A DNA stretch of 47,281 nt from Bacteroidota bacterium. GTDB lineage: Bacteria > Bacteroidota > Bacteroidia > B-17B0 > Aurantibacillaceae. The notes beneath the pieces are model-generated. The model was not told the DNA's origin, did no database searches, and saw only the letters and a list, made by a program, of their open reading frames with translations. Of this stretch, positions 1 to 47,281 are shown in pieces. The stretch covers positions 1 through 47,281 of the forward strand of contig JACPOC010000036.1 in NCBI GenBank assembly GCA_016185125.1. The letters run 5' to 3'. The first letter of the stretch is position 1; each line of letters begins with the position of its first letter. A program made the translations under genes and the position numbers.

Positions 1-150
1 AACGTTTTTATATCTTAGTGCTTAATGATGAGTTATTAGTTTTTAATATCCTCAATCATCTAAACCTTAAATCTTCAAACTTTTAATCCGTTTCGATCGT
101 TACCGAAACTCCCCGCTTTTTTCCTTTTCAACAACCTTTCTTCTAAATCG
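1..150 (-). other. Putative leader of a leftward transcript; no gene seen
   Basis: No open reading frame of note is present on either strand. Read on the minus strand, this stretch lies directly downstream of two tandem promoters (156-187 and 264-295), so it is probably the untranslated leader of a strongly transcribed unit continuing off the left edge. A CCCC / GGGG pair (about 103-107 with 149-153) could form a weak stem near the predicted transcript start. An rRNA operon is the favoured guess, but no rRNA sequence is visible to confirm it. Confidence 0.4.
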
Positions 151-155
151 GGGTG

Positions 156-187
156 CAAAAGTACATACTCTTTTTAAACTATCCAAA
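156..187 (-). promoter_or_regulatory. Bacteroidota-type promoter, leftward (proximal)
   Basis: On the minus strand the -7 element TACTTTTG (plus 156-163) is preceded by a TTTG -33 element (plus 184-187) with 20 bases between. This matches the known Bacteroidota consensus TTTG / TAnnTTTG. Transcription would start near 150 and run off the left edge. Confidence 0.65.
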
Positions 188-263
188 TTAATTTTATCTT
201 TTATTTAAAAATTAATTTTAGTTTGATTTAATTAATAAAAGAAGTATCAAAAAAACGGGAGGG

Positions 264-295
264 CAAATTTACATATTTAAGCTCTATTATGCAAA
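264..295 (-). promoter_or_regulatory. Bacteroidota-type promoter, leftward (distal)
   Basis: A second copy of the same arrangement: TAAATTTG on the minus strand (plus 264-271) with TTTG (plus 292-295) and again 20 bases between. The two promoters are about 108 bases apart and face the same way, as in tandem P1/P2 rRNA promoters. The bases after the -7 element (GCCCTCC) match those after the prs promoter at 44290. Confidence 0.6.
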
Positions 296-506
296 TGTTA
301 AATTAAATTTTAACGAAATTTCGCCTAAATCTGCATTTTGATAGGTGAAAAATGATTGGAATTCAAATTTTCCGTTTTTCATTTTTCAAGTGAAGATTAA
401 AATATAAAAGCATAAATATTTGGTTACTAACAATACAATGGTGAATAAAATTGCCATCAGCAAAAATAGAGCCTCTATTTTAAGTATATTTATCCCTGTG
501 GAGAAC

Positions 507-1166
507 ATGGAATATAATACGCAATTGGACAGATTAATCATTCCCGAATACGGACGTAATATTCAGGGTATGATTGAATTTTGTTGTGCAATTAAAGAGA
601 GAGAAGAGCGCAATCTTTGCGCTAAGGCAATCATTCAGGTGATGGGTCAACTGAACCCGCATTTAAGGGATGTTTCTGATTATACGCATAAATTATGGGA
701 TCATTTATTTATTATCTCGCAATTTAAATTAGATGTGGATAGTCCGTATCCTATTCCAAGTGCTGAAACTTTTAAGGAGAGGCCGAAGGTATTGGAGTAC
801 CCTAAAGGGAAAATCAGATATAAACATTACGGTAAAACTATTGAGGATATTATCAGAAAAGCAAAAGAACTGCCTTTAGGTGCTGAAAGAAGCGAACTTA
901 CCAGGCAAATAGCAAACCATCTGAAAAAATCATATAATAACTGGAATAAAGACAGTATTACGGATGATGTTATACTTAAGAATCTTGCAGAATTATCGGG
1001 TGGCGAATTAAAACTGGATGAAAACGTTACTCTTGGATCGCATCAAGAACTTAGAGGATCAACACCGGTTGCCAAAAAGTTTTTTCACAAAAACAATAAG
1101 CATAAAAACAACCATCAAGGCAAGCATAAAAATAATAACAACAATAGTAATAATAGAAAATACTAA
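507..1166 (+). CDS. DUF4290 domain-containing protein
   Basis: This is a conserved Bacteroidota protein of unknown function, recognised from the opening MEYNTQLDRLIIPEYGRN and the following helical domain. The ATG at 507 is chosen because family members begin at this MEYNT motif and a GGAG sits just before it. The frame stays open upstream to a TTG at 420, adding 29 residues that do not look like the family. The last 30 or so residues are a Lys/Asn/His-rich low-complexity tail that may bind nucleic acid (inference). It ends 9 bases before murA, and a DUF4290-murA pair is a common arrangement in this phylum as I recall it. Confidence 0.88.
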   Translation: MEYNTQLDRLIIPEYGRNIQGMIEFCCAIKEREERNLCAKAIIQVMGQLNPHLRDVSDYTHKLWDHLFIISQFKLDVDSPYPIPSAETFKERPKVLEYPKGKIRYKHYGKTIEDIIRKAKELPLGAERSELTRQIANHLKKSYNNWNKDSITDDVILKNLAELSGGELKLDENVTLGSHQELRGSTPVAKKFFHKNNKHKNNHQGKHKNNNNNSNNRKY

Positions 1167-1175
1167 AAAGGAGTT

Positions 1176-2486
1176 ATGGCAATTTTTGAAGTTGACGGAG
1201 GGCATAAATTAAAAGGCGAAATAGTTCCGCAAGGCGCAAAGAACGAAGCTTTGCAAATTCTATGCGCTGTTTTACTGACTAAAGAAAAAGTTGTTATTTC
1301 AAATATTCCTAACATTGTTGATGTTATAAAGCTTATTGAGCTACTTGCCGATCTTGGGGTTAAAGTTGAAAAAACAGACCATGAAGAATACACTTTTCAG
1401 GCTGATGATGTAAATGTAGATTTTTTAGTTTCTCCCGACTTTAAAAAGAAAGGCGGAAGCTTACGCGGCAGCATGATGATTGTTGGCCCTATGCTTACAC
1501 GGTTTGGCAAAGCTTACATGGCAAAGCCCGGCGGAGATAAAATAGGCCGCAGAAGAGTAGATACCCACTTTATGGGTTTTGAAGCACTTGGCGCCAAATT
1601 TAATTATAATAAAGAAACCGAAGTTTTTGAAGTTGAAGGTAAAAATTTAAAAGGTGCTTATATGCTTCTGGATGAGGCTTCGGTTACGGGCACCGCTAAT
1701 ATTGTAATGGCAGCTTGCATGGCCGAAGGAATTACAACAATTTACAATGCAGCCTGCGAACCTTATTTACAGCAGCTTTGTAAAATGCTTAACCGCATGG
1801 GCGCTAAAATTACCGGCGTTGGATCTAATTTACTCACTATAGAAGGAGTAAAAGAATTGAAAGGTACCACGCACCGCATGCTACCCGATATGATTGAAAT
1901 TGGCTCATTTATTGGAATGGCCGCAGTTACACAATCAGAAATAACTATAAAAAACGTTAGTTACGATAACCTTGGCATCATTCCCATAATTTTCGGGAGA
2001 CTGGGAGTTCAGATGGAGCGAAGGGGTGATGATATCTTTATTCCGGAGCAAGAGCATTATGAAATAGATACTTTTATTGATGGTTCTATACTAACGGTTA
2101 GCGATGCTATATGGCCCGGATTTACACCCGATTTAATTAGCATTGCGCTTGTAACAGCAATACAGGCACGTGGCAATGTGCTCATTCATCAAAAAATGTT
2201 TGAAAGCAGATTGTTTTTTGTTGATAAATTAATAGATATGGGTGCCAAAATAATTCTTTGCGATCCGCATAGGGCAAACATTATGGGCCTTGACCGCAAG
2301 GTTCAATTACGTGCCATACAAATGGCTAGTCCGGATATTAGAGCCGGGGTGGCGCTATTAATAGCAGCCATGAGCGCAAAAGGCAAAAGTGTTATTTTTA
2401 ATATAAATCAGATTGACAGGGGTTATCAAAATATTGATGGACGCTTAAATGCAATCGGTGCGCAGATCATAAGAAAAAATCAATGA
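1176..2486 (+). CDS. murA: UDP-N-acetylglucosamine 1-carboxyvinyltransferase (MurA)
   Basis: MurA transfers enolpyruvate from PEP to UDP-GlcNAc, the first committed cytoplasmic step of peptidoglycan synthesis. The 436-residue length fits the family. Lys22-Asn23 in AKNEA match the substrate-binding pair, and the loop PGGDKIGRRRVDTH around residues 118-131 matches the active-site loop. In that loop the usual catalytic Cys (Cys115 in E. coli) is Asp121, encoded at 1536-1538. Cys-to-Asp here is a known natural form that stays active and is insensitive to fosfomycin. AAGGAG lies just before the start. The 3' end overlaps the next gene by 4 bases (ATGA), which suggests translational coupling. Confidence 0.96.
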   Translation: MAIFEVDGGHKLKGEIVPQGAKNEALQILCAVLLTKEKVVISNIPNIVDVIKLIELLADLGVKVEKTDHEEYTFQADDVNVDFLVSPDFKKKGGSLRGSMMIVGPMLTRFGKAYMAKPGGDKIGRRRVDTHFMGFEALGAKFNYNKETEVFEVEGKNLKGAYMLLDEASVTGTANIVMAACMAEGITTIYNAACEPYLQQLCKMLNRMGAKITGVGSNLLTIEGVKELKGTTHRMLPDMIEIGSFIGMAAVTQSEITIKNVSYDNLGIIPIIFGRLGVQMERRGDDIFIPEQEHYEIDTFIDGSILTVSDAIWPGFTPDLISIALVTAIQARGNVLIHQKMFESRLFFVDKLIDMGAKIILCDPHRANIMGLDRKVQLRAIQMASPDIRAGVALLIAAMSAKGKSVIFNINQIDRGYQNIDGRLNAIGAQIIRKNQ

Positions 2487-3064
2487 GAAAAACAAACTAC
2501 TGTGCTCTGTGTTTAGTGCTTGTTCTGCTGTTAGCCTGCAAGGGAAGTAAGCAAGCTTCGGTTGTTACCGAGCCTGCAAAAAAAGTTTCTGAGCCTGAAC
2601 AAGTAGAGCCTACAATAGGACTGGGATTGGGAAATAAAGCTCCTGCAATAGAATTGAAGGATTTAAAAGACAGTATCATAAAATTATCTTCCGTAAAAGG
2701 TAAACTTGTTTTAATTGATTTTTGGGCAAGCTGGTGCGGGCCTTGCCGGCAGGAGAATCCTTTTGTTGTAGAAGCCTACAATAAGTATAAAGATAAAAAT
2801 TTTACCGGCGGAAAAGGTTTTACTGTTTACAGCGTGTCGCTTGATACGGATAAAAGCAGATGGTATGGCGCCATTGTAAAAGACGGATTGGTTTGGCCTT
2901 ATCATGTCAGCGATCTTAAAATGTGGAGTAGCGAAGTAGTGCCAAAATATAATATTCAGGGCATACCAACCAATGTTTTAATAAATGAAAAAGGTGTGAT
3001 TATAGGAAAAGATCTTAGAGGAAGTGCATTAACCGGGGCTTTAGAAAAACATTTAGTAAAATGA
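2483..3064 (+). CDS. TlpA-type thioredoxin-like lipoprotein
   Basis: This is a predicted periplasm-facing thiol-disulfide oxidoreductase. A lipoprotein signal ends in the lipobox LLAC with the lipidated Cys at residue 19. After a linker of about 30 residues comes a thioredoxin-fold domain with the redox motif WCGPC (Cys85, Cys88) and the cis-proline loop GIPTN. This architecture is typical of TlpA/ResA reductases, which handle disulfides during cytochrome or secreted-protein maturation; the true partner is unknown. It overlaps murA by 4 bases and the next gene by 4 bases, so the three are probably co-translated. Confidence 0.88.
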   Translation: MRKTNYCALCLVLVLLLACKGSKQASVVTEPAKKVSEPEQVEPTIGLGLGNKAPAIELKDLKDSIIKLSSVKGKLVLIDFWASWCGPCRQENPFVVEAYNKYKDKNFTGGKGFTVYSVSLDTDKSRWYGAIVKDGLVWPYHVSDLKMWSSEVVPKYNIQGIPTNVLINEKGVIIGKDLRGSALTGALEKHLVK

Positions 3065-4293
3065 CACGGCACCTTATTTGCTTAATATTTTTTATACTTT
3101 CCGCGAATTGTTTTTCGCAAACTTCCACTAGCTTAAAACCGGGCGATAAAGCACCCCCTTTTATATTAACCATGCAGCAAAGCTCTACCCAGAGTTTTGC
3201 AATGCCTTATATGAGCCGCATTGTTCTTATTCATTTCTGGAGCAGTACCGTTAGTAAATCCAAATCATACAATAAATATCTTAACCGATTAGCCGCTCGC
3301 TACAAAAACGCTTTGTACCGCAGTGCCGAAGGTTTTGAAGTTATTGCAGTTGCCGTTCAAAGCGACCGTAACGCGTGGAATGAAACTGTAAAAAACGATT
3401 CGTTGAGCAACTTTATTAACGGAATTGCGTTTAGAGGTTACAACGACGATGTGTGCAAAAAATTTGGTATTACATCCGTGCCCAATGATGTTTTAATTGA
3501 TGAAAACGGAACCATCATTGCAATTAATCCTCGTATACGTGACATTGAAGATATGTTGGATGAGCGTAAAAACTTTCAACCCGTAAAAAAAGATGTAATC
3601 GGTACTTTGGCACTTTCTTCAAATCCAGGCGATATGTTGAAGTTTGGTAATATTTATCTCTTTGATGCCTATGGCGATTCCTTGGCCAAAGCCACCACCA
3701 ATAACAACGGCGAATTTACGCTGAGTGATATAAAATTAAATCAGGATTTTATTTTAAAAGTGGATAACGGTACCGACATTATTACCTCAGACCCTCTTGC
3801 CTTGTATACCTCTAAGGGAGAAAAATTATTGGAAGGAAAAACCATGGAAGGCGGCTTTGTGTTTTACATCCCTTCAAAATCAAGCTACAAATTAACAGAA
3901 AACAGCGATGATGCTACTTTAGGCGGCGGCATTGGCCAAGTTAATGTTGTTAAAAATCTTACTTTTAAAAATAACGGCACCGAGTTAACACCCAAAGATG
4001 AAAAAGAACTAAACTCTATTTTCCTAATTCTACAAAAAAATAAATCGTTAAGTGCCGAAATTACCACGCATACCGATACCAAAGCCGATGATAAAACCGC
4101 CATGGATATCACCACTAAACAATGCGCCACTATAAAAAGCTATTTTATTAAAAAAGGAATTGCCGCTTCGCGTTTAAAATTGATGGCCAAAGGACGATTA
4201 CAGCCCCGCAAAACCTGTTCAACACCTGCCGATTGCACCGAAGAAGACCACAAACAGAATCGCCGGGTAGAAATTCTGGTGTATAAAACCTGA
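3061..4293 (+). CDS. Thioredoxin-like/OmpA fusion protein, redox motif lost
   Basis: An exported 410-residue protein. A signal peptide ends near residue 20 (CFSQ/T). Residues 25-165 form a TlpA-like thioredoxin fold, recognised from KPGDKAPPF, HFW and the ITSVPND cis-Pro loop, but the CxxC position reads SSTVSKS (61-67), so the domain has no redox cysteines. Residues 178-270 look like a beta-sandwich regulatory repeat. Residues 300-410 form an OmpA-type peptidoglycan-binding domain (THTDTKADD, then KQNRRVEI at the end). It starts within the stop of the redox-active TlpA paralogue. A structural or substrate-binding role at the cell wall is inferred; no named family covers the whole protein. 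Confidence 0.8.
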   Translation: MTRHLICLIFFILSANCFSQTSTSLKPGDKAPPFILTMQQSSTQSFAMPYMSRIVLIHFWSSTVSKSKSYNKYLNRLAARYKNALYRSAEGFEVIAVAVQSDRNAWNETVKNDSLSNFINGIAFRGYNDDVCKKFGITSVPNDVLIDENGTIIAINPRIRDIEDMLDERKNFQPVKKDVIGTLALSSNPGDMLKFGNIYLFDAYGDSLAKATTNNNGEFTLSDIKLNQDFILKVDNGTDIITSDPLALYTSKGEKLLEGKTMEGGFVFYIPSKSSYKLTENSDDATLGGGIGQVNVVKNLTFKNNGTELTPKDEKELNSIFLILQKNKSLSAEITTHTDTKADDKTAMDITTKQCATIKSYFIKKGIAASRLKLMAKGRLQPRKTCSTPADCTEEDHKQNRRVEILVYKT

Positions 4294-4311
4294 CAAAATT
4301 TCCAAAAAAAA

Positions 4312-4341
4312 TTTATGGCAAAATAATTGATTTATAACTTT
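4312..4341 (+). promoter_or_regulatory. Promoter of grpE-dnaJ
   Basis: A perfect -7 element TAACTTTG (4334-4341) has TTTA 18 bases upstream (4312-4315). It places the transcript start near 4347, about 20 bases before the grpE ATG at 4370. That argues against the longer TTG start at 4340, which lies inside the promoter. Confidence 0.6.
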
Positions 4342-4369
4342 GTACGAAAGTTATAAAAGAGAAAGAACC

Positions 4370-4945
4370 ATGAAAAACCACGAGAATACAGTGCCTGATG
4401 AGAATGCCGATAATTTAGACAATAATAACCCCTCTGACATAAAGACTGATAAAGTCGAAGATTCTGCCGAAAATACCGAATCGGGTGAGTCTGCAAACAA
4501 AACAAAAGAACTTGAAGCTAAGGTTGCCGAACTTAACGACCGCTATTTGCGTTTGTATTCGGAATTTGACAATTACAGAAAGCGCAGCACCAAAGAAAAA
4601 TCGGATATTATTAAAACCGCCGGCGAAGATGTTTTTAAAACCATGCTTCCTGTTATTGATGATTTTGAACGCGCCATTAAGGCCAATGAAAGTATTGACG
4701 ATGTAAAAGCCGTAAAAGAAGGTCTTCAGTTGATCTACAATAAACTCAAGGGAAATATTCAACAAAAAGGTTTGGTGGCTTTAGAAAGCATTGGGCAACC
4801 CTTTGACGCCGATATCATGGAGGCCATTACGCATATTCCCGCGGCAGACGATGATCAAAAAGGTAAAGTGGTGGATGAAGTTGAAAAAGGATATAAATTA
4901 GGTGATAAAGTTATACGCTTTGCAAAAGTGATTGTAGCGCAATAA
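4370..4945 (+). CDS. grpE: Nucleotide exchange factor GrpE
   Basis: GrpE is the cytoplasmic nucleotide exchange factor of DnaK. The protein has an acidic, disordered N-terminus (about 1-45), the long coiled-coil dimerisation helix (about 45-90, with LRLYSEFDNYRKR), and the C-terminal beta domain with GQPFDADIMEA and GYKLGDKVIRFAKV. The ATG at 4370 is used; the TTG at 4340 overlaps the promoter. The gene ends 6 bases before dnaJ, the usual grpE-dnaJ pair. dnaK is not in the window. Confidence 0.95.
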   Translation: MKNHENTVPDENADNLDNNNPSDIKTDKVEDSAENTESGESANKTKELEAKVAELNDRYLRLYSEFDNYRKRSTKEKSDIIKTAGEDVFKTMLPVIDDFERAIKANESIDDVKAVKEGLQLIYNKLKGNIQQKGLVALESIGQPFDADIMEAITHIPAADDDQKGKVVDEVEKGYKLGDKVIRFAKVIVAQ

Positions 4946-4951
4946 AATATT

Positions 4952-6088
4952 ATGGCAAAAAGAGACTATTACGAAATTTTGGGCATTTCTAAAAATGCAA
5001 GTGATGAGGATATTAAAAAAGCCTACAGAAAATTAGCCATTAAATATCATCCCGATAAAAACCCGGATGATAAGCAAGCCGAAGAAAATTTTAAGGAAGC
5101 TGCAGAGGCTTATGAAATTTTAAGTAATGCCGATAAACGTCAGCGTTACAATCAATACGGGCATGCCGGGGTTGGTGGTGCTTCAGCCGGGCATGGGGGC
5201 ATGAACATGGATGATATTTTCAGTCAGTTCGGCGATATTTTTGGCGGGGCCTTTGGAGGATTTGGCGGAAGCAGCAGAGGCGGAGGGGGAAGACGTGTTA
5301 ACCGCGGCAGTAACTTACGTGTAAAAGTTAAGTTAAACCTTACCGAGATTTCCAATGGCGTTGAGAAAAAAATAAAGGTAAATAAATACGTTGCCTGCAA
5401 AACCTGCAGCGGCAGCGGCGCAAAAAGCGGACAGTACGATACCTGCAAAATGTGTAAAGGTACCGGAACTTTTACCCGCGTTCAGCAAACAATTTTAGGC
5501 GCCATGCAAACGCAAACAACCTGCAGCGGCTGTTCGGGCGAAGGAAGAATTATAAAAGACAAATGTAATTCGTGCCATGGTGATGGCGTGATTCGTGATG
5601 AAGAAGTGATCAGCATTAACATTCCTGCCGGCGTGGCCGAAGGGATGCAGTTAAGCATGCAGGGTAAAGGTAATGCCGCGCCAAGAGGTGGCATTAACGG
5701 CGATCTTTTAATTGCTATTGAAGAAGAGGAGCATCCTCATTTAAAACGCGAAGGCAACCACCTTATTTATTCTTTAAGCATTAGTTTCCCGGATGCTATT
5801 TTAGGAAGCAGCGTTGAAATTCCAACGGTGGATAGTAAGGTGAAAATAAAAATAGATGCCGGAACACAGGGCGGCAAAGTACTGCGTTTAAAAGGAAAAG
5901 GTTTACCTGATGTTAACGGTTACGGCAGAGGCGATCTATTAGTTGAGATCAGCGTGTTTACACCAACCGTTTTAAGCGGCGAAGAAAAAAAAGTAGTGGA
6001 GCAATTAAAGACTTCTAAAAATTTTGAACCTAATCCCAATAAAAAAGAAAAAGGGTTTTTTGACAGAATGAAAGAGTATTTCGATTAG
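4952..6088 (+). CDS. dnaJ: Chaperone DnaJ
   Basis: DnaJ is the type I Hsp40 co-chaperone that stimulates the DnaK ATPase and delivers substrates. The 378 residues contain a J domain (1-70) with the HPD tripeptide in KYHPDKN, a Gly/Phe-rich linker (about 73-115), four zinc-binding CxxCxGxG repeats (about 148-215: [32 protein letters not shown]) and the C-terminal substrate-binding domains. Everything expected of a full-length DnaJ is present. It is probably co-transcribed with grpE. Confidence 0.97.
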
Positions 6089-6100
6089 CCTCAGCGAAAA

Positions 6101-6174
6101 TTTAAACCACAGAGGTACAAAGTAACGGAGAAAACTATGTGCACTATCTTTTTCTCTGAACCTCTGTGGTTAAA
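6101..6174. repeat. REP-like imperfect inverted repeat after dnaJ
   Basis: The arm TTTAAACCACAGAGGT (6101-6116) pairs with ACCTCTGTGGTTAAA (6160-6174). Only one extra A separates the arms, and a shorter inner complementarity follows (GGAGAAAA with TTTTTCTC). The unit resembles the ACCACAGAGG-type dispersed repeats seen in many environmental bacterial genomes. It could also serve as a transcription terminator or 3' stabiliser for grpE-dnaJ. No protein is encoded in it. Confidence 0.65.
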
Positions 6175-6265
6175 TATTTCGAGAACTGTATTACCAATCA
6201 CTACCTACGGTTTGGTCAATGCTATTGATTTTCACAGGTATTATTCCACAAAGAGTCAAGCTTAT

Positions 6266-6421
6266 ACCAAATGAATCTATAATTAGTCCAATAACTCGTC
6301 CTTTTATATCCATACTTATTTAAAAAATAGTTCTATAGGCAATGCTATGCAACAATTTTTAAAAATCGTCTTGATAAAAAATTACTTCGTATCTTTAGCC
6401 TAAATCATAAATTCATTTGGT
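6266..6421. repeat. MITE-like element with 19-base terminal inverted repeats
   Basis: The left end ACCAAATGAATCTATAATT (6266-6284) is matched by the reverse complement of 6403-6421 at 17 of 19 positions. The 156-base span between the ends is AT-rich and has no open reading frame. The layout fits a small non-autonomous transposable element. The rest of the 6089-6535 gap shows nothing beyond a possible weak promoter (TATCTTTA, 6390-6397) for the downstream gene. Confidence 0.5.
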
Positions 6422-6535
6422 TTTAGTGGTTATGGCGAGGGAATTTTAAATCCGGGAAGTTATTTTCCCTAAAGTTGCCTGGCTTATTTTTTTTATATAT
6501 CCTTATTACACATTTAACCATTAAATTTTAAGCTT

Positions 6536-7789
6536 ATGAAAATACGTTATACTTTATTCTTATTATTTTTAGTGTCGCTTTTTTCATACGCCCAAGTGCC
6601 TGTAATAAGCTCTATCACCGGGCCTTCCACCCTTTGTTCAATGCCCGCCGCCGGAAAAACTTATACAGCCTCGGCAACTAATATGCCAACTTCGTATATG
6701 TGGTCGGTATCGCCTTCTGCAGGCGTTGTTATTACCAACGGCACAAGCGCTATTGCTACCATTAGTTTTTCAACCGTAAATCAAACTTATATTATAACCG
6801 TAACCGCTACCAATGGAAGTGGCACAAGCGCGCCGTTAAGCAAAAACGTGTTTGTATATGAAACACCCAATGTAACTTTTTCAGGATCTACCAACTTTTG
6901 CAGTGGCTCCCCAACTTTTTTACAGGCAAGCGCAACAAATTTATCTGCCAGCACCACCCTGGTTAATTACACCTGGCTACCTTCGGCAGGATTAAGTTCA
7001 ACCACGGGGTCGACTGTTACCGCCTCGCCAACAGTAATTACTACTTATACTTTAACCGGAACCATAGGCAGTTGTTCTCAGTCCATTCCCATCACCATTA
7101 CGCCAAAAAATTCGCCAACCGTTGCGGTAAACACGGTAAGTGTAGATGTTTGCGTTGGACAATCCACTACTTTAACAGCAAGCGGGGCTAACAGTTATAC
7201 CTGGACCGGAGGAATAAGCAATGGGGTAGGATTTACCCCTCAGTTTAATAATTTTTATATTGTTTCGGGTACAGGAGCTAATGGATGCGTAGATTCGGTG
7301 GGAGTAACTGTAAATGTAAATCCTTATCCGGTAATTTCGGCAGCGGTAAACCCTACTTTAATTTGCAGCGGTAAATCGGCTACGCTCGCTATTTCGGGAA
7401 ATGCTTCCACTTTTTCAATTAACTCTAATTCCGTAGCGGCTACCTCAACTTTATCGCCCGCAAATTCAACTACCTACACCATTATTGGGTCTACTATTTA
7501 CGGATGTACCGATACTGTAAAAGTGAGTATAAAGGTTTCGCCATGCGTGGGCATTAAAGAAAATTACGCGGAAGCAAACAAACTTTTAATTTATCCCAAC
7601 CCAAATAATGGAACATTTATAATTAAAGGATGGGCTAATGAAAAAGCTGTAATTGTAAATGAACTTGGGCAAATTATAAGAACCTTGTATCTTAGCGAAG
7701 GTAAAGAGGAGGTTATAAGCGGGTTGCCAAATGGAATTTATTCTATCATATCCAATACTTCAAGAAACAGAGTGGTAATTATTGAGTAG
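6536..7789 (+). CDS. T9SS type A sorting-domain protein with PKD/Ig-like repeats
   Basis: A secreted, cell-surface or extracellular protein of 417 residues. The signal peptide is cleaved near SYAQ/V (residues 1-20). The body consists of Thr/Ser-rich beta-sandwich repeats of the PKD/Ig-like type (about 21-335), each with a Cys pair and a phrase like STTYTLTGT. The C-terminus (about 346-417, LLIYPNPNNGTF and LPNGIYSI) is a type A sorting domain, recognised by the Bacteroidota type IX secretion system and normally cleaved on export. No catalytic domain was recognised, so an adhesive or structural role is inferred. The next gene starts two bases after its stop. Confidence 0.85.
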   Translation: MKIRYTLFLLFLVSLFSYAQVPVISSITGPSTLCSMPAAGKTYTASATNMPTSYMWSVSPSAGVVITNGTSAIATISFSTVNQTYIITVTATNGSGTSAPLSKNVFVYETPNVTFSGSTNFCSGSPTFLQASATNLSASTTLVNYTWLPSAGLSSTTGSTVTASPTVITTYTLTGTIGSCSQSIPITITPKNSPTVAVNTVSVDVCVGQSTTLTASGANSYTWTGGISNGVGFTPQFNNFYIVSGTGANGCVDSVGVTVNVNPYPVISAAVNPTLICSGKSATLAISGNASTFSINSNSVAATSTLSPANSTTYTIIGSTIYGCTDTVKVSIKVSPCVGIKENYAEANKLLIYPNPNNGTFIIKGWANEKAVIVNELGQIIRTLYLSEGKEEVISGLPNGIYSIISNTSRNRVVIIE

Positions 7790-7791
7790 GT

Positions 7792-9657
7792 TTGAACGGA
7801 AAATTAACGAATAAAATTCCGCCGAATAAAACAACCCAGCACATTACCAAAGCTTTTGCTTTAGGGTTGCTTATTACACCGCTTATTATTTCGCCTTTTG
7901 TAGTGGATGCTACTTTAACCATTAGGTTCATTTGCCTTTCATTATCAGTTTTAGTTTGCGTTTATTTTTTATATAAAGATGTAACGCTTATTAAAGTTAA
8001 GATAAACCCGATTTTATTTTTCTATTGTTTTTATGTTGCTTATACCCTGCTCTCTTTTTCGTGGGCCATCTCAAAATCTGAAGCTGTTTTTGAAAGTTGT
8101 AAAGCCTTGCTTGGATTAACGGTGTTTTTTATGGCCTCCTATACCTTGCAATTAAACCCTTTTTTACTTTTTAAAATTTTAAAGATAAGCTCGGTTTCGT
8201 TTGTTTTGCTGAGTACACTATCAGCCGCGTTGCAAATTCAAAACGTTAATAAAGAATCGCTTTATTTAATAACCGGCCTTAACGGACATAAAAATTTATA
8301 TTCAAGTTATTTATTCCTTAATCTATTTTTTCTTATTTATTCTTATTTAGATTCGAAAAAAAAAGCGGGCAAACTGCTTTACGGCATTTGTATTGCCATT
8401 AGCGTGGCAGTGCTTTTATTTTTACGAACTAAAGCTGTTTGGTTAGGGGCGGGCATAGCAACCCTATGCTTTGTTTTATTGTATTTAATTTATAAAAAAC
8501 ATAAAATTCGCAAAATTAATTTACCGCTAATTACAATTGCTTTACTGGTTATGGCAAATTTATTTTTTTTAAGAACGTTGCATCCACTTATTAAATCGGC
8601 TATTAATTATAACAATAAAATTATTAATACCGCCCCGCATAATAAACCCCAAGAGCTTGATAAAGAACGTTTGATTTTATGGGAAAAAACTTACGGAATA
8701 ATAAAGAAAAATCCGATACTGGGTACCGGTTCAGGTAACTGGCAAATTGCATTTCCGAATGAAACGTTGAGTGGATTATGGCGGGCAGAAGATTTGAATT
8801 ATACATTTCAAAGGCCGCACAACGATTTTTTGTGGATGCTTTCAGAATCAGGCATCGTTGGATATAATTTATTTCTCACTTTTTTAATTATAGTTTTCAT
8901 ATATATTCTTAAAACAATTAATTCGCTGACAATTGATAGAGAAAAACAGAAACTTATGATTTTTTGTTTTGCTTTTATTGTGGGGTATTTTACAATTTCT
9001 TTTTTCGATTTTCCCAAAGAACGCATGGAGCATTTAATAGCACTTAACGTTTTATTGGCGCTTGCTTATTTTTACATTAAACAAAACAATTCATTTAAAA
9101 CATTTTTTAAAGTTTCATTTAATAAAACGTTTCGAGGGGTTGCTTTACTAAGTTTTATATTTGTAGTAATAGTTGGAACACTCCGATACAAAGGCGAATA
9201 TTTTACCAGAAAAATGTATGTATCTGCCAAGACAGATTATTTTACTATTATAAAAATGGGCGAAAAAGCACAAAGTTTTGTATATAAGATTGACCCAACC
9301 TCTGTTCCTATTAATTGGTTTGTAGGAAACGCTTACGCCTCTTTACAAAATTACAGCAAGGCCAGGGAATGTTTTTTAAAAGCCTACGCTGTAAATCCCT
9401 ATAATAGAAATGTATTAAATGATTTGGGCTCTTCGTATGCTATGACCGAAGATATAGATAAAGCAAAATTTTTTTATGAAGAAGCGGCAAGAATCAGTCC
9501 AAGGTTTGATGATCCTAAACTAAACCTTGCGGCTATTTACATTCGCGAACAAAATTATTATAAGGCAAATATTTATCTTAAAGCTTTATATCACGATTCA
9601 GAACGGCGAAGCAATTACCAAAAGATAGTGGCGAATTTTATTAACGATACTCCTTAA
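7792..9657 (+). CDS. O-antigen ligase-like membrane protein with C-terminal TPRs
   Basis: A 621-residue integral membrane protein of the WaaL/Wzy (O-antigen ligase or polymerase) superfamily. Many hydrophobic helices cover residues 20-460. The large periplasmic loop carries LILWEKTYGIIKKNPILGTG and the signature RPHNDFLWMLSESG (about 340-353). Residues 490-610 are tetratricopeptide repeats. The start is a TTG, the only available initiator because an in-frame stop lies 7 bases upstream; it sits two bases after the preceding stop, so coupling is likely. Ligase versus polymerase cannot be decided from sequence. Its pairing with a T9SS cargo gene is notable because some T9SS cargo is attached to lipopolysaccharide. 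Confidence 0.82.
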   Translation: MNGKLTNKIPPNKTTQHITKAFALGLLITPLIISPFVVDATLTIRFICLSLSVLVCVYFLYKDVTLIKVKINPILFFYCFYVAYTLLSFSWAISKSEAVFESCKALLGLTVFFMASYTLQLNPFLLFKILKISSVSFVLLSTLSAALQIQNVNKESLYLITGLNGHKNLYSSYLFLNLFFLIYSYLDSKKKAGKLLYGICIAISVAVLLFLRTKAVWLGAGIATLCFVLLYLIYKKHKIRKINLPLITIALLVMANLFFLRTLHPLIKSAINYNNKIINTAPHNKPQELDKERLILWEKTYGIIKKNPILGTGSGNWQIAFPNETLSGLWRAEDLNYTFQRPHNDFLWMLSESGIVGYNLFLTFLIIVFIYILKTINSLTIDREKQKLMIFCFAFIVGYFTISFFDFPKERMEHLIALNVLLALAYFYIKQNNSFKTFFKVSFNKTFRGVALLSFIFVVIVGTLRYKGEYFTRKMYVSAKTDYFTIIKMGEKAQSFVYKIDPTSVPINWFVGNAYASLQNYSKARECFLKAYAVNPYNRNVLNDLGSSYAMTEDIDKAKFFYEEAARISPRFDDPKLNLAAIYIREQNYYKANIYLKALYHDSERRSNYQKIVANFINDTP

Positions 9658-9661
9658 AGAG

Positions 9662-10336
9662 TTAATGCTTTACCTTATTCTTAAAGATTTTCTCAAACTT
9701 TTCTACCTTGGGTTGAATGACATATTTGCAATAACCTTCAGACCCATTTTGGTTATAATAGTTATCATGATAATCTTCTGCGGGATAAAACTTAGTAAAT
9801 GCTGTTATTTCGGTAACAATAGGATCAGGGTAGGCTCCACTCTTATTAATTTCGGCTTTGTATTTCTCCGCTAATTTTTTCTGCTCATCATTATGATAAA
9901 AAATGGCGGAACGGTATTGAGTACCCGCATCATTGCCCTGGCGATTTAAAGTGGTGGGATCATGCGTTTTCCAGAACACTTCCAAAAGCTCATCAAAAGT
10001 TACTACCGATTTATCATAAGTGATCTGACACACTTCGGCGTGGCCGGTGGTACCCTGACACACCTCTTTATACGAAGGATTTTTTATAGACCCACCGCTA
10101 TAACCACTTTTAACTTTCAATACCCCATTCATACGTTGAAACACCGCTTCCACGCACCAAAAACATCCCGCGCCAAAAGTTGCAGTATCAATATTTGCAG
10201 CCACGGCTGATTTTTTTTCGTTGCTCATAATTTTATTAGTTGAATTGTTCTTGGCTTGTCCGCAGGCATTTATAAAAAATACTGCGGCTAACATGGTAAT
10301 TATTGCTTTAAATTTATTTTTCCTTATTACTCTCAT
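9662..10336 (-). CDS. msrA: Peptide methionine sulfoxide reductase MsrA, lipoprotein form
   Basis: MsrA reduces methionine-S-sulfoxide in oxidised proteins. The catalytic motif GCFWC is present (Cys58 nucleophile), followed by GYSGG, GHAEV and YHDNYY motifs of a complete MsrA domain (about 50-215). Unlike the common cytoplasmic enzyme, it begins with a lipoprotein signal ending in INAC (Cys25), so it should act in the cell envelope. The C-terminal KVEKFEKIFKNKVKH lacks further domains and no MsrB is adjacent. It converges on the upstream plus-strand gene with only four bases between. Confidence 0.93.
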   Translation of the reverse strand: MRVIRKNKFKAIITMLAAVFFINACGQAKNNSTNKIMSNEKKSAVAANIDTATFGAGCFWCVEAVFQRMNGVLKVKSGYSGGSIKNPSYKEVCQGTTGHAEVCQITYDKSVVTFDELLEVFWKTHDPTTLNRQGNDAGTQYRSAIFYHNDEQKKLAEKYKAEINKSGAYPDPIVTEITAFTKFYPAEDYHDNYYNQNGSEGYCKYVIQPKVEKFEKIFKNKVKH

Positions 10337-10390
10337 ACTCTTCCTTTCTTGGTTATAGTATATTAGACGAGCATCTTATCATATCCTTAC

Positions 10391-10421
10391 AAAAAAAAAT
10401 CCCCCGCGTTTTGCGGAGGAT
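10391..10421 (-). terminator. Rho-independent terminator of the exported-protein gene
   Basis: On the minus strand ATCCTCCGC (plus 10413-10421) pairs with GCGGGGGAT (plus 10399-10407), one mismatch, around a 5-base loop. It is followed by a run of T (A at 10391-10398 on plus). It lies just after the stop of the gene at 10428-10937 and insulates it from msrA. Confidence 0.85.
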
Positions 10422-10427
10422 GAAATT

Positions 10428-10937
10428 TTATTTAAGTGATTCGCCCTCTTTTTTAGTACCCTCTTTAGTTTTTTTTTCTTTCTTTGGTTTTCCACCTTTT
10501 TCGCGACCCACAAAATCAAAGTATTTTTTTAATTTATCGTTTTTGGTAATTTTAATAACCCCTTCAATATCCCATTCTTCCACTTTAAAGGTCATCATTA
10601 AGGTTTGATCTTTTTCATCAGTGGTAGAAGCTTCTACTTCCAATAATCTCACTTCCGTTTCGGTTTCATCGGTATAAATGGAATCTTTATTTATACGGTA
10701 TTTTATCCATTTGTATTGAAATTTATCAAACAAAAAATCGCTGAATAATTTGCCATCCTTAAACTCTATTTTATCGGGAATAGATTTTTTTCCCGCAACG
10801 CCGTCTTTTACTTCCGTTACACCCACATTAAAAGTGCGCTTGTGCAAAGGGTCTTTTTCGCCTTTAACAGAAGCATTTATAAAAATAACTGCAGTAACAA
10901 GTAAACAGGAAAGGGAAATGATCTTCTTAATTTTCAT
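10428..10937 (-). CDS. Exported protein of unknown function, Lys-rich tail
   Basis: I do not recognise this 169-residue protein. A clear signal peptide (MKIKK, a hydrophobic stretch, INASVKG) covers about residues 1-24. The middle is rich in beta-type, charged sequence (DKFQYKWIKYRINKD, MMTFKVEEWDIEGVIKI), suggestive of a small lipocalin-like or beta-sandwich fold, which is only a guess. The last 25 residues are almost all Lys, Glu and Gly. It has its own terminator and no obvious operon partner. Complete at both ends. Confidence 0.7.
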   Translation of the reverse strand: MKIKKIISLSCLLVTAVIFINASVKGEKDPLHKRTFNVGVTEVKDGVAGKKSIPDKIEFKDGKLFSDFLFDKFQYKWIKYRINKDSIYTDETETEVRLLEVEASTTDEKDQTLMMTFKVEEWDIEGVIKITKNDKLKKYFDFVGREKGGKPKKEKKTKEGTKKEGESLK

Positions 10938-11006
10938 ATGTAGATGTTTATTTTTTTTTTCTTAATTTATTAAACCACATTCATTGGATTTGTTTGCAAC
11001 AAACTT

Positions 11007-11036
11007 TTTGTTAGTGGCTATTTCATAGTAAATTTG
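11007..11036 (+). promoter_or_regulatory. Promoter of rarA
   Basis: TTTG (11007-11010), an 18-base spacer and TAAATTTG (11029-11036) match the Bacteroidota promoter consensus exactly. The resulting leader is about 60 bases. Confidence 0.7.
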
Positions 11037-11102
11037 TATAATTTTTAATACCGTAAATTTAGTAATTATTGAAGAACATAAGCGTTAAATAAAATTAACA
11101 AA

Positions 11103-12374
11103 ATGCAACCACTGGCAGAACGGATGCGGCCCAAAGGCTTGGCGGATTATATAGGACAACAGCATATCATTGGCCCGGGCAGCGCGCTGCGAAATGCTAT
11201 ACAGCAAAATTTACTTCCTTCTATTATATTATGGGGGCCTCCCGGAGTAGGAAAAACTTCGCTTGCTTTAATAATTTCAAATGAATTGAAGCGTCCGTTT
11301 TATATGCTCAGTGCCATAAACAGCGGTGTTAAAGATGTGCGTGAGATAATTGAAAAAGCCGGAGACAACAATATTTTTAATCAAAGTAAACCTGTACTTT
11401 TTATTGATGAGATTCATCGCTTTAGTAAATCGCAGCAAGATTCATTATTAAGTGCCGTTGAAAAAGGAGTGGTGACATTGATTGGCGCAACCACCGAAAA
11501 TCCTTCCTTTGAAGTGATCAGCGCTTTACTTTCAAGATCGCAGGTGTATGTATTAAAACATTTGGAAGAAAAAGAACTTCTTACCCTGTTAACCAATGCC
11601 ATTAATAACGATGAGTTTTTAAAATTAAAAAATATAACCTTACTCGAACACGAGGCTTTGCTAAAGGTTAGCGGGGGCGATGCGCGTAAATTATTAAATG
11701 CGCTGGAAATTGTGGTAAACAGCCAAACCGGTAAAGAAGTTATAATAACCAACGAATTTGTTTTAAATACCATTCAGCAAAATTTAGCCTTGTACGATAA
11801 AAATGGCGAACAGCATTATGATATAATTTCAGCATTTATTAAATCTATCAGAGGTAGCGACCCAAACGCGGCATTATATTATATGGCAAGAATGCTAAAG
11901 GGCGGCGAAGATCCTTCGTTTATAGCTCGGCGACTTTTAATTTTATCGAGTGAAGATATTGGCAATGCCAATCCTAACGCTTTGCTGCTTGCCAACAATT
12001 GTTTTAACGCGGTAAAAGTTATTGGCATGCCCGAAGCACGAATTATCTTAAGCCAATGTGTTACTTACCTTGCCTGCAGTGCTAAGAGTAATGCTTCGTA
12101 CATGGCAATTAATGAAGCTATGGAATTAGTTGATAAAACCGGAAATTTACCCGTGCCTTTGCACCTAAGAAATGCTCCCACAAAATTGATGAAGGATATG
12201 AATTACGGAAAAGATTATAAATATTCACATTCGTTTGAAAACAATTTCGCGCATCAGGAATTTTTTCCGGATGAGCTTTCAGACACTAAATTTTACGACC
12301 CCGGAAACAACGCAAGGGAAGCAGAACAACGCGCCTATTTGAAAAAACTGTGGAAAAGCAAATATGGATATTAA
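11103..12374 (+). CDS. rarA: Replication-associated recombination protein RarA (AAA+ ATPase)
   Basis: RarA (MgsA) is a tetrameric AAA+ ATPase related to clamp loaders that acts at stalled replication forks. Walker A is GPPGVGKT (45-52) and Walker B is FIDEIHRF (about 100-107). The arginine-finger and sensor regions (GATTENPSFEV, SALLSRSQVY, GGDARKLLN) follow. The C-terminal tetramerisation domain is present (GSDPNAALYYMARML, EDIGNANP). The length of 423 is normal. It is monocistronic with its own promoter. Confidence 0.95.
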   Translation: MQPLAERMRPKGLADYIGQQHIIGPGSALRNAIQQNLLPSIILWGPPGVGKTSLALIISNELKRPFYMLSAINSGVKDVREIIEKAGDNNIFNQSKPVLFIDEIHRFSKSQQDSLLSAVEKGVVTLIGATTENPSFEVISALLSRSQVYVLKHLEEKELLTLLTNAINNDEFLKLKNITLLEHEALLKVSGGDARKLLNALEIVVNSQTGKEVIITNEFVLNTIQQNLALYDKNGEQHYDIISAFIKSIRGSDPNAALYYMARMLKGGEDPSFIARRLLILSSEDIGNANPNALLLANNCFNAVKVIGMPEARIILSQCVTYLACSAKSNASYMAINEAMELVDKTGNLPVPLHLRNAPTKLMKDMNYGKDYKYSHSFENNFAHQEFFPDELSDTKFYDPGNNAREAEQRAYLKKLWKSKYGY

Positions 12375-12491
12375 ACGCAATTATTTGATATTCAATAACT
12401 TATAATTTTACACTATATTATTTCGCCTCTGGCACGTATATTTAGTAATAAATTATATTAAACTGAACTTATTTACACTAAACACACTACT

Positions 12492-13193
12492 ATGAAAACT
12501 ACAAAATCTATTTTTACCACTGTATTACTTCTTTTGCTTGGCTTTGCATCACAGGTTAAAAGTCAAGGTCTTTTTGATGATAAAGAACATAAGAAAAACA
12601 AAAGCAGTCATAATTCTTCCGACGATGGAGGAAAATGTTTTGATGAGAATACTAAAATTATCAATCTTGGAGTTGGTTTTATAGGAGCGGGGGGTTATTA
12701 TAACTACAACCGTTACGGTGATTATACATATAAATCTACCCCGGCCCTTAGTATTAGCTACGAACACGCTATCCCCAATAAACTAGGCCCGGGATTTTTA
12801 GGTATAGGGGCATATTTGGGTTATCAGCGTTCGGTTTATACCAACTACGATTATTATGATAATAACAATTTTAGGGAGAGGTATCTTTACACAGAAAAAT
12901 ATGGTAATACTTTTATTGCCGCAAGGTTTGCATACCACCTGGATGCCTTAAATTTTGAAAAAGGAGAGGTTTATTTTGGCGCGGCTCTTGGAGTAAGAAT
13001 CCACTCTTATTCTTACCAAAATACAAATCCTTATTATTATAAAGGCTATTATAAAGAATCTTTTACAGGCTATTATCCCGGTTATTCCTTTTTTGTGGGC
13101 GGTCGATATTATTTAACAAAAAACATTGGTTTATTTGGCGAATTAGGGTATGGGATTTCATATATAACCTTAGGCCTTAGCTTTAAGTTTTAA
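12492..13193 (+). CDS. Predicted outer-membrane beta-barrel protein
   Basis: The 233-residue protein has a signal peptide (about 1-24, SQVKSQ), a short Lys/His/Asp-rich linker, then alternating Tyr/Phe/Gly-rich strands and an aromatic C-terminus ending LGLSFKF, as in outer-membrane barrels. Local phrases such as YNYNRYGDYTYKSTPALSISYEH and GELGYGISYITLG fit a small OmpX/OmpW-like barrel of about eight strands. No specific family or substrate can be named. It stands alone between rarA and the radical SAM gene. Confidence 0.72.
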   Translation: MKTTKSIFTTVLLLLLGFASQVKSQGLFDDKEHKKNKSSHNSSDDGGKCFDENTKIINLGVGFIGAGGYYNYNRYGDYTYKSTPALSISYEHAIPNKLGPGFLGIGAYLGYQRSVYTNYDYYDNNNFRERYLYTEKYGNTFIAARFAYHLDALNFEKGEVYFGAALGVRIHSYSYQNTNPYYYKGYYKESFTGYYPGYSFFVGGRYYLTKNIGLFGELGYGISYITLGLSFKF

Positions 13194-13372
13194 AAGCCGT
13201 AAAGAAATTTATTCACAGATATAAAAACCATTATTCTATGAATATATCTTCACATTTGCTGGAAAAATTCAAATATACTATCGATAAATTTGCAGCATCT
13301 TACTATATTAAGCCGCTTAACAATTCCTAAACCGGCAATAATGGTAATCGCTCACAGGGTTGCACCGTTTAC

Positions 13373-13402
13373 TTTGAAAGCTTTTTAATTTTTGTACCTT
13401 TA
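13373..13402 (+). promoter_or_regulatory. Promoter of the DUF4080 gene, near-leaderless
   Basis: TTTG (13373-13376), an 18-base spacer and TACCTTTA (13395-13402; last base differs from consensus). The ATG is only 8 bases downstream, so the transcript should have almost no 5' leader. Confidence 0.5.
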
Positions 13403-13410
13403 TAGCTAAC

Positions 13411-15087
13411 ATGCGCACCCTACTTTGTACACTTAACGCCAAATACATCCACGTTAACCTGGCTATCCGCTTGTTGTATGAATTAAACAAAGACAAAGAA
13501 AATCTGGAGTGGAAAGAGTTTACCATTAAAGAAGATAAAGACCAAATTGCCCAACATTGTGCGCAATTTGATGTTGTGGCGTTCAGCTGTTACATCTGGA
13601 ATATCACACCCACTTTAGAAGTTGCAAAAAAAATAAAAGCATTAAACCCTAATACCAAAATTTTATTAGGTGGTCCGGAAGTTAGTTACGATTGGCAGAA
13701 TATTATAGCATTGGATGAAATTGATTATATCATCACCGGCGAAGGAGAAATTCCTTTTAAAAATTTCCTTGATTCTTTTCCGGATATTGATTTGGTGCCA
13801 AACCTGGTTCACAAAAAAAACGGACAAATTCTTCATTTACAAAAATCAGAAAATTTTGAGCTGATCAATTACAAAGATATTCGTCCGTATTGTAATGACG
13901 TACCTGAAACTTTATTCAACCGTGTTTTATATATTGAAACTTCTCGCGGTTGCCCATATAAATGCGAATTCTGCTTGGCAAGCCTTGATAACAAAGTTCG
14001 CTATTTACCCGATGAAAATATAAAAGCCAATCTCTTATATTTAATGCGGCATGGGCGTGTAATTAAATTTTTAGATAGAACTTTTAATATTAAGAAAGAT
14101 TTTACACTGGGTATTTTTAAGTTTATTTTAGAAAATCACCGACCTGAAAATGTTTTTCAATTTGAAATTACGGCAGATATTTTGCATCCTGATATTATTA
14201 AATACATTCATGAACATGTTCCGGTAGGTTTATTTCGTTTTGAAATAGGAATTCAAACAGTAAATCAAAAAGCAAATTTAGAAGTAAGCCGCAAACAGAA
14301 TTTCGAAAAGACAAAGGGAATAATAAATTCATTATCGCATAAAGTTGAAATGCATTTGGATCTTATTGTAGGTTTGCCTTTTGATTATTGGGAAGATATT
14401 AAATACAGTTTTGAAGAGGTGTTTAAACTGTTTGCGCCCGAACTTCAATTAGGATTTCTTAAATTTTTAAAAGGAACGCCCATGCGTGATAAAGCTCAGC
14501 ATGAATTTATCTTTGACCCTCTTCCTCCTTATCAATTAATTGAAAGTAAATATTTATCAAAAGTACAATTAGCGCAAATCGTTCAGTTAGAACACGCCCT
14601 CGAAATTTACTGGAATAAAAAAAGAACATTCAACACTCTTAAATATGTAACGGCAAAATACGGCAGCTTTGATTTTCTGTTAGGTTTAGGTATTTATTTT
14701 GGAACAATACGCGATTATCATAAATTTTCATTAGCTGATATTTACAACATCATTTACCAATTTGCTGAAATAAATTATCCGGGTGATATGATCCTTAAAG
14801 AATTAATAACCGTTGATTACTATTTGCAAAGTAAGGTAAAACCCAAGCCGGCCTTCGTTAACGAATTACCAAAAGAGGAGAGAAATTCCTTGGTAGAAGC
14901 TCTTAAATTAAATCATCATAAATTCCGTTTTGCTTTTTTACCTTTAAGTTTCAATTTTAAAATTTTTGAAAATTCGAATTGCATTACAACTGAACCTTAT
15001 AATCTTATCGTACAATATACAGGAACAACAAAGCCCGAGACTCTTTATCCTCCAATGACTCTTGTTAATCCACAAATTTTTATATAA
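13411..15087 (+). CDS. B12-binding-domain radical SAM protein with DUF4080
   Basis: The 558-residue protein has an N-terminal cobalamin-binding-like Rossmann domain (about 1-140; LLGGPEVSYDW, ITGEGE). A radical SAM core follows with the [4Fe-4S] cysteines in TSRGCPYKCEFC (Cys181, Cys185, Cys188). A C-terminal DUF4080 region covers about residues 370-550. The family is widespread but has no assigned substrate. The start fits the family opening MRTLLCTLNAKYIH. No His that would mark base-off cobalamin binding is obvious, so B12 use is uncertain. The thioesterase gene follows 9 bases later. Confidence 0.88.
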   Translation: MRTLLCTLNAKYIHVNLAIRLLYELNKDKENLEWKEFTIKEDKDQIAQHCAQFDVVAFSCYIWNITPTLEVAKKIKALNPNTKILLGGPEVSYDWQNIIALDEIDYIITGEGEIPFKNFLDSFPDIDLVPNLVHKKNGQILHLQKSENFELINYKDIRPYCNDVPETLFNRVLYIETSRGCPYKCEFCLASLDNKVRYLPDENIKANLLYLMRHGRVIKFLDRTFNIKKDFTLGIFKFILENHRPENVFQFEITADILHPDIIKYIHEHVPVGLFRFEIGIQTVNQKANLEVSRKQNFEKTKGIINSLSHKVEMHLDLIVGLPFDYWEDIKYSFEEVFKLFAPELQLGFLKFLKGTPMRDKAQHEFIFDPLPPYQLIESKYLSKVQLAQIVQLEHALEIYWNKKRTFNTLKYVTAKYGSFDFLLGLGIYFGTIRDYHKFSLADIYNIIYQFAEINYPGDMILKELITVDYYLQSKVKPKPAFVNELPKEERNSLVEALKLNHHKFRFAFLPLSFNFKIFENSNCITTEPYNLIVQYTGTTKPETLYPPMTLVNPQIFI

Positions 15088-15096
15088 AGTATTTTC

Positions 15097-15612
15097 ATGA
15101 AAGCCAAAACCCCATCACAATCTGCAACTATAAATACCGAAGTTGTTTTACCCAATGACACCAACCATGTTGGAAATCTTTTCGGCGGAAAATTGATGCA
15201 ATGGGTAGATATAACCGCTGCCATTGCAGCGCAAAGACATTGTGGAAGAGTGGTAGTAACAGCCTCCATCAATCACGTAAGTTTTGATAACCCAATTAAA
15301 CAAAACAGTATTGTAACATTGGATGCAAAAGTAACACGGGCTTTTTCGAGCAGCATGGAGGTTTACGTAGATGTTTTTGTAGAAAATCCTGTAACAGGTG
15401 ACAAAACAAAATGTAACGAAGCAATTCTGACTTTTGTAGCCATAGATCAGAACGGTTCCCCTTTACCTGTGCCACCTTTAACACCCGAAACAGAACTTGA
15501 AAAGAAACGATTTGACGGCGCTTTAAGAAGAAGGCAACTTTCACTCATCTTTGCAGGAAGAATGAAACCGGATGAAGCCACTGAGTTAAAAGCGTTGTTT
15601 GTGAAGGATTAA
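15097..15612 (+). CDS. Acyl-CoA thioesterase (hotdog fold, YciA/BFIT type)
   Basis: This enzyme hydrolyses acyl-CoA thioesters in the cytoplasm. The conserved NHVGNLFGGKLMQWVD (about 22-37) contains the hotdog helix and the active-site Asp, and ASINHVSFDNPI follows. The length of 171 is normal for a single hotdog domain with a C-terminal extension. Chain-length preference cannot be read from sequence. It lies 9 bases after the radical SAM gene and is probably co-transcribed, with no clear functional link. Confidence 0.9.
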   Translation: MKAKTPSQSATINTEVVLPNDTNHVGNLFGGKLMQWVDITAAIAAQRHCGRVVVTASINHVSFDNPIKQNSIVTLDAKVTRAFSSSMEVYVDVFVENPVTGDKTKCNEAILTFVAIDQNGSPLPVPPLTPETELEKKRFDGALRRRQLSLIFAGRMKPDEATELKALFVKD

Positions 15613-15666
15613 AGAACTCTCAGTAAGACAGGTTGAGCCAGTAGAATAATCTACAATCAATCTCTT

Positions 15667-18573
15667 TTATATACTTTTCTTTTTGGCTTTAGATTCCGCT
15701 TTCGTCGTAATGACAGAATTCAATTCCTTTTTTAAATAAGGCGCGGTAAAACTTCTTTTTTCCTTTACAAGATCTTCTGGTAAACCGGCGAAAAGTATTT
15801 CGCCGCCCCCACGCCCACCCTCCGGACCCAGATCAATAATATGATCGGCTACTTTAATAATATCCAGATTATGTTCTATCACTAAAACAGTGTTACCATT
15901 ATCAACCAGTTTATTTAAAACATCCAGTAATATTCTGATATCCTCAAAATGCAAGCCTGTGGTTGGTTCATCTAAAATATAAAACGTGTTGCCTGTATCC
16001 CGCTTACTTAATTCGGTGGATAACTTAACCCGCTGAGCTTCTCCCCCACTTAAGGTTGTAGCTTGCTGACCCAAGGTAATGTAACCTAAACCCACATCCT
16101 GCAATGTTTTTACCTGACGAAAAATATTAGGAACGTTTTCAAAAAACACACAAGCCTGCTCTATGGTCATGTTTAAAACATCGCTAATGGATTTACCTTT
16201 AAAACGTACTTCTAACGTTTCGCGGTTGTACCTTTTGCCATTACAAACATCGCATCCAACATACACATCCGGTAAAAAATTCATTTCAATGGTTTTTACG
16301 CCGGCACCTCCGCAAGTTTCACATCGTCCGCCCTTTACATTAAACGAAAATCTTCCCGGTTTATACCCTCGTATCTTTGCTTCGGGAATTTCTGAAAATA
16401 AATTACGAATATCGGTAAAAACCGAAGTATAGGTGGCAGGATTACTCCGCGGAGTGCGCCCTATGGGAGATTGATCAATATCAATTATCTTATCAATATG
16501 TTCTAAACCCGTAATTGACTTATAGGGCAGCGGCCTTTTTTCTCCGTTATAAAAATAAGCCGACATAATTGGATACAATGTTTCATTGATCAAACTGCTT
16601 TTACCGCTTCCACTAACGCCGGTTACACAAATAAACTTTCCAAGAGGAAGTTCAACGCTTACATTTTTTAAGTTATGCCCTGTACATCCCTTCAATGTAA
16701 TTTTTTTACCATTACCTTTTCTTCTTTTTTCCGGAATTTTAATGCTCATTTTTCCGGTAATGTATTGAGCTGTTACCGTATCAAATTTCATCATTTCTGC
16801 AGGTGGAGCACTCGCTATAACGCGCCCACCGTGAACACCGGCACCCGGACCAATATCAATAACATAATCACTTTCTACAATCATATCCTTGTCGTGTTCA
16901 ACAACAAGAATGCTATTACCTACATCACGCAGATTTTTGAGTGCGGATATTAACCGGGTATTATCGCGTTGATGAAGACCGATACTTGGTTCATCGAGAA
17001 TATAAAGCACTCCTACTAATTGAGAACCGATTTGAGTGGCCAGGCGTATGCGTTGCGCTTCGCCCCCACTTAATGATTTAGAAGAACGGTTAAGTGTAAC
17101 GTAATCCAAACCTACTTCCACTAAAAATTGAATACGCGAGCGAATCTCTTTTATAACTTCTGTACCAATTATTTTTTGCTGTTTACTTAAACGTTTGTCA
17201 ACATCTTTAAACCAGGTTTGAAGTAAGGAAATATCAAGATCAGAAAGTTCGGCAATATTTTTATCGGCAATTTTAAAATAAAGTACTTCTTTTTTTAAAC
17301 GTGTTCCATTGCAGGAAGGGCAATTTTTTTTATTGGTAAATCCATGCGCCCACCGCAACATTCCAGGGCTTGGATCATCTTCTGCCTGCCGTGTAATAAA
17401 TGTTGCCACACCTTCAAAAGTTGTATTATAACTTCCGCCGTCTGTTTCAATTTTAAATAACTCTTCGCTGCCATATAATAAAACATTTATGGCCTCATCA
17501 CTTATCTCGCTCAAAGGAGTGTCGAGTTTAAAATCAAAGAATTTTCCTATAGCTTCTATCTGCTGAAAAATCCAAGTTTTTTTTGCAGAACCAATTGGTG
17601 CAATAGCGCCTTTAGCAATGGATAAATCAGTGTCAGGAATTATTTTAGCTATATCTATTTCTGAAATTTCTCCCAAGCCATTACATTGCGAACAAGCGCC
17701 ATAAGGCGAATTAAAAGAAAATAAATTTGGAGCAGGCTCGTCGTAACTAATTCCACTGGTTGGACACATGAGGGCGCGACTATAAAATTCAGCTTTAGTA
17801 ACAACAGCCGTTTTCTTTTTGCCTTTTACCGCATCCTCTTCATGCACCTGAACCATTATAGTTCCTTTTCCCTGTTTCATTGCCGTTTGCAGGGACTGAT
17901 TAACCCGTGATTTTATATCTCCCGTAATTTCGAGCCTATCAATAACAATTTCAATATCGTGGATTTTGTATCGGTCCAATTGCATTTTTGGAGTGATGTC
18001 TAAGATCTTTCCATCCACACGAACTTTGTTATAGCCGCGTTTTCTAATATCCTCAAACAATTCGCGGTAATGTCCTTTTCTTCCCTTTACTACCGGAGCA
18101 AGTAAATTGATTTTTTTATTTTTATATTTTTCCAGAATGAGAGTAACGATTTGATCGTCGCTGTAACGCACCATTTTTTCTCCGCTAACATACGAGTAAG
18201 CTTCCCCTGCGCGGGCAAATAACAAACGCATAAAATCATAGATCTCTGTTATTGTACCAACAGTAGAACGCGGATTTTTATTTACCGTTTTTTGCTCGAT
18301 AGAAATAACAGGACTTAAACCTGAAATTTTATCAACATCGGGTCTTTCGAGATTGCCTAAAAAGTGCCGGGCGTACGAAGAAAAACTTTCAATATAACGC
18401 CTTTGTCCTTCTGCATAAATTGTATCAAAGGCAAGAGATGATTTTCCACTACCACTTAATCCGGTAATTACAACCAGCTTGTTACGGGGAATGCATAAAG
18501 AAATATTTTTTAAGTTATGAGAACGCGCTCCAACAATTTCAATATTATCATCTTCAACAAATTCGGAATTCAT
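15667..18573 (-). CDS. uvrA: Excinuclease ABC subunit UvrA
   Basis: UvrA is the damage-sensing ATPase of nucleotide excision repair. Two ABC modules are present with Walker A motifs GLSGSGKSS (about 38-46) and GVSGSGKSS, and signature LSGGEAQR occurs twice. A zinc module GRCETCGG...CDVC is intact in the second half. In the first-half zinc module the second Cys of CPxC is Ser273 (CPTSG, codon 17755-17757), with Cys270, Cys294 and Cys297 retained. The length of 968 is typical. It follows two small membrane-protein genes on the same strand with a 26-base gap, so shared transcription is possible. Confidence 0.97.
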
Positions 18574-18599
18574 TATAAAAAAAGTTCTATTTAGTAAAA

Positions 18600-18893
18600 T
18601 TAAAAGTGAAGAATAATTTTAAAAACAAAATTCGCCAGCATCAGTAACACTGTAAAGCCAAATAACCACAAGATATTTCTTGCGCCATTTTTAAAATTAA
18701 AACTTAAATGTAAAGTTACGTATAAAAGCGTAAGAAGAAAGGGAAGCAATGACGGATTAAAGTTAAGACTTGATAAAATATCTCCTTTTAAAAGTGCAAC
18801 AAAGGCACGTTGCATACCGCAACCTGGACAATCAAAACCGGTGAAATTTTTTATGGAGCATGTAAATAAATGTCGCTCTAAAAAATCAATCAC
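18600..18893 (-). CDS. DUF2752 domain-containing membrane protein
   Basis: A 97-residue protein with the DUF2752 signature DCPGCGMQRAF (Cys22, Cys25) after a short N-terminal amphipathic segment. Two hydrophobic helices follow (about 45-66 and 72-95). The function of the family is unknown; the CxxC suggests metal binding or a redox role. It lies 5 bases downstream of the CCC-motif membrane gene, a pairing often seen in Bacteroidota as I recall it. Confidence 0.85.
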   Translation of the reverse strand: MIDFLERHLFTCSIKNFTGFDCPGCGMQRAFVALLKGDILSSLNFNPSLLPFLLTLLYVTLHLSFNFKNGARNILWLFGFTVLLMLANFVFKIILHF

Positions 18894-18898
18894 TTTGT

Positions 18899-19282
18899 TT
18901 AACTAAAAGCATTCAAAGCTCCTAAGGCAAAGGTTCCAACAACGATAAAATAAACTATTAGAAAAACGATGTACACCGCACCAAGCGACAATCCAATGAT
19001 TCCGCATACTTTTCCGGCCTTTAAATTTTTATAAGAGGATAAGCTATAGGCCTGCGGATTTGCCTGGTATAATTTTTGGCCTTGGTTGGCAAGCACAATA
19101 GATATAATTCCCATAATAATTGCGAGGATACCATAACACCAGCAAAAAACTATTGAAAGTATTCCTAAAACTAATACACCAATGCTGTTAGGAATTACTT
19201 GTTGTCCACCGAATTGGTTAAAATTATTGGGATTATTAAAATTTTGTTGAGGATTGGAATTTTCAAATTCTGAAGGATTCAT
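18899..19282 (-). CDS. CCC-motif-type membrane protein (DUF4190-like)
   Basis: A 127-residue protein with an Asn/Gln-rich N-terminus (about 1-30) and two hydrophobic segments (about 33-65 and 93-120). The family name comes from a Cys cluster at the end of the first helix; here it reads FCWCYG (Cys47, Cys49). The segment KAGKVCGIIGLSLGAVY is typical of the second helix. Function unknown. First gene of the DUF2752-uvrA set on the minus strand. Confidence 0.78.
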   Translation of the reverse strand: MNPSEFENSNPQQNFNNPNNFNQFGGQQVIPNSIGVLVLGILSIVFCWCYGILAIIMGIISIVLANQGQKLYQANPQAYSLSSYKNLKAGKVCGIIGLSLGAVYIVFLIVYFIVVGTFALGALNAFS

Positions 19283-19389
19283 TCTAATTTATTTAAGGTA
19301 AAATTATTAATTTTTTTTGAGATAATACTATTATTAAGCTCGCGTTGAAAGTATTTAAGTAAGGTGTGATCTCCTTATTATATAAAGGT

Positions 19390-19420
19390 AAAAAGCCCCA
19401 TACCAAGGTAAGAGGCTTTT
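19390..19420 (-). terminator. Terminator of lpdA
   Basis: On the minus strand AAAAGCC (plus 19414-19420) pairs with GGCTTTT (plus 19391-19397), followed by T-rich sequence. A second GGGGCT / AGCCCC pairing overlaps the lpdA stop, so alternative hairpins are possible. Confidence 0.6.
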
Positions 19421-19439
19421 AAAATTTTATTATCGGGGC

Positions 19440-20825
19440 TTATAAATGAATAACTTCGCCATAAGCGGCCGCGGCAGCTTCCATAATAGCTTCACTCATT
19501 GTTGGGTGCGGGTGAATTGTTTTAATAAGCTCGTGGCCTGTGGTTTCAAGTTTACGTAGAGCCACAATTTCGGCTATCATTTCGGTTACGTTAGATCCAA
19601 TCATGTGTGCGCCTAAAAGCTCACCGTATTTTGCGTCAAATATTAATTTTATAAATCCATCACTTGCTCCTGCAGCTTTTGCTTTACCAGAAGCGGTGAA
19701 GGGAAACTTACCCACTTTTACCTGAAAACCTGCCTCTTTAGCTTTCTTTTCCGTAAATCCAACAGATGCAATTTCAGGCTGACAATAGGTGCATCCCGGA
19801 ATATTATTATAATCAATAGCGTCCACATTCAATCCCTTTATTTTTTCAACGCAGGTTATTCCTTCAGCGCTTGCCACGTGAGCCAATGCTTGCCCCGGAC
19901 TGCAATCGCCAATTGCATAAAAGCCCGAAACGTTAGTAGCGTAAAATTTATCAGTAACAATTTTTCCTTTATCGGTTTTTATTCCAAGTTCTTCAAGACC
20001 AAGACCTGTTATATTTGCCTCTATACCAACTGCAGATAATACAATATCCGCATCAAGGGTTACATTGCCTGATTTTGTTTTAATATTTACTTTGCAGCCT
20101 TCTCCCTTAGTATCCACGCTTTCAACGGAGGCGTCAGTCATTATTTCAATTCCAACTTTTTTAAATGATTTTTCAAGTTGTTTGCTTACATCTTCATCTT
20201 CAACCGGTACAATATTTGGCAAAAATTCTACAACTGTAACTTTAGTGCCCATTGTTGCGTAAAAATAAGCGAACTCTACTCCAATTGCACCACTTCCAAC
20301 AACTATCATGGTTTTTGGCATTTTAGGTAACACCATTGCCTCGCGATAACCAATAATTTTTTTGCCATCCTGAGGTAAATTAGGCAATTGACGTGAACGA
20401 GCTCCTGTAGCAATTATTACGTGCTTTGCTTCGTAAGTCATGGCTTTTCCATCAGCGGTTACTTCCACTTTTTTTCCCGCCTTCACTTTAGCGGTTCCCA
20501 TGATTACATCAATCTTATTTTTTTTCATTAAAAATTGAACGCCTTTACTCATACCCTCTGCCACATCACGGCTGCGTTTTACAACTGCACTAAAATCCGC
20601 TTTAATATTATCCGCACTAATTCCATAATCTTTTGCATGATTTAAATATTCGTAAACCTGCGCACTTTTTAATAAGGCTTTAGTAGGGATACATCCCCAG
20701 TTTAAACAAATGCCGCCTAAACTTTCTTTTTCAATAATAGCGGTTTTAAACCCTAACTGCGAAGCTCTTATTGCAGTTACATATCCACCGGGACCACTAC
20801 CAATAACTATAATATCGTAATTCAT
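19440..20825 (-). CDS. lpdA: Dihydrolipoyl dehydrogenase
   Basis: This is the E3 flavoprotein that reoxidises dihydrolipoamide in 2-oxoacid dehydrogenase and glycine-cleavage complexes. The FAD-binding GSGPGGY (about 9-15), redox disulfide GGICLNWGC (Cys40, Cys45), NAD-binding GSGAIGVEF and the C-terminal catalytic HPHPTMSE pair are all present. The length of 461 is normal. It lies 35 bases after the M16 peptidase gene on the same strand. No E1 or E2 genes are nearby, so it is probably a shared E3. Confidence 0.96.
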   Translation of the reverse strand: MNYDIIVIGSGPGGYVTAIRASQLGFKTAIIEKESLGGICLNWGCIPTKALLKSAQVYEYLNHAKDYGISADNIKADFSAVVKRSRDVAEGMSKGVQFLMKKNKIDVIMGTAKVKAGKKVEVTADGKAMTYEAKHVIIATGARSRQLPNLPQDGKKIIGYREAMVLPKMPKTMIVVGSGAIGVEFAYFYATMGTKVTVVEFLPNIVPVEDEDVSKQLEKSFKKVGIEIMTDASVESVDTKGEGCKVNIKTKSGNVTLDADIVLSAVGIEANITGLGLEELGIKTDKGKIVTDKFYATNVSGFYAIGDCSPGQALAHVASAEGITCVEKIKGLNVDAIDYNNIPGCTYCQPEIASVGFTEKKAKEAGFQVKVGKFPFTASGKAKAAGASDGFIKLIFDAKYGELLGAHMIGSNVTEMIAEIVALRKLETTGHELIKTIHPHPTMSEAIMEAAAAAYGEVIHL

Positions 20826-20860
20826 ATTTTTAAATTTAATGTGTTTAGTTTGTTTTACTA

Positions 20861-23722
20861 TTAATTTACAGGTTTTCCGTTGGCATCAATTTCAGTTACT
20901 TCAAAACCTAATTTTTTTATCTTTTCAAGATTGGTGGCTTTATCTCCAACCACAACTACTACCATGTTATTGTAAGGGAGATATTTTTTCGCGTGAATGT
21001 TCACTTCATCTTTTGAAATGTTATTGAGTATTTTAGTTTGGGTTGCTACGTAATCTTTTGGAAGATCGTACTCAAGCACACGTTTAATAAATCCTAGTTT
21101 TTGCAATGGGGATTCGTACTTAAGTGCATCGCTTTGCGCAATGGCGTTTTTTGTAAAACTTAATTCATCATCATTCACACCGCCTTCGGTAAATTTTTTA
21201 AGTTCGTTGAACATTTCTACCAAAGTACTATCGGTAGTATTTGCTTTAAAGCCCCCGCTTATGGTAAAAGCTCCCGCAAATTTAGTACCCGCAAAACCGC
21301 TTCGGGTACCGTAAGTCCAGCCTTTTGTTTCACGCAATAAAAAATTAATGCGGCTGTTAAAGGCTCCGCCGAAACTATAATTCATAATATTGCTTTTGTA
21401 ATAATCGCCTTGATAATCAAATGGTAAAGCCACGTAGCCAATACGTATTTCGCTTTGCGCGGCGTTTTTCTTATCTACAAAATAAATTTTAGTTTTATCT
21501 ATTTTAGGCGCGTCATTTTTAGCGGCAACAAGAGGGGTTCCCGTTTTTAATTTAGTTAAAAAAGAAAGCTCCTTTTCTATTTCTTCTTTGGAAGCATCGC
21601 CGGTTACTGCTATGGTTAACATCGAAGCATTTAAGCTATTGTAGTAGTTTTTAACGTCATTAATTGTTAAAGATTTAACCGTTGCAGATGTCCCGTTGGC
21701 AGGATATCCCATTACATGATCGGCTCCGAATAACAAACGCCTGTAAGCATTTTCGGCAAGTACCGAAGCGTTAGTTAAGCCCTGAGTTATCCCATCCAGT
21801 TGTTTTTTCTTTTCCAATTCAAACTCGGTACTATCAAATTTTGGTTCGAATAAACTCTCTTCAACAATTTTTAAGGTGGCGGCAAGGTTTGGTTTTGTAG
21901 ATTGGATACTGATACTAAAATCTTCCTCTCCGGAATAAAAATTAACCGAAGAACCTAAGCGGTCCAGCTTGTTTTCAATTTCTTCTGCAGAGGTTTTAAC
22001 CGTGCTTTGCTGAAGCATGGATGACGTTAACTCCGAAAGGCCCGATTTTTCTTTGGGCTCGTAACGATGACCGGCTTTAAGGCTTAACAAAATATTTACT
22101 TTTGGAAATTCACTTTCTTTAACACCAATTAACGGAATACTATTATTAATCTTTGAAATATAGAAGTCAGGAACAGGAACGCCTGCAGCCGGGGCAGAAC
22201 GAGGCATCAACGAACGGTTAAAGTCGTCTTTTGGCTCTGTATATTTCAAATTTTTATATTCATCGCTTTCTTTTTCTACTTTGCGCTCATACATTTTCCA
22301 GTTATCCGTCTGGGCGCGAAGATCTGCTTTTCCTTTAGGTAAGCAACTTAAGATTACGGCATTTTTATTTTTTATGTAAGTGTTATAAACGCGCATTACA
22401 TCTTCTTTTGTTACTTTCATGTACCGCGCAATCTCTTTTTTAATATAATTTGCATCTCCTGTAAAAGTAAAATAGGCTGCAAGGGAAGCTCCTTTGCCTT
22501 GTACGGTACTTAAACGGTTGTATAAATTACTTTGAAACTGCGCCTTGAACTTTTGTATATCGTCATCCGTTACTCCCTTTTTTTCCCATTCGCTTAAAAC
22601 TTTCTTAAGTTCCTTTTCAGTTTCCGCTAATTGATTGTCGGGATTAGTTCTGATTACTATTTGAAACTGCCCGGCAAGCTCTCTGGAATATTGATAAGCG
22701 CTTGCACTGGTTGCTTTTTTACTTTCTATAAACGCTTTATAAATTGGCGAACCCTGGGTGCCGGATAAAACGTTTGCTAAAATATCTAAAGGAGCATCGT
22801 CTTTATCATTAGATTTTACTGTAGGGAATGCAAAATTTATCAATGGAAACTTTACATTATCTTCATAAGAAATATAACGGTTTTCAGTAAGTTTAACCGG
22901 AGTAACAATTTGTGGTTTAACAGCGGGGCCAACCTCAATATTGCCGAAATACTTTTGAACTAAAAGCAAAACGTCATCGGTTTTTACATCTCCAGAAATA
23001 GTTATAACAGCGTTGTTTGGCCCGTACCATCTCATATAAAAACGCTTAAGATCGTTTACGTCTACCCTGTTAAGATCGTCAATGTATCCAATCGTAGTCC
23101 AGCTATAAGGATGCCCTTGAGGGTATAGAGCTTCTCCAATCTTTTCTCCTACAACACCGTATGGCGCGTTATCATAACGTTGTCCTCTTTCATTTTTTAC
23201 AGTAGACCGTTGTACTTCAAATTTTTTCTGAGTTACCGAATCTAACAAAAAGCCCATTCTGTCAGCTTCGAGCCAAAGCATTTTTTCAAGCTGATTACTT
23301 GGAACAGTTTCAAAATAATTTGTACGATCTGTGTTGGTGCTTCCGTTCAGAGTTCCTCCGGCTTCGGTAATTATTTTGAAATGCTGTTCATCGGCAACAT
23401 TTTTAGATCCCTGAAACATCATGTGCTCAAAGAAATGGGCAAACCCACTGCGTCCTTGCTGCTCTCGCGCGCTGCCAACATGATAGGTTACATCCACGTA
23501 AGCGATAGGGTCGCTATGATCTTCGTGTATTACAAGATTTAATCCGTTTGATAACTTATACCTTTTATAAGGAATTACAATTTCATTTCCGTTTTTTTTC
23601 ACTTCCTCCACAAACATGGGAAGCGGAAACGTAGATTTAGGGCCGGAATTTACGGGCTTTGTTTTTTGAGCGGTTACCAATCCTGAAAGTAACAAGACTC
23701 CAACAATTATTATTTTATTCAT
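20861..23722 (-). CDS. M16 (pitrilysin) family metallopeptidase, exported
   Basis: A 953-residue two-lobe zinc peptidase. The signal peptide covers about 1-19 (VTAQ/K). The inverted zinc motif HFFEH (His96, Glu99, His100) is followed by the third ligand Glu178 in VKNERGQ, so the first half is catalytic. The second half (about 510-940; TYGTRSGFAG) resembles the inactive M16C domain that completes the chamber. A periplasmic or surface role in degrading peptides is likely; the substrate is unknown. It is probably the first gene of a pair with lpdA. Confidence 0.93.
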   Translation of the reverse strand: MNKIIIVGVLLLSGLVTAQKTKPVNSGPKSTFPLPMFVEEVKKNGNEIVIPYKRYKLSNGLNLVIHEDHSDPIAYVDVTYHVGSAREQQGRSGFAHFFEHMMFQGSKNVADEQHFKIITEAGGTLNGSTNTDRTNYFETVPSNQLEKMLWLEADRMGFLLDSVTQKKFEVQRSTVKNERGQRYDNAPYGVVGEKIGEALYPQGHPYSWTTIGYIDDLNRVDVNDLKRFYMRWYGPNNAVITISGDVKTDDVLLLVQKYFGNIEVGPAVKPQIVTPVKLTENRYISYEDNVKFPLINFAFPTVKSNDKDDAPLDILANVLSGTQGSPIYKAFIESKKATSASAYQYSRELAGQFQIVIRTNPDNQLAETEKELKKVLSEWEKKGVTDDDIQKFKAQFQSNLYNRLSTVQGKGASLAAYFTFTGDANYIKKEIARYMKVTKEDVMRVYNTYIKNKNAVILSCLPKGKADLRAQTDNWKMYERKVEKESDEYKNLKYTEPKDDFNRSLMPRSAPAAGVPVPDFYISKINNSIPLIGVKESEFPKVNILLSLKAGHRYEPKEKSGLSELTSSMLQQSTVKTSAEEIENKLDRLGSSVNFYSGEEDFSISIQSTKPNLAATLKIVEESLFEPKFDSTEFELEKKKQLDGITQGLTNASVLAENAYRRLLFGADHVMGYPANGTSATVKSLTINDVKNYYNSLNASMLTIAVTGDASKEEIEKELSFLTKLKTGTPLVAAKNDAPKIDKTKIYFVDKKNAAQSEIRIGYVALPFDYQGDYYKSNIMNYSFGGAFNSRINFLLRETKGWTYGTRSGFAGTKFAGAFTISGGFKANTTDSTLVEMFNELKKFTEGGVNDDELSFTKNAIAQSDALKYESPLQKLGFIKRVLEYDLPKDYVATQTKILNNISKDEVNIHAKKYLPYNNMVVVVVGDKATNLEKIKKLGFEVTEIDANGKPVN

Positions 23723-23739
23723 AGAATTTTTTAGGAGAA

Positions 23740-23747
23740 CAAATATA
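23740..23747 (-). promoter_or_regulatory. -7 promoter element of the M16 peptidase gene
   Basis: TATATTTG on the minus strand matches TAnnTTTG exactly and ends 18 bases before the ATG. The -33 element is unclear, with only TTTAG at an overlong spacing. Confidence 0.45.
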
Positions 23748-23840
23748 GCAGAAATGTATGCTTATTTGCTAAATTATGTGATAGACGGGAAAATTACAAG
23801 ATTTTAACGTCTTTTAAAAGTCTTGCTTGATTTTTGTACG

Positions 23841-23848
23841 TAACTTTG
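23841..23848 (+). promoter_or_regulatory. -7 promoter element of the bacilliredoxin gene
   Basis: TAACTTTG matches the consensus exactly and lies 17 bases before the ATG at 23866. A TTG at 23823-23825 gives a short 15-base spacing. The position excludes the TTG at 23827 as a translation start, since it would lie upstream of the transcript start. Confidence 0.55.
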
Positions 23849-23865
23849 TATTAAATATAAATCCT

Positions 23866-24276
23866 ATGTATCCCGAAGCAATTGTAAAACCCATGAAAGC
23901 TGAACTAACTTCAGCGGGATTTGAAGAACTTTTAAGTTCTGATGATGTTGATAAAGCTATAAAAAAAGAAGGCACTGTTTTAGTGGTTGTTAACTCTGTA
24001 TGCGGTTGTGCGGCCGGGGCTTGCAGGCCGGGCGTTAAAAAAAGCCTTGAAAACGCTAAAAAACCTTCTAATTTAACTACTGTATTTGCCGGTTTTGATG
24101 TAGATGCAGTGATGCAGGCACGCAAACATTTTACCCCATATCCGCCAAGCAGTCCGGCTATTGCATTGTTTAAGAATGGCGAACTTGTTCATTTTGTTGA
24201 ACGTCATAATATTGAAGGTCATTCAGCGGCGGCTATTTCAGAACATCTGAAAGCAGTTTATGATGAGTTTTGTTAA
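23866..24276 (+). CDS. BrxA/BrxB-family bacilliredoxin (YphP/YqiW type)
   Basis: A 136-residue thioredoxin-fold protein. The characteristic CGC motif lies in SVCGCAAGACRPG (Cys46, Cys48), with a further Cys53. In Firmicutes this family removes bacillithiol from proteins, and bacillithiol or a similar thiol also occurs in some Bacteroidota. The ATG at 23866 fits the family opening MYPEAIVKPM and the promoter position. A terminator follows, so it is monocistronic. Confidence 0.9.
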   Translation: MYPEAIVKPMKAELTSAGFEELLSSDDVDKAIKKEGTVLVVVNSVCGCAAGACRPGVKKSLENAKKPSNLTTVFAGFDVDAVMQARKHFTPYPPSSPAIALFKNGELVHFVERHNIEGHSAAAISEHLKAVYDEFC

Positions 24277-24296
24277 AATATTTGCTAAAGAATATT

Positions 24297-24325
24297 AAAA
24301 AGGCTCTATTTTGGGGTCTTTTTTT
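24297..24325 (+). terminator. Terminator of the bacilliredoxin gene
   Basis: AAAAAGGCTC (24297-24306) pairs with GGGGTCTTTTT (24313-24323) allowing two G-T pairs, and a T run follows. Confidence 0.7.
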
Positions 24326-24390
24326 GTTTTATTTAAGTTACTTTTATGCTTTCTTAAGAATTAACAAAAAAAATCTGATTTAATAAGTTT

Positions 24391-25257
24391 ATGAAAATTA
24401 TCAAAGTTTTAGCCGCCACAGTTTTAATTGTAACCGCCAGTTTTAATTTTACCTCATGTAAAGATGATAAACAAAAAGAAGTAAACCCAGTAGAAGACAG
24501 TCTTAAAAATGTTACCAACCAACTTGGTGGAAAATTAAATGAAAAGGAAGCCGCGTTACAGGAATTTATTGGAGCTTTTAATGAGATTCAGGAAAATTTA
24601 AATGCTATAAAGGAAAAAGAAAAAATTGTTACTACTTCAAGTACTTCGGGAGATGTTAAAAGTAAAGAAGGCCAGATTAAAGAAGATATTCAGGCTATTT
24701 ATGATTTGATGTCTAAAAACAAAAACAGAATTGGTTCGCTATCTAAAAAATTAAAAGAGAGTAATCTTAAACTGGAAGGTTTGGAGAAAATGATTGAGAA
24801 TTTACAAAACAGCATTAATCTTAAAGATACCGAAATTGCTGATCTTAAAACAAAGATTGAAAGTTTGAACATTGAACTTACTAATTTGAACACCAATTAT
24901 CAAAATGTAGAGGCAGAAAGCGCTCAGAAAACAGACGAATTAAATACCGCTTACTTTGCTATTGGAACTTCCAAGGAATTAAAGGAAAAAAATGTTATCA
25001 CTCGTGAAGGGGGAATTATTGGCTTAGGAAAAACGACCAAAGTTAAAGAAGACTTTAATAAAGAATATTTTACTAAGGTAAATATTGAACAAACCGCTGT
25101 GGTTAATATTGGCGCAAAAAAAGCAAAAATCCTTACTAACCATCCTAAAAGTTCATATAAAATTGTGGGTACAGAAAAAAATGTGGAGAAAATTGAAATA
25201 ATTAATGCAAAAGAATTCTGGAGTGCCTCTAAATACCTTGTTATTCTAATAGATTAA
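24391..25257 (+). CDS. Coiled-coil lipoprotein of unknown function
   Basis: The 288-residue protein has a lipoprotein signal ending FTSC (Cys23). Residues 30-185 are strongly heptad-like, with many Lys/Glu/Leu and repeated NLxxKxxEI patterns, so a long coiled coil is expected. The C-terminal 90 residues (EKNVITREGGIIGLGKTTKV onward) form a compact mixed domain. It resembles other Bacteroidota coiled-coil lipoproteins of unknown role. It has its own terminator. Confidence 0.75.
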   Translation: MKIIKVLAATVLIVTASFNFTSCKDDKQKEVNPVEDSLKNVTNQLGGKLNEKEAALQEFIGAFNEIQENLNAIKEKEKIVTTSSTSGDVKSKEGQIKEDIQAIYDLMSKNKNRIGSLSKKLKESNLKLEGLEKMIENLQNSINLKDTEIADLKTKIESLNIELTNLNTNYQNVEAESAQKTDELNTAYFAIGTSKELKEKNVITREGGIIGLGKTTKVKEDFNKEYFTKVNIEQTAVVNIGAKKAKILTNHPKSSYKIVGTEKNVEKIEIINAKEFWSASKYLVILID

Positions 25258-25280
25258 CAACTTTTTAATTTTTATTTTTA

Positions 25281-25314
25281 AAATCCGTTCAATTACCGAG
25301 CGGATTTTTTTTTT
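25281..25314 (+). terminator. Terminator of the coiled-coil lipoprotein gene
   Basis: AAATCCGTTC (25281-25290) pairs with GAGCGGATTT (25298-25307), a 10-base stem with one T-G pair and a 7-base loop, followed by a long T run. Confidence 0.85.
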
Positions 25315-25343
25315 CAATTATTAGCTCAGAGTTGATAAATTCC

Positions 25344-25375
25344 TTAGTTTATTTATCCGAAATTCATTATATTTG
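25344..25375 (+). promoter_or_regulatory. Promoter of the thiamine operon
   Basis: TATATTTG (25368-25375) matches the -7 consensus, with TTAG (25344-25347) as a partial -33 element 20 bases upstream. The transcript would start just before the TPP aptamer. Confidence 0.6.
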
Positions 25376-25386
25376 ATTATTAAACT

Positions 25387-25460
25387 TTAGGGGTGTCACA
25401 CGGTGACTGAGAAAATACCCTTAGTACCTGAAGCAGGTAATGCTGCCGGAGGGAAAAGTT
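25387..25460 (+). promoter_or_regulatory. TPP riboswitch (THI element)
   Basis: The hallmark segments occur in order: GGGGTG, CTGAGA followed by ATACCC (which closes the stem with GGGGT), ACCTGA, then GGTAATGC and GGAGGGA. These match the conserved core of the thiamine pyrophosphate aptamer. It ends about 55 bases before the thiS start, leaving room for an expression platform. In Bacteroidota such elements typically repress thi genes when TPP is plentiful. No strong terminator hairpin is evident, so control at translation initiation is possible (inference). Confidence 0.93.
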
Positions 25461-25514
25461 ACTGCGCATTTCACAATGTGCCATTTCTAAAGTTGTACTA
25501 TCTTATTAATAGAA

Positions 25515-25715
25515 ATGGAAATTTCAGTAAATAGTGAAATAAAAATTATCAGTAATGGGTCATTAAACTCTTTGATCACTCAATTATTGGGAGAAAAAAC
25601 AAAGGGAATTGCTGTTGCCGTTAATCAAACAATTATTCCAAAGCAGCATTGGGAAAATACTTCCCTGAAAGAAAAAGACAATGTGATGATAATTAAAGCA
25701 ACCCAAGGAGGTTAA
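25515..25715 (+). CDS. thiS: Sulfur carrier protein ThiS
   Basis: ThiS is the ubiquitin-like sulfur carrier for thiazole formation. The 66-residue length is typical, and the C-terminus ends in the diglycine (ATQGG) that is adenylated by ThiF and converted to a thiocarboxylate. Residues VAVNQTIIPKQHWENT match the usual core. First gene after the TPP riboswitch. Confidence 0.95.
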   Translation: MEISVNSEIKIISNGSLNSLITQLLGEKTKGIAVAVNQTIIPKQHWENTSLKEKDNVMIIKATQGG

Positions 25716-25747
25716 ATTTGACCAACCTTATAATTTAAATATCCACA

Positions 25748-26227
25748 ATGAAAAAAATCATACTATTGAGTATGCTTAATTTTGGAACTTGTTTTTCCCA
25801 ATCAATTTGGACAGCCGGACCTATGTTACATTTTAATTTTGGCGGCCCAAAAATGAAGGTTTCTTTTGGCCTGGAAGTCGCTTACTGGAATTTTGCCCAC
25901 TTTCCTTATAGCATTGATTTTTGCACCGAATTTGAAAAGCAACGCATAAGATTGTATAGTGAATTGCAAACCGGTGTAGGCATAGCAGGTATTTCAGCCG
26001 GCCCTGTAATGGAAATTCAAACGGATAAACCCGCCCTAAAATTGGGCTTTCAATCTTCTGTTTGGGGTAATTATTTTTTTGGTATAGATTTAAGATATAG
26101 ATATATTGATAAAACTTCCTTTTTTAGCCCGGGAACATATTTGAAAATCCCTTTTAATGGCCGCGATAAAAACGGAAATTCCAACTCGTCCTCCTCCTCT
26201 TCAAATTATTCAGGTGGTCATCATTAA
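25748..26227 (+). CDS. Unknown exported protein inside the thiamine operon
   Basis: I do not recognise a named family. The 159-residue protein has a signal peptide (MKKIILLSMLNFGTCFSQ/S). The mature part consists of alternating hydrophobic and aromatic strands (GPMLHFNFGGP, SFGLEVAYWNFAHFPY, LYSELQTGVGIAGISAG, YFFGIDLRYRYID, PGTYLKIPF), suggesting a small outer-membrane barrel of about eight strands. The tail is Ser/Asn-rich and ends in His-His. It lies 32 bases after thiS and 23 bases before thiC, on the riboswitch-controlled transcript. A link to thiamine or precursor uptake is possible but unproven. Chance placement cannot be excluded. Confidence 0.7.
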   Translation: MKKIILLSMLNFGTCFSQSIWTAGPMLHFNFGGPKMKVSFGLEVAYWNFAHFPYSIDFCTEFEKQRIRLYSELQTGVGIAGISAGPVMEIQTDKPALKLGFQSSVWGNYFFGIDLRYRYIDKTSFFSPGTYLKIPFNGRDKNGNSNSSSSSSNYSGGHH

Positions 26228-26247
26228 TACTTAAGCAATAAAATTAA

Positions 26248-28098
<1,851 letters not shown>

Positions 28099-28099
28099 A

Positions 28100-28774
28100 A
28101 TGACACGTCTGATTGTTATAAGCAGTGAAGTTGATGTGGAGAATGAAATTTCTCTGGTGAACGAATTATTTCATCAAGGACTGGAATTATTTCATTTGAG
28201 AAAACCTCACTGGACAATTGATGATCAAAGAAGGTTTCTTCAAAAAATGGATTTTGATTTTTTATCAAAAATTTCCGTGCATCAGCATTATGAAACCGTT
28301 ATTGAATACAGCTTAAAGTATTATCATGTCAAAGAAAATGATAGAAAAATAATTTCTCTCACAGACGCGCAAAGTAATCAGCAGAATGGTACAGAGTTAA
28401 CATCCTTACAGCGAACATTGCGAAGTCTTAATAAAACTCTGCAAAACACAAAGAAAAGCACGTCCTTTCACAATTACAATGAGTTACAATTTGAAAGTAT
28501 TTTTTGGGATTATTGTTTTTTAAGTCCCGTTTTTGATAGTATTTCAAAACCCGAATACAAAAGCCACTTTAAATATGATTTTAATATCGAAGGTGATTTG
28601 AACCAACGTGTATTTGCATTAGGAGGAATAAATAAAAATAACATCGAACAGGTTTTTGAAAAGGAATTTTATGGTGCTGCCGTTTTAGGAGGCATTTGGC
28701 ACAAGCCGGAAAATGTCATCAACAATTTTAAAGAACTACAAGCACTATGCAAACAGAACGTCCATACGCACTAA
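28100..28774 (+). CDS. ThiE/TenI-like protein, degenerate active site
   Basis: A 224-residue TIM-barrel protein of the thiamine phosphate synthase/TenI superfamily, recognised from LFHLRKP (about 30-36), FLSPVFDSISK and ALGGINKNN. It lacks several residues expected of a true ThiE: the INDNxxxA strand reads VHQHYETV, and the HLGxxDM motif reads HVKENDR. The His used by TenI thiazole tautomerases is also not evident at SPVFDS. A tautomerase, regulatory or altered-substrate role is possible. The ATG at 28100 is used, since the longer frame runs into thiC. It overlaps thiD by 28 bases. Confidence 0.8.
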   Translation: MTRLIVISSEVDVENEISLVNELFHQGLELFHLRKPHWTIDDQRRFLQKMDFDFLSKISVHQHYETVIEYSLKYYHVKENDRKIISLTDAQSNQQNGTELTSLQRTLRSLNKTLQNTKKSTSFHNYNELQFESIFWDYCFLSPVFDSISKPEYKSHFKYDFNIEGDLNQRVFALGGINKNNIEQVFEKEFYGAAVLGGIWHKPENVINNFKELQALCKQNVHTH

Positions 28775-29496
28775 CGATTGCAGGATTTGATCCCTGCTCC
28801 GGTGCCGGTTTAACAGCCGATATTAAAACCTTTGAACAATTAAAGGTATACGGACTTGCTGTATGTACAGGATTAACTTTACAAACCGAAGATGAATTTG
28901 TTTCAGTTTCGTGGAGGGATGTAAAAGAAGTAAAAAAGGAAGTGGATTTCCTGCTTAAAAAATATCCTGTTAAAGCAGTGAAATTCGGCATTGTTCCATC
29001 ATTTACATTTTTAGAAGAGTTGGTTAATTTAATTAATGATTTGAATTCAGATATAAAAATTGTAATTGATCCAATATCAAAAGCAAGCACGGGATTTTCT
29101 TTTAATAAAAATGATCTTTTACTTAAAAATGGTTTTCTTGAAAAAATTACTCTCTTAACTCCTAATATCCCTGAACTCGAATTAATGAGCCGAGGTGAAA
29201 ATGAAAATTTATTTATAAATGAGATTTCAAGTTATTCGAATTTATTGGTTAAAGGAGGGCACAAAAGCGTAAATGTAGGGACAGATGTTTTGTACCAAAA
29301 AAACAGTACGAGTGAATTTCCATCTGATATTTTAAATGCAACTCCAAAGCATGGTTCAGGCTGTGTGTTGTCTGCCGCCATCACCGCTCATCTTGCCATG
29401 GGAAAAAATGTAAAACAATCGTGTTCTGACTCAAAAAAATATATTGAAAAATTTTTAATTTCTAACAAAAGTTTATTAGGATTTCATGCTTCATAG
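28747..29496 (+). CDS. thiD: Hydroxymethylpyrimidine/phosphomethylpyrimidine kinase ThiD
   Basis: ThiD phosphorylates HMP and HMP-phosphate to HMP pyrophosphate. The ribokinase-fold opening ALTIAGFDPCSGAGLTADIKTFE (first 30 residues) is characteristic, with Pro-Cys in place of the more usual Ser-Gly. The C-terminal anion-hole motif is KHGSGCVLSAAI. Length 249. It overlaps the preceding gene by 28 bases and thiE by 11 bases, which fits tight coupling. Confidence 0.93.
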   Translation: MQTERPYALTIAGFDPCSGAGLTADIKTFEQLKVYGLAVCTGLTLQTEDEFVSVSWRDVKEVKKEVDFLLKKYPVKAVKFGIVPSFTFLEELVNLINDLNSDIKIVIDPISKASTGFSFNKNDLLLKNGFLEKITLLTPNIPELELMSRGENENLFINEISSYSNLLVKGGHKSVNVGTDVLYQKNSTSEFPSDILNATPKHGSGCVLSAAITAHLAMGKNVKQSCSDSKKYIEKFLISNKSLLGFHAS

Positions 29497-30124
29497 ATTA
29501 CAGTACATATCGCAGGGTAATTCGCCTGAAGAGCATTTTAAAAACATTCAATCAGCATTGGATGCCGGTGTTAAACTTGTTCAGCTTCGCTTAAAAAATT
29601 TAGATGATAACAGCTATTCAGATTCAGCGTTACAAATCAAAGCACTCTGTAATAACTATAAGGCTCAACTCATTATTAATGATAATGCCACTGTAGCAAA
29701 ACACTGTGATGCTGATGCCGTTCATTTGGGATTGGATGACATGAAAGTAGAAGAGGCGAAAAAAATTCTCAAAAAAACAATTATTGGAGGAACGGCCAAT
29801 ACGTTTGATCATATACAACAAAGGCACAACGAAGGAGTGCATTATATTGGTTTAGGCCCCTATCGCTTCACAACTACAAAAGAAAAATTAAGTCCGGTTT
29901 TAGGAAGAGAAGGATACACAAGAATTATACAGCAGATGAAAGCTGAAAACATACGTATTCCTGTTTTTGCAATAGGAGGTATTGTATTGGAAGATGTAAA
30001 GGACATAATGAGCACGGGCGTATATGGAATAGCAGTATCCGGATTAATAACCCGTGCACCAGATAAAGCTAAAATGGTAAAGGAACTTCATAAAATATTA
30101 TATCATGTTAAAAATAGCGGATAA
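29486..30124 (+). CDS. thiE: Thiamine phosphate synthase ThiE
   Basis: ThiE joins HMP pyrophosphate and thiazole phosphate to make thiamine monophosphate. Active-site segments are intact: VQLRLKN (about 32-38), [25 protein letters not shown], and the phosphate loop [17 protein letters not shown] and GIAVSGLI follow. Length 212. In contrast to the ThiE-like gene upstream, it looks fully functional. It overlaps thiD by 11 and thiG by 20 bases. Confidence 0.94.
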
Positions 30125-30866
30125 AGAATTCTCATCAAGACTATTTCTTGGAACCGGAAAATACGCATCAAGCGAAGAGATGTACAATTCTATTATGGCC
30201 TCAGGTACTAACATGGTTACTGTAGCTTTAAAAAGAATTGACACAAGCGCTCCAAACGATAATATGCTTGAAGCACTTAAAAAAGCAAATGTTTTTTTGT
30301 GGCCAAATACTTCAGGCGCGCGCAATGCTAAGGAAGCTGTATTCGCAGCACAACTAGCACGCGAAGCGTTAGAAACGAATTGGATAAAATTGGAGATCCA
30401 TCCTGATCCGCGTTACTTAATGCCCGACCCAATTGAAACTTTAAAAGCAACCGAAGAATTGGCAAAACTTGGATTTGTAGTATTGCCGTATATTCATGCT
30501 GACCCAGTTTTATGTAAACGTCTAGAGGATGCAGGCACAGCAGCAGTAATGCCTTTGGGTTCGCCAATAGGAAGCAATAAAGGATTAAAGACCCAGGACT
30601 TTTTAGAGATCATTATTGAACAAAGTAATGTTCCGGTAATTGTGGATGCCGGAATTGGTTTGCCTTCGCACGCAGCATTCGCATTGGAATTAGGAGCAGA
30701 TGCCGTTTTGGTTAATACTGCTATTGCTACTGCAAACGACACAATATTAATGGCAAAAGCTTTCAAAGATGCAGTAATTGCAGGAAGAAACGCCTTTGAA
30801 GCAGGAATGGCTTCACAAAATAAATTCGCGAATGCTACTAGCCCGTTAACAGAGTTTCTCACTTAA
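30105..30866 (+). CDS. thiG: Thiazole synthase ThiG
   Basis: ThiG condenses deoxyxylulose phosphate, dehydroglycine and the ThiS thiocarboxylate to form the thiazole phosphate. [13 protein letters not shown] opens the barrel, [15 protein letters not shown] contains the Schiff-base Lys region, and the phosphate-binding [13 protein letters not shown] and AVLVNTAIA follow. Length 253, complete. In many relatives thiH follows directly; here a GxxExxY gene intervenes. Confidence 0.96.
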
Positions 30867-30871
30867 TTTTT

Positions 30872-30897
30872 CTCGCAGATGATATTGATTTCGCTGA
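30872..30897. repeat. Left end of the CTGCGA-type repeat pair
   Basis: CTCGCAGAT (30872-30880) and GATTTCGCTGA (30887-30897) are the exact reverse complements of ATCTGCGAG (31329-31337) and TCAGCGAAATC (31321-31331). The repeat begins 6 bases after the thiG stop and runs into the first codons of the GxxExxY frame. Confidence 0.75.
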
Positions 30898-30902
30898 AAA
30901 AC

Positions 30903-31310
30903 ATGATGAACGCGCAAAAAGAAACTAATGATTTGAACGAGAACGATATTTCGTACATAGTAAGAGCTGCTGTTTTTAAAGTTTATAATGCGTTAGGTAT
31001 CGGTCTCCTGAAATCAGTTTATGAAGCGGCATTGAAACATGAACTAACAAAAGAAAGTTTAGCCATCCAAAGCCAGATTGGAATACCAGTTTTTTATGAT
31101 AATACAGAACTAGGACTAGGTTTTCGTTTAGATTTACTCGTAAACAATAAAGTCATCCGGGAAATAAAATCGGTTGAAGAGCTGACACCAATTCATTATA
31201 AACAATTACTTACCTACTTAAAACTTTCTAACAGAAAACTTGGCTTGTTAATCAACTTCAACTCCGCTGATATTTCAGACAAAATTAAAAGGGTAGAAAA
31301 CAATTTATAA
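30903..31310 (+). CDS. GxxExxY protein (PD-(D/E)XK nuclease-like), inserted in the thi operon
   Basis: A 135-residue protein of the GxxExxY family (PDDEXK_3-like). Recognisable parts are ISYIVRAAVFKVYNALGIG, the signature GLLKSVY (34-40), a RLDLLV...EIK nuclease core (Asp77, Glu87, Lys89) and the QLLTYLKL segment. The name-giving Glu is Lys37 (AAA at 31011-31013), one base from GAA. The biochemical function of the family is not established. The frame extends to an ATG at 30879, but those 8 residues are encoded by the flanking repeat; 30903 fits the family better. It separates thiG from thiH and is not a known thiamine gene. Confidence 0.88.
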   Translation: MMNAQKETNDLNENDISYIVRAAVFKVYNALGIGLLKSVYEAALKHELTKESLAIQSQIGIPVFYDNTELGLGFRLDLLVNNKVIREIKSVEELTPIHYKQLLTYLKLSNRKLGLLINFNSADISDKIKRVENNL

Positions 31311-31337
31311 TCTGCGAATATCAGCGAAATCTGCGAG
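31310..31337. repeat. Right end of the CTGCGA-type repeat pair
   Basis: Two ATCTGCGA units (31310-31317 and 31329-31336) bracket TATCAGCGAAAT. The segment from 31321 to 31337 is the inverse of the two blocks found at 30872-30897, but without the 6-base insertion present there. It lies between the GxxExxY stop and the thiH start. Confidence 0.75.
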
Positions 31338-31342
31338 CAATA

Positions 31343-32455
31343 ATGACATTCAAAAACATATTCGATAATTACAACTGGTTCAATGTGGCAAAAAACATTC
31401 ATTCCAAAACTTCAGTAGATGTAGAAGCTGCATTAGCTAAACCCCGCATTACCCTTGAAGATTTTGCCGCTTTAATTTCTCCTGCGGCTCTTCCTTATCT
31501 TGAGCAAATGGCCTTAAAAAGCCAGACTTTAACCAAACAACGTTTTGGTAAAACAATTCAAATGTTTGCTCCCATGTATTTAAGCAATGAATGCAATAAC
31601 ATTTGCACCTACTGCGGTTATAGCTTCGACAATAAAATAAAACGCAAAACATTAACGGATACAGAGATTTTAAAAGAGGTTAAGGCTATAAAAGAACTGG
31701 GATTTGATCATATTTTATTGGTAACTGGCGAAGCAAATGCTACTGTTCATGTTCCCTATTTTTTAAACGCCATTAAATTGATAAAGCCTTTTTTCTCCAA
31801 CATTTCTGTGGAGGTTCAACCTTTGGAAAAACACGAGTACGATCAACTGCATGAAGCAGGGGTATATTCTATTTTGGTATATCAGGAAACGTATAATCAG
31901 GATACTTATAAAAAAATTCACCCCAAAGGTAAAAAGTCAAACTTTTTGTATCGTCTTGAAACTCCGGATAGAGTTGGCAAAAGTAAAATTCATAAAATAG
32001 GAATTGGTGCGTTATTAGGAATTGACGATTGGAGAACAGATTCATTTTATTGCGCTTTACATTTGGATTACCTTCAAAAAAAATATTGGCAAACAAAATA
32101 TTCAGTTTCTTTTCCCAGAATACGACCGGCAGAAGGCGTTGATTTATCTCATGAGCACATTTCCGACAAAGAATTATTGCAACTAATTTGCGCATATCGC
32201 ATATTTAATCCGGATGTTGAGCTTTCTATTTCAACACGCGAAACCCCTCACTTCCGTGATAACATTATTAAACTCGGAGCCACTTCCATGAGTGCCGGAT
32301 CTAAAACTAATCCGGGTGGGTATTCTGTGGATTTGGAATCATTGGAACAATTTGAGATTGATGATACACGTACACCCGAAGAATTTATTAAAGTTATTGC
32401 AAAGCAAGGATATGAAGCGGTGATGAAAGACTGGGATAATGCATTTACAAATTGA
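31343..32455 (+). CDS. thiH: 2-iminoacetate synthase ThiH
   Basis: ThiH is a radical SAM tyrosine lyase that supplies dehydroglycine for ThiG. The cluster motif CNNICTYC (Cys84, Cys88, Cys91) is present, followed by LVTGEANATV and SVEVQPLEKHEY motifs. Length 370, normal. Presence of ThiH and not a ThiO-type oxidase indicates the tyrosine-dependent route. The stop overlaps the upstream part of thiF. Confidence 0.96.
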   Translation: MTFKNIFDNYNWFNVAKNIHSKTSVDVEAALAKPRITLEDFAALISPAALPYLEQMALKSQTLTKQRFGKTIQMFAPMYLSNECNNICTYCGYSFDNKIKRKTLTDTEILKEVKAIKELGFDHILLVTGEANATVHVPYFLNAIKLIKPFFSNISVEVQPLEKHEYDQLHEAGVYSILVYQETYNQDTYKKIHPKGKKSNFLYRLETPDRVGKSKIHKIGIGALLGIDDWRTDSFYCALHLDYLQKKYWQTKYSVSFPRIRPAEGVDLSHEHISDKELLQLICAYRIFNPDVELSISTRETPHFRDNIIKLGATSMSAGSKTNPGGYSVDLESLEQFEIDDTRTPEEFIKVIAKQGYEAVMKDWDNAFTN

Positions 32456-32457
32456 TT

Positions 32458-33168
32458 ATGTTATCTCCTGAAGAAAAAAGAAAATACATTAAGCAAATAA
32501 TGGTTCCTGAAATTGGATTATCAGGGCAAGAAAAAATTCGGAATGCAAAAGCTATTATTGTGGGCTGTGGTGGATTAGGATGTCCTACCCTGCTCTATTT
32601 GGCCGCTTCGGGAGTTGGAACAATTGGCATCCTTGATTTTGATACTGTTAGTATTACTAATATTCATCGTCAGATTTTATTTGGAAATAACGATGTCGGA
32701 AAAAAGAAAATTGAAATCGCAAAAGAAAAAATAAACGTATTACATCCTGAAGTTAATCTGATTTGTTATGACGCAATGCTTGATGAAACCAATGCAGAAT
32801 CCATATTACAAAATTATGACATTGTTATTGATGGCTGTGATAATTTTTTAACCCGCTATGTTGTTAACGATGCCTGTGTTAAATTAAATATCCCACTCGT
32901 TTACGGAAGCATTTTAAATTTTGAAGGGCAATTAGCGGTTTTTAATTTAAACAATAGTCAAAACCTAAGAGATCTTTTTCATGAACCTCCAAATTCTGAA
33001 GATGTTCCGGATTGTTCAGAAAACGGCGTACTCGCCACTGTTCCGGGAATAATAGGCACTATAATGGCAAATGAATGCCTCAAAGTTATTGTTGGTAAAA
33101 GTATTATGAACAATAAACTGGCAATCATTAATTGCATCACTTTAGAAATATCAATATTAAATTATTGA
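32458..33168 (+). CDS. thiF: HesA/MoeB/ThiF-family adenylyltransferase
   Basis: This E1-like enzyme adenylates the ThiS C-terminus. The nucleotide loop GCGGLG (36-41), ILDFD, the Asn-Ile-His-Arg-Gln segment and DGCDN (125-129) are present. A conserved Cys is at residue 186 (DCSENG). The zinc-binding CxxC pairs of E. coli ThiF and MoeB are absent (the first region reads RDLFHEPPNS). Length 236 from the ATG at 32458; a TTG at 32452 would overlap thiH. Last gene of the operon. Confidence 0.9.
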   Translation: MLSPEEKRKYIKQIMVPEIGLSGQEKIRNAKAIIVGCGGLGCPTLLYLAASGVGTIGILDFDTVSITNIHRQILFGNNDVGKKKIEIAKEKINVLHPEVNLICYDAMLDETNAESILQNYDIVIDGCDNFLTRYVVNDACVKLNIPLVYGSILNFEGQLAVFNLNNSQNLRDLFHEPPNSEDVPDCSENGVLATVPGIIGTIMANECLKVIVGKSIMNNKLAIINCITLEISILNY

Positions 33169-33275
33169 TCGTCATATTTTTTCTATTAAATTGTGTATAA
33201 AATAGTTTTTTCAACTTAAAAAATATAATGAGGTTTACCTTAATAATACAAACTCAAATACTGGTATAAAAAATT

Positions 33276-34454
33276 TTGAAAAAAAAGAAAAACATAGCCA
33301 TCCTCGGAAGCACCGGAAGCATAGGTACTCAAGCCTTAGAAGTTATCAGGAAAAATCCGGAAATTTTTTGTGCCGAAGTTCTTGTTGCCAATTCTAATGC
33401 AGATTTGTTAATACAACAGGCTCTTGAATTTAATCCTAATGCTGTCGTTATTGCTGACGAATCAAAGTATCAGGAAGTAAAAGCCGAGCTTCAGCCAAAA
33501 GATATAAAAGTGTTTGCCGGAACAAAAGCAATTGAACAAATAGTGGAGATGGAAACTATTGATATTGTTTTAGCAAGCATTGTGGGATATGCTGGCCTTG
33601 CGAGTACCATCAACGCCATCAAACATGGTAAACAAATTGCTCTTGCCAATAAAGAAACCCTGGTGGTTGCGGGAGAATTAGTTACGCAATTAGCGCAGCA
33701 ATATGCAGTTAACATTTATCCTGTTGATAGCGAACACTCGGCTATTTTTCAATGCCTGGCAGGCGAATGGGAAAATAAAATTGAAAAAATTTATCTAACG
33801 GCAAGCGGCGGTCCGTTCAGAGGAAAAAAAAGAGATGAACTTTTAAAAATCACTAAAGAGCAGGCTCTCAAACATCCAAACTGGACGATGGGTGCAAAAG
33901 TAACCATCGACTCTGCGAGCCTTATGAACAAGGGTTTGGAAGTTATTGAAGCCAAGTGGCTTTTTCATTTAAAGCCGGAACAAATTGATGTAATCGTTCA
34001 TCCGCAAAGCATAGTGCATAGCATTGTGCAGTTTGAAGACGGGAGTATGAAAGCGCAAATGGGTTTACCCGACATGAAACTCCCCATTCAATATGCTCTT
34101 GCTTATCCTCATCGAATAAAAAATAATTTTCCCCGATTCGATTTTTTAAATTATCCTAATCTCACTTTTGAAAAACCGGATCTGGAGACCTTCACCAATT
34201 TAAAATTGGCCTTTTATTCCATGAATAAAGGGGGGAATATGCCCTGCATCTTAAACGCTGCTAACGAAGTAGCGGTACAAGCTTTTTTAGATGACAAAAT
34301 AGGATTTATGCAAATGAGTGATGTTGTTGGGAATACTCTGGAAAAGCTCTCTTTCATCAAATCGCCCGATTATCAGCAATACGTTGATTGCGATAAGGAA
34401 GCGCGTATCATAGCCCATCAGCAAACAATTTCCAATATCGCTAAAAAGCTATAA
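33276..34454 (+). CDS. dxr: 1-deoxy-D-xylulose-5-phosphate reductoisomerase
   Basis: Dxr is the NADPH-dependent second enzyme of the MEP isoprenoid pathway. The nucleotide loop GSTGSIG (about 10-16), LANKETLVVAGE, the metal site PVDSEHSAIFQ and MGAKVTIDSASLMNKGLEVIEA region are all intact. Length 392 with a TTG start, the only plausible one in the Lys-rich opening. DXP is also the ThiG substrate. Thiamine operon and dxr are neighbours, but 107 bases separate them. Confidence 0.96.
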   Translation: MKKKKNIAILGSTGSIGTQALEVIRKNPEIFCAEVLVANSNADLLIQQALEFNPNAVVIADESKYQEVKAELQPKDIKVFAGTKAIEQIVEMETIDIVLASIVGYAGLASTINAIKHGKQIALANKETLVVAGELVTQLAQQYAVNIYPVDSEHSAIFQCLAGEWENKIEKIYLTASGGPFRGKKRDELLKITKEQALKHPNWTMGAKVTIDSASLMNKGLEVIEAKWLFHLKPEQIDVIVHPQSIVHSIVQFEDGSMKAQMGLPDMKLPIQYALAYPHRIKNNFPRFDFLNYPNLTFEKPDLETFTNLKLAFYSMNKGGNMPCILNAANEVAVQAFLDDKIGFMQMSDVVGNTLEKLSFIKSPDYQQYVDCDKEARIIAHQQTISNIAKKL

Positions 34455-34460
34455 AATAGC

Positions 34461-34490
34461 TTTAAAATCATTGAAATAACTGTAACTTTA
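34461..34490 (+). promoter_or_regulatory. Possible promoter of rseP
   Basis: TTTA (34461-34464), an 18-base spacer and TAACTTTA (34483-34490) each differ from the consensus by one base. The start codon is 55 bases downstream. Confidence 0.4.
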
Positions 34491-34544
34491 CCCTGCTTTA
34501 TTAATTATACCTTAAGCATAACCTCCATATAACAACAATAAAAA

Positions 34545-35876
34545 ATGTTCATACAAATTGCTCAACTTTTTCTCAGTCTTACTATTCTTGTTACACTTCA
34601 CGAATTTGGCCATTTTTGGTTTGCGAAAAGATTTGGGTGCAGAGTAGATAAATTTTATCTCTTCTTCGACTTCCTTTTTCCGTTTGCCAACATGCTTAAT
34701 TTTTCATTGTTTAAGAAAAAGATCAATGGAACAGAATACGGAATTGGATGGTTTCCATTTGGCGGATACGTGCAAATTGCCGGCATGGTAGACGAACAGA
34801 TGGATAAATCTCTTATCAATTCAGAGCCGCAACCCTGGGAATTACGAAGCAAACCGGCGTGGCAACGTTTACTTGTAATGATGGGTGGAATTTTAGTGAA
34901 TCTTATTTTAGGTTTTTTTATTTTCTGGATGGTTTTATTCACTTGGGGAAAAGAAACTTTACCAATGGCTAACTTGCCATACGGACTTGCAGTAGACAGT
35001 ACCGCATATAACATAGGCCTGCGCAATGGCGATTACATTACTTCTGTGGGAGGAAAATATGTGAGCTCTATTAACCGAATTCCTATAGAATTAATCATGA
35101 ACGGAGCCAGCACTATTGACGGCGTTCATGAAAACGGGGAAAAATTTTCTATTCCAGTTACCAATGACGATAGAGGGCTTATATTAAAAAGATTAAAAAA
35201 ATCTCCTTTTGTTGCGCCAAGGGTTATTGCAAGTGTTGATAGCATTGATCAAACAAGTTATGCTGCTAATTCAGATCTTAAAAAAGGAGATTTTATTATT
35301 GCTGTGAACGGAGTTCCTGTTAAATATTACAACGAACTATCCGCCGAATTAATGAAAAATAAAACAAAAAAAGTTGAGCTAACTTTACTCCGGAATACAG
35401 ATACAGTAGCAACCCAATGTATGGTAACTGAAAAAGGTACTCTGGGTTTTTATAGAAAAATTAATAATCCCCCAAAAATAAACCTGCAAGAATTTAATAT
35501 TTTCACCTCATTTGTGCAAGGCACTAAAGATGGATTGGAACTGTTAGTAATGCAGGCAAAACAAATTGCAGTAATTTTTACAGTAAAAGACGCGCATACT
35601 CAAATAGGAGGTTTCTATACAATGGTTCAATCTATGAATACCGAGTGGGATTGGGAAGGCTTTTGGAAATTTACCGCCTTACTATCCCTTGGTTTAGCGT
35701 TTATGAACTTCTTACCTATTCCCATGCTTGACGGTGGTTATATCATGTTTATCTTATGGGAAATGGTAACAGGTAAAAAAGTAAGTGATAAAGTGATTTA
35801 TTATGCCAATAACGTAGGATTATTTATTGTACTTGGCTTGATGATCTACGCGAATACTGATTGGTTGCGTAAATAA
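34545..35876 (+). CDS. rseP: RseP-type site-2 zinc metalloprotease
   Basis: An inner-membrane intramembrane protease that in other bacteria releases anti-sigma factors. The zinc motif HEFGH (His19, Glu20, His23) lies in the first membrane helix and the partner motif MLDGG near residue 396 in the last part. Two PDZ-like regions lie between (about 145-205 and 225-310). Length 443. No sigma or anti-sigma gene is adjacent. Confidence 0.94.
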   Translation: MFIQIAQLFLSLTILVTLHEFGHFWFAKRFGCRVDKFYLFFDFLFPFANMLNFSLFKKKINGTEYGIGWFPFGGYVQIAGMVDEQMDKSLINSEPQPWELRSKPAWQRLLVMMGGILVNLILGFFIFWMVLFTWGKETLPMANLPYGLAVDSTAYNIGLRNGDYITSVGGKYVSSINRIPIELIMNGASTIDGVHENGEKFSIPVTNDDRGLILKRLKKSPFVAPRVIASVDSIDQTSYAANSDLKKGDFIIAVNGVPVKYYNELSAELMKNKTKKVELTLLRNTDTVATQCMVTEKGTLGFYRKINNPPKINLQEFNIFTSFVQGTKDGLELLVMQAKQIAVIFTVKDAHTQIGGFYTMVQSMNTEWDWEGFWKFTALLSLGLAFMNFLPIPMLDGGYIMFILWEMVTGKKVSDKVIYYANNVGLFIVLGLMIYANTDWLRK

Positions 35877-35889
35877 TTTTTTTACTATC

Positions 35890-36666
35890 ATGAAGAATTT
35901 GTTTTTATATCTTATTCTTTTCGGAGCTTTAACTTTGAAAGCCCAAAACACCACTATAAATCTAAAGGAGAAACCGGAACAATCCGCCACTCATAAAGTG
36001 ATGCTGATTCCCTTTGAACCTCGTTTGTATTTAAGCGAGATTGATCATAACATTAATGCCGAAACTAAATTAACAGCTAAAGAAATAAGATATAAATTTC
36101 GCGATGGATTAAACGAACAATTGTATAAAGCATGTAAAAACGCTAAATACAATGTATTAGACTTGATGGAAGATACGGTGAAATATAAAAAAGATATTGA
36201 AGGCATTTATCAATATTTGAGTTATGAGTTTCAAAAAATTCCCGATCAAAGAAATTATCAGCCACCAAAAAAAGAAAAAGATCAGAAAAAAATTGAAAAA
36301 GGACAACTGAATGTAGAATCCAATTCAGATGCCCGTTTTATGAACGCCAAACTTACCAATGGAAAAGTTGTTCCGCTTCTTTATGCAAAATACAAAACCG
36401 ATCTTTTTGTTTTCATTAATCAAATGGAGATAAAATCCGGTTCAAGTAATGGCCCATCAGAAATTGGGGAAGGAAATGGTAAGCGAAAAATAATTGTTCA
36501 CTACACAGTTTATACGCACGATGCGAAAGAAATTAATTCAGGTATAGCCGAAGAAGAGTTTGAAGCAAACTTAAATAATCCCAAAAAAATAATCGACAAA
36601 CATTTTGCTAAAATCTCCAATTTAATTGTTCAGAGAATTGTCAAAGGTTTAAGTTTGGTTAAATAG
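35890..36666 (+). CDS. Exported protein of unknown function
   Basis: The 258-residue protein has a signal peptide (about 1-18, LKAQ/N). A conserved-looking opening HKVMLIPFEPRLYLSEIDHNIN is followed by a helical region and a Lys-rich linker (about 123-140), then a mixed domain (LYAKYKTDLFVFINQMEI, KIIVHYTVYTHDAKEINSG). It appears to belong to a Bacteroidota-specific group without assigned function. It starts 13 bases after rseP, so the two are probably co-transcribed and a role in envelope maintenance is conceivable. Confidence 0.72.
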   Translation: MKNLFLYLILFGALTLKAQNTTINLKEKPEQSATHKVMLIPFEPRLYLSEIDHNINAETKLTAKEIRYKFRDGLNEQLYKACKNAKYNVLDLMEDTVKYKKDIEGIYQYLSYEFQKIPDQRNYQPPKKEKDQKKIEKGQLNVESNSDARFMNAKLTNGKVVPLLYAKYKTDLFVFINQMEIKSGSSNGPSEIGEGNGKRKIIVHYTVYTHDAKEINSGIAEEEFEANLNNPKKIIDKHFAKISNLIVQRIVKGLSLVK

Positions 36667-36670
36667 ATTA

Positions 36671-37642
36671 CTAATACTTAGGGATCAATCCCCTTAAACC
36701 CATATCTACTACATATTCGCCTATTGAAGGCTCAAATAATCCATCAAAAGTATTTTCTTTCCATTCAAAGCTTTTATTAGTTGAAAGAGAAATGGTAATT
36801 ATAATATCAGTGGTTTCGTTCCCTGTTATAACTAAAGGGGCACCAACACCAGGATTTGAAAATTGTTCAAAAGCGCCGGTAACAAGACAGCTGCCCGGTG
36901 GAATAGGAGAATTTGGATTTGGATTTACCACCGTTGTTTGCGCCGCCTGTCCATCAGATTTATATTCGAACCCACTAACAGTTGTATAAAACCCCCAATA
37001 GCCCTGCGAATGATTTCCTGTTCCACCGGCAGTTGGAGTCATCACAGCATTTTTCATTTTATATTTTGTAACATAAGTATTAAACCCAACAAAAGAGGCA
37101 ATAGTTCCATTAATATTCTGACTGTTAGCTCGTACTTTAATATCGTAATTTTGATAAGCCAGAGAAACACGAAGCCATTTGTATGTACCCGGCGTTATCG
37201 AATTAATAGGAATTGAAAAGCAAACATCGTTCTCTTTGCTTACAACCGATTTACAAAAAGTAATTGCATTTGACCCGCCGCAACTGGTCTCTTCCGCCCT
37301 GTATAAAACTTTCCCGGCACCCACTTGAGTAAGATCATTTGGAGCAAGTTCAATATAATGAGCGCTCATGCCGTTAAACTTCGGTGACTGAGCCGCATTA
37401 GTGGATGGAATAGTGGAAGACATTCCGAAATTATTCAATCGCGCTTGTGTACTGTCGAATTTAAATTTAAACACAAGTTTTGGCCCCGTTGCAGTACTTG
37501 TAAAAACTGTATCCGGAAAATTACAAGTAGGGCAATTATTTACCTGAACAGGAACAGGCTCCGGATCAACCACAGGAGGATCCTTTTTTTTACATGAAAT
37601 GAGTGTACTCATTAAAATTACAATAATTAGAAAATTTTTCAT
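36671..37642 (-). CDS. Lipoprotein of unknown function
   Basis: I do not recognise this 323-residue protein. It has a lipoprotein signal ending LISC (Cys17) followed by KKK and a Pro/Val-rich linker. The mature region is beta-rich and low in charge, with a NNCPTCNF cysteine pair at about 36-39, and two further Cys (SCGGSNAITFC). It contains phrases such as FNGMSAHYIELAPNDLTQVG and PGTYKWLRVSLAYQNYDIKV that suggest a beta-sandwich. It converges with the preceding plus-strand gene with four bases between. Confidence 0.68.
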   Translation of the reverse strand: MKNFLIIVILMSTLISCKKKDPPVVDPEPVPVQVNNCPTCNFPDTVFTSTATGPKLVFKFKFDSTQARLNNFGMSSTIPSTNAAQSPKFNGMSAHYIELAPNDLTQVGAGKVLYRAEETSCGGSNAITFCKSVVSKENDVCFSIPINSITPGTYKWLRVSLAYQNYDIKVRANSQNINGTIASFVGFNTYVTKYKMKNAVMTPTAGGTGNHSQGYWGFYTTVSGFEYKSDGQAAQTTVVNPNPNSPIPPGSCLVTGAFEQFSNPGVGAPLVITGNETTDIIITISLSTNKSFEWKENTFDGLFEPSIGEYVVDMGLRGLIPKY

Positions 37643-37659
37643 ATTTAATATATTTTTAC

Positions 37660-37667
37660 CAAAGATA
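37660..37667 (-). promoter_or_regulatory. -7 promoter element of the lipoprotein gene
   Basis: TATCTTTG on the minus strand fits TAnnTTTG exactly, 17 bases before the ATG. A TTTG at plus 37691-37694 is a candidate -33 element with a long, 23-base spacing, lying inside dtd. Confidence 0.45.
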
Positions 37668-37675
37668 TATAAATT

Positions 37676-38128
37676 ATGCGATTAGTTATTCAAAGGGTTG
37701 AGCAGGCTGAAGTGCATATAAAAAGCCAACTTTTCTCCTCTATTAAAAAAGGATTATTAATTTTTTCAGGTATTGAAGAAGAAGATAATGATGAGGACAT
37801 TCAATGGTTGGCTTCTAAAGTTTGTAATATGCGGCTATTTTCGGATGAAGAAGGAAAAATGAATCTTGACGTTAAACAAGTCAACGGCAACATTTTACTT
37901 GTGAGTCAGTTTACGTTGCTGGCCAGCACAAAAAAAGGTAACCGACCGTCATTTATAAAAGCGGCGCGCCCGGAAAAAGCAATTCCTATTTATAAAAAAT
38001 TTATTAAAACACTGGAATTAATGTTGGAAAAATCCATCCAAACCGGAGAGTTTGGTGCAGATATGCAGATAAAGTTAATTAACGATGGGCCGGTAACAAT
38101 TATCATGGATAGTAAAGTGAGGGAATAA
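37676..38128 (+). CDS. dtd: D-aminoacyl-tRNA deacylase
   Basis: Dtd hydrolyses D-aminoacyl-tRNAs (and glycyl-tRNA-Ala) and so prevents D-residues from entering proteins. The catalytic SQFTL (about 80-84) and the chiral-proofreading Gly-Pro in NDGPVTI near the C-terminus are present. MRLVIQRVEQAEV is the standard opening. Length 150, complete. Confidence 0.96.
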   Translation: MRLVIQRVEQAEVHIKSQLFSSIKKGLLIFSGIEEEDNDEDIQWLASKVCNMRLFSDEEGKMNLDVKQVNGNILLVSQFTLLASTKKGNRPSFIKAARPEKAIPIYKKFIKTLELMLEKSIQTGEFGADMQIKLINDGPVTIIMDSKVRE

Positions 38129-38316
38129 TTCAATTTGTGAAAAGCCAAATATAATTTTATATTAGAACAATGAAATTACTTATCTCATTTTCCCTTGCCG
38201 GAAGTTATAATGACTAAAAAGCCGGGGCTTAGATTTTATAAGTAACAACAAAACATTGAACACAAATACACCTTCATCAATTCAATAAATGTTACCTTTA
38301 AAAACAAAAAATTATT

Positions 38317-38850
38317 GTGAAACCAAAGATCCTATTAGAAAAAGATCAGTTTGATGTTACCATCAAACGTTTATGTCATCAGTTGATTGAAATCCATAAC
38401 GATTTTAAAAACTCAGCCTTGATAGGACTTCAGCCAAGAGGTATATTTTTGGCGCACCGCATTAAAAAAGAACTTGAAACTATTTTAAATATAAAAAAAA
38501 TTAATTGCGGGGAATTAGATATAACTTTTTACAGAGACGATTTTAGAAAAAAAGAACTCATCCCCACTAAAACAAATATTGATTTTAGTATAGAAGACAG
38601 AAATGTAATTCTAATTGACGATGTTCTGTTTACCGGAAGAACCATACGTGCGGGTCTCGACGCTATGCTTGCTTTTGGAAGGCCAAAAGATGTAGAATTA
38701 TTGGTGTTGGTAGACCGACGCTTTTCTCGTCATGTGCCAATTCAGGCAAAATATACAGGCATGATAATAGATTCAATAACCAGTCAAAATGTAAAAGTAG
38801 AATGGAAAGAAACAGACGGTAAAGACAAAGTAACGCTGCTTAATAAATAA
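38317..38850 (+). CDS. pyrR: PyrR uracil phosphoribosyltransferase / pyr regulator
   Basis: PyrR is a phosphoribosyltransferase-fold protein that in other phyla binds pyr mRNA leaders as well as making UMP. The PRPP loop VILIDDVLFTGRTI (97-110) is intact, and GLQPRGIFLA (38-47) and VDRRFSRHVPIQAKYTG are typical. Start is GTG. Length 177. It lies in a pyrR-dinB-pyrB cluster. The 188-base region upstream contains no clear PyrR-binding hairpin that I can identify. Confidence 0.92.
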   Translation: MKPKILLEKDQFDVTIKRLCHQLIEIHNDFKNSALIGLQPRGIFLAHRIKKELETILNIKKINCGELDITFYRDDFRKKELIPTKTNIDFSIEDRNVILIDDVLFTGRTIRAGLDAMLAFGRPKDVELLVLVDRRFSRHVPIQAKYTGMIIDSITSQNVKVEWKETDGKDKVTLLNK

Positions 38851-38856
38851 TATATC

Positions 38857-39369
38857 ATGAAACCGAATAAAGAAACATATCCTCCTTATTACGAAAATTA
38901 TATTTTACTTATAAAAAATGACAATCTAACAGCCACTTTTACAGATAATGAAAAAGAAGTGTTTTATTTTTTTACATCCCTTTCTTCAGACCTTGAAAAT
39001 TATGCCTACGAACCAGGTAAATGGACCATTAAAGAAGTATTAAACCATATCATAGATACCGAGCGCATTTTTGCCTACCGCGCCCTGCGTTTTGCAAGAA
39101 AAGATTCACAGCAAAATCTTTCTTTTGATCAGGATCAATACGTTTTAAATGCTGAGCTTGTTCACCGCTCTTTAAATGAACTTGTTGAGGAGTTTATAAC
39201 AGTACGGCAAGCCACTATTTCTCTTTACAAAAGTTTTAGTTCTGAAGCTTTACAGCGCATTGGCAGTACCGTTGCCGGAAACGCAGGCGTTAATGCTATT
39301 GGTTTTACCATCTGCGGACACGCTTCGCATCATATTAATGTTATAAAAGAACGTTATTTAAAAAAATAA
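38857..39369 (+). CDS. DinB-family protein
   Basis: A 170-residue four-helix-bundle protein of the DinB/YfiT superfamily, many members of which bind a metal and transfer thiols. The His residues expected for metal binding are in LNHIIDTERIFAYR (about 65-75) and GHASHHINVIKERY at the end. The actual reaction is unknown. It lies between pyrR (6 bases) and pyrB (60 bases, with its own promoter signal). Confidence 0.86.
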   Translation: MKPNKETYPPYYENYILLIKNDNLTATFTDNEKEVFYFFTSLSSDLENYAYEPGKWTIKEVLNHIIDTERIFAYRALRFARKDSQQNLSFDQDQYVLNAELVHRSLNELVEEFITVRQATISLYKSFSSEALQRIGSTVAGNAGVNAIGFTICGHASHHINVIKERYLKK

Positions 39370-39370
39370 T

Positions 39371-39400
39371 TTCGCCGTTTAAATATTAAAGTTAACTTTG
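39371..39400 (+). promoter_or_regulatory. Promoter of pyrB
   Basis: The exact -7 element TAACTTTG (39393-39400) has TTCG (39371-39374) 18 bases upstream as a partial -33 element. The ATG follows 29 bases after the -7 element. Confidence 0.55.
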
Positions 39401-39429
39401 ATTTTTGAAATTTAGTTTTCAAAAAAGAA

Positions 39430-40359
39430 ATGAGCCATCTAAGCGTTAATCACCTTCTTGGAATAAAGTACCTGACCAAAAACGATATTGAATTAATTTT
39501 AAGCACAGCTCAAAATTTTAAAGAAGTCATTAATCGTCCTATTAAAAAAGTTCCTTCTCTCCGAGACATTACGGTTGCCAATTTATTCTTCGAAAACTCT
39601 ACGCGTACCAAACTTTCTTTTGAATTAGCCCAAAAACGTTTAAGTGCCGATGTTATTAATTTTTCGGCTTCCGGTTCTTCCGTAAAAAAAGGAGAAACCT
39701 TAATAGATACGGTTAACAACATTCTGGCTATGAAAGTAGACATGATCGTGATGCGCCATGCAAGTGCGGGAGCGGCAGTATTTCTTTCAAAAAAAGTTAA
39801 TTCAAAAATTATTAATGCCGGTGATGGCGCACATGAACATCCTACACAAGCTTTGCTGGATGCTTTTTCTATTCAAGAAAAACTTGGAAGTATAAAAGGT
39901 AAAAAAATAGTTATTGTAGGAGATATTCTTCATTCGCGCGTTGCACTTTCCAATATTTTTTGTCTGCAAAAATTAGGCGCTCAGGTAAAGGTATGTGGGC
40001 CTCAAACCCTCATTCCTAAATTTATCACTTCATTGGGCGTGGAAGTGGAACCGAATCTTCGCAAAGCTCTTGAATGGTGCGACGTGGCAAACATGCTTCG
40101 TATACAATTAGAAAGACAGGACATTAAATACTTCCCAACCCTGCGCGAATACACCATGATGTATGGTTTAAATAAAGATATGCTGGACAGCCTATCAAAA
40201 AAAATCGTAATCATGCACCCCGGTCCTATTAACAGAGGCGTTGAAATTACAAGCGACGTTGCCGACAGCAAACAATCAATTATTTTGAACCAGGTAGAGA
40301 ATGGAGTAGCCGTAAGAATGGCTGTTATGTTTTTATTGGCAGGAAGGCAGGGTTCTTAA
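39430..40359 (+). CDS. pyrB: Aspartate carbamoyltransferase catalytic subunit
   Basis: PyrB condenses carbamoyl phosphate and aspartate, the committed step of pyrimidine synthesis. The carbamoyl-phosphate loop ENSTRTKLSF (about 55-64), HPTQALLDAF and the C-terminal MHPGPINRGVE are intact. Length 309 fits the catalytic chain. No pyrI regulatory subunit follows, so it is of the PyrR-associated type. Confidence 0.96.
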   Translation: MSHLSVNHLLGIKYLTKNDIELILSTAQNFKEVINRPIKKVPSLRDITVANLFFENSTRTKLSFELAQKRLSADVINFSASGSSVKKGETLIDTVNNILAMKVDMIVMRHASAGAAVFLSKKVNSKIINAGDGAHEHPTQALLDAFSIQEKLGSIKGKKIVIVGDILHSRVALSNIFCLQKLGAQVKVCGPQTLIPKFITSLGVEVEPNLRKALEWCDVANMLRIQLERQDIKYFPTLREYTMMYGLNKDMLDSLSKKIVIMHPGPINRGVEITSDVADSKQSIILNQVENGVAVRMAVMFLLAGRQGS

Positions 40360-40405
40360 CCGATTTAATTCTTTGGTTATCATTAAAAAAGCAGTATGCG
40401 AACCG

Positions 40406-41161
40406 TTAGGAAATACCCCTCGCTTTTTTAATATTTTCATACGCTTCAAGAATTTTTTGAAATTTTTCTTTTGCTCCTTTTTGATATTCTTCCCCCATTT
40501 GCATCACTTTATCAGGATGATATCGAATGGCCATCTGTCTGTAAGCTCGTTTAATTTCCTCCTCAGTAGCTGTACTTTCAATTCCTAATATGTGATAATC
40601 GGAATTTATATCGCGATAAAACATGCTCTTTACACTTTCAAAATCCATTGATGGAATATCCAATAGGCGCGATATATCGTTTAAAACTTTGATCTCCGCT
40701 TCAGCAACATGGCCATCCGCTTTAGCTATGCCAAATAAATAATGCAGCAATTGAATCCGCACCTCAACAGCGGTACGGCTTTTAATATCTCTGCAAATTT
40801 GATCTAAAGGAATGTGGGTGGCATCTAAAAAATGTTTTAAAACCTGTAAATGAGCGCCCGTAAATTGCGGGCCAAATTGTTGTGAAAAGAAAGATTTAAT
40901 ATATTCCAACTCTGCTTTTAAAACTTTACCGTCTGCCTTCATCACCGCAGCCGATAAAGCCATCAGCATGGTTGCAAAATCTTCATGAGGTTGCGCGGCG
41001 TGCTGACGGTAATAATCAAAAACGTTTTCGCCGTTGACACCTTTTACTTTGCCAGTCACAAAATTATCTATAACCGACCCGATTACAAAACCAATTATAG
41101 CACCGAAAAAATGTCTGCTGAATAAAAAAAAACCTAAGGCCGCCCCTATATATTTGAACAA
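40406..41161 (-). CDS. TerB/DnaJ-domain membrane-anchored co-chaperone (DjlA-like)
   Basis: The 251-residue protein has an N-terminal membrane segment (about 3-33, Gly- and Phe-rich), a central TerB-like helical domain (about 60-170; MLMALSAAVMKADGKV, GIAKADGHVAEAE) and a C-terminal J domain (about 185-251) with HPD in RYHPDK. This order matches DjlA, which stimulates DnaK at the membrane. Client proteins are unknown. Confidence 0.87.
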   Translation of the reverse strand: MFKYIGAALGFFLFSRHFFGAIIGFVIGSVIDNFVTGKVKGVNGENVFDYYRQHAAQPHEDFATMLMALSAAVMKADGKVLKAELEYIKSFFSQQFGPQFTGAHLQVLKHFLDATHIPLDQICRDIKSRTAVEVRIQLLHYLFGIAKADGHVAEAEIKVLNDISRLLDIPSMDFESVKSMFYRDINSDYHILGIESTATEEEIKRAYRQMAIRYHPDKVMQMGEEYQKGAKEKFQKILEAYENIKKARGIS

Positions 41162-41188
41162 TTTATGTAGTTTTAGTTAATAAAAATG

Positions 41189-41196
41189 CAAATATA
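41189..41196 (-). promoter_or_regulatory. -7 promoter element of the DjlA-like gene
   Basis: TATATTTG on the minus strand is an exact match, 27 bases before the ATG. No clear -33 element. Confidence 0.4.
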
Positions 41197-41322
41197 CAAT
41201 TTTGAAACAGTGTTTAATTCTCCAGCTAAAAAAAGTATCAGGGTAATAAGGGCGTATACTTAATTTCGAAAGAAATAATGTAATTTTAAAATTTAATTTA
41301 TTGAATTGTGAGTAATCGCTGT

Positions 41323-42399
41323 ATGAAAATATATTATACCTTTCTACTATACTTTTTTTGTATTAAAGTGTTTGCACAAGATTCTTTGACTAAAAATCCG
41401 ATTATTATATCAGGTTACGTTGAAGCCTATTATAGCTATGATTTTGCCAACCCGATTAACCATACCCGTCCTAATTTTTTTTACAGTTACAACCGTGATA
41501 ATGAGGTTAACCTGAATATCGGAGTTATTAAAGCGACATATTCTGACGATAAAGTGCGTGGAAATTTAGGTTTTATGACGGGTACCTACGCTCAATATAA
41601 TCTGGCTTCTGAACCAGTTGCATTACGGAATATTTTTGAAGCGAATGCAGGATTTAAATTAATTAAGAAACATAATTTGTGGCTCGACGCCGGAATTTTG
41701 CCATCGCATATTGGCTTTGAAAGCACTTTAGGAAAAGATTGCTGGAATTTAACCAGAAGTATTCTAGCTGATAATTCTCCATATTACGAGGCGGGCGTTA
41801 AATTGGGATACACCAACCCTAATAATAAATTGTATCTATCCTTAATGTATTTAAATGGATGGCAGCGAATTCAAAAAATACCCGGCAATCAAACTCCCGC
41901 ATTTGGAAGTCAGGTCACCTTTAAACCTAAATCAACAATTGCATTTAACTGGAGTAGCTATGTAGGCAATGAAAAACCGGACAGTCTAGCCCAATGGCGT
42001 TATTTTAATAACTTATATGCACTATTTCAACTTAGCTCCTCCTTTGCCATTACCGCAGGTTTTGATATTGGAATGCAGCAATCCCGCAAACATTCTGTAG
42101 CTTACAATATTTGGTTTTCTCCTATAATAATCATGCAATATCAATTGACAGATCGCTCAAAAATTGCGGCCCGGGCAGAATACTATGACGATGAAAAAGG
42201 AGTGATTATTCCAACAAATACCAAGAATGGATTTAAAACCTTTGGATATTCTATTAACCTTGATTACAGTTTACGAAAAAATATGCTTTGGCGAATTGAG
42301 GGGCGATCCTTACAAAGTAAAGATCCAGTGTTTTTAAATGGTACGGGCTTATCTTATTATAATAATTTCATTTCCACATCATTATCCTTATCTTTTTAG
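41323..42399 (+). CDS. Outer-membrane beta-barrel porin (BBP2/OmpL-like)
   Basis: The 358-residue protein has a signal peptide (MKIYYTFLLYFFCIKVFAQ/D) and a long beta-rich region that starts GYVEAYYSYDFANP and ends in the barrel-closing SLSLSF. GILPSHIGFES and YYEAGVKLGYTNPNNKLYLSLMYLNGWQ are typical of the beta-barrel porin-2 family found in Bacteroidota. The substrate is unknown. The ATG at 41323 is preferred over a GTG at 41308 because it gives a clean signal peptide. Confidence 0.85.
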   Translation: MKIYYTFLLYFFCIKVFAQDSLTKNPIIISGYVEAYYSYDFANPINHTRPNFFYSYNRDNEVNLNIGVIKATYSDDKVRGNLGFMTGTYAQYNLASEPVALRNIFEANAGFKLIKKHNLWLDAGILPSHIGFESTLGKDCWNLTRSILADNSPYYEAGVKLGYTNPNNKLYLSLMYLNGWQRIQKIPGNQTPAFGSQVTFKPKSTIAFNWSSYVGNEKPDSLAQWRYFNNLYALFQLSSSFAITAGFDIGMQQSRKHSVAYNIWFSPIIIMQYQLTDRSKIAARAEYYDDEKGVIIPTNTKNGFKTFGYSINLDYSLRKNMLWRIEGRSLQSKDPVFLNGTGLSYYNNFISTSLSLSF

Positions 42400-42490
42400 G
42401 ATAACTATTTTATTTTTTAAAAGTACAACAACCAAAAGCAACCTCAATTTACCTACTTTAAAATGGTGAAAGGCTTAATTATTTATATCA

Positions 42491-42572
42491 AGTTATACCA
42501 TCACTCAACATAAAACCATTCAATAAACTTGTTCTTTTTCATTACTGTTTTATATCGAGTAATGGTATTACC
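42491..42572. repeat. Palindromic MITE-like element with 26-base ends
   Basis: The segment 42491-42516 and the reverse complement of 42547-42572 agree at 21 of 26 positions, including an ATACCAT core. The span of 82 bases has a loop of 30 and no reading frame. It lies in the 242-base gap between the porin and rplY. The rest of that gap holds only the rplY terminator. Confidence 0.6.
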
Positions 42573-42587
42573 TTTGAGTTGCATCAT

Positions 42588-42625
42588 AAAAAAAAACCCG
42601 TAAGCGTAATGCCAACGGGTTTTTT
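42588..42625 (-). terminator. Terminator of prs-rplY
   Basis: AAAAAACCCGT and ACGGGTTTTTT form an 11-base stem (plus 42591-42601 with 42615-42625) around a 13-base loop, followed on the minus strand by more T. It lies 17 bases after the rplY stop. Confidence 0.88.
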
Positions 42626-42641
42626 AATAGATGTAAAAAAA

Positions 42642-43274
42642 TTATTTCTTAGCGGCAGGTGCAGCCGTAGCAGCAGCTTTAGCAGGAGCAGCAGCAGTTG
42701 TTGCTTTAGGAGCAACTTCTTCAGCCACAACGGCACGGGTTGTTTGCACACTAATAATAGCGATATTTTTAGGGTGAAGAATGGTAATTCCATCCACGTG
42801 AATATCACCTGCGGAAATTGATTTACCAATCGTTAATTTTTCAACGTTAAGATCAAGGCTATCCGGTAATTTAGAAACCAAACCTTTAACTTTTACCTTA
42901 CGTAATTTAATAGTCATTTTTCCACCGTCTTTTACACCTTGCGCTTGGCCAATAGCCTTAACAGGTAATTGAACTGTTATAGGCTTATCTTCTGAAACTT
43001 GTAAAAAATCAGCGTGAATTAACTTATCATTTATTTTATGATATTGTGCTTCCTGCAAAACTGTTTTGTATTTTTTTCCGTTAACATCCACTTCCACTAA
43101 ATTAGTTTCAGGAGTAAAAATGATGTTTTTAAAGTGACGCTCGTCAGCGCTGAAGTGAATTTGCTCACCTGCACCATAAATTACACATGGCACGCGACCG
43201 CTGTTACGCAGCATAGTTGCGTCCGTTTTCCCTACGCTCGCTCTTGGCGAACCGCTCAAAGTTACTGTTTTCAT
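42642..43274 (-). CDS. rplY: 50S ribosomal protein L25 (Ctc form)
   Basis: L25 binds 5S rRNA. The 210-residue form has the N-terminal L25 domain (about 1-90; GRVPCVIYGAGE) and the TL5/Ctc C-terminal domain (about 95-180; VDLNVEKLTIG-like DLNVEKLTIGKSI, HVDGITILHP). The last 30 residues are Ala/Lys-rich. The start at 43274 (MKTVTLSG) is used; the longer frame adds 9 Lys-rich residues. It follows prs on the same strand, a common pairing. Confidence 0.94.
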   Translation of the reverse strand: MKTVTLSGSPRASVGKTDATMLRNSGRVPCVIYGAGEQIHFSADERHFKNIIFTPETNLVEVDVNGKKYKTVLQEAQYHKINDKLIHADFLQVSEDKPITVQLPVKAIGQAQGVKDGGKMTIKLRKVKVKGLVSKLPDSLDLNVEKLTIGKSISAGDIHVDGITILHPKNIAIISVQTTRAVVAEEVAPKATTAAAPAKAAATAAPAAKK

Positions 43275-43344
43275 TTTTTTTATTTTTTTGTGAATGCTCA
43301 AACTGCCCGTTCAGTTTTTACATTCTGTTATTTTATTTAACGGG

Positions 43345-44277
43345 TTATTGTATAAAATTTCCGCTGATCGATTCGTATTTGTGAACACTATTGATCACCT
43401 TGGCAAACAGAGCAGCAACGCTCAAAACTTTTATTTTCGAGCTTTCCTGTTTTAAAGGGATTGTATCCGTTACTATTAATTCAGTTAGTTTTGATTTTTC
43501 AATATTTTCGTAAGCCTTACCAGAAAGTACAGGATGCGTACAAATTGCTCTCACGCTTAATGCACCTCCATCCATCATCATATCGGCCGCTTTGCATAAA
43601 GTACCACCTGTATCAATTAAATCATCTACCAGAATTACATTTCTTCCTTCCATTTCACCAATGGCCGTCATGCTGTCAACTTCATTAGCTTTAACTCGTT
43701 GCTTATAACAAATTACCATTTCCGCTTTCAGATACTTAGCGTAGGAATTGGCGCGTTTACTTCCGCCCATATCCGGGGCTGCAATAGTTAAATTAGGAAG
43801 ATTTAAAGAATGAATATAAGGATGAAAAACCGTTGAAGCATATAAATGATCTACCGGAACATTAAAAAAGCCTTGAATCTGATCGGCATGAAGATCCATG
43901 GTCATAATTCGGGTGGCACCGGCTGCTTCCAACATATCTGCTACCAGTTTAGCGCCAATGGCCACGCGTGGTTTATCTTTTCTGTCTTGTCGTGCATATC
44001 CAAAATAAGGAATCACGGCTATAATATGCCTGGCACTGGCGCGTTTGGCAGCATCTATCATTAAAAGCAGTTCCATTAAATTATCAGCCGGGGGCATGGT
44101 GCTTTGAATAATAAATAAACTTTGCCCGCGGATACTTTCTTCGTAGGAAGCCTGAAGCTCACCATCACTAAAGCGGTATCTGGACATTTTACCTAAATCC
44201 TGACCGTAAGATTTAGCTATTTTTTGAGCCAGACCTTCTGAAGCAATTCCTGAAAATATTTTAACGTGCGATTCCAT
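43345..44277 (-). CDS. prs: Ribose-phosphate pyrophosphokinase
   Basis: Prs makes PRPP, used by the pyr, pur, his and trp pathways. The 311 residues include RYFDGELQ-like RFSDGELQ, the ATP loop YFGYARQDRKDKPRVAIGAK and the PRPP motif VILVDDLIDTGGTL. The start at 44277 (MESHVKIFSG) is the family start and lies 12 bases after a strong promoter element. The open frame extends 35 residues upstream but would cross that promoter. Confidence 0.96.
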   Translation of the reverse strand: MESHVKIFSGIASEGLAQKIAKSYGQDLGKMSRYRFSDGELQASYEESIRGQSLFIIQSTMPPADNLMELLLMIDAAKRASARHIIAVIPYFGYARQDRKDKPRVAIGAKLVADMLEAAGATRIMTMDLHADQIQGFFNVPVDHLYASTVFHPYIHSLNLPNLTIAAPDMGGSKRANSYAKYLKAEMVICYKQRVKANEVDSMTAIGEMEGRNVILVDDLIDTGGTLCKAADMMMDGGALSVRAICTHPVLSGKAYENIEKSKLTELIVTDTIPLKQESSKIKVLSVAALFAKVINSVHKYESISGNFIQ

Positions 44278-44289
44278 TTTTACGGAGGG

Positions 44290-44321
44290 CAAATATATGA
44301 TTTTTTTGCATATCCTGCCAA
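44290..44321 (-). promoter_or_regulatory. Promoter of prs-rplY
   Basis: TATATTTG on the minus strand (plus 44290-44297) is an exact -7 match. TTG (plus 44319-44321) gives the -33 element 21 bases upstream. The sequence after it, CCCTCC, matches the distal left-edge promoter. It leaves only a very short leader. Confidence 0.65.
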
Positions 44322-44463
44322 TAATATTGCCTAATTTAGGATGAAAAAATCCGGAAAACAGGGTATTTAAACTCTTTCGCAATCCTTGGGCCTGTTAATC
44401 AAAAAAAAGTGCAACTTTCGGATTTAATTTAATTTACCTAACATTATTACTAAAAATTGGTTT

Positions 44464-46599
44464 ATGAGCTCTTTTAAAATTAAAATCGCTTTTATTTTAG
44501 GTATTTTCGCAATCAATGGGTACGCCCAACTTCAGGTGAATCTTAAACTTGATTCCCTTAGGCATGTGCTTAAATCGCCCCTTAATGATTCATTAAAAGT
44601 AAAAGCAGGAATTATACTGGGAAGATATTATCAAACCAAAAATTCCGATTCCTCCTTTTACTTTTTTAAGAAAAGCCAGCAACTTGCCACCAAAAATAAT
44701 TTAAAGCGGCTCTTTCTTGATGCTTCTGTGGGTATTATATGGACGAATTTTCAAATCCGCAGATACGCTGAAGCAGATTCATTGAGTCATTTCTTAATTC
44801 AAAATAATAAAAATGATACAACCTTATTAATTTCCTGTTACAACTACCTCACCTATTCTAATTCTTTTTTACATAAGTATGATAAGTCGCTCACTTATGG
44901 CTTCAAAGGGATTGAGCTTGCCACGCGCAGCCGATCGTTTCAAGATGTAGCTCTTCTCTATAATAATCTGGGAAACCTTTACAATTCAAGAGGAGAAAGT
45001 AATCCTGTATATTTTGAAAAGTCAAAGTTCTATTATGAAAAAGCGGACAGTATTGCGGTAGTTTATCATTTAGATAAGTACAGAAGCAATGTACTTCTTA
45101 TGAATCTTGCAATGGCTTACGCCGGAACCAAAGAATTTGACCGCGCCAAAAAATATTACGCGCTTACATTTGCCGTGCTTAAGAATTCTGATAACCAAAG
45201 TGGCTACGCGCTAGCTCTTGCCAATTACGGAAACTTGTTGCTGGATCTCTATAAAAAAGATAAAAATACGGATCACCTACAGGAGTGTATCATTAACAGC
45301 AATCTTGCTCTTGAACGTGCGGAGGCTTCAGGTTTTAAAGCGATCATACCTGATATTATGTTTAACAAAGGAGCCGCATATAAGCAGTTGAAAATGTATG
45401 ACAAGGCCGAAAACATATTTGAAGAGGCAATCAGAGACCACGTAGAAAATAATCTTTCAATGGAAAAAAAACTTTATGAAATTTTGTACCAAACCGCCGA
45501 AGAGCAAAACAAAAGCAAGCAGGCTCTTGAATACTACAAAAAACTCACACTCTTAAAAGATTCGCTTCTTAAAGAAGAAAATTTAAAGAGTCTTCAGGAA
45601 ACGGAAACAAAATATGAAACAGCGAAAAAAGAAAAAGAAATCGCATTGTTGAATGAGCAAAAAAAAACGCAGGGTTTAGTTAATGACTTGGAAAAAAAAC
45701 GGAGCAGAATTATACTGATCTCTCTTCTAAGCGGCCTTGCGATAGTGCTTCTCTTCTCAATCGCTCTTTTCAGGCGGTTTAAGATCTCACAAAAACAAAA
45801 AAAAATAATTGAGCAAAAAGAGATTGAAACAAAAAAACAAAAGCATTTGATAGAAGAAAAACAAAAAGAAATTTTGGATTCGATAGAATATGCAAGACAA
45901 ATACAGAAAACCCTTTTTGCAAACAAAGAACTGCTCCGGCAAAATATTCCGGAACATTTTATCATGTTTAAACCTAAAGATATAGTAAGTGGCGATTTTT
46001 ACTGGGCCTCACAGAAGGAAGACCGCTTTTATTTTGCCGTATGTGACAGCACTGGCCATGGAGTGCCGGGTGCATTTATGAGTTTGCTTAATATCAGTTT
46101 TTTAAATGAAGCGGTTAATGAACGTAACATTATGGAAGTGCATCATATTTTAAATCACGTAAGAAAACGATTGATAGAAAGTATTTCCCAGGAAGGACGT
46201 CAGGATGGGATGGATGGAATATTGATTTGCAAACAAGGAAATGAATTGTCGTATGCTGCGGCTTACAATTCTCCCGTTTTAGTTAGTCAGGGCATATTGA
46301 AGCAACTTCCATCCGACAAAATGCCGGTAGGAAAAGGAGAACGAACAGGGTCATTTACCAAATACACCACATTAGCAAATCATGGGGACACGCTTTACAT
46401 ATCAACTGATGGTTATGCAGACCAGTTTGGCGGGTCGAAAGGAAAAAAATTCAAAACCCGGCAAATGGAAGAGTTATTATTGGAAATTCATCGGCTACCG
46501 ATGGAAGAACAACGAATACAAATTGAAAAGAAATTTAACGAATGGAAAGGTAAGCATGAACAGGTGGATGATGTAGCGGTAATTGGAATAAAAATTTAA
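44464..46599 (+). CDS. TPR-sensor SpoIIE-family PP2C phosphatase
   Basis: A 711-residue signalling protein. A signal peptide (about 1-21, GYAQ/L) precedes periplasmic tetratricopeptide repeats (about 50-370). A coiled coil and one membrane helix (about 418-437, LISLLSGLAIVLLFSIALF) follow, then a second coiled coil (about 440-480) and a cytoplasmic PP2C/SpoIIE domain (about 490-711). The metal-binding residues are in VCDSTGHGVPGAFMS (about 525-539), GMDGILI and STDGYADQFGG. Such proteins dephosphorylate anti-sigma-factor antagonists or similar partners; none is encoded nearby. Confidence 0.9.
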   Translation: MSSFKIKIAFILGIFAINGYAQLQVNLKLDSLRHVLKSPLNDSLKVKAGIILGRYYQTKNSDSSFYFFKKSQQLATKNNLKRLFLDASVGIIWTNFQIRRYAEADSLSHFLIQNNKNDTTLLISCYNYLTYSNSFLHKYDKSLTYGFKGIELATRSRSFQDVALLYNNLGNLYNSRGESNPVYFEKSKFYYEKADSIAVVYHLDKYRSNVLLMNLAMAYAGTKEFDRAKKYYALTFAVLKNSDNQSGYALALANYGNLLLDLYKKDKNTDHLQECIINSNLALERAEASGFKAIIPDIMFNKGAAYKQLKMYDKAENIFEEAIRDHVENNLSMEKKLYEILYQTAEEQNKSKQALEYYKKLTLLKDSLLKEENLKSLQETETKYETAKKEKEIALLNEQKKTQGLVNDLEKKRSRIILISLLSGLAIVLLFSIALFRRFKISQKQKKIIEQKEIETKKQKHLIEEKQKEILDSIEYARQIQKTLFANKELLRQNIPEHFIMFKPKDIVSGDFYWASQKEDRFYFAVCDSTGHGVPGAFMSLLNISFLNEAVNERNIMEVHHILNHVRKRLIESISQEGRQDGMDGILICKQGNELSYAAAYNSPVLVSQGILKQLPSDKMPVGKGERTGSFTKYTTLANHGDTLYISTDGYADQFGGSKGKKFKTRQMEELLLEIHRLPMEEQRIQIEKKFNEWKGKHEQVDDVAVIGIKI

Positions 46600-46652
46600 A
46601 CGTTATTTTTTTATCTTAACCGACTATATTTCTCCTATTTAGAAAATTTTAG

Positions 46653-46660
46653 TAATTTTG
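46653..46660 (+). promoter_or_regulatory. -7 promoter element of tRNA-Leu
   Basis: TAATTTTG is an exact TAnnTTTG match and ends 10 bases before the tRNA 5' end. The -33 element is weak. Confidence 0.6.
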
Positions 46661-46670
46661 CGCCCCGTAC

Positions 46671-46757
46671 GCCTCGATGGCGGAATTGGTAGACGCGCTG
46701 GTCTCAAACACCAGTAACTTCACTGTTATGCCGGTTCGACCCCGGCTCGGGGTACCA
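46671..46757 (+). tRNA. tRNA-Leu (anticodon CAA)
   Basis: An 87-base tRNA with a long variable arm, as expected for Leu. The acceptor GCCTCGA pairs with TCGGGGT, and D-arm GGCGGAATTGGTAGACGC is typical. The anticodon stem CTGGT/ACCAG encloses loop CTCAAAC with anticodon CAA (46705-46707), reading UUG. The T-arm contains GGTTCGACC and CCA is encoded at 46755-46757. Confidence 0.97.
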
Positions 46758-47151
46758 TAGCGGAAAGGGAGCAATTTTTGCTCCCTTTCGCTTTTTTATC
46801 CCCTCTGTATTGCCCGTCCCCGTAGGTAGTCAGCAAAATCAAACTATTTAATTTTCCCGTTCGAACTTTCCCTTCTGAAATTACCCCATTTTCCTTCCAA
46901 GTCGAACGGATAATTTCTTGCTTCCCGTTAATGGGCGTATTATCAAAGAGATGTCCTAAATTCTGAATTGCGGTCAATCCTTTTTTCAAATAGCTTCGGT
47001 ATTCGACTTCTATTTGGTTGAAGCCTAATTGTTGGTTTAGCATCGCTTCAATTTTCGGTTCAATATTGCGTTTTATTTCCTTGTAATCCGACATTTCCAT
47101 TTCGCCATCGAGCATCATTTGTTGGGCTTTATTCAAGCGTTCTGTATGTAG
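46758..47151 (-). pseudogene. Remnant of a site-specific recombinase (C-terminal fragment)
   Basis: About 120 residues resembling the C-terminal part of large serine recombinases: ERLNKAQQMMLDGEMEMSDY, RNIEPKIEAMLNQQLG, NTPINGKQEIIRSTWKENG and KVRTGKLNSLILL. The catalytic N-terminal and zinc-ribbon portions are missing; an in-frame stop (plus 47152-47154) lies just upstream of the homology. At its other end the frame runs through the terminator into the tRNA without a proper stop. It is therefore broken at both ends. It suggests a past mobile-element insertion beside tRNA-Leu. Confidence 0.65.
46760..46797 (+). terminator. Terminator of tRNA-Leu
   Basis: GCGGAAAGGGAGCAA and TTGCTCCCTTTCGC form a long stem around a short T-rich loop, followed by TTTTTT. 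A one-base bulge is the only flaw. Confidence 0.92.
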
Positions 47152-47154
47152 TCA

Positions 47155-47281
47155 AACCAATCTGTACTTTTAAGCCTAAATAACTTTGGACATTTTCTTT
47201 TTTAAAATTAGTTAATTTTTTTGATTTTTATTAGCAGTCGTAAAATTATTTCCAACTGCGGACTTTGGCTTTTTTAAGGAG
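47155..47281. other. AT-rich right edge; no gene seen
   Basis: No reading frame of note and no recognisable repeat were found. It may be further debris of the element that carried the recombinase, or the start of unrelated sequence beyond the window. Confidence 0.4.

Follow-up and report, generated by a model that had tools for sequence, protein, structure and literature searches.

GxxExxY nuclease genes between inverted arrays of phased words: a probable REPtron-like mobile cassette in a Bacteroidota thiamine operon

TIRtrons have repeats that differ from gene to gene and REPtrons consist of a RAYT (TnpAREP) gene with REP and REPIN repeats (PMC3733652 for both, PMC8266576 for REPtrons). Intervening sequences of the 23S rRNA that come with an IVP protein have terminal inverted repeats that are cut by RNase III (PMC4990558). 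Among 5.39 million openly licensed PMC papers, the name GxxExxY occurs in only two: PMC8934634 gives it in passing beside a CRISPR-type reverse transcriptase, and the other is PMC12085832. No report of GxxExxY with flanking repeats was among the matches listed for the titles and abstract starts of the openly licensed PMC literature (most subscription papers and preprints lie outside this collection); in the same literature there was no mention of PDDEXK_3 as sole term, and the exact word strings described below had two matches, both unrelated by title. The association of GxxExxY genes with inverted word arrays is real, widespread and, as far as the literature was searched, undescribed.

GxxExxY cassettes share with REPtrons and TIRtrons a small gene between inverted repeats, dispersed gene-less doublets and the covariation of repeat and protein, and with the IVP/S23 (PF05635) systems the location, within a transcribed unit, of a short gene bounded by inverted repeats. 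In contrast to REPtrons, the gene encodes a predicted PD-(D/E)XK nuclease and not an HUH Y1 transposase, the ends are arrays of words spaced by 8-10 bp and not single GTAG-tagged palindromes, and there is a strong placement inside operons just past stop codons. The IVP protein, a four-helix bundle, is unrelated to GxxExxY, and IVP arms have a 7-bp period and no CRCNRAK word pair in both flanks.

The locus that started this study lies in a thiamine operon within the window, the whole stretch of 47,281 nucleotides from a Bacteroidota bacterium that was analysed. Its features are:

30105..30866, plus strand: thiG, upstream host gene, intact, named by context
30872..30899, plus strand: left arm, a degraded ~9-bp word array, CTCGCAGAT GATATTGAT TTCGCTGAA
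30903..31310, plus strand: GxxExxY / PDDEXK_3 gene, 135 amino acids, ORF open from 30879
31310..31337, minus strand: right arm, inverted word array
31343..32455, plus strand: thiH, downstream host gene, intact (TIGR02351)

The downstream gene is ThiH (TIGR02351, E 1.2e-161). The upstream ORF, which no NCBIfam model matched above its cut-off, is called thiG from its position in the thi operon and from reading of the sequence; its homologues (64-94% identity) lie near thiH in 24 of 30 loci from relatives. As judged from the sequence, two thiamine-phosphate-synthase-like frames (28058-28774 and 29486-30124) flank a thiD-like gene and belong to the same thi operon. The ORF in the gap (30879-31310) has 143 amino acids, or 135 when counted from the ATG at 30903, and scores above the curated cut-offs of both family profiles: PF13366 (E 7.9e-39, 133.1 bits with a cut-off of 22) and TIGR04256 GxxExxY (E 2.6e-38, 131 bits with a cut-off of 35). 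This bears out a previous sequence-only reading, which had proposed a 135-residue GxxExxY gene between thiG and thiH.

The same reading had described the left repeat blocks as exact inverse copies of blocks on the right, and this holds: CTCGCAGAT (30872-30880) and GATTTCGCTGA (30887-30897) both have exact inverse copies within 31310-31337, with lengths of 9 and 11 bases. In 5000 shuffles of the intergenic segments (30867-30912 and 31308-31342), a longest inverted block of at least 11 bases occurred in nine and the summed length of the two longest blocks was matched in one. When 200-bp flanks are scored by gapped alignment, the window taken by itself lacks significance (12 of 100 shuffles score as well), and its left array is degraded. 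The arrays are built from a ~9-bp word, NNCGCAGAT, and the right arm, read reversed, is CTCGCAGAT TTCGCTGAT ATTCGCAGAT; the 6-base rearrangement proposed between the arms is accounted for by the register of this ~9-bp word. The left arm starts 5 bp past the thiG stop and the right arm ends 5 bp short of the thiH start. The flanking genes are intact, as proposed. The thiG stop and the ATG at 30903 are 36 bp apart, the GxxExxY stop and thiH 32 bp, where 33-36 bases had been given. With its position between thiG and thiH the insert is outside the 23S rRNA, and its protein is PF13366 and not S23/IVP. PF13366 is the sole match, so that there is no HUH Y1 transposase between the repeats, and the arms have neither a GTAG tag nor the form of GTAG-tagged single palindromes; what resembles a REPtron is the organisation, a gene between inverted repeats together with dispersed gene-less doublets.

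Stand-alone GxxExxY proteins have about 125-145 amino acids, and we know of no assigned function for them. The D, E and K of the PD-(D/E)XK core are present in all 177 aligned GxxExxY proteins, including the window protein, where they are D85, E95 and K97 in the 143-residue numbering; in the 135-residue numbering they are Asp77, Glu87 and Lys89, exactly as had been suggested. The G-x-x-E-x-x-Y motif itself is broken in the window protein and reads GLLKSVY, a point that the sequence-only reading had overlooked: the Glu is kept in 176 of the 177 proteins and the Lys is found in the window copy alone. As only one protein of 177 has K for E, the window copy is, judged by its residues, probably old and inactive, a relic. 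By the full profile it nevertheless belongs to the family, and we read it as a degenerate member. The alignment left out 18 of 195 ORFs that had an internal stop or were shorter than 105 amino acids as called; seven of the internal stops are at residues 0-2 and are an artefact of start choice.

The predicted structure of the window protein (pLDDT 93.6, pTM 0.83) has its best solved match in SSO0001, which we take to be a Cas4-type nuclease (Z 10.0, 3.3 A over 100 residues; Foldseek E 2.8e-4). The archaeal Holliday-junction resolvase Hjc is also among the matches, with a Z of 7.2 that is in the range of common arrangements; matches with Z under 8 were not taken as kinship. GxxExxY is thus predicted to be a PD-(D/E)XK nuclease similar to Cas4, RecB and lambda exonuclease; in the last of these, the metal site includes a helix Glu that may be comparable. 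In difference to these enzymes of similar predicted fold, GxxExxY proteins are stand-alone and come with inverted word arrays. Sequence searches found no solved homologue of the window protein at E<=1, and a profile of nine sequences had one match among solved structures, with an E of 0.033. The Cas4 profile weakly matched the relatives L111 (E 0.0059) and L054 (E 0.0012) and did not match the window protein. The latter has no cysteine at all and therefore lacks a Cas4-type cysteine cluster; such a cluster is typical of Cas4.

GxxExxY loci were collected from the family of the window, from named genome records of several phyla and from 60 further places, hand-chosen among the matches listed with a preference for multi-copy genomes. 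The named records are the best 80 of 574 matches, which skews them towards near relatives of the query; most are Bacteroidota, and the 80 include records named Bacteroidota, Acidobacteria, Pirellula, Cyanobacteria and a Methanosarcinales archaeon, and many are metagenome bins. In the family of the window, at least 67 of 87 genomes have GxxExxY matches. The flanks (200 bp, 100 shuffles per locus, p<=0.01 meaning that no shuffle was as good) have a significant inverted repeat spanning the gene at 70 of 109 GxxExxY loci, mostly Bacteroidota with some other phyla, but at only 2 of 134 of the longest neighbour ORFs that served as control. This is the outcome that the sequence-only reading had expected from other GxxExxY loci; the remaining 39 loci have no inverted repeat at this threshold, and two of 111 loci with short flanks as well as duplicate genes were excluded. 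In a thinned set of dissimilar proteins, 68 of 116 loci have inverted arms and 28 have matches in direct orientation; the latter would fit a left arm that is itself a small hairpin. The shuffles, mismatched left-right pairs and the neighbour genes rule out that the repeats of the window and the family are a chance or low-complexity artefact.

The repeated word differs from locus to locus (CGCAAAG, CGCAGAT, CACAGAG and others) with CRCNRAK as common form, and successive words are spaced by 8, 9 or 10 bp in 98, 164 and 83 cases, respectively. The suggestion that the repeats are of a general CTGCGA type was therefore not borne out, as the word varies widely between loci. Word pairs in both flanks are present at 71 of 168 GxxExxY loci and at none of 34 IVP and 22 Y1 loci. 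The median length of a cassette is 524 bp (102 loci). The genome of the window has three GxxExxY genes, each with inverted arms (by eye) and with its own word: CGCAGAT, CACATAG or CACGAAT.

The left and right words of a locus resemble each other: their word similarity is 0.50 within a locus (n=146) and 0.10 between loci. Similar proteins at unrelated sites also tend to share words, and the words tend to travel with the protein lineage. Over the 120 of 165 loci with a repeated in-grammar word (the other 45 were dropped), the mean cosine similarity of words in non-homologous contexts is 0.06-0.08 below 50% protein identity (0.08 at 30-50%), 0.19 at 50-60%, 0.39 at 60-70%, 0.46 at 70-80% and 0.67 above 80% (n=5); as contexts were compared over 0.7-1.5 kb of flank only, some homologous contexts were probably missed. 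Pairs with homologous context but only 30-40% protein identity have a similarity of 0.04 (n=23). Pairs from one genome have a similarity of 0.06 if their proteins are less than 40% identical (n=38) and of 0.50 if identity exceeds 60% (n=5); three of these five pairs are those of the trio in genome G057 described below (0.80-0.88) and the other two share no word (0.00). The Mantel correlation between proteins and words is 0.326, and none of 999 permutations reached it. Exceptions, such as L187 and L188 with 73% identical proteins in one genome but the words CACGGAG and CACTAAG, suggest that words drift fast. In 20 non-overlapping pairs of loci at homologous sites, 15 columns had changed alike on both arms while about one is expected under independence, a count biased upward because the arms were picked by their similarity; 71 columns had changed on one arm, and 16 on both arms but differently. 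Gene and arms behave as one evolving unit.

Arms are also present around IVP genes. Of 34 loci where an IVP gene (PF05635) sits in a protein operon, 18 have significant inverted arms, and the period of IVP arms is strictly 7 bp (lags 7, 14 and 21; 19 loci). Such IVP genes are those of L012-L014, L075-L104 and L029; the words of their arms take forms such as AAGTATC, TTAGTNT and GAGTCGT and are mostly found just past stop codons. The genome of the window has four IVP genes with inverted arms by eye; L012-L014 passed the formal test and L011 did not.

Genome G057 has three GxxExxY paralogues (L200, L202 and L203; 77-79% identity) that occupy unrelated sites, have CGCAGAT arms and share a leader; the reading frame of L203 looks interrupted close to the start codon end. 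In G056 only 2 bp separate the two neighbour genes of the L203 site, and in G055 these genes overlap. The neighbours of the L202 site overlap in G051 and in G052, two genomes that are near-identical here, and in G055 a gene-less inverted doublet of 71 bp lies between them. Elsewhere in the genus the corresponding gaps are longer and without words by eye (L360-L363), and in L367-L369 and L372 the left neighbour was not found. The neighbour genes of G057 are 54-69% identical to those of the four other genomes, too diverged for placing the joint or a target-site duplication, and loss as well as gain is possible at both sites. At the L202 site of G057 (L365), the left arm and the apparent 3' end of the upstream gene occur jointly in about three tandem copies.

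Inverted gene-less arrays are dispersed in genomes with GxxExxY. The genome of the window has 83 tandem in-grammar word pairs, but only 16 of the reversed pattern, and neighbouring pairs within 150 bp are arranged as +- in ten cases, -- in four, ++ in one and -+ in none. Four near-copies of one gene-less element (L316, L317, L318 and L320) with CACNAAT words at the centre are found in this genome; such elements are like MITEs in being inverted and without a gene, while the ends of GxxExxY cassettes, in contrast to MITEs, are not one fixed sequence across loci. Summed over 41 genomes, there are 348 word triples and 4 of the reversed pattern, and 23 of the 41 genomes have any; the maximum is 71, in G013 of the same genus, which has 4 GxxExxY genes among the matches listed. 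In 25 genomes of the genus, the number of word triples follows the number of GxxExxY genes (Spearman 0.745), but also genome size (0.72) and the number of Y1_Tnp genes (0.67); given genome size, the partial correlation is 0.46 for GxxExxY and 0.46 for Y1. GxxExxY counts themselves also follow genome size. We therefore rejected the notion that word number depends on GxxExxY number alone, since genome size confounds the relation.

Cassettes are placed with the direction of the host operon. Among 119 two-arm cassettes, 84 lie between genes that are co-directional with GxxExxY and 5 between two genes of the opposite strand; 12 and 8 are in mixed settings and 10 were left unassigned (neighbour genes were called mechanically as ORFs). 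The median start of the left arm is 6 bp past the upstream stop codon, and 63 of 94 left arms start at 0-20 bp. Without the Flavobacterium thi set (see below), the numbers are 67 co-directional and 5 antisense with 49 of 77 left arms near a stop, and for the named loci alone they are 33 and 3 with 28 of 40. IVP loci are placed likewise: 17 of 19 are co-directional and 13 of 18 near a stop. This orientation could reflect survivorship instead of targeting.

Could the gene be a resident of the thi operon with a conserved role there, and the repeats be regulatory? We regard this as very improbable. In its favour, GxxExxY is frequent in the gap: of 24 thiG-thiH gaps read in the family (6 of 30 thiH loci were dropped with thiG out of reach), 8 contain GxxExxY, namely the window and seven relatives, and in the genus of G107, where 22 of 150 genomes hold one GxxExxY lineage (E<=1e-40), 19 of the 22 loci are at thiG-thiH. 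We take this genus to be Flavobacterium, because the protein of one member shares 98% identity with its counterpart in the Flavobacterium record L111. A GxxExxY gene always in this gap, which the sequence-only reading would have held against a mobile cassette, is thus what a part of the relatives have, but not all: six gaps are clean (0-7 bp), the kind of empty site that it had named as support, five contain gene-less inverted words (by eye), two are short (43-45 bp, one with a single arm), and one each has an internally deleted GxxExxY remnant (L018), an IVP gene (L029:2645-3004) and a Y1 gene (L040). Only 8 of 170 collected GxxExxY loci adjoin thiG or thiH. The thi-site proteins are also rejected as one clade, and with this a single inherited insertion: p-AU is 0.0007 for 17 thi-site proteins in a tree of 37, 0.0017 for the nine of the window's family and, as a weaker rejection, 0.014 for the three of its genus, with the family and genus sets chosen after inspection of the tree and L001 on a long branch; the starred branches of the tree alone force only one or two changes at the thi site. 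From gap contents, the Flavobacterium loci and the clade rejection, the gap was probably settled more than once and also inherited over long spans, and the window cassette is not a fresh insertion. Another site, shared by L137, L139, L153, L162 and L170, has likewise kept its cassette over a genus or longer; with several sites held for so long, movement must be rare.

It is unlikely that another enzyme, for example a RAYT/Y1 transposase, is what spreads the word arrays, with GxxExxY as a chance passenger between two of them. Arrays do outnumber GxxExxY genes in several genomes, Y1_Tnp counts follow word counts also given GxxExxY (0.47), genome G025 has 10 word triples and no GxxExxY among the matches listed, a word pair lies on at least one side of 2 of 22 Y1 loci, and it is a Y1 gene that occupies the L040 gap. 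However, the genome of the window has its excess of word pairs with no Y1_Tnp at E<=0.001, none of the 22 Y1 loci has the word pair in both flanks that 71 of 168 GxxExxY loci have, and the words follow the GxxExxY lineage. Significant inverted repeats are present at 7 of the 22 Y1 loci and their sequence is of another kind (8 of 30 Y1 loci had no clear ORF and were left out). A RAYT as mover was rejected on the missing Y1_Tnp and the missing two-flank word pairs. Equally doubtful is an action of the arms in RNA, by which they would pair around the frame in the operon mRNA and be cut, for example by RNase III, so that the insert is trimmed out. The co-directional placement inside operons would suit this, arm identity reaches 58 of 61 aligned columns (L111), and the IVP family, which is that of the 23S rRNA intervening sequences cut by RNase III (PMC4990558), shares the placement. 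Yet a plain stem needs no word grammar with fixed spacing, and arm mismatches that are G.U-compatible on the coding strand are no more common than those of the A.C kind (133 and 139, p 0.76). With no wobble bias of the coding strand, the tie between the arms looks DNA-borne, and RNA pairing as sole driver is rejected.

We therefore favour, with a probability of roughly 0.6, a small mobile cassette of REPtron-like type in which a PD-(D/E)XK nuclease gene lies between inverted arrays of phased words; the window has an old, probably inactive copy. That repeats and gene form a mobile unit, as the sequence-only reading had proposed, is well supported by the flanking words, the lineage-linked words, the G057 trio, the empty sites and the recurrent occupation of the thi gap; that the nuclease acts on the repeats we infer. 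The cassette works like a REPtron, and what differs are the enzyme and the type of repeat. The nuclease would bind the word arrays, or a hairpin formed by the single-stranded arms, and cut there, perhaps with several copies aligned about one helical turn apart; repair or replication would then spread copies and keep the two arms alike. Gene-less doublets would be non-autonomous derivatives. By settling past stop codons of co-directional genes, the cassette could be transcribed by the host operon with no gene broken.

More tentatively, the GxxExxY nuclease and IVP might each head a class of transposase-less, operon-dwelling cassettes with drifting ends of phased words. Many spellings would be tolerated provided that the two ends fit each other and the resident protein, the ends would change together through copying of one arm onto the other, and each family would have its own rhythm, about 9 bp for GxxExxY and 7 bp for IVP. 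If true, this would explain much of the unassigned intergenic short repeat sequence in Bacteroidota. The GxxExxY cassettes themselves point to a type of mobile DNA that has been overlooked and that takes up positions within operons. Under the favoured reading, many intergenic repeats would have an origin, REP-like spread would have a second class of enzyme in addition to the HUH transposases, and the joint drift of a protein and its target code would have a natural example; the defined partner sequence makes the GxxExxY family testable in vitro.

Y1_Tnp-like loci of relatives (L335, L339, L340, L343, L348, L350 and L351) have significant inverted repeats of other sequence, several of them palindromic and REPtron- or TIRtron-like; L350 and L351 are weak Y1_Tnp matches. 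Carriage of the cassette by phages was rejected, as the L111 protein had no match in 50,697 phage records. Of 72,556 plasmid records, 8 match the same protein; their sizes range from 24.8 kb to 1.58 Mb, and all are predicted to be non-mobilizable. Cassettes in plasmid-filed records are placed like the others: one between fabD and fabG has the left array only, and both arms are visible in those behind radA and behind an adenine deaminase gene.
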